Part shown: piece after piece, positions 1 through 60,966 of the stretch
Numbering within the stretch: the first letter of the stretch is position 1
Layout of the letters: every line of letters begins with the position of its first letter
Assembly (NCBI RefSeq): GCF_008709555.1
Contig: NZ_VYIJ01000008.1
Location: 1 to 60,966, forward strand
DNA length: 60,966 bases
Direction: 5' to 3'
Source: Thermoplasma sp.
GTDB lineage: Archaea > Thermoplasmatota > Thermoplasmata > Thermoplasmatales > Thermoplasmataceae
The notes under the pieces: model-generated
Databases searched by the model: none
Told to the model about the DNA's origin: nothing
Seen by the model: the letters and a program-made list of their open reading frames with translations, nothing else
Made by a program: the position numbers and the translations under genes

Positions 1-528
1 TCTCCTTCCTATGTTATTCAGAGATGCCAGCTTCTCAGCCGTGAGACCCATGCTGAAGCCCGTTGTCATATCATACTTTGCATATCTTGGATCTTCAATG
101 AGCTTTCTGTTGTATATTATCATGGGGTTGTCCCCCATTGGAACATGGGTCATGTGTTCCATGCCTCCGGCTATGACCGCGTGAGAATGCCCTGCAACTA
201 TCTCGAAGGCGCCCATCGCTATGGCCGCCATCGATGACGAACACTGCCTGTCCACGCCCATAGCAGGCACCTCTGGCGGCAGCCCGGCGAGAAGCACCGG
301 CATCCTACCACCATAGAGCCAGTCCTCACCCACCTGAAGAGCACAACCAGTTATGACGTCGCCGATATCTTTTGGATCGATCCTGGTTCGTGATATGATA
401 TCGTTGAGAAGCATGGCCATGACCTCATCCATCCTAAGACTGTTAAATAAATCTTTCTCCGGCTCCCTTGGCCTAGATCTTGAGAATGCTGTCCTCTTGT
501 AGTCCACCAAATAGACGTCCATTTTCAT
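1..528 (-). CDS. Thiolase (acetyl-CoA acetyltransferase family), partial at window edge
   Basis: Thiolases cleave 3-ketoacyl-CoA with CoA or condense acetyl-CoA units. Only the first 176 codons lie in the window; the C-terminal half runs off the left edge. The reading frame begins MKMDVYLVDYKRTAFSRSRP and contains the thiolase nucleophile context VDRQCSSSM with the active Cys at about residue 96. The ATG overlaps the stop of the upstream dehydrogenase/crotonase gene (ATGA, 525-528), so the two are translationally coupled and likely act in sequence: hydration, oxidation, thiolysis. A second ATG two codons on is also possible. It is paralogous to the complete thiolase at 5166-6362, with a 55-bp stretch identical between the copies. 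The substrate chain length cannot be told from sequence. Confidence 0.9.
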   Translation of the reverse strand, partial: MKMDVYLVDYKRTAFSRSRPREPEKDLFNSLRMDEVMAMLLNDIISRTRIDPKDIGDVITGCALQVGEDWLYGGRMPVLLAGLPPEVPAMGVDRQCSSSMAAIAMGAFEIVAGHSHAVIAGGMEHMTHVPMGDNPMIIYNRKLIEDPRYAKYDMTTGFSMGLTAEKLASLNNIGRR

Positions 529-2480
529 CTCCCCCTGAACTGCGGCTTTCTCTTCTCAAAAAACGCATCTATGCCTTCCCTGAGATCCTCTGTGGAGAAC
601 GCAATGCCTGCTGCGAATGCCTCCATATCTAGTCCTATATCCCTGGGCACCTGCGTACCCTTGTTTATGAGCCTTTTTATGAGTGCAATGGATATTGGGG
701 CTGACGTCTTCAAGACATTGCTGGCAAATTCAACAGCATATATGTCTGGATCGTCAGCAACCTCGTTTACCAGGCCGATATCATAAGCTTCCCTACCCGT
801 TATTCTCTTACCTGTGAGTGTGAATTCAAGAGCTCTACCATAGCCGATTATCCTTGCAAGCCTCTGAGACCCGCCCCATCCTGGAACGAGACCGAGAGTG
901 ACCTCAGGGAACCCTATCTTGACTTCTGGAGAAGCGATCCTTATATCGCAGGCAAGCGATAATTCAAGTGCACCCCCCAGAGCGTAACCCTTCATCACAA
1001 CTACAGTGAGCTTTGGTATCTCTGATAACATCTCGAAAATCCGCTCCCCCTTTCTAGATGATTCAGCGAACTGGTAGCTGGTCATGGTAAACTGCTTGAG
1101 ATCTGCTCCGGCTGAAAGGACATTTCCTTCTCCGGTTATTATTATTGCTCTTGTATTATCATCGGTCCATAGCGTTCTTATAGCATCCTCGAGATCGTCA
1201 AGCAGATCGTCGCTGATAGTGTTGTATTTTGGCCTGTTTAGTTTTATTCTGGATATGTAGTTTCCGAGGTTTTCAACAATGATGTTCCTGTACTGTTTTG
1301 ACGTAACCATTCCTGAATATCCCTTATTTATATGCAATATTTCATGCATTCTCCCATTCTTTATAGAGTCTGAAGGATCGAAGACATTATTGTTGAATTT
1401 CTTCTTGAGATCCTCAAGGGTACGCAACACCTTTTCATTCGTCATATTTTCTGCTTCGGTAATAGGCCCCATCTTTCTGTTAAGACCGTATCTGACTCCT
1501 GTCTCTATATCCTCAGGTGTTGAAACTCCCATCTCCACAAGCTTTGTTGCTTCATTTATCTCCACCGCATATATTTCATCCGCAGATATCTTGTCGGTGG
1601 TCTTACTCGTGTCTATTTTCGGCCTACCCCTGCTCCAGTCGTAAAAGCCTGAGCCCGTTTTCATACCGAGCTTTCCTCTCCGTACCATATCGCCGAAGAG
1701 CGTGCACTTCGCATAATCAGGATCAACCGTTCTGGCGAAATACTCTATGGAGTGCATAGCCACGTCTATGCCCACGTAATCTGATAACTCGAAAGGACCC
1801 ATAGGATATCCAAGGTTCTTCACGTACGCATCTATCTCCTCCGGTGACGCTATGCCATTTCCTGCATATAAACAGAAAAGCAATGTTACAGGTGCATTAA
1901 CGCGATTGACCACAAAGCCTGGAACATCCCTGTTGACCATGATGGGGTACTTACCTATCATCTTTACAATATCAATGAGGGTCTTTGCCGTAGCCTCCGA
2001 GGTATCCTCGCCCTTTATCACCTCAACAAGCTTGAGTATCACTGGTGGATTGAAGAAATGCAGACCAGCAAAGCGGTCTTTACGCCTAAGGACGTTAGCG
2101 ATGTCTGTTATCCTTATATTCGAGGTATTGGAAGCAAGTATTGTACTGTCATCAGCATATTTTTCGACCTCAGAGAATACCTTCTTTTTCAGGTCTTCTA
2201 TCTCTGGAACTGCTTCGATGACAAGGTCAGATCCATTCACTGCCTTTCCTATTTCAGTGAAAGTTTTTATTCTAGCTAGAACATCACTGGCCTTCTGCCC
2301 GCTGAGTGAATCTTTCTGTTCCAATTTTGAAAGACTTTCACTTATATTCTTAAGCGCTTTGGCGAGTATATCATCGGATATATCTTCAAGACGCACATTG
2401 AAACCGTTTATCGCAAACACCTCAGCTATTCCGTGCCCCATCTCACCAGATCCTATCACGCATACCTCCTTTATATTCAT
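525..2480 (-). CDS. 3-hydroxyacyl-CoA dehydrogenase / enoyl-CoA hydratase fusion protein
   Basis: This is a bifunctional 651-residue enzyme with the NAD-binding dehydrogenase first and a crotonase domain second. The Rossmann motif GSGEMG lies at residues 10-15, and the catalytic GLHFFNP stretch is near residue 140. The crotonase half starts near residue 395 and has SAGADLK near 457 and both catalytic Glu contexts (GGALEL and FPEVTLG). This order is the reverse of bacterial FadB. It matches the archaeal crotonyl-CoA hydratase/3-hydroxybutyryl-CoA dehydrogenase fusions known from Crenarchaeota. It should convert crotonyl-CoA or other enoyl-CoA to acetoacetyl-CoA or 3-ketoacyl-CoA, which the overlapping thiolase could cleave. 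A GGTGA ribosome binding site sits 6 bases before the ATG. It is divergent from the gene at 2743. Chain-length specificity is inferred only. Confidence 0.93.
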   Translation of the reverse strand: MNIKEVCVIGSGEMGHGIAEVFAINGFNVRLEDISDDILAKALKNISESLSKLEQKDSLSGQKASDVLARIKTFTEIGKAVNGSDLVIEAVPEIEDLKKKVFSEVEKYADDSTILASNTSNIRITDIANVLRRKDRFAGLHFFNPPVILKLVEVIKGEDTSEATAKTLIDIVKMIGKYPIMVNRDVPGFVVNRVNAPVTLLFCLYAGNGIASPEEIDAYVKNLGYPMGPFELSDYVGIDVAMHSIEYFARTVDPDYAKCTLFGDMVRRGKLGMKTGSGFYDWSRGRPKIDTSKTTDKISADEIYAVEINEATKLVEMGVSTPEDIETGVRYGLNRKMGPITEAENMTNEKVLRTLEDLKKKFNNNVFDPSDSIKNGRMHEILHINKGYSGMVTSKQYRNIIVENLGNYISRIKLNRPKYNTISDDLLDDLEDAIRTLWTDDNTRAIIITGEGNVLSAGADLKQFTMTSYQFAESSRKGERIFEMLSEIPKLTVVVMKGYALGGALELSLACDIRIASPEVKIGFPEVTLGLVPGWGGSQRLARIIGYGRALEFTLTGKRITGREAYDIGLVNEVADDPDIYAVEFASNVLKTSAPISIALIKRLINKGTQVPRDIGLDMEAFAAGIAFSTEDLREGIDAFFEKRKPQFRGR

Positions 2481-2687
2481 ATGACGTCACCATATACTTG
2501 ATGATGTAACTGATTGTCAGTTAATTAGACTTGCGATATACCTCCATATATGTATAAGAATTTACAGCCTAATTGATATATTCTGTCATCTAATGATACC
2601 CAACATGATCCGCTCTCGCATCTGGTCACAGGCCACTTCTTCAATATCTTTTAACTGAAAACCATGCACGACAAAAATTATGTACTT

Positions 2688-2724
2688 CATATTGCATGCG
2701 ATAAGATTTATCTCATGCAATATG
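2688..2724. promoter_or_regulatory. 37-bp palindrome, probable operator of the dehydratase-like gene
   Basis: The outer arms CATATTGCATG and CATGCAATATG are perfect 11-base inverted repeats. Inside them are further arms GATAA and TTATC around a 3-base centre, with one unpaired base on each side. The whole element ends 18 bases before the ATG at 2743, where the TATA/BRE region of a leaderless archaeal gene should be. A protein dimer or tetramer binding here would block transcription. The palindrome is seen directly; the operator role is inferred. Confidence 0.7.
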
Positions 2725-2742
2725 ATCGTATATTGATATGAT

Positions 2743-4203
2743 ATGACGATATATGACGTGGATCGTTATCTGAATAGCCTTGACGATGGACGCGCAGTTT
2801 ATTACAGGGGACAGAAGGTTAGTAATGTTGTGAATCATCCAGAGATAGGAGCCGCGGTTAAGCATGCCTCTCTAGTATACAAATGGCAGAAAGATCCTAA
2901 GTACAGGAGCATGCTTGTTTGCAGAGATAAGGACTATGGTGAGATCAGCACATTCTATAGGATTCCTAAAAAGCCCGAGGATCTCATGGAAAGGTTTGAT
3001 CTGATATACAAGACCACCAGAATGGGAAGGGGAACCTTCAACATAATACAGGCAATAGGATCTGACGCTTTATTCGCACTGCTCATCGCCAGTAGAGAGA
3101 TAGACTCCAAATTGGGGACAGCGTACCATGACCGTGTTGAGAAATTCTTCAGGTATGTAGCCGAAGAGGATCTAGCCCTTGCCGTTGCACAGACGGATGT
3201 CAAGGGAGACCGCATACTAAGGCCAAGTGAGCAATCCGATCCTGACATGTATGTACATATTGTTAAAAGAACGAACGAGGGCATAATTGTGAGGGGGGCA
3301 AAAGCCCATACGACGCAAGGTCCGGTCGCGAACGAAATTATAGTGCTGCCCACAAGAGCCATGACAAAGGATGATGCAGATTACGCTGTGGCCTTTGCAA
3401 TACCGGCCAATGCAAAGGGCTTGAAGATGATATCTAAGCCAGAGAAGGCTTCAGAAGCGGCCCTCAATGATCCATGGTTCATAGTTGGCAGAGAAAACGT
3501 TGAAACGGAATCCATAACTATATTCGACGACGTATTCGTCCCATGGGACAGAGTGTTTCTCGCCGGGGAATGGCAGTACGCTGGCCTTATAGCAGTAATG
3601 TTTCCAACGTACCACAGATTCACCGCCATAGCCTACAGAGCAGGTATCGCAGACATGCTTATTGGGTTAGGAAAATTGCTTGCGGAGCTCAATGGTGTTG
3701 ATGATAAGTCTCACATAAGGAGAGACATTGTGGAGATCATCAAATACAAGGAACTGCTGAGAAGCACCGGCTATCTCGCTGCGCATGAATCTAAAATGGA
3801 TCCTGCCACATCGATATATGTGCCGAATAGGGTTATCACGAATGTTGGCAAACTGATTGCAAATGAGAATTATCTGGATGTTGTGAAACATCTAGTTGAT
3901 GTTGCTGGCGGACTTGCGGCAACACTTCCGTCTTCAAAAGACTTCGAAAACCCAGATGAAAGGAAGTACCTTGAAAAATATCTTGTAGGAAAGAAAGGTA
4001 CGGATGCGATCGTGAGATCAAGGATACTATCCATGACCAAGGAGATCATATCCTCTTTTGGTGCGCTGTTTGCCACTGCTATGATACATGCCGAGGGATC
4101 GATCGAGGCCAGCATACTAGAGCTTTATAGATCCTATGACTATGATGGGAGTAAGGATCTTGCGTTCTATGCATCAGGGATAAGGGATGAACTCAGGGAA
4201 TGA
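2743..4203 (+). CDS. 4-hydroxybutyryl-CoA dehydratase-like flavoprotein (AbfD/HpaB superfamily) lacking Fe-S cysteines
   Basis: The 486-residue length and the run GAKAHTTQ...VLPTRAM followed by DDADYAVAFAIPA match the 4-hydroxybutyryl-CoA dehydratase/vinylacetyl-CoA isomerase branch of the HpaB flavoprotein superfamily. Canonical AbfD enzymes bind a [4Fe-4S] cluster through three cysteines and one histidine. Here the FPTYHRF histidine is kept, but the cysteine positions are not: GRGTFNIIQAIGSDAL replaces the CxxxC helix, and the only cysteine in the protein is near residue 60. A comparable cluster-less second paralogue is known in Metallosphaera. It is therefore unlikely to be a normal dehydratase; isomerase, monooxygenase or acyl-CoA oxidoreductase roles are open. 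The neighbours (crotonase/dehydrogenase and thiolases) would suit crotonyl-CoA as a product. The promoter is covered by a 37-bp palindrome. Its end overlaps the convergent esterase by 11 bases. Confidence 0.8.
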   Translation: MTIYDVDRYLNSLDDGRAVYYRGQKVSNVVNHPEIGAAVKHASLVYKWQKDPKYRSMLVCRDKDYGEISTFYRIPKKPEDLMERFDLIYKTTRMGRGTFNIIQAIGSDALFALLIASREIDSKLGTAYHDRVEKFFRYVAEEDLALAVAQTDVKGDRILRPSEQSDPDMYVHIVKRTNEGIIVRGAKAHTTQGPVANEIIVLPTRAMTKDDADYAVAFAIPANAKGLKMISKPEKASEAALNDPWFIVGRENVETESITIFDDVFVPWDRVFLAGEWQYAGLIAVMFPTYHRFTAIAYRAGIADMLIGLGKLLAELNGVDDKSHIRRDIVEIIKYKELLRSTGYLAAHESKMDPATSIYVPNRVITNVGKLIANENYLDVVKHLVDVAGGLAATLPSSKDFENPDERKYLEKYLVGKKGTDAIVRSRILSMTKEIISSFGALFATAMIHAEGSIEASILELYRSYDYDGSKDLAFYASGIRDELRE

Positions 4204-5128
4204 TATCACCATCATACCTAATCTTCAAGCCAACCAGCGACCAGACCATCGAAAGGACATTCTCTGCCGCAGGAACGACCACCGCAAAGCTCAGAAAACC
4301 ATGTATCATGCCCTTTGCTCTGATTCCAGTTGCAATAACGCCTGCGTCATATAGGCGCTTCAGGTACATCTCACCCTGATCCCTCAGTGGATCAAGTTCC
4401 GCAGTTACAATTATTGCTTCTGGAAGACCTGAAAGATCATTGTAGAGTATAGGGGCAAAATATGGATTGAGAGCGTCAGCTGGGCTGCTGAAATAGAGCT
4501 GCCCGAACATGTCCATCTGCTTTCGTGTCAGGAAGTATCCCTCGCCGTATTCACGCAGTGATTCGCTGAAGAAGTCAGGCCCAAGAGCAGGATAGAAGAG
4601 CACCTGCAGTCTTGGCTGGACGTACCCGGTGTCCTTGATCTTAAGCGTAACCGCTGCGGTTAGATTTCCACCAGCACTGTCACCTCCTATCGCGATCTTG
4701 CTCTCATCTATGCCGAGATCCCTTGCATTCTCCCTAATCCACCGGTAAGCCTCATAGGCATCATCAACCGCAGCGGGAAACTTGCTTTCTGGAGCAAGTC
4801 GGTATTCCACTGATATAACCTTTGAATGGGATCTGTTGGCAATCTTCCTGCATAGGTTATCATAGAGATCTATGTCACCGAACACAAAGCCGCCACCGTG
4901 ATAATAAACGATCATAGATCTCGTCTCCTTATCTGGAACATACAGGCGCATCCTTATTCTGACTCCACGGTACTCAAGGGCGTAATCTCTGACTTCATAA
5001 ACTTTCTCAGGGGCCTCCGGAATTTTGTATTCATTCATTGCACGTCTGAGGCCGTATACATCAAGGTTCTCCAGGTTAGCGGCAGAAAGCATCTCCAACA
5101 ATTTTTTGAAGGCGGGGTCTATAGCCAT
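4193..5128 (-). CDS. Alpha/beta-hydrolase esterase, hormone-sensitive lipase family
   Basis: This 311-residue carboxylesterase has the HSL-family oxyanion motif HGGGF near residue 79 and the nucleophile elbow GDSAGG near 150. An Asp (DPLRDQ) and a late His (MIHGFLSF) complete the catalytic triad. No signal peptide is seen, so it is cytoplasmic. Members hydrolyse short and medium acyl esters. In this cluster it could release acids for CoA activation, which is inference. The 3' end overlaps the convergent dehydratase-like gene by 11 bases. The upstream sequence is very AT-rich (tttttatattataat). Confidence 0.92.
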   Translation of the reverse strand: MAIDPAFKKLLEMLSAANLENLDVYGLRRAMNEYKIPEAPEKVYEVRDYALEYRGVRIRMRLYVPDKETRSMIVYYHGGGFVFGDIDLYDNLCRKIANRSHSKVISVEYRLAPESKFPAAVDDAYEAYRWIRENARDLGIDESKIAIGGDSAGGNLTAAVTLKIKDTGYVQPRLQVLFYPALGPDFFSESLREYGEGYFLTRKQMDMFGQLYFSSPADALNPYFAPILYNDLSGLPEAIIVTAELDPLRDQGEMYLKRLYDAGVIATGIRAKGMIHGFLSFAVVVPAAENVLSMVWSLVGLKIRYDGDIIP

Positions 5129-5165
5129 ATTATAATATAAAAATTCAGAATTTAAATGTTTTGCA

Positions 5166-6362
5166 TTATGAATGATCGGTGTTCTCTATGATTATAGTGT
5201 ATCCCTGTCCTCCACCAACACACAGTGTTGCGGCACCATATCTTCCATGTTTCTCCTTGAGGATGCGTGCAAGTGTACCCACTATCCTTGCACCTGTTGC
5301 ACCTAGTGGATGCCCTATTGCTATTGCCCCTCCATGTACGTTTACACGATCCTCCTCAATGCCTAGCTTCTTCATGGCGTTGAGTACAACGACGGCAAAT
5401 GCCTCGTTTATCTCCCAGTAATCTATGTCATCCACCTTCAGATCCGCGTGCATGAGCGCCTTTCTAGTGGCTGGGACTGGACCTTCACCCATCAGGTAGG
5501 GCTCAACAGCGGCCCATCCCATGGAGACTATCCTTGCCATGGGTCTAAGATTGTATTTCTCAACAGCATCATCTGAGGCTAGCATTACCAGTGAAGCACC
5601 AGCATTCAGCGGTGACGAGTTTCCGGCTGTTATGATGCCGTCTGGTTTGAACGCTGGTTTCAAGGCTGAGAGCTGTTCCATGGATGTGTCAGGTCTTATG
5701 CTTTGATCACGATCCACTACCACTTCCCTACCTTCGTACGTGACCCTTACAGGTAGGATCTCTTCATTGAAGAAACCTCTTTTCAGGGCTTCACTTGCCA
5801 GTCTGTGGCTACGCAGTGCAAATTCATCCATCTCTCTCCTTCCTATGTTATTCAGAGATGCCAGCTTCTCAGCCGTGAGACCCATGCTGTATGATTCCTT
5901 CATCCTGTACTCTGAGTATTCAGGATCATTTACAAGTGGATCGCACATACCGTTAGATAGCCTCGGAACGTGGGTCATGTGCTCAAAACCACCGGCAAGA
6001 ACTATGTCGCTGTTACCGGTCATTATCTCCATGGATCCAGCCGCTATAGCATTCATGGATGATGCGCATGCCCTGTCAACCGCCATGGACGGTATCGTAA
6101 ATGGCATATGTGCTAGAAAGAGTGGATGTCTTCCACCGTATGTCCAATTCTCGTTCCTCTGATATGCACAGCCAAAAATGGCATCATTGATCTCCTCCGG
6201 ATCTATGCCCGTATTAGCCACATGATCTTTTATCAGTGATGCCATCAGAACGTCCATCCGCACCGAATTAAAAATATCTCTCTCCGGATCGTTCGGCCTT
6301 GACCTTGAAAATGCAGACCTCTTGTAATATACTACATACGAATCAAGCATGCTTTTCTGCAT
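5166..6362 (-). CDS. Thiolase (acetyl-CoA acetyltransferase family)
   Basis: This is a complete 398-residue thiolase. The nucleophile context VDRACASSM places Cys99. The NEAFAVVVL and HPLGATGAR motifs follow, and CVGGGQG gives the second catalytic Cys381. It cleaves or forms 3-ketoacyl-CoA. A TATA-like tataaatac lies about 29 bases before the ATG, consistent with a leaderless transcript separate from the esterase gene 37 bases downstream. It is a close paralogue of the truncated thiolase at the window start, with 55 identical bases at 5835-5889. Two paralogues in 6 kb suggest different chain-length specificities or a recent duplication. The start at MQKSM is supported by promoter spacing; MLDSY four residues later is the alternative. 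Confidence 0.94.
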   Translation of the reverse strand: MQKSMLDSYVVYYKRSAFSRSRPNDPERDIFNSVRMDVLMASLIKDHVANTGIDPEEINDAIFGCAYQRNENWTYGGRHPLFLAHMPFTIPSMAVDRACASSMNAIAAGSMEIMTGNSDIVLAGGFEHMTHVPRLSNGMCDPLVNDPEYSEYRMKESYSMGLTAEKLASLNNIGRREMDEFALRSHRLASEALKRGFFNEEILPVRVTYEGREVVVDRDQSIRPDTSMEQLSALKPAFKPDGIITAGNSSPLNAGASLVMLASDDAVEKYNLRPMARIVSMGWAAVEPYLMGEGPVPATRKALMHADLKVDDIDYWEINEAFAVVVLNAMKKLGIEEDRVNVHGGAIAIGHPLGATGARIVGTLARILKEKHGRYGAATLCVGGGQGYTIIIENTDHS

Positions 6363-6424
6363 ATTGAAAAAAATGGTTATTGAGTATTTATATGATTGCT
6401 TATATAGGAAAATATATAATTGAA

Positions 6425-7183
6425 CTACATTTGAAAATCACCAATTAATGATTGCCCAGAATCTATAATTATCGTCTGTCCTGTTATATTTGGAGATGAG
6501 ACCAGGAAGTCAACTGTTTCAGCTATCTCCGAAGGGTATATTATTCGACCTGTCAGCGTGTGCTTTGACGCATACTCGTCTTCAGTCATGTGCATGTAAT
6601 CGATGAGGCTCTCCCCCATCTTTGTCTTCACTATGGATGGGGCGATCGCATTAACCCTTATCCTCTTCTGTTTCAGCTCCAGTGCAAGATATTCGGTGAG
6701 TTTGATGATGGCTGCCTTCAGGCTCCCGTAAAGCGAAAGCGACACCATCGGTCTTATGCCGGCAAGTGAGGCTATCATTATTACAGAACTCCCCTCCGAC
6801 ATTATCTTGGCGAACTCCTGAGTACAGTATATAGCGGATAGATAGTTGGTGGATACCATCTTATTTATGAGCCTGTCATCACTGTCCAGAAAAGGCATTC
6901 CTATGCCTAGACCGGCATTGTTGACCAGAATGTCACATCTGCCGTATCTCTTCTGGGTTTCATCGGCGAGCAGCTTCGCGCCAGATCGGGTTGATACATC
7001 TGCCTGAACCATCATACCGGCGCTATATTTTTTAACCTCTGCCAGAGTCTCATTTCCGTCTTCCACCCTCTTCTTGACATTCACGACAACATTTGCACCC
7101 TGCTTTGCCAGGTACACCGCGATCTCTCTGCCGATGCCACGCCCGGATCCAGTCACCACAGCCACCTTGCCTTTCATATCCAT
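6425..7183 (-). CDS. Short-chain dehydrogenase/reductase (SDR, FabG-like)
   Basis: This NAD(P)-dependent classical SDR has the cofactor motif TGSGRGIG near the N-terminus, then NNAG, an active-site Ser region (MIASLAG) and YGSLK, which supplies the catalytic Tyr and Lys. It likely reduces a 3-ketoacyl thioester or another carbonyl or oxidises an alcohol; family members differ widely in substrate. Start choice: an in-frame ATG at 7201 adds six residues before MDMKGK, but the TATA-like aagtttaacta near 7212 better fits initiation at 7183 or 7177. It sits between a thiolase and a divergent crotonase in the acyl-CoA cluster, which supports a role in acyl chain metabolism. Confidence 0.9.
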   Translation of the reverse strand: MDMKGKVAVVTGSGRGIGREIAVYLAKQGANVVVNVKKRVEDGNETLAEVKKYSAGMMVQADVSTRSGAKLLADETQKRYGRCDILVNNAGLGIGMPFLDSDDRLINKMVSTNYLSAIYCTQEFAKIMSEGSSVIMIASLAGIRPMVSLSLYGSLKAAIIKLTEYLALELKQKRIRVNAIAPSIVKTKMGESLIDYMHMTEDEYASKHTLTGRIIYPSEIAETVDFLVSSPNITGQTIIIDSGQSLIGDFQM

Positions 7184-7297
7184 ACATACATAAACATGCA
7201 AACAATAGTTAAACTTTGTCCTTAATGAAATTCCGGACGATAAAGAATGAACCAGCCATTTGATATGTTATTGAATGTTGATACATAATTAATCACT

Positions 7298-7322
7298 ATG
7301 ATACTTCGAATATTTGAATCAT
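7298..7322. promoter_or_regulatory. Imperfect palindrome upstream of the PaaG-like gene
   Basis: ATGAT...ATCAT flanks a near-palindromic core TTCGAATATTTGAA with one mismatched pair. It lies just upstream of the AT-rich TATA region (aaataaataaat, about 7325-7336) of the gene at 7357, in the divergent gap with the SDR gene. It is a possible operator; the function is inferred. Confidence 0.4.
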
Positions 7323-7356
7323 AAAATAAATAAATCAATTTTAACATATCCTGATT

Positions 7357-8130
7357 ATGTTCTATAAAAATATAAGGATCGAATATGAAGACATGATCTC
7401 CACGATCGTTATAGATAGACCAGGAAGGATGAACGCCCTTGATTCTGAAACACGAAGCGAAATGATATCCGCATTTGGAGAGATCGAAAAAGACAACACC
7501 ATCAGGGCAGTGATAATAACCGGTGCTGGAACTGTCTTCTCAGCTGGAGCCGATCTTTCAGATTCAAAGGAAGAGATCACTGAGGATCTTCTGCGATCGG
7601 ATCTTGAAGAATCCTTCCACGTCATAGCAAAGGCAATAAGAAACAGCAGGAAGATATTCATAAGCGCAGTGAATGGCATTGCAGCAGGAGCTGGTATAAG
7701 CATCGCTTTACTCTGCGATCTTGTCTTCGCATCAAAGGATGCCCGCTTCATTCTCGCCTTCCAGGGTATAGGCCTGGCACCAGACACCGGGCTGAGTTAT
7801 ATCCTGGCAAGACTTTCCGGAGGACGCTTTTCAAAGTACCTCATAACCGGAGGGGAATTCTCCGCAGAATACGCCAGTCAGGCTGGAATTCTTGAATTGT
7901 CAGATGATCCTCTCTCCAAGGCAAGGGAAGTGGCAAGGTCCATTGCAGATGGCCCGTTCCTAGCCTATTCCACGGCCAAGTCATTCCTAAACTATTCTCT
8001 ATTCGGCGATCTTGAAGAATTCCTCAAGATCGAAGCCAGAGATCAGTCAAAGCTTGCTTCAAGCCACGACTTCAAAGAGGGCGTAAGAGCATTCAGGGAA
8101 AAAAGAAAACCAAAATTCAGAGGAAATTGA
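7357..8130 (+). CDS. Enoyl-CoA hydratase/isomerase family protein, PaaG-like
   Basis: This 257-residue single-domain crotonase has the CoA-binding oxyanion segment SAGADL and a C-terminal FREKRKPKF tail like the crotonase half of the fusion at 525-2480. The first catalytic Glu of hydratases is replaced by Ser (GIAAGAGIS). The second Glu region reads AFQGIGLAPD, as in PaaG-type isomerases that use an Asp at this place. Isomerase or 1,2-epoxyacyl-CoA isomerase chemistry is therefore more likely than simple hydration. The TATA-like aaataaataaat lies about 25-30 bases before the ATG. It converges on the aldehyde dehydrogenase gene 23 bases away. The substrate is unknown. Confidence 0.88.
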   Translation: MFYKNIRIEYEDMISTIVIDRPGRMNALDSETRSEMISAFGEIEKDNTIRAVIITGAGTVFSAGADLSDSKEEITEDLLRSDLEESFHVIAKAIRNSRKIFISAVNGIAAGAGISIALLCDLVFASKDARFILAFQGIGLAPDTGLSYILARLSGGRFSKYLITGGEFSAEYASQAGILELSDDPLSKAREVARSIADGPFLAYSTAKSFLNYSLFGDLEEFLKIEARDQSKLASSHDFKEGVRAFREKRKPKFRGN

Positions 8131-8153
8131 AAACAAAAATAGATTCGATGTTT

Positions 8154-9692
8154 TTAGAATTCAAACACAACATCCTGAGCAAGGGGAAGTGTTTGGCCCC
8201 AATTCTTTGTGACTGTCTGCCTTCTCATGTAGTACTTCCAGGCATCGCTTCCGCTCTCCCTTCCTCCTCCGGTATCCTTCTCACCGCCGAATGCTCCGCC
8301 TATCTCTGCGCCGGCTGTGCTCGTATTCACATTCGCAAGGCCGCAGTCCGATCCGTAGGGAGACAGGAAAGCTTCTTCCTCACGGAGATCCGTTGTAAAT
8401 ATGGAGGACGAAAGCCCCTGAGGTACGGAGTTGTGTATCTCTATTGCCTCTTCTATGGTCCTGTATTTCATAACATAGAGTATGGGCGCAAACGTCTCCT
8501 CCTTGACTATGGGCATGTCTGGTTTCGCCTCTATTATGGTTGGCATGACGTAGTGCCCACCCTCATGACCCTTCACTGTTATACGTTTCCCTCCAAATAC
8601 TAGGCGGCCACCCTGCTTTATGGCCAGATCGATCGCACGTTCATAGTCCTTTACAGCATCCTCGTCTATCAGTGGCCCGACCAGTACGCCCTTGTCCCTT
8701 GGATCTCCGACCTTTATGGTGGAGTACGCATTCTTGAGCTTTTCAAGGAACTGGTCATATATCCTCTCCTGGACTATAACACGCCTGGTTGTTGTGCAAC
8801 GCTGGCCAGCGGTTGCAAGGGCACCGAACACCACACCCCTCAATGCAAGATCCATGTCGGCCTTGTCAGAGACTATTGCGCCGTTATTTCCGCCAAGCTC
8901 CAGTATGCTCTTTCCAAGACGCTTCGCCACATTTTCTGATATCTTCTTGCCCACGGGGACAGAACCTGTGAATGATACCAGCGGTATTCTTGGATCGTTT
9001 GTTATCCAGTCACCGCCTTCAGATCCAGAGCTGACCATGAGGAAGAATATGTTGGGAGCGTTGTTTCTCTTCAGAACTCTCTCAATCACCTTCATGACCG
9101 CAACGGCTGTTAGAGCTGCCTTTGAAGACGGCTTCCATATCACAACATCGCCGTCAACAGCCGCTATGAAGGCGTTCCATGACCAGACAGAAGCGGGGAA
9201 GTTGAACGATGTTATTACAGCCACTGGACCAAGCGGTACCCACTGCTCATACATCCTGTGGTATGGCCGTTCGCTTGCTATGGTCAGGCCGTAGAGCTGC
9301 CTTGAGAGGCCAAGAGCCAGATCCGATATATCTATCATCTCCTGTATTTCGCCTTCTCCTTCGGATGGCGTCTTGCCCGCTTCTATTGTCACTATCTTGC
9401 CAAGGTTCTTCTTCTCCTTCCTGAGCTCGTCGCCTATTTCCCTTATGATTAAACCGCGCTTCGGGGCGGGTATCATCCTCCATTTCTTGAACTCCTCAAT
9501 GGCCTTAGATACGAGACGGTCATAGTCGCCTCTTGTCGCAAGCGATATTTTTGCAACCTCACTGCCGTCTATCGGGCTCCTTACAGTGAGCATCTTTCCA
9601 GATGGATTCACCCATTCGCCGTCATATACCCCCGAGTTCACATCATCAAGGCCTATCTTTGAAAAAAGGTCTTCTTCTATGAGCGCATTCAT
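8154..9692 (-). CDS. Aldehyde dehydrogenase, ALDH7 (antiquitin) family
   Basis: This 512-residue NAD(P)-dependent aldehyde dehydrogenase has the Rossmann/catalytic features FTGSVPVGK, ELGGNNGAIV and the nucleophile segment GQRCTTTRR. The C-terminal stretch around GSDCGLANVN, GGAFGGEK and ESGSDAWK is characteristic of ALDH7, whose members oxidise alpha-aminoadipic semialdehyde in lysine degradation. A lysine-derived or related semialdehyde is the best guess, but thermophilic members may be broader. It is cytoplasmic. It is the only gene in its transcription unit, convergent with the PaaG-like gene. The start at 9692 gives the expected length. Confidence 0.93.
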   Translation of the reverse strand: MNALIEEDLFSKIGLDDVNSGVYDGEWVNPSGKMLTVRSPIDGSEVAKISLATRGDYDRLVSKAIEEFKKWRMIPAPKRGLIIREIGDELRKEKKNLGKIVTIEAGKTPSEGEGEIQEMIDISDLALGLSRQLYGLTIASERPYHRMYEQWVPLGPVAVITSFNFPASVWSWNAFIAAVDGDVVIWKPSSKAALTAVAVMKVIERVLKRNNAPNIFFLMVSSGSEGGDWITNDPRIPLVSFTGSVPVGKKISENVAKRLGKSILELGGNNGAIVSDKADMDLALRGVVFGALATAGQRCTTTRRVIVQERIYDQFLEKLKNAYSTIKVGDPRDKGVLVGPLIDEDAVKDYERAIDLAIKQGGRLVFGGKRITVKGHEGGHYVMPTIIEAKPDMPIVKEETFAPILYVMKYRTIEEAIEIHNSVPQGLSSSIFTTDLREEEAFLSPYGSDCGLANVNTSTAGAEIGGAFGGEKDTGGGRESGSDAWKYYMRRQTVTKNWGQTLPLAQDVVFEF

Positions 9693-9753
9693 ATCGATAG
9701 TAGTGAAAAAATGTATATTAATTTTCAGCGATATTCAGTTATGAATACAAAAT

Positions 9754-9942
9754 CTATTTTATTTCGATCTTTTTGAATTTATCCTTCTCGCTCTCTCTTT
9801 TTGGCGAGGTTTCTTTCTTTATCTCTTTCTGGAATTCCTCGAAGTTCCTGGGAAGCGTGATCAGATAGAAGATTCGTTCCAGCCTTTGGTAGGTTTTCTT
9901 GGAAACCTTTATTGTGATCTCTATATCCATACGATCACTCAA
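9754..9942 (-). CDS. Small charged protein overlapping arsA, unknown function
   Basis: This is a 62-residue lysine- and glutamate-rich protein with no recognised domain. It begins MSDRMDIEITIKVSKK; the second Met at residue 5 could be the start. It has a predicted beta strand (DIEITIKVSK), then a helix and a highly charged tail (about half Lys/Glu). Its start overlaps the end of the ArsA-type ATPase gene by 8 bases, so it is translationally coupled to it and may be a partner of the ATPase. That role is inference from position only. Confidence 0.6.
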   Translation of the reverse strand: MSDRMDIEITIKVSKKTYQRLERIFYLITLPRNFEEFQKEIKKETSPKRESEKDKFKKIEIK

Positions 9943-11098
9943 GTATTACATTCAAATATCCATTTGAATATTCCGCCGATATCGGTCTCTTATCGGAGAT
10001 CGATTCAGGAAGATAGAAGACACGCTTCCAGTTTGCTATCTCAATTGTGAGTTCGCCACCATGATTGAACAGGTTAAGCTTCTCCTTATCTGCGAAGGGC
10101 ATCTTTATCTTTAGGATGTACCTGTCACCGTTCTTTGTGTATTTTATCGGCGTACCTTTGTAGAAGACCTTATATGGATCCTCATCGCCGTAGATCAGCT
10201 TGCCCAGTTCTATCAGCTTTTTCAGACCGATTGGTTCCTCCTGCAGCAGCCTTGCTTTGAATATTTTTATGTCAACGAATGAATTTTCCATCTCTGTTAT
10301 TATGTCCTTCTGGCTGCCCCGCATCTTCTCGAAGAATTCCCCGGTCTCATCGCTGAGTATCTTGTTGATTATGACTGCATCAACTGGGTAACCATACAGA
10401 AGCAGGTATGTGTAAGCGCGCTTTGTCTCGCTGTACGACATATTGTCTGGATTCGTGACCAGACGTATGGAAGTTACATCGTTATTTGTGAGTATTTTTC
10501 TTATATCGGTCAACTGTCTATAGAGGAGATCGATATTCTCAAACACAGCATCCTCCGGCAACGGTATATCGACAAACGGCTTGAGCAGTGGGCGTGCAAC
10601 CCTTGCTGTTTTCCTGCTTATGGGAAACAGCTTATCCATGTACCATGTCATGACTTCAGGGAATGACAGAAGCTGCAACGCCGCACCAGTAGGCGCACTA
10701 TCCATTATGATGGTGTCGTACTCCTCATCGTAATAATAGTTTCTTAGATAGAGGAGTTCAGAGGCCTCCTCGAAACCAGGCAGCGTAGCTATCTCATCTG
10801 CAGAAACAGGATCAAGTCCCTGCGAAAGGAAGAGGGATCTCAAGTAGTCTTTCAGCTCTCCCCAGTGCTCGTTTATGGACTGCACCACGCTGACCTCCTG
10901 CCCGTACAGGTTATCGGCCAGTTGCTTTATGCTATGCCCGATCTCCATTCCGAAGGCATCGCCCAGGCTATGAGCCGGATCAGTCGATATTATTAGCGTC
11001 TTGTGACCTTTCGCAGAAAGAAGGGCACCCGTTGCAGCAGCGATAGATGTTTTTCCTACACCACCTTTTCCAGTATAAAGCAGTATTCTTGGTCTCAT
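9935..11098 (-). CDS. ArsA/Get3-type ATPase with C-terminal HSP20-like domain
   Basis: This 387-residue P-loop ATPase of the ArsA/GET3/TRC40 group has the deviant Walker A GKGGVGKT at residues 10-17, the DPAHSLGDAFG switch region near residue 40 and PTGAALQLL further on. Residues from about 315 to the end form a beta-rich segment (YILKIKMPF...NGYLNVILE) like the HSP20-like domain found at the end of some ArsA proteins. Archaeal members may target tail-anchored membrane proteins rather than pump arsenite. No arsB or arsR gene is nearby, which favours targeting or chaperone work. GGTGAGGT upstream of the ATG is a good ribosome binding site. It follows the prenyl synthase gene at 73 bases and overlaps the small gene after it. 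Confidence 0.9.
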   Translation of the reverse strand: MRPRILLYTGKGGVGKTSIAAATGALLSAKGHKTLIISTDPAHSLGDAFGMEIGHSIKQLADNLYGQEVSVVQSINEHWGELKDYLRSLFLSQGLDPVSADEIATLPGFEEASELLYLRNYYYDEEYDTIIMDSAPTGAALQLLSFPEVMTWYMDKLFPISRKTARVARPLLKPFVDIPLPEDAVFENIDLLYRQLTDIRKILTNNDVTSIRLVTNPDNMSYSETKRAYTYLLLYGYPVDAVIINKILSDETGEFFEKMRGSQKDIITEMENSFVDIKIFKARLLQEEPIGLKKLIELGKLIYGDEDPYKVFYKGTPIKYTKNGDRYILKIKMPFADKEKLNLFNHGGELTIEIANWKRVFYLPESISDKRPISAEYSNGYLNVILE

Positions 11099-11171
11099 TT
11101 CAGTACCTCACCATATATTTTATCATGAAGATAGCATTCATCCAGATCTCACCATTCCTTTCCCCTGAAAA

Positions 11172-12152
11172 TCAGCCATATATCTCTATGCGATCTATGA
11201 CCATCAGGGCCAATTCCATCAACAGATCGATGTCAGGAGACCTTGTAACGTTCTTCAAATAGTCCATGGCCGTAGTTATGAATCTCTTCGCTACTCCGAA
11301 TGAGTAATCTATGGCCCCACTTCTGAGGAATATCTTTTTCAGCAGGTCTTTGTCTATCTCCAAGCTTCCATTGATCATGTCTATGACCTTATTCCTGTCA
11401 TCCTCACTGGAATTGCGGATGGCGTATATTATTGGCAGAGTAAGTGCATCATGCTTTATATCCACGAAGGTTGGCTTACCAGTGTACTTGTCGTCTCCGG
11501 TTATGTCAAGTATATCGTCGGTCACCTGAAATGCCATTCCAAGGTTGAAAGCGAATCCAGATAGCATGTTCCGTGTGTTGAGATCGGCGTTTGCAGCTAT
11601 CGTGGCTCCCTTAGCGCAGGCCTCAAAGAAATGCGCCGTCTTATTTTCGATTATTCTGAAGTATGTATCCTCGGTTATGTTTAGATTCCCGAGGTTCACT
11701 GCTTCGAGTATCTGACCTTCAGCCAGCCTGCTTGAGGCGTCCGCCATTACCTTGGAAACGACGGGGCCATATCTGGACCCGAGTTCATACGCCTTAGCGA
11801 AAAGGTAATCGGCAACAACGATCGCGTTATTCACGCCCTCTTTGTAGCTGAGGGTCGGACGCCCGCGTCTCATCGGAGAGTTGTCTATTATGTCATCGTG
11901 TATCAGACTTGCCGTGTGGATCAGCTCGTATCCGGTGGCTAGATCCAGTATCTTAAAGTAAGGTTCATCTGTACTCGATTCATATGCAAGTATCGTAAGC
12001 AGCGGCCTGAACCTCTTACCGCCTGCTTCTATGGTATACCTGGCCATTCTGTCCAGATCAGGTTCCTCACTTCTGATCGTTTCGAGGAGTCTTGCGTTGA
12101 CCTCTTCCACCTTGCTGTGAAGCTCCAGTTCCCAATCCAAGAAGCTCTTCAT
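11172..12152 (-). CDS. idsA: Polyprenyl (geranylgeranyl/farnesyl) diphosphate synthase
   Basis: This 326-residue trans-isoprenyl diphosphate synthase condenses isopentenyl diphosphate onto allylic diphosphates, feeding archaeal ether lipids and prenyl groups. The first Asp-rich motif DDIID is near residue 84, followed by RRGRP. The second, DDILD, is near residue 211, followed by a GKPTFVD segment. The residues before the first motif (TASLIH) are small rather than aromatic, consistent with products at or beyond C20; this length prediction is inference. It is transcribed toward arsA. The heme O synthase gene (a farnesyl diphosphate user) is divergent upstream. Confidence 0.93.
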   Translation of the reverse strand: MKSFLDWELELHSKVEEVNARLLETIRSEEPDLDRMARYTIEAGGKRFRPLLTILAYESSTDEPYFKILDLATGYELIHTASLIHDDIIDNSPMRRGRPTLSYKEGVNNAIVVADYLFAKAYELGSRYGPVVSKVMADASSRLAEGQILEAVNLGNLNITEDTYFRIIENKTAHFFEACAKGATIAANADLNTRNMLSGFAFNLGMAFQVTDDILDITGDDKYTGKPTFVDIKHDALTLPIIYAIRNSSEDDRNKVIDMINGSLEIDKDLLKKIFLRSGAIDYSFGVAKRFITTAMDYLKNVTRSPDIDLLMELALMVIDRIEIYG

Positions 12153-12403
12153 GAACTCAGTTCTATTCCCTTATTATATTAAAAGGTATAACCGTTTCTG
12201 AAATATGAAGGAAGCCTTAACATGATGCGGAAAGATCATCGGGATCGATTCAACTATATGCGAATCCTGTCATCGCTAAAAAAACCATAATTCTGTGCCA
12301 GCAACCCTATGATGCTGAATGACGCACCATGCAATCTCCTGGTGATTCGCTATATTTCGTCGTCTTGACATAAACTTAATCTATTGCAAATTGATTTATC
12401 CAT

Positions 12404-13270
12404 ATGACGAGCAAAGCGATGCTGTACTTCTCCTACACAAAGCCCAAGGTGTGGTCTTTGCTCGTTTTCGTTGGTGCGATCGGTGCTGTGATCGCCATAC
12501 CATATTTCGATCTGCATTATCTGTTGCTGATCTTGTTGGCAACAATATCAGTAATGATCGGATCAATGGGTGCAGAGGCAACAACTAACTACATCGATAA
12601 GGACATCGATGCCGTCATGTCAAGGACGATGAAGAGACCTCTAGTTACAGGCAAGATAAAACCGCTGAATGGTCTAATATTTGGGCTGGTACTGATGGTC
12701 CTGTCCATGGTAGTGCTTCTCGCCTTTGGAAAATTCTACGCTGCGCTGTTTATGGCCGTTGGGCTCTTCGACAACGTGTTCGTTTACTCCTATCTCACAA
12801 AAAGGAGGACACCATGGAACATCATTTTAGGGGGTTTTTCAGGCGGTTTTCCCGTGGTTATAGGTTGGTACACAGTCACCACCAAATTCTCAGTTCTTCC
12901 GTGGTTCCTTTTCCTACTCGTCGTTGTCTGGATACCGATACATGTATGGAGCCTCGCATACAGGTACAGAGATGACTACAACAGGGCGCGTGTCCCGATG
13001 ATGACGTCCATACACAACGACAGGATATCGGCTATATGCATATCCTCGGCGGCTATCATACTCTTTGCCTTCTCCATAATACCAGCCTTCTTCAGGGTGA
13101 TGCCAATCACCTACATGATACTGGCCTCAGCCATAGCCATACCCATGATATTTTATTCCGTTGTTTTCGTAAGGCACCCAGACAGGAAGAATTCCCTGAA
13201 GCTTTTCATATATAGCAGTCCATATCTGGCCATAATATTCGTCTTAGTGCTTATATTCAGGTTTCTTTAA
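12404..13270 (+). CDS. ctaB: Protoheme IX farnesyltransferase (heme O synthase)
   Basis: This 288-residue UbiA-superfamily integral membrane prenyltransferase moves farnesyl to heme B to give heme O. Visible motifs are NYIDKDIDAVMSRTMKRP (prenyl diphosphate/Mg site), KRRTPWNIILGG and the second Asp-containing YRYRDDYNRARVPM. Together they are CtaB/CyoE-type rather than generic UbiA. About eight to nine hydrophobic segments are visible. The TATA-like cttaatc lies 25-29 bases before the ATG. The partner cytochrome oxidase is not in the window. Confidence 0.9.
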   Translation: MTSKAMLYFSYTKPKVWSLLVFVGAIGAVIAIPYFDLHYLLLILLATISVMIGSMGAEATTNYIDKDIDAVMSRTMKRPLVTGKIKPLNGLIFGLVLMVLSMVVLLAFGKFYAALFMAVGLFDNVFVYSYLTKRRTPWNIILGGFSGGFPVVIGWYTVTTKFSVLPWFLFLLVVVWIPIHVWSLAYRYRDDYNRARVPMMTSIHNDRISAICISSAAIILFAFSIIPAFFRVMPITYMILASAIAIPMIFYSVVFVRHPDRKNSLKLFIYSSPYLAIIFVLVLIFRFL

Positions 13271-13391
13271 TTCTAATGAAGCAACTTCCATGCGCCATAA
13301 TAGCATTGCTGGCATTGAAGGATAAGCAGGCAGCGTATTAATCACAATATTTATTAAGGTCGCATTATTTGCTGTCTATCGGTGTTGATCA

Positions 13392-13760
13392 ATGTCATTG
13401 GATGTCTCAAGAAAGATAAGCAGAGCCTTAACTCAGGAGATAGAAACGCTCAACAACATATCAAGGGAGAGCGGTTCTAAACTCTGGAGAGATATAGCTG
13501 AGAGGCTCGCTTCTAGAAGAAGAGGATATGCCTCCGTTAACCTATCAAAGATAGATAAATATGCCAAGGATGGAGACGTCATAGTCGTCCCAGGATCCGT
13601 CCTGGGCCTCGGTAAGATAAGCAAAAAGGTCACTGTCGGCGCATTCAAATTTTCCAGGACGGCCGTGGAGAAGCTGTCTAACTCTGGATGTGCCTTCATG
13701 AACATATCCGAACTTGCAAAGGACAATCCAAAGGGTACCAACGTCAAGATAATGAGGTAA
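13392..13760 (+). CDS. rpl18e: Ribosomal protein L18e (eL18)
   Basis: This 122-residue large-subunit protein is the first of the conserved archaeal operon L18e-L13-S9-RpoN. The family segment VPGSVLGLGKISKKVTVGAF is clear. A TATA-like aatatttatt lies about 40 bases upstream and a GGTG ribosome binding site 7 bases before the ATG, so this transcript has a short leader. The L13 gene follows after 4 bases. Confidence 0.96.
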   Translation: MSLDVSRKISRALTQEIETLNNISRESGSKLWRDIAERLASRRRGYASVNLSKIDKYAKDGDVIVVPGSVLGLGKISKKVTVGAFKFSRTAVEKLSNSGCAFMNISELAKDNPKGTNVKIMR

Positions 13761-13764
13761 GAAC

Positions 13765-14175
13765 ATGAGAGTGATTGATGCTTCAGGAGCAATTTATGGT
13801 CGGCTATCAGCCTATGTGGCAAAAAGGCTTCTAGAGGGTGAAGAGATAACCATAGTTAATGCATCTAAGGCGGTGATAACAGGTAACAAGGAATTTGTCA
13901 TCGGAAAATTCAAAGAACGCCGCGACATTGGAAGCGTCAGGAAGGGTCCTTACTATCCTAAGACTCCGGAGAACATATTAAGAAGATCCATCGGTGACAT
14001 GCTGCCAAAGAAGATAACAAAGGGAAAGGAAGCCCTAGCCAGATGCAAGGTATACAGAAACGTTCCGCCTGATGTGGATAAGGAAAAAGTTGAGAAGGTT
14101 GAAGGTGTTATGACGGATAAGGTCTCCGGAATAATCACACTCGGTGATCTGTCCAGAGAGCTCGGAGGTTATTGA
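13765..14175 (+). CDS. rpl13: Ribosomal protein L13 (uL13)
   Basis: This is a 136-residue large-subunit protein. It begins with IDASGAIYGRLSAYVAK and has the family segments VNASKAVITG and RRSIGDMLPKK. It is the second gene of the L18e operon and ends just before the S9 start, with GGAGGT in its last codons serving as the ribosome binding site of S9. Confidence 0.97.
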   Translation: MRVIDASGAIYGRLSAYVAKRLLEGEEITIVNASKAVITGNKEFVIGKFKERRDIGSVRKGPYYPKTPENILRRSIGDMLPKKITKGKEALARCKVYRNVPPDVDKEKVEKVEGVMTDKVSGIITLGDLSRELGGY

Positions 14176-14177
14176 AT

Positions 14178-14576
14178 ATGGATTTTATAATAACAACTGG
14201 AAAGAGAAAGACCGCAGTTGCCCGTGCGGTCGCAAAGAAGGGGAAAGGCGTAGTGACGATAAACGGGTATCCTGTTGAACTGTATCCTGTAAGAGTTCTT
14301 CGCAATAAAATAATGGAACCTCTTCTCCTAGCGGAAGACAAGGCCAAAGAACTGGACATAGCGGTGAAGGTCAGAGGCGGTGGTGTCACTGGCCAGGCCG
14401 ATGCATCACGCACTGCAATAGCCAGGGCCCTGGTTAAATACCTTAACGATTCGGATCTCGAAAACCTATTCAGGCAGTACGATCGTACACTCATCGTCAA
14501 CGATGTGCGCATAAAGCTGCCCAAAAAGGCAGGCGGCCGCGGTGCAAGAGCCAAGAAGCAGAAATCCTACAGGTGA
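14178..14576 (+). CDS. rps9: Ribosomal protein S9 (uS9)
   Basis: This is a 132-residue small-subunit protein with TTGKRKTAVARA at the N-terminus and the basic KKQKSYR tail that reaches the P site in S9. The ATG at 14178 is preferred over an in-frame TTG two codons earlier because GGAGGT at 14164-14169 is correctly spaced. It is the third gene of the operon. Confidence 0.96.
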   Translation: MDFIITTGKRKTAVARAVAKKGKGVVTINGYPVELYPVRVLRNKIMEPLLLAEDKAKELDIAVKVRGGGVTGQADASRTAIARALVKYLNDSDLENLFRQYDRTLIVNDVRIKLPKKAGGRGARAKKQKSYR

Positions 14577-14582
14577 TCAAAT

Positions 14583-14801
14583 ATGATAATACCTGTTAGG
14601 TGTTTCAGCTGCGGCAGGGTCATCGCCTCAGATTACGGACGATACATAAAGCGCGTGAATGAGATCAAGGCTGAAGGCAGAGAACCTAGCCCAGAGGAGA
14701 TCGAAAAGATATTCGATGACCTCGGGATAGAGAGATACTGCTGCAGAAGGATGATCGTTTCACACGTTGACCTCATAAATGAAATAATGCCATTTTCGTG
14801 A
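14583..14801 (+). CDS. rpoN: RNA polymerase subunit N
   Basis: This is the 72-residue zinc-binding subunit (Rpb10 homologue). The N-terminal CFSCG and later RYCCRRM cysteines form the expected zinc site, and MIIPVRCFSCGRVI is the family start. It ends the protein part of the operon. Its stop codon abuts the tRNA-Pro gene with no spacer, so the mRNA and tRNA must be separated by processing. Confidence 0.97.
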   Translation: MIIPVRCFSCGRVIASDYGRYIKRVNEIKAEGREPSPEEIEKIFDDLGIERYCCRRMIVSHVDLINEIMPFS

Positions 14802-14874
14802 GGGGCCGTGGGGTAGCTTGGTATCCTGCCAGCTTGGGGTGCTGGTGACTTGAGTTCAATTCTCAACGGCCCCA
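14802..14874 (+). tRNA. tRNA-Pro (GGG)
   Basis: The acceptor arms GGGGCCG/CGGCCCC pair perfectly. The anticodon stem CCAGC/GCTGG encloses TTGGGGT with anticodon GGG. The T arm is TTGAG-TTCAATT-CTCAA and the discriminator base is A. CCA is not encoded. It begins at the base after the rpoN stop codon and is followed by T-rich sequence. Confidence 0.95.
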
Positions 14875-14900
14875 CTCCTTCAATTTTTGTTTTTCCATTT
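14875..14900 (+). terminator. T-rich terminator after tRNA-Pro
   Basis: Two runs of five Ts (tcaatttttgtttttcc) follow the tRNA within 25 bases. This is the kind of oligo-T tract at which archaeal RNA polymerase terminates. Confidence 0.55.
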
Positions 14901-15009
14901 TATGCAATTTTAACTGAGGTTTTATGGAATTGTTAGGGGTTTAGTGGAGGCTGTAAAACTATCCTTCGGGAAAGGGATGCACGGGCTTCACAAAGAAAGA
15001 ATTCAATAA

Positions 15010-15162
15010 TTAATGATTATACGCCAGACCGACAAAGACAGGGTTCGTGCGGTCCAAATCAACAACTGTGAGGATCGCTGCTTCTGGCTTGTTTAGGAAC
15101 CATACAGACAGATGTCCACTCGCTGAAAGTGAACTCCGAAACATAGCCGAGGTGCAGATCAC
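15010..15162 (-). CDS. Possible 50-residue ORF or gene fragment, unknown function
   Basis: An open frame of 50 codons begins with a GTG that shares a base with the stop of the gene before it (TAGTG). An ATG six codons later gives MFRSSLSASGH. The composition is protein-like, with a hydrophobic segment and an ordinary DLDRTNP-type turn, and it has no other obvious shadow source. It may be a coupled small gene or the tail of a decayed gene. No domain is recognised. Confidence 0.3.
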   Translation of the reverse strand: MICTSAMFRSSLSASGHLSVWFLNKPEAAILTVVDLDRTNPVFVGLAYNH

Positions 15163-15509
15163 TAAAGGTATCTTCTGGATCTTCTGAGGCTTATCTTGAA
15201 ATTTCCGAGTACTGAATGCACCATATAACCCATCTTGAGGATAGATCCCCTTTCATCGTCTAACTCCACATTAAGGCGCAGTTTGGAGAGTATCTTTGAA
15301 AACTGCTCTATCAGTTTCATATATTCTAGGCGATGCGGTATCTTATCTGACATGGCCGAAAACAGTCTAGGATCCTTCAGCGTTACCTTCATTTTATTTT
15401 CTGATAGACTTATTTCGGCTGCTTCCCGCCCGTCTATCTTTATAAACACGTATCCGCCAAGGTTTAAAAAACCATGATACGGAATGGGATCACTGTTTTG
15501 GTTTTTCAT
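15162..15509 (-). CDS. Hypothetical protein, 115 residues
   Basis: No family is recognised. It has alternating beta strands (GGYVFIKIDG, KMKVTLKD), a central helix rich in Lys/Leu (KLIEQFSKILSKL) and an Arg-rich C-terminus (SLRRSRRYL). No membrane segment or signal is visible. The start overlaps the end of the 58-codon gene upstream by 20 bases, so the pair is probably co-translated. Confidence 0.6.
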   Translation of the reverse strand: MKNQNSDPIPYHGFLNLGGYVFIKIDGREAAEISLSENKMKVTLKDPRLFSAMSDKIPHRLEYMKLIEQFSKILSKLRLNVELDDERGSILKMGYMVHSVLGNFKISLRRSRRYL

Positions 15510-15666
15510 TTACTGGCATCGCTGTTACATTGACTTTTCCATTTATCAGCATGCTGGCGTTCATTCCCGGTAGCTTTATGCTGAGATCCTCAAATGAAAA
15601 CTCAACAGTTCCTTTCGTACCCTCAAGTGCTTTTACAAAACTTTCTATCAAAGATTCTTCTTCCAT
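15490..15666 (-). CDS. Small hypothetical protein, 58 residues
   Basis: The frame runs from an ATG (MEEESLIESFVKALEG) to a TGA that overlaps the start region of the next gene by 20 bases. It has a helix, then amphipathic beta strands (TVEFSFEDLSIKLPG, GKVNVTAMP). A TATA-like taaatatg lies 25-30 bases upstream of the ATG. The overlap and codon-like composition support a real gene. No family is recognised. Confidence 0.55.
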   Translation of the reverse strand: MEEESLIESFVKALEGTKGTVEFSFEDLSIKLPGMNASMLINGKVNVTAMPVNEKPKQ

Positions 15667-15729
15667 ACATAGTCAGCAAAATATCATATTTAACACTGAT
15701 GAATTTTAAAATATAATAAAAATTATACA

Positions 15730-16019
15730 GACTGGAGGTTTGAACTATGTCGTTTTCTCCAATTTGCATCTTTCTATTCATTATGTGCGTTTCCTCAACC
15801 TTCACCGTGCCTGTGCCGCTATCATAGAGGAAGATGCCGGAATGCCATGGTCGTACCAGGCCTCATCTCCATGAATCTATCCCTGGAAACCATGGTTATG
15901 GTAAACGTTTCATCGGGCTTCAGACCGACAAAATGGTCCTGGCCGGTAACACGGTATTTGAGAGATCCGTAATTATCGTGCAGCTTTTTAAGCGTATTCA
16001 ACACCGTTATGAACTTCAT
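15730..16019 (-). pseudogene. Frameshifted hypothetical gene
   Basis: From the ATG at 16019 a protein-like frame (MKFITVLNTLKKLHDNYG...) runs to a stop at 15822. Near 15840-15850 the coding character moves to another frame, which continues HSGIFLYDSGTGTVKVEE and then IGENDIV toward about 15740. The two parts join naturally around RPGTT/WHSGIF if one base is shifted. This suggests a single gene of about 95 codons broken by an indel, or programmed frameshifting. The 3' boundary is unclear because the second frame stays open into AT-rich spacer sequence. The product is unknown. Confidence 0.4.
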
Positions 16020-16156
16020 ACTTGGTTTTGACGTTTCTAAAGCCTTTTACCCGGCTTTGCTGACGCATCTTATGATCTTAACCGCAGAATCAGCGGGGAT
16101 CGTCAAGGCAACAGTTAAACTCCTCTCTGTGTAAATGTTAACCGTTCAAGGAAATA
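16020..16156. other. Spacer with no recognised gene
   Basis: This is a non-coding-looking stretch between two small candidate genes. I see no tRNA, hairpin or long repeat in it. Confidence 0.5.
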
Positions 16157-16309
16157 TTACAACTTCCCCCTGTTGCGACTTATCTCGCGATATACGTACT
16201 CTGGAATACTCTCTGCATCGGTGTATGATGATTCACATGGATCTGTTCCTGACCTTATTCCGATCCATAAGGGAATTCTGAGCCATACGATTTCATTATA
16301 TCTGCCCAT
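16157..16309 (-). CDS. Possible small protein, 50 residues
   Basis: The frame from MGRYNEIVWLRIPLWIG to a TAA at 16157 has sensible composition: a hydrophobic N-terminal third and a polar, charged C-terminal half ending YREISRNRGKL. An ATG ten codons earlier is also in frame. The upstream region is AT-rich. No family is recognised and it could be chance. Confidence 0.35.
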   Translation of the reverse strand: MGRYNEIVWLRIPLWIGIRSGTDPCESSYTDAESIPEYVYREISRNRGKL

Positions 16310-16441
16310 TTTAACTCTTATTGGTAATAAGTACAACAAGGATCAACGAGAAAGACCTTCCAATGTATTCGGAAATATACAAATATTTAAAAATTTTAAT
16401 TTTCAAACTGAAATATATTTTTTAAAGAAAATGCTGATATC

Positions 16442-18115
16442 CTATTTCTTACCCACCGGAGCCTGAGCAGCTTCATCAGAAGGCAGATACTGCATATCGG
16501 ATTCTATTATCTCCGTTATCTCGTCGGTCTTGAAGCCACTGAGTACAGACCAGAAGTAGAAAGCTATAGCTACCACTATCATCACCAGGAAGTCCCATGG
16601 GAAAGGTATCAGACCAGTTCCGCCATATGGTTTCTCCCCCAGATAAGAGAGCAGCGTTATAACGCCCATGTAGGCCAGAAGCCAGGCTCCACCCTTGAAA
16701 TGCTTGCCAGAGAATATGTTTATGGCCGATTTTCCAGCCAGGTAGAAAGCAGCATACACGACCAGCCCTATGAGTATGGCTATGACAAGATACGCAACCA
16801 GCGGCCATCCACTCCAGTACACTATCAGGGTTGCACCAACGAACGCTATGGGGCTCAGTATAGAGGCGCCTCCCAGCTTGAATGGTCTCTTCAGCTCTGC
16901 CGCCTCTCTCCTGAAGACCTGCAGCGCTGATCCACCCACGATGTATGTAAACACCGTTGATGAAGATATGAAGCCAACTAGCTTGTACCAACTTGGGAAC
17001 GGTGCGAAGAATATGTATCCTATCACAAGCGACGCGATCAGCGGGAGTATGGGAACACGTGTCTTTTTGTTTACATCAGACATGGATTTCCCAAGGTACC
17101 CTAGCGTACCAAGTCCGTACAGTGTCCTCTGCGATGTTCCAAGGTAAACGTTGAGCGTACCCGATGGTGAAACGTAAGCATCTGCGAAGAGGAAGTAGGA
17201 AAGGAACACCAGACCTGCAGAACTGGCAAGTGTCGCGAATGGCGCTGTCACAACGCCGCCAGTCAGTGCTGACCAGTCTCCAGCTGGAACGCCGACAGCC
17301 GCCCAGTTAACCTGTCCTATGAAAACTACCTGCAGAAGGGCGTATAACGCTATGCCTATCACAACTGATAGTACTGTTGCAATAGGAACCGATTTCTGAG
17401 GGTTCTTCGCCTCTCCCCCGTAGTCAAGCGCCTGTCTGAAACCAAGGTATGAGAAAACTATGCCCGATACAGATATGGCTTCAAAGACACTCGACCATCC
17501 ATAGGTGACGAAGCCTGTCTTTAGGAAGAAGTTGCTGATATTGAAATGAACGGCAAGAAGCAATGCAACGGTAGCTGATGGTATTATCAGCTTCCACCAT
17601 GTCATTCCCGTGTTCGTCTTTCCCATGACCTTTATGCCGAAGTAGTTCAGGAAGAAGAAACCGAGCATCAGTATGGCAGCCAGCAGTATACCGAGTCCGG
17701 TCAATACGCCGGTATTTGTAACCAGACCCTTCACGTATGTACCGGCATACGTTATCACTCCTTCTGCCTCTATCGCAGGAACCGACACAGCACTCAAAAA
17801 GTAGGCCCAGCCGAAGAGGAATCCTGCAAGACCGCCGTGAGAATATTGCCCATATCGAACGATGGCACCTGACCTTGGTATCATGCCGCCCAGCTCAGCG
17901 TATACGAGAGCGATGACAAGCACGATGAGACCACCGATTATCCACGACAGCACGGCTGCAGGCCCTGCCAGCATGGATGCGCTTGCCGCAGCGAACAGCC
18001 ATCCTGACCCGATTATCCCTCCAAGACTGAGAAACAGGAGGTCTATGGTTGTCAGTTCTTTTCGGAACTTCTTGTCGGAAGCTGTGGACTTAACAAACGT
18101 GTCTTGTTCTGTCAT
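16442..18115 (-). CDS. APC-family amino acid permease
   Basis: This 557-residue membrane transporter has about 12-14 hydrophobic segments. The first, FLSLGGIIGSGWLFAAA, carries the GxIGSG backbone bend of the APC superfamily. The GFRQALDYGGEAKNPQKSVP segment also matches the family. It is likely to import amino acids with protons, fitting a heterotroph in acidic habitat; the substrate is unknown. A GAGGT ribosome binding site lies about 8 bases before the ATG. It is divergent from the acetate-transporter-like gene. Confidence 0.92.
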   Translation of the reverse strand: MTEQDTFVKSTASDKKFRKELTTIDLLFLSLGGIIGSGWLFAAASASMLAGPAAVLSWIIGGLIVLVIALVYAELGGMIPRSGAIVRYGQYSHGGLAGFLFGWAYFLSAVSVPAIEAEGVITYAGTYVKGLVTNTGVLTGLGILLAAILMLGFFFLNYFGIKVMGKTNTGMTWWKLIIPSATVALLLAVHFNISNFFLKTGFVTYGWSSVFEAISVSGIVFSYLGFRQALDYGGEAKNPQKSVPIATVLSVVIGIALYALLQVVFIGQVNWAAVGVPAGDWSALTGGVVTAPFATLASSAGLVFLSYFLFADAYVSPSGTLNVYLGTSQRTLYGLGTLGYLGKSMSDVNKKTRVPILPLIASLVIGYIFFAPFPSWYKLVGFISSSTVFTYIVGGSALQVFRREAAELKRPFKLGGASILSPIAFVGATLIVYWSGWPLVAYLVIAILIGLVVYAAFYLAGKSAINIFSGKHFKGGAWLLAYMGVITLLSYLGEKPYGGTGLIPFPWDFLVMIVVAIAFYFWSVLSGFKTDEITEIIESDMQYLPSDEAAQAPVGKK

Positions 18116-18250
18116 TACATGACCTCATGGCAATTATTATTTAAATCTTTGCAAAAAGTTATGAAATTCTATTCGTTATTAAATGAATGTCTTAGTTATA
18201 TGAATGTTTAGGCATAATGATAAAAACTGCTTTTTCTGATGAATATTATC

Positions 18251-18269
18251 TTAACGGTAAATACGTTAA
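18251..18269. promoter_or_regulatory. Inverted repeat TTAACG-N7-CGTTAA
   Basis: This is a perfect 6-base inverted repeat with a 7-base spacer in the divergent gap between the permease and the acetate-transporter-like gene. The dyad spacing fits a helix-turn-helix dimer site. The operator role is inferred. Confidence 0.5.
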
Positions 18270-18277
18270 AATGCATT

Positions 18278-18326
18278 GTTATGGCAAAATACCAATCTGA
18301 AAACGTAATGCATTATACCCATAACA
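18278..18326. promoter_or_regulatory. Second dyad GTTATGG...CCATAAC with repeated AATGCATT
   Basis: GTTATGG at 18278-18284 and CCATAAC at 18320-18326 are perfect inverted repeats 35 bases apart. AATGCATT occurs at 18270-18277 and again at 18308-18315. The last arm abuts the TATA box of the gene at 18361. Arranged repeats of this kind suggest looping or cooperative regulator binding (inference). Confidence 0.4.
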
Positions 18327-18332
18327 GAATAT

Positions 18333-18340
18333 TTTTATAC
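18333..18340 (+). promoter_or_regulatory. TATA box of the acetate-transporter-like gene
   Basis: The TATA box tttttata starts 28 bases before the ATG at 18361, the spacing of a leaderless archaeal transcript. Confidence 0.6.
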
Positions 18341-18360
18341 ATATAGAAATTGTAAAGTTC

Positions 18361-18942
18361 ATGGTAATGAGTCCGCTTCCGCCATTGGCTATAGGATTCT
18401 TCGGTCTCGGAACAGGCTATTAAGTATGGGGTGGTTGGGAATTTTTCAGGATACCCGGGGAAACAACGGAGAAGGTCAGCAAGGTTCTCGGGCAGTGGGG
18501 TATTTGGATGCCTGGGTTCATGCAGTTCATCACCGGAACCTATCTCTTCCTCTGTCTGACGATTTTCCCGGCCTTTCAGGCATCACCCGTGCTTTACATG
18601 GCTGCTACGGCCTTCACGGCATACGGAGTACATTGGTTTGCCCTCGGAATAAACAGATACGTTCAGGGAGATACAACAGTCGATGGCTTCATGGCCATAG
18701 CGTTCCTCTGGATCAGCATAACTGGTGCATTCGTTTTCTTCAAGGCAGGCGATGTTCCTGTTGCAACCCTGTTCGTTCTTCTGGCCTTGGTGTACATAAC
18801 CGACATACCTGCAAGTCTTCTGAAATCACCCACATGGACCCGCGCCAAGGGTTTCTTCCACCTTGTCACAGGCACATGGCTGATGTACCTGTTCTTTGCG
18901 GCGGTGACGACGTTCGCGCTCGGGATGCATCTTCCACTGTGA
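18361..18942 (+). pseudogene. Acetate/succinate transporter-like (GPR1/FUN34/YaaH) gene with in-frame TAA
   Basis: From the ATG at 18361 the frame reads SPLPPLAIGFFGLGTGY, meets a TAA at 18421-18423 (codon 21), then continues in the same frame WGGWEFFRIPGE...WMPGFMQFITGT to a stop at 18942. About six hydrophobic segments and the N-terminal LPPLAIGFFG motif resemble the AceTr family, distantly. The promoter is intact. Both sides of the stop are in one frame, so this is a nonsense codon rather than an indel. Options are a recent null allele, a sequence error, readthrough, or reinitiation at the internal ATG 18508 giving a 144-residue protein without the first segment. It lies before the formate dehydrogenase operon. 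Confidence 0.65.
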
Positions 18943-19010
18943 TCTATCATATACTTAGTCTAGAAAATAATATAATTTTTAATTTTTATCTCATTGATTT
19001 TAAAAATAGT

Positions 19011-19016
19011 TATATA
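19011..19016 (+). promoter_or_regulatory. TATA box of the formate dehydrogenase operon
   Basis: TATATA (in agttatatacag) lies 26-31 bases before the ATG at 19042, as expected for a leaderless first gene. Confidence 0.6.
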
Positions 19017-19041
19017 CAGATGATAGCTATGGATTAATACC

Positions 19042-21984
19042 ATGTCTAAGGAATCTTTTCCAATCTCGATCGAAGGAAAGACATATGATGCCCATGATGG
19101 AGAGACTATCCTGCAGCTCATGATAAGAAATAACATCGACATAAGCCACATCTGCTACCACCCGAGCCTTGGGCCTATACAGACGTGCGATACATGCCTC
19201 GTGGAAGCGGATGGAAAGGTCGTGCGATCATGCGCCACCCCCGTCAGGGAAAACATGAAGATAGTATATTCAGAGGATCGCATCAAGGATCTAAGAAAGG
19301 AGGCCGTGCAACGCATACTTGCGAATCATAACTTGTACTGCACTGTGTGCGACAACAACAACGGCGACTGTGAGCTTCACAACGCCGTTCTTGATCTAAG
19401 GATAGACAGGCAGAAGTATCCATTCAGTAGGAAGCCATATGATGTGGACGATTCAAACCCTTTCTACATATACGATCCATCGCAGTGTATCCTCTGTGGC
19501 CGCTGTGTGGAAGCCTGCCAGGATGTACAGGTGAACGAAACACTGCATATAGACTGGTCCCTGGAGAGGCCAAGGGTTGTCTGGGATGATAGATCAAAGA
19601 TAAACGAATCCTCCTGCGTTTCATGCGGGCACTGCGTAACCGTATGTCCGGTGAATGCACTTATGGAGAAGACCATGATCGGTAATGCCGGATACTTTAC
19701 CGGACTTGATCCGGAAACGAAAGATATGATGATCGATCTTGTGAAATCGTTTGAACCGACCATAACTATGCAGCCGGTGATGGCCATAAGCAACATAGAA
19801 TCAAGGATGAGAGAATCAAGGATAAGGAAGACGAAAACTGTCTGCACGTACTGCGGTGTCGGCTGTTCCTTCGAGTTGTGGACGGTCGGCCGAAAAATTC
19901 TGAAGGTTCAGCCAAAGCCAGAGTCGCCGGCAAATGGCATATCAACATGCGTCAAGGGGAAGTTCGGATGGGATTTCGTAAACAGCCCTGACAGGTTGAC
20001 GGATCCGCTCATAAGGGAGGGAAACGGATTCAGGAAGGCTTCATGGGATGAGGCTCTGGATATGGTAGCATCAAGACTGAAGGAGATAAAGGAAAAGTAT
20101 GGATCAGATGCCATAGAGTTCATCGCATCTTCCAAGGGCACGAACGAGGAGGCATACCTGGTCCAGAAGCTTGCCAGGCAGGTCTTCGGTACAAATAACG
20201 TGGACAACAGCTCAAGATTCTGCCAGGCGCCTGCTACAACCGGTCTGTGGAGAACAGTCGGATACGGCGGGGATGCGGGTTCCATAATGGATCTGTACAG
20301 TTCCGATCTCATCCTCGCCGTTGGTACAAACACCGCAGAATCGCATCCAGTCATAGCAGCAAGGATTAAGAGGGCACACAAACTCAACGGCCAGAAGATA
20401 ATTGTTGCCGATCTCCGCATGCACGAGATGGCGAGGAGGGCGGATGTATTCATACATCCAAGGCCGGGTACGGATCTGGTATGGATCAACGCCGTGGCAA
20501 GATACATAATAGATAAGGGGTGGCAGGCGAAAGAATTCATAGAAAAACGGGTCAACTTCTACGACGATTACGTGAAGAGCCTTGAACCGTTCACGCTGGA
20601 TTTCGCAGAGAAGGTTTCAGGAGTGAGTGCCAAGGACATAGAGAAGATCGCAACCATGATACATGAGGCAAAAAGCATGGCGGTGATATGGGCCATGGGA
20701 GTAACGCAGCATCAGGCAGGCAGTGATACCTCCACGGCCCTCTCCAACCTGCTCCTCCTGACGGGCAACTATGGCAGGCCTGGTACAGGTGGATATCCAT
20801 TGCGCGGACACAACAACGTGCAGGGAGCAAGCGACTTCGGCGCCATGTCCGCGTACCTGCCCGGATACCAACACGTCAGCGACGATAGGGCAAGGAAGAA
20901 ATTCGAGGAACACTGGAACTGCAAAATTCCAGACAAACCCGGCTTCGATAACAACACTTGCCTTGAAGCAATCGACAGCGAGAAGATCAGAGCGATGTAC
21001 GTCATAGGCGAAGAGCTTGTGGAAACAGGTTCGGATTCAGAATACATAAGGAAACAGCTAGAGAAGCTTGATTTTCTTGTGGTTGAAGATATGTTTTTAT
21101 CCGAGACGGCGAAATACGCTGATGTTGTCCTTCCAGCAGCTGCAAGCATAGAGAAGGACGGCACGTTCGTGAACACGGAGCGCAGGATACAGAGGATATA
21201 CCGCGCGATGAAGCCGCTGGGCAATTCCAGGCCTGACTGGCAGATAATCCAGGATGTTGCAAACAGGCTGGGTGCCGGATGGAACTATAAAGACCCATCA
21301 GAGATAATGCGGGAAGTATCCAAGCTTGCACCCATATTTGCCGGTGTATCCTATGATAGACTGGATGGGTTCAGGAGCCTGCAGTGGCCAGTCTCAGAGG
21401 ATGGCGGTGATACGCCGCTGCTCTACACAGATACCTTCAATTTCCCCGACGGAAAGGCCAGGTTCTATCCCCTTAAGTATAGCCCACCTGTGAGCGTTGA
21501 CGAGGAATTCGATCTGCACCTGAACAACGGCAGGATACTTGAGCACTTCCATGAGGGAAACGAGACTTACAAATCGCCAGGACTGAGGGAGAAGGTACCG
21601 GGTACATTTGTTGAGATATCGCCTGCACTTGCAGCCGAGAGGGACCTCAAGGACGGGGATCTGGTGCGTATTACCTCAAAGTGGGGCAGTGTAAGGGTAA
21701 AGGTCCTCGTCACAGACAGGGTCTCCGGAAAGGAGCTCTACATGCCCATGAACTCCAGTGGTGATTCAGCGATAAATAACCTGACCAGCAGGCTCATGGA
21801 TCCTGCTGCACATACACCGGCTTACAAGGAACTCCCAGTGAAGATGGAGAAGATAGAGAATGGATCAGGTGCGAGTCCGATGCCGAGAACGAACCCCAGA
21901 TACGGAAAACCGCATCCACAGATCGGTGTTATGGTTGAGGAAAAATGGAAGCGCAGCGACTATGTTAAATTGACGGAGGATTGA
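19042..21984 (+). CDS. Formate dehydrogenase alpha subunit-like molybdopterin oxidoreductase (YjgC/YrhE type)
   Basis: This is a 980-residue Mo/W-bis-MGD enzyme. Domains in order: [2Fe-2S] ferredoxin (CYHPSLG, CDTC, CATP; residues 1-80), a His-Cys cluster stretch (YCTVCDNNNGDCELH), two [4Fe-4S] motifs (CILCGRCVEAC and CVSCGHCVTVCP), then the catalytic subunit opening with CTYCGVGC near residue 268. The Mo ligand position is Cys394 in SRFCQAPATTG, so no selenocysteine is used. The residue after it is Gln, whereas classical FDHs have His. This architecture and sequence pattern match Bacillus YjgC/YrhE. The electron acceptor is probably soluble (NAD or quinone-linked partner unknown). It forms a tight operon with the DUF1641 and fdhD genes. 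Formate oxidation is probable but unproven. Confidence 0.9.
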   Translation: MSKESFPISIEGKTYDAHDGETILQLMIRNNIDISHICYHPSLGPIQTCDTCLVEADGKVVRSCATPVRENMKIVYSEDRIKDLRKEAVQRILANHNLYCTVCDNNNGDCELHNAVLDLRIDRQKYPFSRKPYDVDDSNPFYIYDPSQCILCGRCVEACQDVQVNETLHIDWSLERPRVVWDDRSKINESSCVSCGHCVTVCPVNALMEKTMIGNAGYFTGLDPETKDMMIDLVKSFEPTITMQPVMAISNIESRMRESRIRKTKTVCTYCGVGCSFELWTVGRKILKVQPKPESPANGISTCVKGKFGWDFVNSPDRLTDPLIREGNGFRKASWDEALDMVASRLKEIKEKYGSDAIEFIASSKGTNEEAYLVQKLARQVFGTNNVDNSSRFCQAPATTGLWRTVGYGGDAGSIMDLYSSDLILAVGTNTAESHPVIAARIKRAHKLNGQKIIVADLRMHEMARRADVFIHPRPGTDLVWINAVARYIIDKGWQAKEFIEKRVNFYDDYVKSLEPFTLDFAEKVSGVSAKDIEKIATMIHEAKSMAVIWAMGVTQHQAGSDTSTALSNLLLLTGNYGRPGTGGYPLRGHNNVQGASDFGAMSAYLPGYQHVSDDRARKKFEEHWNCKIPDKPGFDNNTCLEAIDSEKIRAMYVIGEELVETGSDSEYIRKQLEKLDFLVVEDMFLSETAKYADVVLPAAASIEKDGTFVNTERRIQRIYRAMKPLGNSRPDWQIIQDVANRLGAGWNYKDPSEIMREVSKLAPIFAGVSYDRLDGFRSLQWPVSEDGGDTPLLYTDTFNFPDGKARFYPLKYSPPVSVDEEFDLHLNNGRILEHFHEGNETYKSPGLREKVPGTFVEISPALAAERDLKDGDLVRITSKWGSVRVKVLVTDRVSGKELYMPMNSSGDSAINNLTSRLMDPAAHTPAYKELPVKMEKIENGSGASPMPRTNPRYGKPHPQIGVMVEEKWKRSDYVKLTED

Positions 21985-21985
21985 T

Positions 21986-22432
21986 ATGGCCAGAAAAATA
22001 GAATACGCTATGGCGGGTAAGGATCAGCAGGATGATGAAAAAGAGGAGGCATTGGAGGATCTTCTGGATCTTGTGAGGGCTCTTAAGAGTTCAGGCCTCC
22101 TGGACATGATAAAGGCAATGGCGGAGAGGAAGAATGACATAATGTCCATACTGGCGAAGGAAGCCTCAGAGGAGAGAAACAGGAGACTCCTTCAGAACGT
22201 ACTTCTGATCTACACCATGCTAAGTTCGCTTGACACTGAGATACTGAACAATATAGCTCATGGCGTAGAGGACGCACTGAACGGCTCCAGGCAGCAGAGG
22301 GAACACGGTGGACTCAGCCTCATCAAGGTCAACGCTATGATGAAGAGCCCGGAGGTTGCAGCGGGCATACGCGTACTGTTCTCAATTATAGGATCTCTCG
22401 GCGGAGGGAAGGATGAAAATGGAGGTAAATGA
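21986..22432 (+). CDS. DUF1641 protein, formate dehydrogenase partner (YjgD/YrhD-like)
   Basis: This is a 148-residue mostly helical protein beginning 2 bases after the formate dehydrogenase stop. The pattern EALEDLLDLVRALKSSGLLD and the C-terminal KSPEVAAGIRVLFSIIGSLG are DUF1641 features. DUF1641 genes (yjgD, yrhD) follow this type of formate dehydrogenase in Bacillus too, so it is probably a small subunit or membrane/quinone-coupling partner (inference from conserved linkage). It overlaps fdhD by 20 bases. Confidence 0.85.
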   Translation: MARKIEYAMAGKDQQDDEKEEALEDLLDLVRALKSSGLLDMIKAMAERKNDIMSILAKEASEERNRRLLQNVLLIYTMLSSLDTEILNNIAHGVEDALNGSRQQREHGGLSLIKVNAMMKSPEVAAGIRVLFSIIGSLGGGKDENGGK

Positions 22433-23246
22433 GGGCGCGTTCGGTTCCTCAAGAACCGGAGTTGTCTCATACCGCAGAAGCGTCGGTTTCATAGCCTCTT
22501 CTGACAGCCTGGCTGTTGAAGAGCCACTTGCAATAGACGTGGTCGGGCCAGACCTGAAGGTGGAAAGGGTCGGTGCTATAATGCGCACTCCCGTTATGGA
22601 TCGCTATCTGGTTGCAGGCTTTCTGTATTCTGAAGGCTTCATATCTGGTGCTTCAGACATAAAAAGCATCGATGGCATCGGCGAGGACGGGATATCTCAC
22701 CATAACCATGCCACCGTTGCGATAAGGAACAGTATAGGATTCAGAGTCAACTCCAGACTTGTGAATTCCGCATGCGGAGTGTGCGGGAGATCAACGATCG
22801 CAGACCTCCTGATACGACATCGAAGGATAGAAACTGACGCAAGAATCGATGCTAAAACCATTCTGGATCTGCCATCAGAGATGAACAGATTGCAGAACCT
22901 CTTCTTGATAACTGGTGGGGTGCACGCGGCGGCTCTGTTCGATCTCGACGGCGACATTCGCGAAGTATGCGAGGATATAGGAAGGCACAACGCGGTGGAC
23001 AAGATCATCGGATACACGCTGATGGAGCATGAGAATACGGAAAACCGCGTGATCATGGTATCGGGCCGTGCTGGCTTCGAGATCGTTGAGAAGGCTTTCA
23101 TAGCAGGCTTCCCCATCGTCGTCTCCGTTTCAGCGCCCTCCAGCCTCGCTGTTCAGGTGGCTGAGTCCGTCGGCATAACGCTGGTATGCTTTGTGAGGGA
23201 AAACAGGTTCACAGTCTATTCCCATCCTGACCGAGTAATACCCTGA
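22413..23246 (+). CDS. fdhD: Formate dehydrogenase accessory sulfurtransferase FdhD
   Basis: This 277-residue protein transfers sulfur to the Mo/W-cofactor of formate dehydrogenase. The essential CxxC is seen in SACGVCGRS near residue 120. DIGRHNAVDKIIG and SGRAGFEIVEKA are family signatures. The ATG overlaps the DUF1641 gene, and GGAGGGAAGG provides a ribosome binding site. Presence of fdhD strongly supports the formate dehydrogenase assignment of the first gene. Confidence 0.95.
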   Translation: MKMEVNEGAFGSSRTGVVSYRRSVGFIASSDSLAVEEPLAIDVVGPDLKVERVGAIMRTPVMDRYLVAGFLYSEGFISGASDIKSIDGIGEDGISHHNHATVAIRNSIGFRVNSRLVNSACGVCGRSTIADLLIRHRRIETDARIDAKTILDLPSEMNRLQNLFLITGGVHAAALFDLDGDIREVCEDIGRHNAVDKIIGYTLMEHENTENRVIMVSGRAGFEIVEKAFIAGFPIVVSVSAPSSLAVQVAESVGITLVCFVRENRFTVYSHPDRVIP

Positions 23247-23267
23247 TGGTGGGGCATCTCCTGGCGA

Positions 23268-23762
23268 TCATTCATTGTTTCTGGGGACAGGATTTGCCTT
23301 CTTCAGAAAGACGATGGAATGCCCCATGTAGTCAAGGCATTCTCCGTCCGACCCGCAGTATATATCGAGGGGGTCTGCCTTGATCTTCTTTCCAGTCACC
23401 GCGTCATGCTGCATGGCGTCCATCATGTCCTGGGCCGATATCATCTCCCAGTAAATCTTGGAATCCTTCCTGTAAAGGAGAAAGCCCCTGACCTCCATGA
23501 ATGGTTCCTTCTTCTTTGGATGCACCTCATCAGTCATCGATCTCAGCACAGCTGAAACGTATCCGACCTTCCCCACGGAATCCTTTATATATTCCCATAC
23601 ATCAAAAACATCGTTGTTGAAATCCATCACCAATATCCTCCTTCCGCTGCGGATCAGGTGAACTCTCCTGTGGTTCTTTCCAGCCATGACCGTCAGCCAT
23701 GCCTCATCGTAGACATCCCTTGAAATCTCGGATCGGAAGGATCTTATTCCTGTATGCGCCAT
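23268..23762 (-). CDS. Hypothetical protein, 164 residues
   Basis: No family is recognised. It is soluble, with N-terminal Arg-rich beta strands (RRVHLIRSGRRILVMDF), a charged middle and a C-terminal part with two cysteines (DIYCGSDGECLDYMG) that could bind a metal or form a disulfide. It converges on fdhD with a 21-base gap, so it is not part of the formate dehydrogenase operon. Confidence 0.65.
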   Translation of the reverse strand: MAHTGIRSFRSEISRDVYDEAWLTVMAGKNHRRVHLIRSGRRILVMDFNNDVFDVWEYIKDSVGKVGYVSAVLRSMTDEVHPKKKEPFMEVRGFLLYRKDSKIYWEMISAQDMMDAMQHDAVTGKKIKADPLDIYCGSDGECLDYMGHSIVFLKKANPVPRNNE

Positions 23763-23978
23763 CTTATCGAACCCATATCTTGATCGGGTTAAAAATCGTT
23801 ATTGCCGAAGCACATGAAATGGCATGATCTTCTTCGATTACATTCTTAAGTATGAAAAATGGAAGATCAAGGCTGATCAACTGGCTGCGTTAAATTTATT
23901 GATAGTTTGAATTGCTATAATATATGCAAATTTTTATACATACATCATATTAGATCTTATTATAACTTAATTTCAAAA

Positions 23979-23987
23979 TATATAAAT
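23979..23987 (+). promoter_or_regulatory. TATA box of acetyl-CoA synthetase gene
   Basis: TATATAAAT lies 22-30 bases before the ATG at 24009, fitting a leaderless transcript. A further AT-rich tttttataca upstream resembles the TATA box of the acetate-transporter-like gene at 18333. Confidence 0.6.
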
Positions 23988-24008
23988 ACATGCTGTACAT
24001 GATAACGC

Positions 24009-25952
24009 ATGGAAGGTGAAAAGGGAACATTACCCATGGGTGAGGTTTACAACCCGGGGATGAATGCCTACAACGAAATATACAGGAGATCGCTTGAGGA
24101 TTCGGAGAATTTCTGGGCCAAACAGGCTGAGATACTGACATGGTATTCGAAATGGAACAAGATCCTGGATGATTCCAGGAAGCCGTTCTACAGATGGTTT
24201 GTCGGCGGAAAGCTCAATGTATCGTACAACGCAGTTGATCGCCATCTCGAACAGCACAGGAGAAACAAGGCAGCCTACATATGGGTTGGTGAAAATGGAG
24301 AGGAGAAGATCGTAACATACGATGGGCTATACAGGAGGATAAACAATCTTGCAAAGGCACTTCTGAACCTTGGCATAAAAAAGGGGGACAGGATAGTGCT
24401 CTATCTTCCAATGATAATAGAGGCTCCAGTGGCTATGCTCGCAGCCGCTAGGATAGGTGCTGTTTTCTCATTTGTATTTGCCGGTTTTGGTGCTGGTGCG
24501 CTCGCGGAGAGGATCAACGACTCAAAGGCGGTGCTGCTCATAACGGCGGATGGCGGCTTCAGAAACGGTAAGATCGTGGAACTTAAGAAGATAGCAGATG
24601 AAGCTCTTGAGATGACCTCAACTGTAAGAAACGTCATAGTGATAAAGCATGCAAAGAATGAAGTGAACATGGCCGAGGACCGGGACATCTGGTACCATGA
24701 GATCGTCGGGGATTCTTATGCATACGTGGAACCGGAACACATGGACGCAAACGATCCGCTCTTCATACTCTACACCTCCGGAACGACCGGGAAACCAAAG
24801 GGTGCTGTGCACAGCACGGGAGGATACTCCGTATGGGTCGCAAACACCCTTAAATGGGCCTTCAATCCAGACGAGGATGACAGGTGGTGGTGCGCAGCAG
24901 ATATTGGATGGATAACGGGCCACAGCTATATCGTCTTTGCACCTCTCATACTCGGACTTACGAGCATAATGTACGAGGGATCTATAACGTACCCAGAACC
25001 AGACAGGCTATGGGATATCATAGAGAAATACCGCGTTAACATCCTTTACACGTCTCCGACCGCCATAAGGACGCTGATGAAGTTCGGGGAAAAATACCCG
25101 CAGAAGCATGACCTTAGCACGCTGAAGGTTCTGGGTACCGTTGGCGAACCGATAAATCCAGCGGCATGGAAGTGGTACTACGAGGTCATAGGTAACTCCA
25201 GATGCCCCATCATAGATACCTACTGGCAGACCGAAACGGGCGGATTCATGATAGCGCCGCAGAGGGGGCTTGGGCTGCCGCCGCTGAAGCCCGGATCTGC
25301 AACCTTCCCGCTACCAGGCGTGGATCCAGCAATACTTGATGATGCGGGGAAGGATGTGCGGACAGGTGAAAAGGGCTATATAGTATTCAGAAGACCATGG
25401 CCTGGCATGCTCATGACGGTTAACAACGACGATGAACGCTATGTGAAAACGTACTTCTCAAAGTTCCCTGGATACTATTACTGCGGTGATTATGCCGTAA
25501 AGGATGATGACGGATACTACTGGCTCCTCGGAAGATCGGATGAGGTAATGAACGTCTCTGGACATCGCCTGGGCACAATCGAGATCGAGGACGCGATCGT
25601 TGCAACCGGACTTGCGGTCGAAGCTGCAGTCTTTGGAAAGCCGGATCCAGTGAAGGGCGAGGCCATATCTGCGTTCGTCGTGCCAAAGGACATGAATGCA
25701 GACAGGCATGAACTAATATCAGAGATACGAAAGAGGATAAGAGCCGACCTGGGCCCAATATATGTACCGGATGAGATAAGACTGGTCAAGTTGCTTCCAA
25801 AGACCAGGAGCGGAAAGATCATGAGGAGGGTCGTGAAGGCTGTGGCTCTTAACCAGATACCTGGAGATCTAACGACGCTGGAGGATTCTACCTCCGTTGA
25901 CGAGATCAGGAGCGCCATTGAAGCCTTCAAGGAAGAAGCAGGGGGTGAGTGA
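24009..25952 (+). CDS. acs: Acetyl-CoA synthetase, AMP-forming
   Basis: This 647-residue adenylate-forming ligase makes acetyl-CoA from acetate, ATP and CoA. The P-loop-like motif YTSGTTGKPKG is near residue 255. The Trp pocket DIGWITGHSY, YWQTETGG, GRSDEVMNVSGHRLG hinge and the catalytic Lys in KTRSGKIMRR are all present. Length and motifs favour acetate or propionate. The stop overlaps the start of the acetate transporter gene, giving an acetate uptake and activation pair. Confidence 0.95.
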   Translation: MEGEKGTLPMGEVYNPGMNAYNEIYRRSLEDSENFWAKQAEILTWYSKWNKILDDSRKPFYRWFVGGKLNVSYNAVDRHLEQHRRNKAAYIWVGENGEEKIVTYDGLYRRINNLAKALLNLGIKKGDRIVLYLPMIIEAPVAMLAAARIGAVFSFVFAGFGAGALAERINDSKAVLLITADGGFRNGKIVELKKIADEALEMTSTVRNVIVIKHAKNEVNMAEDRDIWYHEIVGDSYAYVEPEHMDANDPLFILYTSGTTGKPKGAVHSTGGYSVWVANTLKWAFNPDEDDRWWCAADIGWITGHSYIVFAPLILGLTSIMYEGSITYPEPDRLWDIIEKYRVNILYTSPTAIRTLMKFGEKYPQKHDLSTLKVLGTVGEPINPAAWKWYYEVIGNSRCPIIDTYWQTETGGFMIAPQRGLGLPPLKPGSATFPLPGVDPAILDDAGKDVRTGEKGYIVFRRPWPGMLMTVNNDDERYVKTYFSKFPGYYYCGDYAVKDDDGYYWLLGRSDEVMNVSGHRLGTIEIEDAIVATGLAVEAAVFGKPDPVKGEAISAFVVPKDMNADRHELISEIRKRIRADLGPIYVPDEIRLVKLLPKTRSGKIMRRVVKAVALNQIPGDLTTLEDSTSVDEIRSAIEAFKEEAGGE

Positions 25953-26550
25953 GACGGTGGAGAACGTTTTTGGGAAGGTCATAGGCGCAGATCCCGCACC
26001 GCTTGGACTTGCCGGTTTCGCGTTCACCACCTTCCTTCTGAGCTTCATAAATGCTGGTCTGATACCTTCTTCCGGCGTGAATGTGGTACTGCCTCTTGCA
26101 TTCGCCTACGGGGGCCTTGCTCAGCTTATCACAGGATCATGGGAGATGCGCAGGGGGAACACGTTCGGATTCACGGCCTTCACGAGCTACGGTTCCTTCT
26201 GGATGTTCTACGCATTGATGGTTCTATTCGTAGACCTCCACATTATTACGTCGCTACCGGCAATTGCTGTTGGCTGGGCATTGATCCTGTGGGGCATATT
26301 CACGCTTTACATGTGGGGCGGTGCAATGATGGCTTCTGTCTCTCTGAACTTGACCTTTCTCTTTCTCTTCCTTGCATTCTTCATGCTGGGGATGGGTGCA
26401 ATATACTCTTCCACCGTCCTGACCCATGCAGGGGGATACCTTGGAATACTAACAGCCCTATTCGCCGCGTACACAAGCTTTGCAATAATTATAAATTCAA
26501 TGAAACCTGGAACAATACCTGTTGGACCAGGCCTGTTCAGAAAAAATTGA
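25945..26550 (+). CDS. Acetate/succinate transporter, GPR1/FUN34/YaaH family
   Basis: This 201-residue six-helix membrane protein has the family N-terminal signature DPAPLGLAGFAFTTFLL, then FAYGGLAQLITGSWEMRRGNTFG and FTSYGSFWM. It should take up acetate (or succinate) with protons. The GTG at 25945 within GTGAGTGA overlaps the acs stop and is preferred; longer in-frame starts inside acs would put a charged, unlikely N-terminus before the signature. Coupling with acs supports acetate as substrate. Confidence 0.9.
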   Translation: MSETVENVFGKVIGADPAPLGLAGFAFTTFLLSFINAGLIPSSGVNVVLPLAFAYGGLAQLITGSWEMRRGNTFGFTAFTSYGSFWMFYALMVLFVDLHIITSLPAIAVGWALILWGIFTLYMWGGAMMASVSLNLTFLFLFLAFFMLGMGAIYSSTVLTHAGGYLGILTALFAAYTSFAIIINSMKPGTIPVGPGLFRKN

Positions 26551-26554
26551 AGAA

Positions 26555-27442
26555 TCATGTACTGAATATTTGCTTCAGTCTATTTATTTCATCCTCAGAC
26601 AGTGTATATTTCACACTTTCAATGTTTTCTATTACGTGATCTGGATTTGAAGCTCTCGGTATGGGAAAGACGTTGCTGTTGGCCTCCATCAGATAGCTCA
26701 ATGCTATCTGCGAGGCCCTTATTCCTGGGTACCTTTTCCTGAGATCGGTAAGGAGATCTGAGGGATAAGCGTCATCTCTCACCAGATCGCCATGTTCCAG
26801 AGGATACCATGAAAGTATGGCCATTCCATTCTTCTCAGCGAACGGTATAATATCCCTCTCTGGAATCCTGTGCTTCAGGCTATAATGAATCTGATTGCTC
26901 ACTATATCATACTTTTTCATAAGGCCCAATGCGTCTTTCAGCTGACGAAGGTTAAAGTTGCTTACCCCTATATACCTCACAAGACCATCATCCACCAGCT
27001 TCTCCATCGCCCTGAGGGTCCCCTCCATGTTGCCAACCGGTGATGGGAAGTGGATCTGGTAGAGATCGATGTATTTCATATTGAGCCTCTTCAGGCTCCT
27101 CCTGCACGCCTTGATCGCGGAATCGTAGGACATATGCGTTATCCATACCTTCGTAGCTATGAACAGACTGCTCCTGTCGAAACCTTCTATTGCCCTGGCC
27201 ACCAAGTCCTCGCTGCCGTATACCTCGGCGGTATCAATCAGTGTGACGCCATTTTCCACCGCCGTCCTGATGGCCCTTACCTTACCCTCTGGATCAGACC
27301 TTTTGCCGAACCTAGCCAGAAACATCCAGCCAACGTCATAATACGTCCCAACGCCTATCCTTGAAACTTTCTCGCCCGTCTTTCCGAATTCCCTGAGTTC
27401 CATCCTGTAGCTAAGCGAATCTTCCATTTTAATCTTCATCAT
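26555..27442 (-). CDS. Aldo/keto reductase
   Basis: This 295-residue NADPH-dependent (beta/alpha)8 oxidoreductase has the tetrad in DTAEVYGSE (Asp, Tyr), ATKVW (Lys) and YQIHFPSP (His). LVRYIGVSNF and the C-terminal PIPRASNPDHV cofactor loop also fit. The substrate is unknown. The family-typical start would be MELREFGKTG at residue 14; the earlier ATG at 27442 is kept because a gataaaaag promoter-like element lies about 20 bases before it. It converges on the acetate transporter gene with 4 bases between stops. Confidence 0.9.
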   Translation of the reverse strand: MMKIKMEDSLSYRMELREFGKTGEKVSRIGVGTYYDVGWMFLARFGKRSDPEGKVRAIRTAVENGVTLIDTAEVYGSEDLVARAIEGFDRSSLFIATKVWITHMSYDSAIKACRRSLKRLNMKYIDLYQIHFPSPVGNMEGTLRAMEKLVDDGLVRYIGVSNFNLRQLKDALGLMKKYDIVSNQIHYSLKHRIPERDIIPFAEKNGMAILSWYPLEHGDLVRDDAYPSDLLTDLRKRYPGIRASQIALSYLMEANSNVFPIPRASNPDHVIENIESVKYTLSEDEINRLKQIFST

Positions 27443-27517
27443 TTCCGTTGGCGATGCTTTTTATCCCGCACAGGTTTTCATATCCAGTCGATTTGCCTGG
27501 AACAGGACAAGTTCCAT

Positions 27518-28456
27518 CTATCTTCCTGAATGGGATCTGGCAGATGCAAACGATGAACCTGCATATATCCCTGTGAATATCAGCAGTATAGTGAAGGCAA
27601 GCGATATGGAGACTGTGGATATGGAGGTGGTGCCGAAACCGAATAGATAATTCCATCCAACGTTCTTTGTAACTCCGGCGAGTGATGAGACAGGCAGCCC
27701 AGCAATGGCATCGGATATCATCAATATGCCAAGCAGAACGTTGCCTGCAGCCAGTGCGTAGAGGGATGATGTCCTTAAGCCTGAGGATCCCAACAATGAG
27801 ATGACGAACATAACTATGGAAAGTATGAGATAGACAACCAGTCCGAGCCAATGGTCATAGGCAGCTGTGAAAAGTATATGATCAAATACTATGAGATATA
27901 TCGAAGTGGCTGCTGTTATTACAAAAGATAAGAACCTGATAACGAAGGCATATCCAGAGAAGAATATTGCAAAGAGAACAAGGAATACTATGAACAGTGC
28001 TATGGATAAACCACCAACCACGAAAGGAACGTAGTTAACGTGCACAGCAGGTGTCACCGGAGGTGGAGATGAAACAGTCGCATTCGTAACATCGATTGTC
28101 AGTGTTGCCGGGGACGACGATGGATCATCTCCTGTTGCACTTATTTCCACGGTGTACGTACCGGGAGCAACGGTTCTCGCCACGACAACCGTTGCTGTGC
28201 CTGAGAACGGAGGATCACCTGAACTGTCGCTGAATGATACTGTTATACCTGACGGAGCAGATACTGAAATTTGAGTTCCCCAGGTTGATCCTGATATCAG
28301 GTTTACCTTGTAATTGAACGATCCGGACGAACCTGCTGGCACAGTTACGCCCGTCGGAGTAACTGAGATCGAACTTGTTCCAGAGGCAGCAAATGCACTT
28401 GCAGGTATCATAAGTGATATCATCAAAACCGCAAGGATGATTAACGAGGTTTTCAT
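27518..28456 (-). CDS. Membrane protein with signal peptide, Ig-like domain and multiple transmembrane helices
   Basis: The 312 residues start with a signal sequence (LIILAVLMISLMIPASAFAAS). An extracellular Ser/Thr/Gly-rich beta domain of about 110 residues follows, with GVTVPAGSSGSFNYKV and ARTVAPGTYTVEISATG, like immunoglobulin-type surface modules. The C-terminal half has about six hydrophobic helices and a short Arg/Ser tail. It is a cell-surface protein of unknown role. Surface beta-domain plus polytopic anchor suggests sensing, adhesion or envelope structure (inference). Confidence 0.75.
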   Translation of the reverse strand: MKTSLIILAVLMISLMIPASAFAASGTSSISVTPTGVTVPAGSSGSFNYKVNLISGSTWGTQISVSAPSGITVSFSDSSGDPPFSGTATVVVARTVAPGTYTVEISATGDDPSSSPATLTIDVTNATVSSPPPVTPAVHVNYVPFVVGGLSIALFIVFLVLFAIFFSGYAFVIRFLSFVITAATSIYLIVFDHILFTAAYDHWLGLVVYLILSIVMFVISLLGSSGLRTSSLYALAAGNVLLGILMISDAIAGLPVSSLAGVTKNVGWNYLFGFGTTSISTVSISLAFTILLIFTGIYAGSSFASARSHSGR

Positions 28457-28645
28457 AATATTTAAACTAAATATGACAATATAAAAAATATGTTCTAATA
28501 ATTATTATAAACTATTATAACATATAAAAATGAAAAGACACTCCTGAATGTTGAATTATCCAAGAGAAATCGCAATGAGATACGTGGTGAAATTATCCTA
28601 GCTCCGTACCAGCAGCATCTTATCATTTCGCGCCGCAGGAGGATC

Positions 28646-28855
28646 TCATAGATTGAAGTGCCTGAGTATGTTTCCCGCCTCATCGAAATAATATACGGTG
28701 GCCCGGTCCTCGTTTCTGACCTTGTACTTGACTATTATTGAATATTCTTTTAAAGTATCATCATGTTTAAGAGAATCCACTCCCAAGATCTTCAGGTCAG
28801 AATAGCGCTTCTTGAGATCATCAGTTATCTTCAATACAGCCTCGTCCATATCCAT
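28646..28855 (-). CDS. Small hypothetical protein, 69 residues
   Basis: This is a charged alpha/beta protein beginning MDMDEAVLKITDDLKKRY and ending with beta strands (ATVYYFDEAGNILRHFNL). Composition and a clean single frame support a real gene. No family is recognised. It stands alone, with about 190 bases of AT-rich spacer before the membrane protein gene. Confidence 0.6.
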   Translation of the reverse strand: MDMDEAVLKITDDLKKRYSDLKILGVDSLKHDDTLKEYSIIVKYKVRNEDRATVYYFDEAGNILRHFNL

Positions 28856-28962
28856 GGCACTCTATTCTGTCATGATAATTAACATTTTGTGTCGTATTCT
28901 TGTCATTATATAATTGAATAATAACGATTCTGTTCAAATGGTTAGCCGATAACGAGAAACAA

Positions 28963-28970
28963 TTTATAAA
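28963..28970 (+). promoter_or_regulatory. TATA box of the TauE/DUF1634 unit
   Basis: The TATA box tttataaa lies 22-29 bases before the ATG at 28992 and decides the start codon. Confidence 0.55.
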
Positions 28971-28991
28971 AAAAAGGTGATATCGCTTCGT

Positions 28992-29972
28992 ATGTTAACA
29001 ATCATTGAGATCATCGTCAGATTCCTCTCCATAGTGGTCGGTGCCTTCATAGCCGGTCTCATCGGTTCCCTCACCGGTCTTGGAGGCGGTACCGTCCTTG
29101 TCCCTGTCCTGACATTGTTTTACGGCATACCAATCGTTTACGCCACCGGTGCGAGCCTGATATCAACCATAGCTACCAGCGCTGGATCGGCCAGCGCATA
29201 TGCAAAGGAAAAGATAGCAAACATAAGGCTTGGTGTTGGGCTAGAGGTTGCCACAACGACGGGTGCAATTGTTGGATCGCTGACCGCCGTATTCATCTAC
29301 GACCATCACCTATCATGGCTCATATACGTTATATTCGGTTTCGTACTGCTTGGATCTCTCGTGCCAACAATCCAGCGTGGAAAGTACGAGATACCGAAGA
29401 TGCTTAAACCTGACTGGACCACGCGGATATTTCAGCTTTCCGGATCCTATTACGATGCTCGGCTCCACAGGAACGTTGAGTACTCTGGGGTAAGATGGTG
29501 GCTGGGCGAGATCATAATGTTCTTCGCAGGCATGATATCCGGTCTGCTTGGGATAGGCAGCGGTGCTCTGAAGGTACTGGGAATGGACTGGGCAATAAAC
29601 CTGCCCATGAAGGTCACTACGACATCTAGCAACTTCATGATAGGCATTACTGCTGCAACCGGAAGCTCCATATACTGGTATGCAGGCTACATACAGCCCT
29701 TCATAGCCGCGGCCACTGCCATCGGTGTCCTCATTGGTGCATTTCTTGGCGCGAAGATACTTGTTCGCATTACAAACAGGAGCATCAGATGGATATTCTT
29801 CGCCATACTGATGTTCCTCGGCATACAGATGGTTCTCAAGGGCTTCTACATAATAAAGGTCATACTGATCTCGCCATACACACAGTTCGCAATATCAACC
29901 GTGATATCCATAATAGCCATAATAATAATGTATCGTGTGATGAAGAGAATAGAGGAAAAGGGTGATGCATGA
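28992..29972 (+). CDS. TauE/SafE family anion permease (putative sulfite exporter)
   Basis: This 326-residue polytopic membrane protein of the TauE/SafE (DUF81) family has the two repeat signatures IGSLTGLGGGTVLVPVLT near the N-terminus and SGLLGIGSGALKVLGM mid-protein. Family members export sulfite, sulfoacetate or related anions. The ATG at 28992 is chosen because tttataaa (28963-28970) lies 22-29 bases upstream; a GTG five codons earlier is in frame. It overlaps the DUF1634 gene by 4 bases, a recurrent pairing. Confidence 0.9.
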   Translation: MLTIIEIIVRFLSIVVGAFIAGLIGSLTGLGGGTVLVPVLTLFYGIPIVYATGASLISTIATSAGSASAYAKEKIANIRLGVGLEVATTTGAIVGSLTAVFIYDHHLSWLIYVIFGFVLLGSLVPTIQRGKYEIPKMLKPDWTTRIFQLSGSYYDARLHRNVEYSGVRWWLGEIIMFFAGMISGLLGIGSGALKVLGMDWAINLPMKVTTTSSNFMIGITAATGSSIYWYAGYIQPFIAAATAIGVLIGAFLGAKILVRITNRSIRWIFFAILMFLGIQMVLKGFYIIKVILISPYTQFAISTVISIIAIIIMYRVMKRIEEKGDA

Positions 29973-30358
29973 TGCGCTTCGATCGTGATCTTGCAATAAG
30001 CTATGCGCTGAGGATCGGCGTCTCCATAAGCATGTTCTTCATCATATTCGGCGTTCTCCTCATATTCATAAAGAACGGTGGATCTGGATACACGCTGGCG
30101 CAGATAGCAAGTTACAACCCGCAGCTGAAGGTCAATTCTAAATACATCTATCTCGGGCTCATACCAGAGGGCCTGGTCGATCTTGACGGCATATTCTTCA
30201 TAGCCACCGGCCTGTGGGTCCTAGTGTTCACCCCCATAACCAGCGTTATCATTGCTCTGATCTCGTTCTATCTCACGAAGAACAGGTTATACATAGCATT
30301 GAGCATCATAGTGCTCTTCAACCTGTTCTTTGCCATGCTGGTGGTTCCGCACATATGA
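29969..30358 (+). CDS. DUF1634 membrane protein
   Basis: This 129-residue protein has three hydrophobic helices (SISMFFIIFGVLLIFI, IFFIATGLWVLVFTP, YIALSIIVLFNLFFAML) and the conserved loop LIPEGLVDLDGI. DUF1634 genes are commonly found beside TauE/SafE permeases, as here, where it overlaps the permease stop. It is likely a permease partner; the function is not established. Confidence 0.85.
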   Translation: MMRFDRDLAISYALRIGVSISMFFIIFGVLLIFIKNGGSGYTLAQIASYNPQLKVNSKYIYLGLIPEGLVDLDGIFFIATGLWVLVFTPITSVIIALISFYLTKNRLYIALSIIVLFNLFFAMLVVPHI

Positions 30359-30368
30359 GGTGGACGTG

Positions 30369-30461
30369 ATGGAAAAAATCATCGTGTCATACATGCCCAT
30401 CAAATTGTTCGCCGGCACTAAAGAATGTTTTATTAGTCAAGTTAAGATAGCAAAGGTGTGA
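30369..30461 (+). CDS. Possible 30-residue small ORF
   Basis: This ATG-initiated frame (MEKIIVSYMPIKLFAG...) is preceded by GAGGTGG at 6-12 bases and ends 4 bases before the next gene. The ribosome binding site is the main support. The spacer also carries a TATA-like ttttatta for the downstream gene, so this may be chance. Confidence 0.25.
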   Translation: MEKIIVSYMPIKLFAGTKECFISQVKIAKV

Positions 30462-30465
30462 TCCC

Positions 30466-31920
30466 ATGCTGAGTTTTGAAAGAGTCCGGATTAAAAAGGC
30501 GGACCCCGCGGAGAGGTCTAAGACCTTCGATGTAGAACCCCTGGACAACTATACGGATGAAGAAGCGATGGCAGAGGCCAGCAGGTGCCTAGGATGCAAT
30601 ATGTGCTCAGCAGCATGCCCTGCAAGCCTTGATATATCGGGCTACATAAGAAGCACAGCGGCAGGTGATCCGGCTCAGACCGTGAGGATCATAATGGAAA
30701 CTCTTCCGTTTCCCGCGATAATAGGGAGGGTCTGCACCCACATGTGCGAGGATGTCTGCGTTATGTACGATGGCGGTGGGCCTATAGCCATAAGGCACCT
30801 GAAGAGGTACGCCGCCGACAAATTCGATGATTACGGCCAGATCCTCAGGCCACAGAAGAGGAAGTTCATTGGCAAGAAGGTTGCAGTTATAGGTGGTGGG
30901 CCAGCTGGCCTGACCGTCGCATACTACCTGAGCCTCCAGGGCGTGAAGGTTACCCTGTTCGAGGAGAGACCTGCACTGGGCGGCTTCATGAAGACAGGCA
31001 TACCAAGATACCGGCTGCCGCAGAGCGTCCTAGACAAGGAGATAGGCTATGTTGTATCTCGCGGCGTGGACGTTAAGTTAAACACAAAGGTTGGGAGAGA
31101 TATATCCTTCGATCAGATCATGAAGGAATACGATGCCGTTTTCCTTGGCGTCGGGAATCACAAGCCAAGAATGACGGGTACACCCGGTAGCGATGCACCC
31201 AACGTGATGCATGCAACTGAATTCCTCGAGCGCGTCAGCTTTGGGGAAAAGATAGATGTTGGGGATACTGTCGCGGTCATAGGAGGCGGCTTCACGGCAA
31301 ACGATTCGGCCAGAACCTCGCTGCGGCTTGGAGCAAAGCATGTATACATAATGTACAGGAGGAGAGACGTTGATCGACCAGGCTATCCCAGCATGAACGC
31401 GGATGAGGAGATGGAGGAAGCCGAGGAGGAGAAGGTTGAATACGTCTGGGAAGTCACGCCATTCGAATACGTGAAGGAGAATGGAAGGGTCGTTGCCATG
31501 AAGTACTGGATGAACGAGATGGTCAAGGAGGGCAAAGGCAGGGCTAAACCAGTTCCCATAAAAGATAAGGTCTACACAATAAAGGTGGACATGGTTATAG
31601 AAGCCACCGGACAGGAAACTGATTATTCATTCCTGGGAGATTACGTGAAGAAACTGAGGCTCAACTCTCACGGCGAACCAATACTGGATCAGAACGGCAT
31701 GACCTCAATAGAAGGGGTATTCTCTGGTGGTGATTCCACCAACCCTAACAGAGACCTCATAAGCGCGGTCAGGGATGGAGATATAGCGGTTCAGGGCATC
31801 CTGAAGTACCTGAACGTCATGGATCAGGTGTCATACGACGATCTGCCCATCCTGGATAGGTTCAAGCCGTATTCGTACACGGCCGCGCAGGAAGCCTATA
31901 CTGGCAGGGGCCTGATCTGA
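30466..31920 (+). CDS. GltD/NfnB-like NAD(P)H:acceptor oxidoreductase (flavin and Fe-S)
   Basis: This 484-residue protein resembles the glutamate synthase small subunit and related ferredoxin:NAD(P)H oxidoreductases. The N-terminal CLGCNMCSAACP (near residue 41) and CTHMCEDVC bind [4Fe-4S] clusters. VAVIGGGPAGLTVAYYL binds FAD, VAVIGGGFTANDSART binds NAD(P), and ATGQETD closes the fold. No glutamate synthase large subunit is adjacent. It may be a free-standing electron-transfer module linking NAD(P)H with ferredoxin, or partner to a distant GltB. AAGGTG precedes the ATG. Confidence 0.88.
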   Translation: MLSFERVRIKKADPAERSKTFDVEPLDNYTDEEAMAEASRCLGCNMCSAACPASLDISGYIRSTAAGDPAQTVRIIMETLPFPAIIGRVCTHMCEDVCVMYDGGGPIAIRHLKRYAADKFDDYGQILRPQKRKFIGKKVAVIGGGPAGLTVAYYLSLQGVKVTLFEERPALGGFMKTGIPRYRLPQSVLDKEIGYVVSRGVDVKLNTKVGRDISFDQIMKEYDAVFLGVGNHKPRMTGTPGSDAPNVMHATEFLERVSFGEKIDVGDTVAVIGGGFTANDSARTSLRLGAKHVYIMYRRRDVDRPGYPSMNADEEMEEAEEEKVEYVWEVTPFEYVKENGRVVAMKYWMNEMVKEGKGRAKPVPIKDKVYTIKVDMVIEATGQETDYSFLGDYVKKLRLNSHGEPILDQNGMTSIEGVFSGGDSTNPNRDLISAVRDGDIAVQGILKYLNVMDQVSYDDLPILDRFKPYSYTAAQEAYTGRGLI

Positions 31921-32076
31921 ATAGATCCAGCACCCATACACCTTTATAAACATTTTGAGGGCGAGACTGCCATATGTATATATTTTTATTATTTTTTATA
32001 GTATTAGGCTTATATATATCCTGATGACTGTATCCAACCATCACCCTTTATATCGAGAACGCAAATCATTTGTTTG

Positions 32077-33288
32077 ATGAAGAGCATCATACTCATAGTG
32101 CTTGATGGCGTTGGTGACAGGCCGGGAAAGGATCTTCAGGGAAGAACCCCGCTGCAGGCGGCATACAGACCCAACCTGAACTGGATCGCGTCGCATGGAA
32201 TAAATGGGATAATGCATCCAATATCCGCCGGTATAAGGTGTGGATCAGACACATCCCACATGTCCCTACTCGGGTACGATCCTAAGGTCTATTATCCTGG
32301 AAGAGGGCCCTTCGAAGCGCTGGGACTTGGGATGGACATACAGTCAGGGGATCTCGCTTTCAGGGCCAACTTTGCCACGAGCAGGGATGGTGTCATAATA
32401 GATAGGCGGGCCGGAAGAGAGAACAGAGGCAACGAAGACCTTGCCAGATCCATCAGCATAGACATGGGAGAATACAGGTTCAGGGTTCGAAGTGGTGTTG
32501 AACACCGTGCTGCCCTTGTTGTCTCTGGACCTGACCTATCAGATAGGATTGGCGATTCCGATCCACACAGGGAGGGGCTTCCCCCGGAGAGGATAAGGCC
32601 AACCGATCCGTCAGGAAACAGGACTGCAGATGTCATGAACGCCTATCTGGATGAGGCTAGACGCATCCTATCAGATCATGAAGTGAACAGGGAACGAATG
32701 AAGAATGGCAGACTACCCGGAAACGAACTTCTGGTCAGGAGTGCTGGAAAGGTGCCTGACATACCATCATTCTGGGAAAAGAACCATATGAAGGGGGCCT
32801 GCGTTGTTGGAAGCCCCTGGCTTAAGGGTCTGTGCAGGCTATTGAAGATGGATGTCTTCGATGTACCTGGCGCAACTGGTACCATCGGATCAAATTATAG
32901 CGGCAAGATTGAGAAGGCGTCTGCCTTGGCGGAAAACCATGACTTTGTCCTTGTAAATATAAAGGCTACAGACGTAGCCGGGCATGATGGAAACTACCTT
33001 CTCAAAAGGGATGTTATAGAGGACATAGACATGGCGATGGAGCCCCTTAAATCAATCGGCGACAGATCCGTGGTATGCATAACCGGTGATCACAGCACGC
33101 CATGCTCCTTCAGGGATCATTCGGGCGATCCTGTGCCCGTGGTCTTTTTCACCGATGGTGTCCTGAACGATGGTGTCCACCTTTTTGACGAATTTTCATC
33201 GGCAAAAGGATCACTGCGTATCACTAGCTATAATGTCATGGACATATTAATGCAGCTTGCTGGAAGATCTGAGAAATTTGGATCATGA
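32077..33288 (+). CDS. apgM: 2,3-bisphosphoglycerate-independent phosphoglycerate mutase, archaeal type
   Basis: This 403-residue alkaline-phosphatase-superfamily enzyme interconverts 3- and 2-phosphoglycerate. LIVLDGVGDRP holds the first metal Asp; CGSDTSHMSLLGYDP holds the Ser nucleophile region; PGRGPFEALG and the late DVAGHDGN and TGDHSTPC segments hold the remaining metal ligands. The ATG at 32077 is chosen over a TTG one codon earlier; the TATA-like tttata at about 32047 gives leaderless spacing. It is a single-gene unit followed by a small membrane protein gene. Confidence 0.95.
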   Translation: MKSIILIVLDGVGDRPGKDLQGRTPLQAAYRPNLNWIASHGINGIMHPISAGIRCGSDTSHMSLLGYDPKVYYPGRGPFEALGLGMDIQSGDLAFRANFATSRDGVIIDRRAGRENRGNEDLARSISIDMGEYRFRVRSGVEHRAALVVSGPDLSDRIGDSDPHREGLPPERIRPTDPSGNRTADVMNAYLDEARRILSDHEVNRERMKNGRLPGNELLVRSAGKVPDIPSFWEKNHMKGACVVGSPWLKGLCRLLKMDVFDVPGATGTIGSNYSGKIEKASALAENHDFVLVNIKATDVAGHDGNYLLKRDVIEDIDMAMEPLKSIGDRSVVCITGDHSTPCSFRDHSGDPVPVVFFTDGVLNDGVHLFDEFSSAKGSLRITSYNVMDILMQLAGRSEKFGS

Positions 33289-33336
33289 TCTGTGGCGATA
33301 GATAAACTAAAATACTTTCTTTGTTTTTGTCAGACA

Positions 33337-33873
33337 ATGGCATATTCAATGAGTGGTGTAAAAGAGGATGTCCTGCACGATAAAAATCTGTATTCCCTGT
33401 ACGCTGGATTTGCATACATGCTCCTCTTTTCTGTCATACTATGGTGGCTCCCAGTTGCCGGGCCAGCCATTGCGGGATACCTAGGAGGAAGGAAATCTGG
33501 AAACATGAAGAACAGCTTCATAGCGTCACTCGCCGTTTCCGGGCTGTTCATAATAGCAACGGTTATGCTGTATCCATTCAGGACTGGAGTTCTATCAGTT
33601 GTGGATCGATACGTCAGCTACGGGATACTCCCATTGTCTACTTCCGGAGTTGTTTCAGTTTCCAACTTCGCAACATACCTCTATTCCTATGCCGGTATAA
33701 TATACACCTTCTTCGTAATGATCCCGTCATCAGTGGCCATACTCATAGCGTTCTCTCTCACGGGAGGCTTCGTCTCATCCTTGAAAAATGGTGAAGATCC
33801 AACTGTGGAAGTTCAAAAGGTAAAGGAAGATGAAGAAATAGATAAGGAAGATAGCAAATACGATTACCTATAG
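33337..33873 (+). CDS. Membrane protein with four hydrophobic segments, unknown function
   Basis: The 178 residues carry hydrophobic segments at AYMLLFSVILWWLPVAG, ASLAVSGLFIIATVML, a third around ATYLYSYAGIIYTFF and a fourth at SSVAILIAFSLTGGF, then an acidic, Lys-rich C-terminal tail (VQKVKEDEEIDKEDS). The GPAIAGYLGGRKSG loop resembles small archaeal DUF5518-like membrane proteins, a weak match. An in-frame GTG at 33292 would add 15 residues; the TATA-like aatactttct at 33309 favours the ATG at 33337. It converges on the MarR gene with a 6-base overlap. Confidence 0.65.
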   Translation: MAYSMSGVKEDVLHDKNLYSLYAGFAYMLLFSVILWWLPVAGPAIAGYLGGRKSGNMKNSFIASLAVSGLFIIATVMLYPFRTGVLSVVDRYVSYGILPLSTSGVVSVSNFATYLYSYAGIIYTFFVMIPSSVAILIAFSLTGGFVSSLKNGEDPTVEVQKVKEDEEIDKEDSKYDYL

Positions 33874-34329
33874 CTGACCGGTTTCCTCCGGAGTACTCCT
33901 GTTGAGGGTCTCTTCCATCTTCTTCAGCAGCTTGGTGAATTCCTCTATCTCATCGTCGGTGAAGTTGCTCAGAGATTCCCTTAGAAAATTGATGTAGATG
34001 CGGTGGCTTTCAGCCAGAACCTCGCGTCCCCTTTCAGTTATCTCCACGTTGACCACACGTCTATCAACAGCATTCCTTGCCCTCATGATATAGCCCCTGT
34101 TCTCAAGGTCATCTAGGACTCCAGTGATCCAGGCTGGAGTGACGAAGTTCATCTCCGCAAGCCTATTGACGCTGGAATTCTCCTCAGATAGATGGTATAG
34201 TATCCGTACCTCTATGGGCTTGAGCTGTGTGACTTGGAGGCTGTCCTCCATCCTCTTTTTTCCAAGTACGTAGACCCTGGCGAAGTGGCGCCAGATCTCC
34301 ATGAGCATATCGCAGTCTTCGCCGATCAT
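33868..34329 (-). CDS. MarR-family transcriptional regulator
   Basis: This 153-residue winged-helix dimeric regulator has the recognition region [20 protein letters not shown] with wing [16 protein letters not shown], followed by dimerisation helices. Its ATG overlaps the stop of the efflux gene (ATGA), so both are on one mRNA and it probably controls that operon, releasing DNA when a drug or phenolic ligand binds (family knowledge). The tandem AATTAATTATT repeats at 36107-36132 are a candidate target. Confidence 0.93.
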
Positions 34330-36071
34330 TTCTTACCATCCCTCATTACCTCAAGCTGCGAGGAGACCTTCGCCTCTGCTGCCTGCTGCATCTTTTCCCC
34401 CAATTCCACGCCCTCGCCATACACGAACCTCTTTCCCCTGAATGCGGATAGCAGCGCAGCGATCACAAGTATGCCGGCTCCGGCATAGAAGGATGCGTGG
34501 AGCGCCTTCATGAACGCAGGTGCTAGGGCCAGCGGAAACCAGTGCGTACCCTCAAGTATCGCGAGCGATGATGGACTTATCAGCGATGAAAACGACGACG
34601 GCAGAAGTCCAAGTATCGTTGCCATCGGGTTGTAGCCAAGGAATGCTGAGAAGAGGGCTGATGTTGCGGGTATTTTATCGAAGACAGGTATCAGGACAGA
34701 GGCACCTGCGGCCGCAAGAGCCGTGTTGAAGGAAGAGGCAAGATAGGAAGTAAGCGTTATCAGGACTATGGAGAAGAAAATACCCATGCTAGCTGTCTGG
34801 CCGGTGTTCTGCAACGTAGCCCTCATCCCCGACCCTGTGCCACGGTAGTGAGGCGGCAGTGAGTTCATCACTGCTGTTATGTTTGGCGCTCCGAAGAGAC
34901 CCATGCCTGATCCCATCATGAAGAGGGTTGCGGCAAAGGGCGGATAGCTGAAATTGTACGGGAAGAGGGTCAGCAGTATGAACGCAACCGCGCTGACACT
35001 CATACCGAGTGTGGTCAGGAATCTAGCTCCAATCTTATCTGACAGGGCACCACTTATCGGACCGAATAGCACGAATCCAGCCATCATCGGTATCGTGTAT
35101 ATACCTGCCCAGAACGGAACGGAGGCGTAGGAATAGCCATGGAGTGGCAGCCATATTCCCTGCAGCAGTATGATGACCATGAACATGACACCTCCCATCC
35201 CCATCGACTGGAAGAATCCGGCGAAGTTGCCGAAGGTGAAACCCCTGTACCTGAAGAGATGCATGTTGAACATTGGCTGATCCACGTGCAGCTCTATGAA
35301 TGGAAAGGCAACAAGCATCGCAGCACCGGAGATCATAGAAGCGAGTACCCATGGGTTAGTCCAGCCCATGCTTGAAGACCCGTATGGCATAAGACCATAC
35401 GTTATACCTATGAGTATCAATGTTAGGCCCGCAGCGAACGTCACATTTCCCGGCACATCGATCTTCTCATCTTTCCTCCTCACAGACTGATCCTTTAGCT
35501 TCAGGTATGACCATATGGTGCCAAGGGCACCGACCGGAACGCTCACCAGGAAAACGTAGCGCCAGTTAATCGTGGCGAGGATTCCACCCAGTATCAGGCC
35601 TATCAGCGATCCAGCGAGACCGGCGATCTGGTTTATACCCATGGCCTTTCCCCTCTCATTGGACGGGAAGGCATCCGTTATTATTGCTGCGGAATTCGCA
35701 AATAAAAATGAAGCACCGATGGCCTGTATCATCCTGAACACTATCAGGTAGAAGGCGGCCGATGTACCATGGCCGGGCGTTAGAAAGAGCAGTATTGATC
35801 CGACCGTGAATATGGCGAAACCAAAGTTGAAAAGACGAACCCTCCCGTAAATATCCGAGAGCCTGCCGACGGTCACCAGCAGCACAGCGGTGACAACCAT
35901 ATAGCCCATCAGTATCCAGAGCAGGTACTGGAACGATGATGGCAGGAATGGGTTCAGATGTATACCCCTGAATATTGCTGGGAGGGATATCATCATTATT
36001 GTACCATTTATTGAAGCCATTAGGACCCCAATGGTTGTGTTGGAAAGTGCAACCCACTTGTACTGAACCAT
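34326..36071 (-). CDS. MFS multidrug efflux transporter, DHA2 (14-TM) family
   Basis: This 581-residue membrane transporter is longer than 12-TM MFS carriers and has about 14 hydrophobic segments. [18 protein letters not shown] is the DHA2 first helix, [13 protein letters not shown] the conserved loop 2-3, and [14 protein letters not shown] the second-half copy. It likely exports toxic organics with the proton gradient. The TATA-like tatttataat lies about 24 bases before the ATG (leaderless). It heads an operon with its MarR regulator. Confidence 0.92.
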
Positions 36072-36106
36072 GAGGGTGAATTGAGAGCCATTATAAATAC
36101 TTAATC

Positions 36107-36132
36107 AATTAATTATTTGCTAATTAATTATT
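36107..36132. promoter_or_regulatory. Tandem AATTAATTATT repeats between divergent promoters
   Basis: The 11-mer AATTAATTATT occurs at 36107-36117 and 36122-36132, a 15-base period, and each copy has a palindromic AATTAATT core. The repeats sit between the TATA boxes of the efflux operon (about 36090-36100, minus strand) and of the surface protein gene (36141-36147). They are a plausible MarR operator; binding is not shown. Confidence 0.5.
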
Positions 36133-36140
36133 GGAAAACA

Positions 36141-36147
36141 TTTTATA
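36141..36147 (+). promoter_or_regulatory. TATA box of the surface protein gene
   Basis: The TATA box ttttata lies 21-27 bases before the ATG at 36168, giving a leaderless start and excluding the earlier in-frame TTG. Confidence 0.55.
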
Positions 36148-36167
36148 TGTATATTAAATTCAGGCTT

Positions 36168-36689
36168 ATGCTTTCAAAAAGTGCAAGCATAGCCATAAGC
36201 GTTGTCGCCCTAATAATATTTGTGGGCCTGGCATACGAAGTCACAGGCCATTCATCATCATCAACCTCGGTAAGCATATCTGGAAGCATGACCGTAAAGC
36301 CGGATCTGACTCCACCTTTGCAGATTAAGGCTAACAATACAACGTATCCAGTCTACTTCTTAACTCCTGGCACGAAGAGCATAGAGCTGAACTTCACCTT
36401 AAACTCAACAACCGATCCCGTCTACGTATACGATATAGCTCCGCTGAATAAGAACGCCTATCTGTGGCAAAACATAACCTACTTCAACACAACCGGAAAC
36501 TACTTGGAGATAACAAATGCCACACAGGCTCCACAGATTTACAGCGTAACCTTGTATGTGAATACGTCTCTGATAAGCTCCATGGAGCCTGACACGCCCT
36601 ACGCAGACACAATACTGTTCATTTCAGCAGGCGGTACGTCCAGCTATTTCGTCATACTGCTTATGGTGCCGGGCGAAGGACCACTTTGA
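36168..36689 (+). CDS. Secreted/surface-anchored protein with many N-glycosylation sequons
   Basis: The 173 residues have an N-terminal hydrophobic anchor (SIAISVVALIIFVGLAYEV), a Ser-rich spacer and then a beta-type domain. At least seven N-x-S/T sequons (NNT, NFT, NST, NIT, NTT, NAT, NTS) lie within about 110 residues, suggesting dense glycosylation on the cell surface. No catalytic motif or family is recognised. It is divergent from the MFS/MarR efflux operon and shares its regulatory gap, so co-regulation is possible. The C-terminus has a second hydrophobic patch (SSYFVILLMVPG). Confidence 0.65.
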   Translation: MLSKSASIAISVVALIIFVGLAYEVTGHSSSSTSVSISGSMTVKPDLTPPLQIKANNTTYPVYFLTPGTKSIELNFTLNSTTDPVYVYDIAPLNKNAYLWQNITYFNTTGNYLEITNATQAPQIYSVTLYVNTSLISSMEPDTPYADTILFISAGGTSSYFVILLMVPGEGPL

Positions 36690-37105
36690 GGCATGAACAT
36701 TGAATATAACAAGAAGCCCAGCTTGTCCAAAGAAAAGCGGTTTGGCCATCGAGGATAATACCTATTTCCCTATACATTAACAATATCTATTATTGAAATT
36801 TGATCTCTTATGGATACTTAAGGATTCTAAAACTATCCCGTATTTTTTAACGTTAACATCGCAAAACGAAAGGACATATCGTATACTGTTTCCATACATG
36901 ATTATAGTATTCATCCGATCTGGAAGCATTAAGAGTCCAGTGGCCATGGCATAATTGACACCGCATGTCGTGCACAATGGTGAATAAGGCCGCATAAATG
37001 TTCATGAAAATACCAGAATTTATGCCCTCGTCTATTCATCCAATCTGAATATTTATGTCAAATAATAACAGTTAACTTTTTATATATGTACAAATTTTAT
37101 TATCA
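36690..37105. other. 416-base gap without a convincing gene
   Basis: Minus-strand frames of 50-72 codons exist here but have Cys/Met/His-rich, unconvincing composition. A perfect 10-base palindrome TTAACGTTAA is at 36847-36856, recalling the TTAACG/CGTTAA dyad at 18251. The TATA box tttttatata at 37077-37086 belongs to the gene at 37106. No tRNA is seen. Confidence 0.6.
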
Positions 37106-37504
37106 ATGCCAGAACGCTTTGTGGAAATGATCAGGGATGATAACGGCAGAATGGTTGTCAGGATACCCGTAGAAACTGCGAGCTATGCAAATCTGCAGGG
37201 AAGTGGAGATGAGTACCTGCTCATCCATCTGGTGAAGGTATTCGATCCTCAGCTGAAACTACCAACACATAGCATCAACGAGAAGGCCATTTGCAGGACC
37301 GTGACCTTTAAGGACAGGAGAGGCTATGATCACCTAGGGCTAGAAATCCCAAAGGAACTTGTAAATGACTACAGCATAAAGGCAGGAGAATACATAGAGG
37401 CTGTGATAGAGCATGCCGTGCTCAGAGATAAGATCGCTGCGGTTTATCCCAATCTAGAGATACTAAATCAGTACCCATATTGGTGGAGAAAGATCGGCCA
37501 GTGA
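37106..37504 (+). CDS. Hypothetical protein, possible AbrB-like fold
   Basis: The 132 residues contain two similar halves, each a short strand-turn run. The second (GLEIPKELVNDYSIKAGEYIEAVIE) resembles the swapped-hairpin AbrB/SpoVT pattern of strand, Pro-Lys-Glu-Leu, then GxYIEV. If so, it could bind DNA, but this is a weak pattern match. The TATA box at 37077-37086 places a leaderless start at this ATG. No close neighbour suggests a role. Confidence 0.6.
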   Translation: MPERFVEMIRDDNGRMVVRIPVETASYANLQGSGDEYLLIHLVKVFDPQLKLPTHSINEKAICRTVTFKDRRGYDHLGLEIPKELVNDYSIKAGEYIEAVIEHAVLRDKIAAVYPNLEILNQYPYWWRKIGQ

Positions 37505-37557
37505 TATCATATCAGTCAAGATCTTCGGCCGCATTATAACTGAAGACAAATATATCA

Positions 37558-38082
37558 TCACTCAACCTGGTCTATCGCCGAATCTATCCGCAGAATCTCG
37601 AATGAAACCTTTGATGCGTTTATGGCATCCATCACGCTCTTTTCACGATCCGTCATCCTCGCATTGCCGGTTTTAACCTCGATAAAAACTATGGAGTCTA
37701 TGCGGCCTGAATCCAGCCCGTTGAAAACGATGAGATCTATGGGTGTGCCTATGAACCTCACGTCCTTGGGATTATACTTGAAGTTTGGAAAGAAGGGGGC
37801 AAGCTGCTCCGAAATCTTTCCTACGACGACTTCCCTGCTTTTCTGAACTGATTCTTTCCTCGCCTCCTCTATGCGCTTATCCAGCTCCTCCTTCATCTTC
37901 TGCGCCTCATCGCGCATGGCCATGGCATCATTTATGGTACGCGTTGCATTCTGCAGGGTCGTCTGTATTTCAGCATCCTTGGCTGCAAGTTTCCTCTGAA
38001 GCGACCTGGCCTCTAGATAGAGCAAGATGATGACGATTAGAAGAATTAGCGTAAGAACGCCAAAAAATATCAATACGGACAT
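37558..38082 (-). CDS. Membrane-anchored Holliday junction resolvase-related endonuclease (Endonuc_Holl)
   Basis: The 174 residues comprise an N-terminal membrane helix (LIFFGVLTLILLIVIILL), a coiled coil of about 60 residues rich in Glu, Lys and Arg, then a restriction-endonuclease-like core. The core holds IDLIVFNGL and SIVFIEVKTGNARMT, the Asp...Glu-x-Lys metal site of the PD-(D/E)xK fold. The same arrangement is seen in the archaeal family annotated as related to Holliday junction resolvases. It is probably anchored in the membrane with the nuclease inside the cell; the DNA substrate is unknown. Confidence 0.8.
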   Translation of the reverse strand: MSVLIFFGVLTLILLIVIILLYLEARSLQRKLAAKDAEIQTTLQNATRTINDAMAMRDEAQKMKEELDKRIEEARKESVQKSREVVVGKISEQLAPFFPNFKYNPKDVRFIGTPIDLIVFNGLDSGRIDSIVFIEVKTGNARMTDREKSVMDAINASKVSFEILRIDSAIDQVE

Positions 38083-38149
38083 ATCTGTCCATAGTTTACA
38101 TCTGAATTTATAGGTATCGCCTGAGCGGCCTCATCGAACGATATGCATT

Positions 38150-39409
38150 TCACCTTTTCTTTCGTATCTCATCGAGTATCCTCTGGGCATTGGTCATGGA
38201 TATGTTCTTCTCCTCTATCATCCTTGAAACCACCTGATCGATCTCATCACCCACGGCGCCAATGGATATGGCTATGTTCCTTGAGTGAAGCTCCATGTGC
38301 CCCCTCTGGATCCCTTCGGTGGCCAATGCTCGCAGAGCTGCGAAGTTCTGAGCCAGCCCAACAGCAGCAAGCACGCCGGAAAATTCCCTTGCATCCCTTA
38401 CACCGAGGATCTTCATTGCTATCCTTGCCTTGTCTATGCTTCTTGTTGTACCCCCTACGGTTCCAACTGCTATTGGTATCTCTATGCTTCCAACGAGATC
38501 TCCATTCTTATCCTTTTCATATCTGGCCAGCGGGCCATAGCCATACATTGCTACATAGGAATGAGCGTTTGCCTCCGCGGATCTCCAGTCATTCATCGTG
38601 GCGATCAGAACCGCATCTACCCCATTCATTATGCCCTTGTTATTAGTTGCTGCTCGGTAGATATCCACTGCAGCCATATGATAGGCATCCATTATGCTAT
38701 CCACAGCCTCCTCGCCTATAACCTCCTTCGGAAATACGGCCGATGCATATGCTATCCTGTTCTTTGTCAGGTTGCTCAGTATCCTGAGGTTGACACGGCC
38801 TCCCGTTATCCTTGCTATCTCCGGTGCTATGTACTCGCACATGCTGTTTATCACGTTTGCCCCCATGGCGTCCCGCACGTCCACTATCAGATGCACGATC
38901 ATCATCCTGTACGGATACTCGAATATCTGAACCTCGATATCCTTCGCGCCAGCATTCATGGAGGACAGCGTTTTGCTCCTGGTATTGGCCATCTCTATGA
39001 TCCTCTGCTTTGATTCAAGTAAAGCAATCTTAGCACTGTATGGAGCCGGAACATCAAGAACCTGTATCTCCCCGATCATTATCGGATCCGTGGCAAAGGC
39101 CCTGAATCCACCCCTCTTCCTGGCCACCTTTGCTGCGTTAGATGCTGCAGCCACCACAGATGGCTCTTCGATGGCCATCGGTATGAGATAATCCCTATCA
39201 TTTATCCTGAAATTCACAGCTATGCCCATGGGCATCTCTATCGTCGTTATGACGTTCTCTATTATCTTGTCCGCCTTCTCTATGGGCAGCGAACCGTTCT
39301 TCTTTAGTATCGATATTTCATCGTCGGTCAGATCGGAGAACTCCTTCACAAACTGTATTCGTTCGTCCACCGACAGCTTGTAAAATCCAGATACATCCGA
39401 GGTCTTCAT
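38150..39409 (-). CDS. hmgA: HMG-CoA reductase, class II
   Basis: The 419-residue enzyme makes mevalonate from HMG-CoA for archaeal isoprenoid lipids. The catalytic Glu is in EEPSVVAAAS, the Asp/Asn region in TMNDWRSAEANAHS, a Gly-rich GTVGG follows, and the late His is in GHMELHSRNIA. The motifs and length are those of the short class II type (as in Pseudomonas mevalonii) rather than class I of most archaea, consistent with a transfer from bacteria in the Thermoplasmatales/Archaeoglobus group. Class II enzymes from bacteria often use NADH. Confidence 0.94.
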   Translation of the reverse strand: MKTSDVSGFYKLSVDERIQFVKEFSDLTDDEISILKKNGSLPIEKADKIIENVITTIEMPMGIAVNFRINDRDYLIPMAIEEPSVVAAASNAAKVARKRGGFRAFATDPIMIGEIQVLDVPAPYSAKIALLESKQRIIEMANTRSKTLSSMNAGAKDIEVQIFEYPYRMMIVHLIVDVRDAMGANVINSMCEYIAPEIARITGGRVNLRILSNLTKNRIAYASAVFPKEVIGEEAVDSIMDAYHMAAVDIYRAATNNKGIMNGVDAVLIATMNDWRSAEANAHSYVAMYGYGPLARYEKDKNGDLVGSIEIPIAVGTVGGTTRSIDKARIAMKILGVRDAREFSGVLAAVGLAQNFAALRALATEGIQRGHMELHSRNIAISIGAVGDEIDQVVSRMIEEKNISMTNAQRILDEIRKKR

Positions 39410-39549
39410 GAATATTGATATTCAAATGCTATAAAAGAATGTCGGGGAACCATCTCCTCCGATGATAGGGAACCATGATTCCATCATATTTGCTCTACAT
39501 ATCTATGACGGTATACAACCACATAATGATGTGATATTTTGCCGGCCAA

Positions 39550-40767
39550 TCAGTTGGGTATCGTCACGGATCTTTGACGTCTTATTGCTATTCCATTTCT
39601 GATTGATTCATAGGATATGTAGGCCATCGGTGCGATCATCACCAGCATCGCGATTCGGATTGTGGCTATCTGTGCTATGTATCCAAACGCGGCCGGAAGC
39701 GCGAGGTTCAGTATGTTGAATATTATATTGAAAGTCGCAAATGCTATGGATACCTCCGATTTCTGAACCGAGGACGAGACGCTCATGGTGGCGATGGGAT
39801 ATATGGAACCATGCGGGAATCCCAGGAGTACCATGGAAAAGACGAATTCTAATGGATTCCTGCTCAGCGTCAGGGCTATGAATCCCGCGATTGTGAAAGC
39901 CAGTGAGACGAACATCAGCCTGTACCTGTTTTCAGGAGGCCTGAATGACATAGCCAGCCGTGTTATCATCGAAACAAAGAAGAAGGAGGTCAGCGCATAG
40001 AAGAAAAGTGCCGGTGAAAGGCCGGAGTAATATTTAGCGATGAGGCTTCCGTACGTCATGATTATCACAAACGGGAAGGAATAGGTCAGGTTGCCGAAGA
40101 ATCCAAAGTTGAAACCGCTGTTCCTGAAGAGCTTCGGTATTGTCCTGATTATTGTCGAGGTGGATATGCTCCTCCTCTGGTTTCCGTCGTCTATCTTCAG
40201 CCTTGCTGCCAGTACCATCATCAGCAGTGCGGAAACCAGGGGCACAGGGAAGAAATAAATGAACAAATCCCTCACAGATACGGATATGGATGAAAGAAGG
40301 AAGCCCTGCATGAAAGTACCCGCTATCAGGCTTATGGATAGCGCGGACGTATAGAAACCGAGGACATTGTCTCTTATATCCTCATATGCAAGGGATATGA
40401 GTGTGAGCAGGAGCGGTGGGACGAGCCCCATCGATAGACCATCGACTGCAGCTATGGCCGCAACCTCCCATATATTCCTGGCGAGATAGAACAGAGGCAG
40501 CGAAATTGCCATCACAAACAGGGATGCCGCTATCGAAATCGATATCCTCGAGGCCCTTATCCTGCCATTGAGGAACAGGTTCGCCAAGAGGCCAGTAACG
40601 GCATACATCACAACAGGAAGCGCGGTAAGAAACGTAGATGCCAGCAGGGTGAACTTTGCCAGTACCGGTATCGACGTCATGAGCATGTTTGTGGTCATCC
40701 TCATGGTGAACGTAACGGCAAGTATGAGCAGTATTGAAATTACAGCAGACTTTGAGAATTTTGACAT
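39550..40767 (-). CDS. MFS transporter
   Basis: This is a 12-segment major facilitator protein of 405 residues starting MSKFSKSAVISILLILAV. In-frame upstream codons to 40890 give a hydrophilic, unlikely extension, and the TATA-like ctatattttt near 40800 suits the start at 40767. The loop between helices 2 and 3 is GLLANLFLNGRIRA, a divergent MFS motif. The transported substrate is unknown. It stands alone, divergent from pyrD. Confidence 0.85.
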   Translation of the reverse strand: MSKFSKSAVISILLILAVTFTMRMTTNMLMTSIPVLAKFTLLASTFLTALPVVMYAVTGLLANLFLNGRIRASRISISIAASLFVMAISLPLFYLARNIWEVAAIAAVDGLSMGLVPPLLLTLISLAYEDIRDNVLGFYTSALSISLIAGTFMQGFLLSSISVSVRDLFIYFFPVPLVSALLMMVLAARLKIDDGNQRRSISTSTIIRTIPKLFRNSGFNFGFFGNLTYSFPFVIIMTYGSLIAKYYSGLSPALFFYALTSFFFVSMITRLAMSFRPPENRYRLMFVSLAFTIAGFIALTLSRNPLEFVFSMVLLGFPHGSIYPIATMSVSSSVQKSEVSIAFATFNIIFNILNLALPAAFGYIAQIATIRIAMLVMIAPMAYISYESIRNGIAIRRQRSVTIPN

Positions 40768-40961
40768 ATTTGCGATCCCGGGTATTGCATCGTGAAAAAT
40801 ATAGTTTTCTCTTAAAATATTGATGTCTAAATATTTGTCCCTGGTTTGATTTATTTCAATTTTATCAGAGCTATCAGAATCCCATGTCAAATCTTTTCAT
40901 TCCGTCATTCTCATCGTGCTATAAGAAAAGCATTTAGATATGTGCATGCCGTAACCTCTTG

Positions 40962-41864
40962 ATGGCTGATCTGTCAACGTCAGTGGCAGGCATCAGGCTG
41001 GAAAATCCTCTGATGCTGGCGTCTGGAATCCTGGATGAGAATGGATACACAATGCTGGACGTAATTGCGAATGGGGCCGCAGCTGTTGTCACGAAGTCCA
41101 TAGGACTGGAGGAGAGGAACGGATATTCCGCGCCCATAATAGTGGAATATGGCGACAGCCTGATAAATGCGGTTGGTCTCTCAAATCCCGGAATAGACAA
41201 CTTCGCCGATGAGATTAGAATAGCAAAGAAGGCCGGCAGACCAGTTATAGGGAGCATATTTGCCTCTGATGCAGAATCCTTTACGAAGCTCGGCATGAAG
41301 ATGCAGGAATACGGATGCGATGCCGTAGAACTGAATCTCAGCTGCCCTCATGTGAAGGGTTTCGGACTCGAGGTGGGATCGGACCCTGATCTTGTTGAGG
41401 AGATCGTCACAGAACTGAAATCAAAGATAAAAGTACCTGTTTTCGCAAAGCTGAGTCCCAATGTATCCGATATGATAGAGATAGCAAAGGCCGCTGAGAA
41501 GGCAGACGCTTATGTTCTCATAAATACGGTTAAGGCTATGAAGATCGATATAAGGGCCAGGTCCCCGATCCTGACCAACGTATATGGCGGATTATCCGGC
41601 CCAGCCATTAAACCGGTCGGTATCAGGTACGTCTACGAAGTCAAGAAGGAGACAGGGAAAGAGATAATAGGCGTGGGCGGCATCACGACCTATGAGGACG
41701 CCATAGAATACATAATGGCAGGTGCCTCTGCTGTGCAGATCGGTACTGCACTTTACACGAAGGGCAAGTCCATTTTCCGCGATGTAGCCTCGAAGATGAA
41801 CACATTCATGGATGATGAGGGCTTCAGCCGCATACAGGACATGGTGGGGGTGGCAATAAGATGA
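40962..41864 (+). CDS. pyrD: Dihydroorotate dehydrogenase catalytic subunit (class 1B type)
   Basis: The 300-residue FMN-dependent TIM-barrel enzyme oxidises dihydroorotate to orotate in pyrimidine synthesis. NPLMLASGILDENGY, VGLSNPGIDNF, the ELNLSCPHVKG active-site loop and VGGITTYEDAIEYIMAGA are family segments. The overlapping pyrK gene indicates the NAD-linked heterotetrameric 1B form. The ATG at 40962 is chosen over a TTG one codon earlier; the TATA-like tttagata lies about 26 bases upstream. Confidence 0.95.
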   Translation: MADLSTSVAGIRLENPLMLASGILDENGYTMLDVIANGAAAVVTKSIGLEERNGYSAPIIVEYGDSLINAVGLSNPGIDNFADEIRIAKKAGRPVIGSIFASDAESFTKLGMKMQEYGCDAVELNLSCPHVKGFGLEVGSDPDLVEEIVTELKSKIKVPVFAKLSPNVSDMIEIAKAAEKADAYVLINTVKAMKIDIRARSPILTNVYGGLSGPAIKPVGIRYVYEVKKETGKEIIGVGGITTYEDAIEYIMAGASAVQIGTALYTKGKSIFRDVASKMNTFMDDEGFSRIQDMVGVAIR

Positions 41865-42613
41865 TCAAGATCGTTGCCGAGAAGGTCAGGGATGAGGCAA
41901 AGAACGTAAGAACGATCTTCTTCAGGTGGGATCAGGAGGTGAGGGCAGGACAGTTCATCATGGTATGGCTGCCAGGCCTTGGAGAGATCCCGATGTCCCT
42001 GTCCTACATTGGAACGCCGAAAGCGATAACCGTGAAGGCCTATGGCAGTGTCTCACAGGCACTTGTTGATATGCAGCCTGGGCAGGAATTCTATATAAGG
42101 GGCCCGTATGGGAATGGCTTCCAGATCGATCCTGGAAGGAAACTGTTGATAGGCGGCGGATCGGGTATGGCCTCCCTGCTTCCGATAGCAGATTCCGAGA
42201 CAGACGCGATCATATCCGCAAAAACCAAGGACGAGCTCATATTCACGGATCGCTTTCCAGAAAACAGGATCTTCATAGCCACGGATGATGGAAGTGCGGG
42301 CTTCCATGGGTTTCCTCATGAACTTCTGGATAAACTGGATGTATCCGTTTACAGAAAGATATATGTGTGTGGGCCTGAACCTATGCTGTACAGGGTAATG
42401 CAGAAACTCAGCGACCTGAATGCCAGCGCAGAATTCTCGCTTGAACGCACAATGAAGTGTGGTATCGGCATCTGTGACTCCTGTTCTGTTGGTGGCCTTC
42501 AGGTGTGCAAGCAGGGACCGGTGTTCACCATAGAACAGCTCAGGGGCAACCCAGAGTTTGGGATATCAAGAACAACGTATTCCGGCAAGAGGGTCTTCCT
42601 CAATATGAAATGA
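41861..42613 (+). CDS. pyrK: Dihydroorotate dehydrogenase electron transfer subunit
   Basis: This 250-residue ferredoxin-NADP reductase-like protein carries FAD and a [2Fe-2S] cluster. RAGQFIMVWLPG and IPMSLSYIG form the flavin site; LIGGGSGMASLLPIA is the pyridine-nucleotide site; CGIGICDSC plus a later Cys (LQVCKQGP) hold the cluster. It overlaps pyrD by 4 bases and passes electrons from PyrD to NAD. Confidence 0.94.
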   Translation: MIKIVAEKVRDEAKNVRTIFFRWDQEVRAGQFIMVWLPGLGEIPMSLSYIGTPKAITVKAYGSVSQALVDMQPGQEFYIRGPYGNGFQIDPGRKLLIGGGSGMASLLPIADSETDAIISAKTKDELIFTDRFPENRIFIATDDGSAGFHGFPHELLDKLDVSVYRKIYVCGPEPMLYRVMQKLSDLNASAEFSLERTMKCGIGICDSCSVGGLQVCKQGPVFTIEQLRGNPEFGISRTTYSGKRVFLNMK

Positions 42614-42664
42614 AATCTTGATCGAAGGAAGAAAGCTTTAATTCAAAACTGCAAATTGAGAGCT

Positions 42665-45217
42665 ATGGAAAAGGCCCTAACGATCAAGGAGATACCTGAT
42701 TTTATAATATCAACCATACAGAAGGGGTCCTCTTCGTATATCCTCGTTGGAGACAGCTTCATAGGAAAAAAAGAGACGGTGGATGCGGTACTCAAATCTC
42801 TGGAGAGAATGGATTATCAGGTGATTTCAGAGATGGCCCCGCCAATGGGAGAATTATACAGGAATCAGACCGTGAATTCCATAATGGATAAGATAACAGG
42901 AACGCAGGAGAACAGGGGAAAGGACGAGGTCATAAGGGAATACGATGAGTTCGTCAGGAACAACAAGAAGAAGATAGCCGTGGCGATATACGGAATGGAA
43001 AAGCTCACCATCGAATCCAAGAATATACTTCTCTACATGTGCAGGGCCAGCAGGGGCAGAGGCATTGTCTTTATCGGAACATACAGCGTAGACGAGGCCG
43101 AGGATTACGATAGATTTATCAATTTCATTGCGAGCGAGGATTACATAAACATCCTGAAGGTTGAGAAGCCTGGGCTTGATGACATCATGTTTCTTACGAA
43201 GAAGATGGGATACAAGCTTCCAGAAAACTTCGTGAAGGAGATAGCCAGGATCACCAATTTCAACGTAGATAATTTCCGTTATGCACTAAGATACTACCGC
43301 GACCTTGGACTCATAAATGACAAAAACGAGATAAACGAGGTATCCTTCCGTTATTTCCCCGTACCTCCAACCACCGAGATATACTATGATCGCATGCTTA
43401 AGAGTCTCACTGCCACGCAGAAAACCATGATGCAGATAATGGCGATGATTGGTAGGGAACTGAAGCTGGAGGATCTCGCTTCCCTGATGGGAATTTCAAA
43501 GTCCTCGTTGCTAGAGATCATAAAGCCCCTTGAGGCCTCAGGCATGATAAGGTTCGCGGCGGGTATGGTGAGGTACGACAGCGAGAAATTGAAGCAACTG
43601 GTTGCAAGATCCATGTCGGAATCAGATCGTGAATACGCAATAGAGAAGATGATGGAAACTGATTTCTTCAAAACTCTCAACGAGGCTCAGAGGATACACA
43701 TACTGAGGCAGGGCGACAGGATTGAAGATATAATGAAGATCATAGAGGCCTCTGGTGAAAGGATAGTGGATCTGTACAGCTCCGTTGATGAGGCCATCGA
43801 AGACCTTGAGTATGTTTTCGGAAAGATCGATCATTCACCATCAAGATACGTTCTGTGCCATGCCTACTACAGGAAAGGTGATCTTGAACGTGCCCTGGAA
43901 TGCTACGAAGAGGTTGGCAGTGACAGCCTTCCCATAGTCCTTGACATGTCCAGCATACTCATAGCAAGGGGCGAGTATGATAAAGCAGATATGCTGCTGA
44001 ACAGTATGTCTGGGAGATCTAGAGATGAGAAGGAGGACGTTGCCATCAAATATAAAAGGTCATCGATACTTTACAGACGCGGAAAATACGATGAGGCCAG
44101 GGATCTGCTCAACACTGTACTGTCCATGTCCAGGAAACTCGGAATCAAGGAGATTGAAGCTGGTGCGCTAAACCTACTTGGTGGAATAGACATGGCAGAA
44201 TACAGGTACAGCGACGCCCTTAAAAAATACGGCGATGCTCTTGAGATCAACAGGGCAATCGGGAACTACGGTGAGATCGCAAGAAACCTCAACAACATAT
44301 CCCTGATAGATGTGTACACCGGCAAGTACGATCAGGCCATAAGCACACTTAAGGAACTGATAGAGCACACATACACAACTGGAGACCTCATTTCGAGGCT
44401 CTATGCAATCTACAACCTTTCAGAGATCTATTACGTGATAGGCCATCAGGAGTATGCCGAAGGATACATACCGCTCATGCTTAGGATACTTGATGTAACG
44501 GGAGAAAAACGTGCTGCCTATCATATACACAGATTCCTTGCTCTTTATTACACAGGGCTCCTGGATTTCAAATTGGCCAGGAAATACGCAGAGATGGCTG
44601 CTGAGGAGGGAGCAAACGATGAGCAGTCCTCAATGGGGAGTATCTTCACGCAGATAATATCAGGACTCGTAGATGGCAGTTCTAAGATTGCGGATGAGGA
44701 TATAGAAAAGAATGTCTACAGAGATGATTACGCGAGCATCTTCTACATAGCAGTTTCCTATCATTTCTTCCTCAGGGGAGATAACGATAGGGCGATCAGA
44801 TACATGGAAAAGGCAGAGCAGGCCGCATACCATATGAACATACCGTACGAAATAATAAACACGGCTTTCCACAGGGCTTTGATGTTCATATTCACCGATA
44901 ATATGGAGATATTCAGAGAATACTTCACCAGAATGCCGAAACCACCAACAAATCTCGAATACTACGATGAGTGCTACTCAATATTCGATAATATATATCG
45001 TGGGAACAAAGATGGGCTCATATCTTCAAGGTATCGCATCATAGAGGAGGATCATCTCAATGGATCGCTGAAAGCCATACTCCCAATGCTTCTTAACGCA
45101 TTCGCACTTTACAAATTCGCGGGCAGGGACGAGGATCTGAGGCACATAATCAGCGTGACACCTGAACCATTTGTGGAACCTCTGAAGAAGCTAACACATT
45201 ACTCTCAGACTCAATGA
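42665..45217 (+). CDS. Large P-loop/winged-helix/TPR protein (STAND-like), unknown function
   Basis: The 850-residue protein has an N-terminal ATPase-like region with a divergent Walker A (GDSFIGKKE, no Ser/Thr after GK). A hydrophobic strand IAVAIYGMEKL follows where Walker B acidic residues would be. A winged-helix-like segment is around residues 240-315 (SLMGISKSSLLEIIKPLEASG). At least eight TPR-like helical hairpins then run from about residue 380 to 800, with repeated YRKGDLERALECYEE-type units. This order resembles MalT/STAND regulators and archaeal ATPase-TPR proteins. The weak P-loop suggests loss of ATPase activity. The 3' end overlaps the convergent TPR gene by 68 bases. The ATG at 42665 is preferred over an upstream TTG. 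Confidence 0.7.
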   Translation: MEKALTIKEIPDFIISTIQKGSSSYILVGDSFIGKKETVDAVLKSLERMDYQVISEMAPPMGELYRNQTVNSIMDKITGTQENRGKDEVIREYDEFVRNNKKKIAVAIYGMEKLTIESKNILLYMCRASRGRGIVFIGTYSVDEAEDYDRFINFIASEDYINILKVEKPGLDDIMFLTKKMGYKLPENFVKEIARITNFNVDNFRYALRYYRDLGLINDKNEINEVSFRYFPVPPTTEIYYDRMLKSLTATQKTMMQIMAMIGRELKLEDLASLMGISKSSLLEIIKPLEASGMIRFAAGMVRYDSEKLKQLVARSMSESDREYAIEKMMETDFFKTLNEAQRIHILRQGDRIEDIMKIIEASGERIVDLYSSVDEAIEDLEYVFGKIDHSPSRYVLCHAYYRKGDLERALECYEEVGSDSLPIVLDMSSILIARGEYDKADMLLNSMSGRSRDEKEDVAIKYKRSSILYRRGKYDEARDLLNTVLSMSRKLGIKEIEAGALNLLGGIDMAEYRYSDALKKYGDALEINRAIGNYGEIARNLNNISLIDVYTGKYDQAISTLKELIEHTYTTGDLISRLYAIYNLSEIYYVIGHQEYAEGYIPLMLRILDVTGEKRAAYHIHRFLALYYTGLLDFKLARKYAEMAAEEGANDEQSSMGSIFTQIISGLVDGSSKIADEDIEKNVYRDDYASIFYIAVSYHFFLRGDNDRAIRYMEKAEQAAYHMNIPYEIINTAFHRALMFIFTDNMEIFREYFTRMPKPPTNLEYYDECYSIFDNIYRGNKDGLISSRYRIIEEDHLNGSLKAILPMLLNAFALYKFAGRDEDLRHIISVTPEPFVEPLKKLTHYSQTQ

Positions 45218-46010
45218 TGATCCTGGCTATGCTCTTTTCAAGAAAACCAACATTTGTGGCCATATCAAGCGCCTGAAGGCTTCTTTCCTTAAGGCGCATT
45301 AAGTGGTATCTGACACACATGACAAATGGATCCTTCTGCGCCTCTGTCTGCCTGTAAAATTCAATGAATTTTTCCACCATGAATTTCCTGTAGATTTCCG
45401 TCTGTCCCATGCGCATCATGTCGAGGAAGGCATCGCCGATCCTGCCTCTGGACAGCATGTAGAAGGATCTGCTATTTCCGGTCAGCCTTTGAAGATCTTT
45501 GTCCATCTTATCGAAGTGCGATGTGTATAATCCATCCCTTATATTCTCCGGAATCCTGTCGGATACGATCTTGTTTACTATGTTTTCTGGCTCCATGTTC
45601 ATTATGGTCTTTCCATAGGTATCCTTGAGAAACCTGACCGATTCATAGAACCTCTGTGCATAGGCATCAGGAAACCTGAGCCCATCGTCCTGTTTTTCCG
45701 ATGTGGCTATATGGTCTATCGAAGGCATTATATCAGCCATGGCAAGAACGTCCCCATTCCTCATGTCGCCGATGAGATGCCACAGGCGCATTGACAGGCT
45801 GTCAGGAAACCTTGAGACCGCGTAATCTGCGGTTTTCCTGAGCTCATCAAATCTTTCGGATCTGTAAAGGATGGACATCTTATAATAGAAAAGAACCTGA
45901 TCCTCTTTCTGCATGAGCAGATCGTCTATGGTGCGCATCGCCTCTCCATATCTCTTAAGCGTTATCAGAATACGCACCCTTTGCAGCCGGTCATAATATG
46001 GATCAGACAC
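45150..46010 (-). CDS. TPR-like helical protein, unknown function
   Basis: The 286-residue all-helical protein has N-terminal TPR-like hairpins (RILITLKRYGEAMRTIDDLL, YYKMSILYRSERFDELRKTA). It starts with GTG. Its last 22 codons are antisense to the end of the large TPR protein at 42665-45217, which is an unusually long convergent overlap. Both frames look protein-like outside the overlap. The shared TPR architecture of two facing genes suggests a functional pair or a duplicated module (inference). Confidence 0.65.
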   Translation of the reverse strand: MSDPYYDRLQRVRILITLKRYGEAMRTIDDLLMQKEDQVLFYYKMSILYRSERFDELRKTADYAVSRFPDSLSMRLWHLIGDMRNGDVLAMADIMPSIDHIATSEKQDDGLRFPDAYAQRFYESVRFLKDTYGKTIMNMEPENIVNKIVSDRIPENIRDGLYTSHFDKMDKDLQRLTGNSRSFYMLSRGRIGDAFLDMMRMGQTEIYRKFMVEKFIEFYRQTEAQKDPFVMCVRYHLMRLKERSLQALDMATNVGFLEKSIARIIIESESNVLASSEVPQMVQVSR

Positions 46011-46061
46011 AGATGCAAATAATTTCCATTAGTAAATAGATTCCCTGCACTTTGATGTGTA

Positions 46062-46388
46062 TCATGTTACGTAGGTGAAACCGGATACCTGAATACCCGA
46101 TCTGCCGCGCTTTATACGCACGTTCTCCCTTCCCTTGTTGATCGATCTGTAGGTCTGGCCATCCATAGCTATGCGCATGGTCTGGTCGCCGAAGAAGAGC
46201 AGGTTATCTGAGGCCTTGTCTTCCACGGAAACCTCCAGTTGCCTTATTATCTGGCACATTCCGTCCTGGCATGGGCCGTTCTCCATCTTGGTCCGCATGA
46301 TGATGATGTATCGATTCCGAATCTCCGTGATCAGATCCTCATCGATGGTGATGCTTCCAGAACCCACACGTATCTCGATCAAGGACAT
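46062..46388 (-). CDS. Hypothetical protein, about 108 residues
   Basis: This small alpha/beta protein begins MSLIEIRVGSGSITIDEDL. An upstream in-frame GTG at 46397 adds three residues. Two cysteines (GPCQDGMCQ) lie near the middle. The C-terminal segment is Arg-rich with beta character. It follows the pyrophosphatase gene at 3-9 bases and is probably in its operon. No family is recognised. Confidence 0.6.
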   Translation of the reverse strand: MSLIEIRVGSGSITIDEDLITEIRNRYIIIMRTKMENGPCQDGMCQIIRQLEVSVEDKASDNLLFFGDQTMRIAMDGQTYRSINKGRENVRIKRGRSGIQVSGFTYVT

Positions 46389-46397
46389 GCCGGACAC

Positions 46398-46937
46398 CTA
46401 GTTCTTCTTTCCGTACTTCTCGTCATACATCTTTATGGATACGTCTATCTCCTTCAGGGCAGCATCCTTGCCCTCCCATCCAAGAACCTTCGTTTCCTTC
46501 TTTTCGAGCATCTTGTACGTAGAGAAGAAGTTGGCTATCTCATCGAGCAGATGGCTGTTCACATCCTTGAGATCCTTTATATTGCTCACATTTGGATCCT
46601 TGTCAAACACCGCGAGTATCTTGTTATCTGTTTCGCCCTGGTCCATCATCTTCATCATACCTATGGGCCTGACCTTCATTATTGCGCCTGGGAAAGTTGG
46701 CTGCGATATCAAAACCATGATATCCATGGGATCCCCATCGTAATACAGCGTCCTCGGTATAAGGCCATAATCCACAGGATAAACAACGGATGAGTAGAGG
46801 ACTCTGTCCACCAACATACCTGGGAATTCCTTCGCTATCTCGTACTTCACCCTGCTCCCCCTTGGTATCTCCACGATCACGTAGACCTCCTCGGGCGGGT
46901 TTGGGCCAACGGGAACTGAATGATAGAAGCTATCCAT
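46398..46937 (-). CDS. ppa: Inorganic pyrophosphatase, family I
   Basis: The 179-residue soluble enzyme hydrolyses pyrophosphate, pulling forward biosynthetic reactions. [11 protein letters not shown], the metal-binding [10 protein letters not shown] and the later [11 protein letters not shown] match family I. It is a hexamer in known archaeal members. It is co-transcribed with a small unknown gene. Confidence 0.96.
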
Positions 46938-47032
46938 AATTCTTTATTTCTATATTGTATATTATAATTGTTCTTGATGGGCAAATGCGGAACTGCTGGA
47001 AAAAGATTTAACCGGCCTAGTGCTTTAACATT

Positions 47033-48220
47033 ATGGATTTCGAATTTACCGAGGATCAGAAGATCCTGATGGAAACGGCGAAGAAATTTTCAGAATCGGT
47101 GATAGCTCCCTCGATCGGCAGGATGCGAAGCCAGAGGAGGATACCAGATGAGGTTTATGATCAGATGGCCAGGATGGGTTATCTTGGAATGACGGTGCCG
47201 GAGAAGTTCGGTGGCATGGGCGCTGATGCCGTATCTACTGGCATAGTTGCGGAACAGATAGCAAGAAATGACCCAACTGCCTCCATCCCTGTCCTCTTCC
47301 TTGTGGATAATGCCTGGTCATACCTGATGGCCAAGTATGGGGACGAGAAAATCTTTGGCGAAATACTGAGGAAGGTGGCAAAAGGCCAGTGGATAACGGC
47401 AATCGCATCCACCGAATCGGGGCATGGTTCAGACGTTGCAGGCATAGATACTGTCGCCAGGAGATCCGGAGACGAGTACATCGTGAGCGGCGAAAAGTCC
47501 TTCATAAGTCTTGTCAGGGACGTTAAGGAGCATGGCGGTGGCTTCGTGACCGTTGTCAAGACGAAGGCGGATGCGGGCTCACGCGGTATATCGCTTCTCT
47601 ATATACCATATTCCGATGACATCGAGATATCCTACCTTGAGGAGATGGGCCGTGAGGGTTCCTCGTGGGGCGTCCTGAGATTCAACGAACTGCACGTCCC
47701 TGCAAAATACCTGATAGGTGAGGAAAACAGGGGCTTCAACATAGTTCATGAGGGTTTCGAATTCGCCAGGGGCCTCATCTCAGTGATCTCGGCTGGAACC
47801 GCACTCAGATCCATTGAGAACGGCATAAACTACATGAAACAGAGGAAGGCCTTTGGACGCGAGATTGCCACATTTGAAGGGCTGCAGTTCCAGGTTGCAG
47901 ACGATGTGGCGAAGATGGAGGCTGCGCTGAGCTTCGCATACAGGGCGCTGTGGATATACGATCAGGAGCAGAGGTATGGGAAGTACAGCAGGTTCTACGT
48001 GAGCAAGAACATAGCCATGGCCAAGCTCATATCCACGACATGGGGTTTCGACGCGATAAACGATGCGATGCAGTGGCAGGGTGCCTACGGGTACTCCAAG
48101 GACTGCCCAGAGGAATGGGCCCTTCGTGGTATTCGTTCCTTCATGCTTGCCGAAGGCTCCCGCGAAATAATGAAGCTGATAATCGCGAGGGAATCAATAG
48201 GCAAGGAATACATGCGGTGA
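47033..48220 (+). CDS. Acyl-CoA dehydrogenase
   Basis: The 395-residue FAD enzyme makes the trans-2 double bond of acyl-CoA in beta-oxidation. Family features are MGYLGMTVPEKFGGMGAD, IASTESGHGSDVAG (FAD/acyl contact), VSGEKSFIS and the C-terminal QWQGAYGYSKDCP with LAEGSREIMKLIIARE. The usual catalytic Glu region lies near QWQGAYGY, but I cannot place it with certainty. Together with the crotonase/dehydrogenase fusion and thiolases at the window start, it completes a beta-oxidation set. TATA-like sequence (agatttaacc) lies about 25 bases before the ATG. Confidence 0.93.
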   Translation: MDFEFTEDQKILMETAKKFSESVIAPSIGRMRSQRRIPDEVYDQMARMGYLGMTVPEKFGGMGADAVSTGIVAEQIARNDPTASIPVLFLVDNAWSYLMAKYGDEKIFGEILRKVAKGQWITAIASTESGHGSDVAGIDTVARRSGDEYIVSGEKSFISLVRDVKEHGGGFVTVVKTKADAGSRGISLLYIPYSDDIEISYLEEMGREGSSWGVLRFNELHVPAKYLIGEENRGFNIVHEGFEFARGLISVISAGTALRSIENGINYMKQRKAFGREIATFEGLQFQVADDVAKMEAALSFAYRALWIYDQEQRYGKYSRFYVSKNIAMAKLISTTWGFDAINDAMQWQGAYGYSKDCPEEWALRGIRSFMLAEGSREIMKLIIARESIGKEYMR

Positions 48221-48296
48221 GCGTGTCTCACCATCAATTTTGGAAGGACAACGTTGATATGCCTGATCATAATAATTGTTCACTGGTGATGATAGT

Positions 48297-48845
48297 TTGT
48301 ATTTCGATACCGTCAGGGTCCCTAGGGATAGGATAAGCATAGTCATCGGCAAGGACGGTTCAACAAAGAAAAGGATAGAGGAGAACGGCGAGGTGAAGCT
48401 CACCATTGACAGCAACGAGGGCGAGGTATCGATAGACCAGATGGGTGATGCGATCAAATCAAGCATCGCCAAGAGCGTGGTTCAGGCCATAGGCCGCGGT
48501 TTCAATCCTGAGAAGGCGATGCTGCTCTTCGAGGACGGCATGCAGCTCGTCATAATATCGCTGAGGGAATTCGCTAAGCCAGGATCCAGCCGCATTGCGC
48601 AGATCAAGGCAAGGGTGATTGGGACAGGCGGAAAGACCAGGACGATAATTGAGGAACTCACTGGTTCGTTCATATCGGTATACGGCGATACCGTGTCGAT
48701 CATCGGCGATTACCTTGCCGTTACATACGCCGAGGAAGCCATTAACATGATTATAAATGGTAAGAAGCACAGGACTGTATACGAGTTCCTAGAGAAAAAG
48801 GCGAGAGAGCTCAGGTTCAGGAGGATCGAAGAGAGCTTCGGATGA
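48297..48845 (+). CDS. KH-domain RNA-binding protein, archaeal Dim2/Pno1-like
   Basis: The 182-residue protein has two KH domains: RISIVIGKDGSTKKRIEE near the N-terminus and VIGTGGKTRTIIEELTG in the middle, as in archaeal Dim2 (partner of 18S/16S 3'-end maturation and aIF2 alpha). Start: TTG at 48297, because GGTGAT (48284-48289) is a perfect anti-SD match 7 bases before it; another TTG at 48276 is in frame. In many archaea this gene lies in the same cluster as rio1 and aIF1A; here it faces rio1 across initiator tRNA-Met. Confidence 0.88.
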   Translation: MYFDTVRVPRDRISIVIGKDGSTKKRIEENGEVKLTIDSNEGEVSIDQMGDAIKSSIAKSVVQAIGRGFNPEKAMLLFEDGMQLVIISLREFAKPGSSRIAQIKARVIGTGGKTRTIIEELTGSFISVYGDTVSIIGDYLAVTYAEEAINMIINGKKHRTVYEFLEKKARELRFRRIEESFG

Positions 48846-48892
48846 TGTCAGGAAATTACGGTTAATGCATATCCCAGCGAAAGGTTGATTAA

Positions 48893-48902
48893 GGCTTATA
48901 CC
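48893..48902 (+). promoter_or_regulatory. TATA-like promoter of tRNA-iMet
   Basis: The TATA-like gcttatacca lies about 42-51 bases before the mature tRNA 5' end, leaving room for a short leader. It is the only TATA-like element in the gap. Confidence 0.4.
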
Positions 48903-48943
48903 ATAAACCCTTGTGGACGCAATCTAGGTATTCGCTTGTCAAA

Positions 48944-49018
48944 AGCGGGGTGGGGTAGTCAGGAAATCCCGATGGGCTCATAACCCGTAGATCGATGGTT
49001 CAAATCCATCCCCCGCTA
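48944..49018 (+). tRNA. Initiator tRNA-Met (CAT)
   Basis: The acceptor arms AGCGGGG/CCCCGCT begin with the A1:U72 pair typical of archaeal initiators. The anticodon loop is CTCATAA with CAT, on a GGG/CCC stem end, which is the initiator hallmark. The T arm is GATGG-TTCAAAT-CCATC and the discriminator is A. CCA is not encoded. The last three bases overlap the stop codon of rio1 on the other strand. Confidence 0.92.
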
Positions 49019-49756
49019 CTTCTTCTTTATGTATTCCCTTATCCTATCGGGGTTCGTATCTATTCCATGTTTTTCAAAGAACGTGCTGACGTTCAGTATA
49101 TCCCTTTCTAGAAACTCGGCCGCCATCGGATGGTCTATGTCAACGGCCTGCGCCAGGTCTATGAAGTAGACCTTTCTGTGGTAGAGCATATTGTACTCGC
49201 TGAGATCAGCGTGCACGATCCTGCTGGCATACATGCGCCTCATGCCATCGATGACCTGTGTATATATATCCTCGTTAACGTCCACATCCTTCAGCTGCGG
49301 TGCGGGCCCGGACTTCGTGCCTAAGTAGGACATGACCAATATGTTTTTGAAGAAACCGATAGGCTTCGGCGCAGGCACATGGGCATTCTCCAGAGCCATC
49401 AAATTCGTATATTCCTTTCTCACCCAGACCGGGATTATGTCGTTTCTGTCTATCCTTATCTTCGAGAACCTCTGGTCCCCTTCGATGTACTTCCTTATGT
49501 TCATGAATTTAAGCGTGGACATCTTGAATATCTTAACCGCAATAAATTTTTTACCAGAAACCGCCCTGAAGACAACGGATTCCTTGCCCGTCGATATTGG
49601 AAAATCAAGGTAATCTATACTGTACCTGGAGAAAACGTATTTCAATGCCTCCAGAGTTCTCCTGTCAAAAACGAGGTCAAGAGTCTTCCTGTCCAGATTA
49701 GACCTGAAAGCAAATTCATCATTCTTTATCAGCTGTCTGAGCGCCGAGTCATCTAT
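49016..49756 (-). CDS. rio1: RIO1-type serine/threonine kinase with non-standard start
   Basis: RIO1 acts in small ribosomal subunit maturation. STGKESVVFRA is the ATP-binding stretch, VHADLSEYNMLY the catalytic loop and YFIDLAQA the metal Asp. The conserved N-terminal subdomain (KTLDLVFDRRTLEALKYVFS) is clearly coded upstream of the first ordinary start, a TTG at 49645. Between the in-frame stop at 49763 and that TTG there is no ATG, GTG or TTG. A strong AGGTGAT site (49762-49768) lies 5 bases before an ATA at 49756, so initiation at AUA is proposed. A +1 frameshift from ATG 49763 at AGA-TGA is the alternative. It is downstream of aIF1A and probably translationally linked. Confidence 0.85.
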   Translation of the reverse strand: MDDSALRQLIKNDEFAFRSNLDRKTLDLVFDRRTLEALKYVFSRYSIDYLDFPISTGKESVVFRAVSGKKFIAVKIFKMSTLKFMNIRKYIEGDQRFSKIRIDRNDIIPVWVRKEYTNLMALENAHVPAPKPIGFFKNILVMSYLGTKSGPAPQLKDVDVNEDIYTQVIDGMRRMYASRIVHADLSEYNMLYHRKVYFIDLAQAVDIDHPMAAEFLERDILNVSTFFEKHGIDTNPDRIREYIKKK

Positions 49757-49767
49757 CCTGCATCACC

Positions 49768-50127
49768 TCATTTGAATATATCGATGACTTCAGGCAACAT
49801 GTGGTTTCTGCTGAGATAGCTAGCCTGCGTCTTCGTGTAACGGTAGACAACATCGGCCTTCTCAGGCTGGAATTCCCATGGTTTTACTATGACCAGATCC
49901 TTCTCCCTGATCCACATGCGTTTGCGCATGCGCCCAGGTATCCTTGCATTCCGGGTGTATCCATCCTCGCACATGACCGAGAGCCTTGAAGCCCCCTCCA
50001 TCTTCTCAACTATACCGAACATCTCTCCCTTCTTCTTATTTGGGAGTATAACTCGCCCTATCGATTCCTCGTTTTCTTCTCCGTTAGCGATATCCTTGAC
50101 ACTATTGTCAACGTCGTCCTCGCTCAT
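49768..50127 (-). CDS. eif1a: Translation initiation factor aIF-1A
   Basis: The 119-residue S1-like OB-fold factor stabilises initiation complexes at the A site. GRVILPNKKKGEMFGIVEKM, RNARIPGRMRKRMWIREKDLV and KADVVYRY are family segments. The acidic N-terminal tail precedes the fold. The ATG at 50127 is preferred over a TTG six codons earlier because GGTGG lies directly upstream. It is the first gene of an aIF1A-rio1 pair. Confidence 0.94.
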   Translation of the reverse strand: MSEDDVDNSVKDIANGEENEESIGRVILPNKKKGEMFGIVEKMEGASRLSVMCEDGYTRNARIPGRMRKRMWIREKDLVIVKPWEFQPEKADVVYRYTKTQASYLSRNHMLPEVIDIFK

Positions 50128-50261
50128 ATTCCACCATTCTTTCAATGTTCACCTGGCCTATGGCAATGCATCAGCAAGCCATGCCGATAGAGCATATGGA
50201 ATGCTGATTACAAATACAAATTTAAATATTTGCGGAAAATTCAAAGTTTCCGGTTAACTCT

Positions 50262-50696
50262 CTATTGTTTCACGCTTATGCTGTTCACGTTGAAGTATCT
50301 CGAGACCGCATCCTTGAAGAGCTTTATGTTCTTGCCCTCCTTGCCGATTACCTTTCCAATCTCCTCTGGCTTAACGCCGACAACAATATCCGTCCTGTTG
50401 TTCTTCCATGAGATCTGGATCTCGTTGACGCCGTACCTGAAAAATATGTTTCTGACGAATGTCAGCAGGTCCCTGGATATCTCCGCGACCAGTATATGCT
50501 TGTTTATCTTCTCCTTGAGCTGGGCTATGACATCCTTGTTCTTCCTGAACATCTCTGCCATCTTGTGTTCTCCCACAACAAAGAGTATCATATCCTCGTT
50601 CTCGACGCACTCCATCAGCTCTATTCTGGCAATCTTTTCGAATATGGCTATGTGAGCCATGGTCTCATTATCAACAGTTATCTCATTCATCTCCAT
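50262..50696 (-). CDS. nusA: Archaeal NusA-like transcription factor (two KH domains)
   Basis: The 144-residue protein corresponds to the KH part of bacterial NusA and lacks the N-terminal RNAP-binding and S1 domains, as in archaea. KPEEIGKVIGKEGKNIK is the clear KH GxxG motif. It begins 3 bases after the A'' stop and ends the polymerase operon. The L30e gene that usually sits between A'' and nusA in archaea is absent here. Confidence 0.93.
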   Translation of the reverse strand: MEMNEITVDNETMAHIAIFEKIARIELMECVENEDMILFVVGEHKMAEMFRKNKDVIAQLKEKINKHILVAEISRDLLTFVRNIFFRYGVNEIQISWKNNRTDIVVGVKPEEIGKVIGKEGKNIKLFKDAVSRYFNVNSISVKQ

Positions 50697-50699
50697 TCC

Positions 50700-54885
<4,186 letters not shown>

Positions 54886-54889
<4 letters not shown>

Positions 54890-57800
54890 TTCATATCACC
54901 AAGCATTAACCTCATGACAACACCAAGAGAGATCAGCTCATCCCTCATCAGCTTGAATGCATAGCTGGTCTCTATCGGGTAAATATTCCCGGTATTACCA
55001 CACACGGGGCATCTGAGTGTCCCCTTCCTGCGGTCGTATATTGCGATGTGGCCACACGATGGGTTTCCGCACACGTACAGAACAGTACCGTCGCTCTGAT
55101 CCAGCAGGCGATCCTTTATGACCATCGCTGCACCATGTGCTATGAGAGTATCCCTCTCCATTTCACCGAACCTGAGACCGCCCTGCCTGGATCTTCCCTC
55201 CGTCGGCTGCCTTGTGAGTATCTGCACCGGTCCTCTTGACCTCGCGTGGAACTTCCCCGCGACCATGTGGTGAAGCTTCTGGTAGTATATCACGCCAACG
55301 AATATGTCGGCCTTGAACCTTCTGCCGGTGATCCCGTCGTACATGACCTCTGTTGACGATTTTCTGAAACCGTATCTTACGAGAGCATCTCTGAGGCTCT
55401 TCTCAGGCTCTCCGCTGAATATTGTACCATCTATGAACCTTCCTGTCCTGGAAGCTATCTTGCCGCCAATCATCTCAAGTATGTGGCCCACTGTCATCCT
55501 GGACGGTATTGAATGTGGGTTGAATATGAGATCCGGTATTATACCATCCTCCGTGAACGGCATATCCTCCTGCGGAACGACCAGACCAACGACGCCCTTC
55601 TGCCCATGCCTTGACGCGAACTTATCTCCAAGCTCTGGTATCCTCTCGCTTCTGACCTTTATCTTCACGACACGGCTGTTGCTCTCAGAGACAGTTAGGA
55701 AGACGTTGTCAACGTATCCACTCTCGTTCGGTCTCATGGTGACCGAGGACTCGCGCCTCCTCTGCGGGCCAAGACGTTCCTCACCCTCCTCAAGGAATCT
55801 TGGAGGCGAGGTCTTCCCTATGAGAACGTCCGAACCTTCGACGTAGGCTTCAGGATATATTATGCCGCTTTCATCAAGGTTCTTGTAGTACTCCTCTGCC
55901 CTGGCTCCAATTATGTCATGCGTTGGGATCTCAAACTTGTCCTCCTGGCCTCCAGGATACCTTCTCTCCTCTGCGGAATACGTCCTGAAGAACGTGCTTC
56001 TGCCAAGACCTCTCTCTATCGCTGCCTTGTTTATCACAAGGGCATCCTGTATGTTATAACCTTCATAGGAAAGGACAGCAACAACGAAGTTCTGACCTGC
56101 CGGCCTGCGGTCATAATGGATGTAGTCCATGACGCGCGTGCGGACCAGCGGCACCTGTGGATAATGGAGGAGATGGCCTCTCGTATCAGGCCTTATCCTG
56201 ACGTTTGACTGGGCGAAGCCAAGGGACTGCTTTGCCATTGCTGATGCAATCGTTATCCTCGGAGAAGAATTGTGCTCTGGGTATGGTATTATGGATGCAA
56301 CAACTCCCAGTATCATGGCAGGGTCGATCTCCAGATGAGTGTTATCCTTTGAGAGCTTAGAAGGAACGTTGAACCTCTGGTGGCAGAACCCGCATTCAAG
56401 GGTTACATCTGATTCGCCCGGATTCACCCAATCCACCATTGACCTGTACAGATATGAGCCGCAGTGCGGGCATTTCTCAGGTATGTCGTAGGCATATACG
56501 GCCACGTACGTGTCCTCCTCTTCCTCCGCATCCAGCCATTCTATTGCACCCTGCCTGACAAGATCCTCGAAGGACATCTCGCCGTGCTTCAGCTTTTCGA
56601 TCATGGTCCTGTCCAGCACCGTCCTTCCATCCTTCAGGATGAGCAGAGGCCTCCGGAGCCTGCCACGGTCGCAGTTCACTATGACCTCATTTGTGTTGTC
56701 ATCGTAGCGTACATTAACCTCATCAGACATGCGCCCTGATCTGCGCTCCTCGCGTATCCTTGATACCAGATATCTCGGATCGTCATGGTATCCTATGAAG
56801 TCCCCATTGAGATAAACACGACCCTTCTTCGGGCTCTCCTCAAGAACCTCGCGGACATCCATGCCCTTCAGTATCTCCATGACGCTATCCGGATCGATGC
56901 CCTGGGTCACGTTGATGAGCAGGGCAGCATTCTTGACCAGACCGCAATTCTGGCCTTCCGGAGTTTCATTCGGACAAATCCTTCCCCACTGTGTGGGATG
57001 AAGATCCCTTGCCTCGAAGTGGGGCTGAGTCCTTGTCAGCGGGGATATTATTCTTCTGAGGTGGCTTATCGTACTGAGGTTCGATACCCTGTCCAGGAGC
57101 TGTGACACACCAGTCCTGCCTCCTATCCAGTTCCCTGTGGACATGGCATGCAGAACCCTCTGCGTCAGCAGATCCTGCCTCACTGCCGGCCTTATCTTTA
57201 TGCCGCGCTTCCTGTTGTATGTCTTCTCCAGCTGATATTTTAGATCCTTCATCACGCTCTGGAATGCGCTCCTGAAGAGCTCGTCCATCAGGTCTCCTGC
57301 GAGCTTTATCCTCTTATTTGCAAGGTGGTCCTTATCGTCTTCCTTCCTTATACCGAGGCTGAGTTCTAGAAGAGATCTTGCCATCCTGCCGAGATAAATG
57401 GCCTTTCTTATGCGATCCGAAGGCGAATCGCCGAGATGCGGCAGAAGTGAATGATCGAGCATCTGAGATATCTTCTTGTCCCTGAACTCCTTTGCCTGAC
57501 CTGCTGCAAACCTCTTCTCCAGGTACGATATGGCGTCTTCGGTTGTGTTCACACCATTGGGTGGAAGAACCTTCGGGTTCTTTGAATCCTCTATGTTTGA
57601 ATATATGATCGGCTCCATCTCTGGGACTGAAGCTATGGCATCGTGCACATCGACATCCCTCTCAAGGCCGAGGGCTTTCATCAGTATAACAAGTGGAACG
57701 GTGCCGGCCACGCTCGGTATCGATACATTGATCGTGCCGTCGCTGCCCTTTTCCATGCTGGTCAGAGCACGGAAACCGCCGCGCTGTGAGAATACCTTTG

Positions 57801-58473
57801 AGACCTCCACCTTTGATTCGTAGCGATCCTCCCACTCCACCATGATCTTGTTCGGTGCAAGGTCCTCCAGCGATACGATGACTCTCTCCGAACCACCTAT
57901 GATGAAGTAACCCCCTGGATCGTCAGGATCTTCTCCAACATACTGCAGCTTCTCCCTTCTGGAAAGTCCAATAGGACCATTGTTCTTCTCTATGTACTGA
58001 TCGAGATTCTCCTCGGACAGCGTACATATCTTCGATCTGACCATGACGGGCAGATCTCCAACCTTTATTATCTCTGAACCTTTCTCTATGCCGTCCTCGA
58101 CTATCCTTAACTTGAGTGTCACCGGCGCAAGATAGTTAAGATCCCTGAGTCTGGCCTCGTTTGGCGTTATCTGGTTTGATGCACCAGACGCCTCCTTTAT
58201 CTCAGGTTTTCCGATGAATATGGTCTGTTCGCCTATGTAATGCCCGTTTTCCCTCACACGCCCATAGTATATCCTTATATCATGACCACCTGTCTTCGCC
58301 GGATCGAGGACAAAGTATCCAGGATCCGCATCATCTGACACCTTTGTTTCATCAACTATCTGTTGCATGACGCTATTTGGATTGTCAGGCGTGGCATAGA
58401 AAGAATTCATCGAATCAAGCTGATGGTTTACTATTCCATATCTTTTAAAATACGCATCAACAATTTCCTTCAC
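54886..58473 (-). CDS. rpoB: RNA polymerase subunit B, unsplit
   Basis: The 1195-residue second-largest subunit is a single gene, unlike the split B''/B' of several euryarchaeal lineages. [46 protein letters not shown] and the C-terminal zinc cysteines CGNPSCG...CPVCG are seen. The start overlaps rpoH by 4 bases and the stop overlaps A'. Confidence 0.98.
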
Positions 58474-58745
58474 TTAAACACCTCAGACGCTACCACACGA
58501 TAATATACCGAATGCCCCATAGTAGGGCTTTTCCTCACTATCTTTATTATGGTCCCCTCCTTGATCTTGCCATGTACGGCCTCGAGCGCCTTTATAGCAG
58601 GGTCATTAGGGCTTATCTTCGGCAGAAACTCCTTCTCAATATTCAATTCCTTAAGGATGTCCTTCTCCTCCTCTTCTGGTACTATATGGTGTTCCGGAAC
58701 GAGATTATGATCTAATACATTAAATTTTGCCACTTTCACCACCAC
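58470..58745 (-). CDS. rpoH: RNA polymerase subunit H
   Basis: The 91-residue subunit (Rpb5 C-terminal homologue) has [15 protein letters not shown] and the C-terminal HSVYYRVV. It is the first protein gene of the polymerase operon. Three GTG codons (58745, 58742, 58736) are possible starts; the sequence shows no ATG. It begins 8 bases after tRNA-Lys, so the operon transcript must be processed. Confidence 0.95.
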
Positions 58746-58752
58746 GCGTGAG

Positions 58753-58826
58753 CGGGCCCGAGGGGGTTCGAACCCCTGACCACCTGGTTAAAAGCCAGAT
58801 GCTCTACCTGGCTGAGCTACGGGCCC
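58753..58826 (-). tRNA. tRNA-Lys (TTT)
   Basis: On the minus strand the acceptor arms GGGCCCG/CGGGCCC pair perfectly. The D arm is AGCTC. The anticodon loop CTTTTAA on a CTGG/CCAG stem gives TTT. The T arm is AGGGG-TTCGAAC-CCCT-type and the discriminator is G. It lies directly upstream of rpoH and shares its promoter. Confidence 0.95.
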
Positions 58827-58852
58827 ATGATTAGAAGCCTACATAACGAGCC

Positions 58853-58868
58853 GATTAATAAACTTTTT
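58853..58868 (-). promoter_or_regulatory. TATA box of the tRNA-Lys/RNA polymerase operon
   Basis: The minus-strand aaaagtttattaatcg lies 27-42 bases before the tRNA 5' end. It is the only strong promoter-like element before the polymerase operon. Confidence 0.55.
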
Positions 58869-58968
58869 AGACCCGCACTTTTCTGTGCGCAGCCACGCTT
58901 CTTTCCATCTGTAAGATTCATAATACGGATACTCAGATCCAACTTTATACATTAAAGAGGAATTAGAA

Positions 58969-59787
58969 TTATGAGGTATCAACGAATTTATACCTCTTCA
59001 GGGAAACCTCAAATATCTCACCAAGAGACCCAAGCGAGTTTAATATCTCGTCCACGGTGCTCTGATCTATGCCGGCATTCTTTGCTGCGACCACTATATC
59101 TTCGTACCTGCAGCCCTTGCCATCTAGATCGTTGTTCTTGATGTAATCCAATATAATGGAACGAACCTCTGGTAACTGACTGGAAGATCCCATCGAGCTC
59201 ATGGCCGGCTCGATCACCTCGAACAGCTTCTGGTAATCGTAGTTGGGGAAGTTCCTTATTGCGTTTATAGCTGATTCTGCTTCTACCTGTGTGTATCCTG
59301 ATTCCTTAAGCATATCCGCGGAAGGATCCTCAGATTTCTGTGCTTCCCTTATTGCGAAATAGCGTCTTTTTGCGAAATAATAAGCCTTCAGCCCCCAGAA
59401 TTTAATGGCCTCCTCGTCGATCTTCGATACAAGTTCTGGCCGTATTGAGAAGAGGTAATTGCCCTCGGAATTTCTGTAGGAGCTTACCTTACCGATGACC
59501 AGTATCCGGTCATCCACGCCGACACCATCAAGCATGGACTTCTCTTCAGGATTGAACCCGTTGGAAAACCCCACAACGTAGAAATTTCCCACCGGATCTG
59601 CCACAGTTATCCTGGTCATTCTGTCGTCTCCTTGTTTAGATGTCACAGTTCCCGTGCACAGGATCCTCTTTATGTTTATTCCCAGAGGCGTGATAGCCGC
59701 AGGTTTACCAGCAGTATCGTCCATGACCTTTGCATCCCTGAGCTCAGCAGAAAATATCCAGTAATCCTGGTCTCTCTTGTGGATCAT
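58969..59787 (-). CDS. RPA-associated OB-fold protein (RPA32-like)
   Basis: The 272-residue protein has an N-terminal OB-fold region (ILCTGTVTSKQ, RITVADPVGNFYVVGF, DRILVIGKVSSY) and a C-terminal winged-helix-like part (YEDIVVAAKNAGIDQSTVDEIL). It belongs to the archaeal family encoded next to RPA and probably forms a complex with the gene product upstream, which it overlaps by 4 bases. Confidence 0.85.
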   Translation of the reverse strand: MIHKRDQDYWIFSAELRDAKVMDDTAGKPAAITPLGINIKRILCTGTVTSKQGDDRMTRITVADPVGNFYVVGFSNGFNPEEKSMLDGVGVDDRILVIGKVSSYRNSEGNYLFSIRPELVSKIDEEAIKFWGLKAYYFAKRRYFAIREAQKSEDPSADMLKESGYTQVEAESAINAIRNFPNYDYQKLFEVIEPAMSSMGSSSQLPEVRSIILDYIKNNDLDGKGCRYEDIVVAAKNAGIDQSTVDEILNSLGSLGEIFEVSLKRYKFVDTS

Positions 59788-60881
59788 TGGAACTCCTCCT
59801 CAATTATATTACCTATCTCTCTGTTGTCTTCCTGAGAAATTGCCCTTATGGACTGCGCGTTCAATGTCATCTTGTCGTCCTGAATCCTGAGATCTCCGGA
59901 AACAGATATGCATTTTCCGAGCAGGTTCTTTCTTATCACCATGTTTGGATTCATGGAATATGCATCCCTTCTGAACTGATCCTGCGTTATCCCCGCATAC
60001 GGAAGGAAACTATCACTGTTTATATAGCATGTTAGGGTGCCAGTACCGTCTGACAGTGAGAAATAACCGAAGATATCTGGGTAAACAGGAGCGCTGGGAT
60101 GATCCTTGCACTTTCCATCTTCAACTATGCGCCTGCAGACGCTACACTTGGTGAATATCCTGCTTCCCTGGCCTACGCTTACAACAAAGCCTGTTATGGT
60201 GATACCGCCAACCGGGGATCGTATCTCCGATATGAACACATGCCTGGGCTTCTCCGGTATATTCGCCGTTACGGTCTCTATTCTGGAGCTGTCGCCTATG
60301 GAGAGTCCCATGTAGCCATTGAACTGCGTAACCCTGGCGTTGTCGATCCTGACGACCTCGTTTTCCTGGATCTGCTTTCCAAATGAGGATATCCTTATCC
60401 TCGCGGTCTCGTCTTCAATGTATCCCTGGTACACACTCTTCGTCGCACCATCATTTTCGTACTCCTTTTTGCGCACCCCTGTTATCTTTCCTATGACTGA
60501 AACATATGGCATGCTCAAGCTCACATCCCTTATCTTGACAAGATCGGAGGTCCTCTTGACCTCAATGTCAGAATCTGGTTTCAGTATGATCTCGGATCTG
60601 CCATCGATATATATTCTGATCTTGCCATTGTATAAATTTGAATAGCAGGATCTTATCTCTATCACGTCACCAACCCTAACAGCAGGTGGAAATACCCAAG
60701 CTGTGAACGGGACGGTTCCAGTCTCGTCTCCGATTATGCCGTAATAGTATACGGTCTCGCCGCGATCGTTCTTGATCGTTCGTTTATTAAGCGATAGAAG
60801 TTTCACCTTCATATCTATGTTCTGCCTTGCGGAATCAATATCAATTATCTTTGATAGCATAACTATTAAAGGACTATCCAT
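59784..60881 (-). CDS. rpa: Replication protein A (single-stranded DNA-binding, RPA41-like)
   Basis: The 365-residue protein has several OB folds (GETVYYYGIIGDETGTVPFTAW first) and a zinc-finger-like CSVCRRIVEDGKC...H between later folds. It binds single-stranded DNA in replication and repair. The ATG at 60881 is used; the ATG seven codons on (MLSKI) is possible because the AT-rich upstream element fits either. It overlaps the RPA32-like gene by 4 bases. Confidence 0.92.
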   Translation of the reverse strand: MDSPLIVMLSKIIDIDSARQNIDMKVKLLSLNKRTIKNDRGETVYYYGIIGDETGTVPFTAWVFPPAVRVGDVIEIRSCYSNLYNGKIRIYIDGRSEIILKPDSDIEVKRTSDLVKIRDVSLSMPYVSVIGKITGVRKKEYENDGATKSVYQGYIEDETARIRISSFGKQIQENEVVRIDNARVTQFNGYMGLSIGDSSRIETVTANIPEKPRHVFISEIRSPVGGITITGFVVSVGQGSRIFTKCSVCRRIVEDGKCKDHPSAPVYPDIFGYFSLSDGTGTLTCYINSDSFLPYAGITQDQFRRDAYSMNPNMVIRKNLLGKCISVSGDLRIQDDKMTLNAQSIRAISQEDNREIGNIIEEEFQ

Positions 60882-60966
60882 AATGGCTATTTATTTTTTA
60901 AGAATTGCGCAGCCTAGATTAAAATGTTAAATTAAATAAATATGTAATTATCTTTCATATTCTTTA
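60882..60966 (-). promoter_or_regulatory. AT-rich promoter region of the rpa operon
   Basis: The minus-strand ttaaaaaataaata lies 10-25 bases before the ATG at 60881. The rest to the window edge is AT-rich, with no gene visible. Confidence 0.4.

Follow-up and report, generated by a model that had tools for sequence, protein, structure and literature searches.

Where does translation of rio1 begin in Thermoplasma? In the window, the 60,966-nucleotide stretch of Thermoplasma sp. DNA analysed here, the rio1 frame holds no ATG, GTG, or TTG between its upstream stop and TTG 49645, the first such codon of the frame, and part of the conserved protein is encoded before that point. The original prediction described this situation at positions 49016 to 49770 and proposed either an AUA start codon or a +1 frameshift. 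Direct reading agreed with both the coordinates and the missing start, and the comparison within the genus together with the placement of the Shine-Dalgarno sequence (SD) supported the AUA codon and disfavoured a shift of the prfB type.

Reading frame and N-terminus of rio1

The following features are considered below.

49016..49756, minus strand: rio1 coding region counted from AUA, 246 codons plus stop, encoding the RIO-type ATPase/kinase Rio1
49754..49756, minus strand: proposed AUA start codon of rio1, invariant in five of five genomes, at an aligned SD spacing of 5
49646..49753, minus strand: N-terminal stretch DDSALRQLIKNDEFAFRSNLDRKTLDLVFDRRTLEA, upstream of any canonical start and kept in relatives with ATG
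49762..49769, minus strand: SD GAGGTGAT, complementary to the 16S 3′ tail GGATCACCTCC over all 8 nt
49763..49765, minus strand: TGA that closes the rio1 frame upstream, located within the SD, by direct reading
49749..49763, minus strand: short out-of-frame ATG CAG GAT AGA TGA, the frameshift candidate, overlapping the SD and with a start whose identity is not conserved
49768..50145, minus strand: aIF1A (translation initiation factor 1A), given as the longest open reading frame; PF01176, E = 3.3e-24, and TIGR00523 above its cut-off

The rio1 product matched the Pfam RIO1 family (PF01163) with an E value of 1.3e-59 and 201 bits against a cut-off of 22, and its best PDB matches were human RIO1 and archaeal Rio1. 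Its P-loop ISTGKESVVF (STGKE), catalytic segment IVHADLSEYNM (HADLSEYN), and metal-binding segment YFIDLAQAV (IDxxQ) all aligned with solved RIO1. Like these archaeal and human members of the Rio1 family, it has the RIO domain and the conserved N-terminal DRxTL...FDxRTL region; set against the family, the start codon is the sole unusual feature of the Thermoplasma gene. The alignment of the N-terminal stretch to solved RIO1 begins at query residue 13, and the peptide NDEFAFRSNLDRK is coded upstream of 49645. As had been claimed, the N-terminal part of RIO1 is thus encoded ahead of TTG 49645, and judged by these alignments and by the relatives, the codons preceding 49645 encode genuine protein.

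The junction with the upstream gene was read directly as 5′-ATATTCAAA TGA (49770-49768, the aIF1A stop) GGTGATGCAGG ATA (49756-49754) GATGACTCGGCG-3′, so that the aIF1A stop lies 11 bases ahead of ATA. The rio1 frame itself is closed by TGA 49765-49763, after which it reads TGC AGG ATA GAT GAC TCG GCG CTC and onward. The stop that had been placed at 49763 is therefore present, with that position being only its last base.

Conservation and placement of the AUA codon

Of 61 genomes searched, 58 gave a rio1 match, and the five belonging to the window's genus were all read. Two of these, G001 (1,564,906 bases) and G004 (1,584,804 bases), are single contigs; a contig scan gave one locus, in the MAG Thermoplasma sp. 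KMA_Bin19, which matches G003. The junction is GAGGTGATGCAGG-ATA-GATGAC in the window's own genome, GAGGTGATGAAAG-ATA-GATGAC in G001, GAGGTGGTTAAGG-ATA-GATGAC in both G002 and G003, and GAGGTGGTAAAAG-ATA-GATGAA in G004. Hence, GAGGTG, seven bases, and then ATA-GAT-GA are invariant in 5/5 Thermoplasma genomes, and the alignment of further Thermoplasma genomes that had been suggested as a check found SD and ATA kept throughout. In none of the five does a canonical in-frame start follow the SD ahead of the conserved N-terminus. The in-frame GTG of G002 and G003 overlaps the aIF1A stop and lies upstream of the SD. Counted from zero in the open rio1 frame, the first canonical codon is number 39 in the window's genome, 61 in G001, and 79 in G004; in the last, it is the 80th codon of the frame and comes after the kinase P-loop.

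Relatives carry an ordinary ATG within about one codon of the ATA site (M-x-E-E-S-A-L versus I-D-D-S-A-L). Among the codons between the SD and the conserved N-terminus, ATA is the only near-cognate one that is invariant in all five genomes, the codon before it being AGG or AAG. By itself, the invariance of ATA is weak evidence, since ATA is the usual isoleucine codon of rio1 (85/123) and 5 of 14 other conserved isoleucine positions are also invariant ATA. The case for an AUA start rests instead on the missing alternatives and on the SD.

The 16S tail GGATCACCTCC was read in G001, G002, and G004; no 16S gene was found in the draft genome of the window itself. To this tail the rio1 SD is an 8-nt match, which bears out the perfect anti-SD match claimed 5 bases before ATA 49756. 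Spacing was calibrated on 51 Thermoplasma ATG starts having an SD of at least 6 nt, with distances counted from the T of GGAGGTGAT. Spacings of 3, 4, and 5 nt accounted for 10, 12, and 13 of these starts, respectively (35/51 together), and ATA stands at the commonest value, 5. Interior codons preceded by an SD of at least 8 nt at an aligned spacing of 3 to 6 made up 0.033%. Spacing 5 alone is unfit as a background: at that distance GGTGAT contains a TGA in frame, which lowers the count inside genes. Given this interior background and the conservation in all five Thermoplasma genomes, the arrangement at rio1 is more than chance.

With no ATG, GTG, or TTG at the N-terminus, a strong SD at ordinary spacing, and conservation across the genus, the sequences argue for translation of rio1 from AUA 49756-49754, and we consider this likely. 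The same level of confidence applies to the best explanation as a whole, in which rio1 is the gene after aIF1A in an aIF1A-rio1 operon. The SD would position the 30S-Met-tRNAi complex over AUA, with A1 and U2 paired and position 3 unpaired, and Rio1 would begin with methionine (MDDSALRQL...).

Alternative readings of the junction

The other solution offered for the locus is a +1 frameshift, in which translation starts at ATG 49763 (or at a GTG within the SD), proceeds for four or five codons, and enters the rio1 frame by slipping at AGA-TGA, in the manner of prfB. ATG 49763 does read ATG CAG GAT AGA TGA, a short out-of-frame reading that ends in TGA and that a +1 shift would join to the main frame, which is the likeness to the programmed frameshift of prfB. 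The reading GTG/ATG...GAT-AGA-TGA is open in all five Thermoplasma genomes, and the ATG lies 4 nt past the aIF1A stop, at which distance reinitiation could replace an SD. However, this ATG sits inside the SD at an aligned spacing of −2, and none of the 51 calibrating ATG starts has such a spacing. Nor is the start conserved: the proposed conservation of ATG-CAG-GAT-AGA-TGA held for AGATGA, but two genomes have ATG as the zero-frame start and the other three have only GTG. The invariance of AGATGA is itself forced by the main-frame codons ATA-GAT-GAN. By the pairing rules, a P-site tRNA-Arg (anticodon UCU) on AGA should be unable to re-pair with GAU. The sole SD, which stops 7 nt short of AGA, is placed for ATA, leaving no SD-like stimulator at the slip codon. 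Thus, rio1 differs from prfB in having neither a slip codon that re-pairs nor an SD-like element about 3 nt before the slip site, and in having a nonconserved start inside the SD. In another genus of the family, g15, a GTG..TTT-AGA reading likewise reaches the main frame through a +1 shift, and TTTAGA is shared by all four genomes, but the out-of-frame stop occurs at no fixed place. We regard a frameshift in Thermoplasma as improbable.

Initiation one codon upstream of ATA, at the near-cognate AGG or AAG, would suit the relatives' ATG, which aligns with this column, and both codons are one base off AUG. AAG and AGG are, however, the poorest near-cognate start codons. The codon also varies (AGG in three genomes, AAG in two) where ATA does not, and its aligned SD spacing of 2 is at the edge of the calibrated range, with 6 of 51 starts. 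Such a start is very unlikely.

Even less credence goes to an ordinary start at TTG 49645 or later, which would yield a Rio1 without its N-terminal region. Although no canonical codon of the window's rio1 frame comes before TTG 49645, this codon is not conserved (G001 and G004 code for isoleucine there), and in G004 the first canonical codon falls behind the P-loop; moreover, all relatives conserve the region that would be lost, and solved RIO1 contains it. Finally, the window's assembly is a draft of 46 contigs, but sequencing error is refuted by the absence of a canonical rio1 start in the four other Thermoplasma genomes as well, two of them single contigs, and a pseudogene is at odds with an intact frame, identities of 75-91%, and a single full match in each genome, so that the chance of either is negligible.

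Apparent non-AUG starts in the family and the possible role of AUA

In g15, a canonical rio1 start is missing at the N-terminus in 4/4 genomes, and GGTGAT-5nt-TTA-GA is kept in all four. TTA accounts for 5 of the 92 leucine codons in the g15 rio1 genes, and four of these five are at the SD-placed position. A UUA start would be odder than AUA because UUA is two changes from AUG, and slippage at TTT-A in place of a TTA start is a live alternative in this genus. In a tree of RIO1 plus aIF1A, g15 did not group with Thermoplasma; a g15-side group without Thermoplasma had a support of 0.93, and the other deep nodes were weak. Since the tree separates the two and the genera adjoining each have rio1 with ATG, two origins of a noncanonical rio1 start are likely from these comparisons.

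For background, six genomes were surveyed over stretches of no more than 400 kb each, which gave 767 reciprocal orthologue pairs. When the pairs were ranked by how much conserved sequence precedes the first canonical start of both members, rio1 pairs took nine of the ten top places. A listing of SD-placed noncanonical codons consisted mostly of chance matches inside genes. A small membrane protein, considered as a second startless Thermoplasma gene, was rejected as a conserved case, since it has ATG in three genomes; AAG stands at the place of the ATG in G001 (G001:C1:367962), and the gene was also noted in G004.

The methionyl-tRNA synthetase gene metG was observed with an apparent CTG start (CTG-AAG) in the g15 genomes G018, G061, and G062. 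There, an SD, GGTGAT, lies 4 nt upstream of the CTG, and an in-frame TAG or TAA directly precedes the CTG; the sister genome G034 has ATG. In the five Thermoplasma genomes, no in-frame canonical codon precedes the MetRS signature except a GTG inside the SD; the codon placed by the SD is ATC in G000 and G001 and ATA in G002, G003, and G004. The Thermoplasma metG start is ambiguous because a GTG in the SD is automatically in frame at spacing 4.

As to what an AUA start might do for rio1, its role is probably dosage control and possibly control by start stringency. On the more modest reading, the weak AUA codon would hold Rio1 below aIF1A on their shared messenger. A more tentative idea is that Rio1 output would rise when start-codon proofreading, by aIF1 with aIF1A, falls, comparable to bacterial IF3 via AUU. 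Rio proteins of archaea have a role in late maturation of the 30S subunit (PMC8339473); aIF1 favours the SD-dependent binding of mRNA and works against non-AUG complexes (PMC6237735). RNA structure around the rio1 start, evaluated in four homologous 141-nt stretches, was no better than in shuffled sequences (z of +0.8, −1.1, −0.7, and +2.0).

Bacterial infC, encoding IF3, has an AUU start and autocontrol (work cited in PMC9845219). Like infC, rio1 would be a gene linked to translation initiation with an AU-H start behind a good SD, and its output could depend on start-codon proofreading. Unlike infC, the case concerns an archaeon, the codon AUA, and Rio1 behind aIF1A in place of the proofreading factor itself, and the feedback is hypothetical. 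Autoregulation of eIF1 through a poor-context AUG (PMC6237735) similarly couples output to initiation stringency through start-site quality, but the eIF1 codon is an AUG in which only the context is weak. The aIF1 gene was rejected as a further gene with a near-cognate start: it has an ordinary ATG in the seven genomes in which its start was read, the eighth being G034. The idea of a stringency feedback consequently gains nothing from its most natural test. It is a doubtful though conceivable extension that, in this family of archaea, genes linked to translation initiation carry non-AUG starts (AUA and UUA in rio1, CUG and perhaps AUA/AUC in metG) as a sensor of start stringency, an archaeal counterpart of the infC AUU circuit that would have evolved at least twice.

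Fixed AUA starts are close to unknown. A reconstruction covering 61,358 ancestral AUG starts in 36 prokaryote groups counted two switches to CUG and one to AUU, and AUA is absent from its text (PMC5622118); we found no report of AUA initiation in archaea in the open-access literature. Gene callers restricted to ATG, GTG, and TTG truncate or miss such N-termini. A genus-wide AUA start on a ribosome-maturation gene behind aIF1A would be a natural substrate for testing start-codon proofreading in archaea. On these genomic comparisons, synthesis of an important protein is probably initiated in Thermoplasma at a codon that hardly ever serves as a start.
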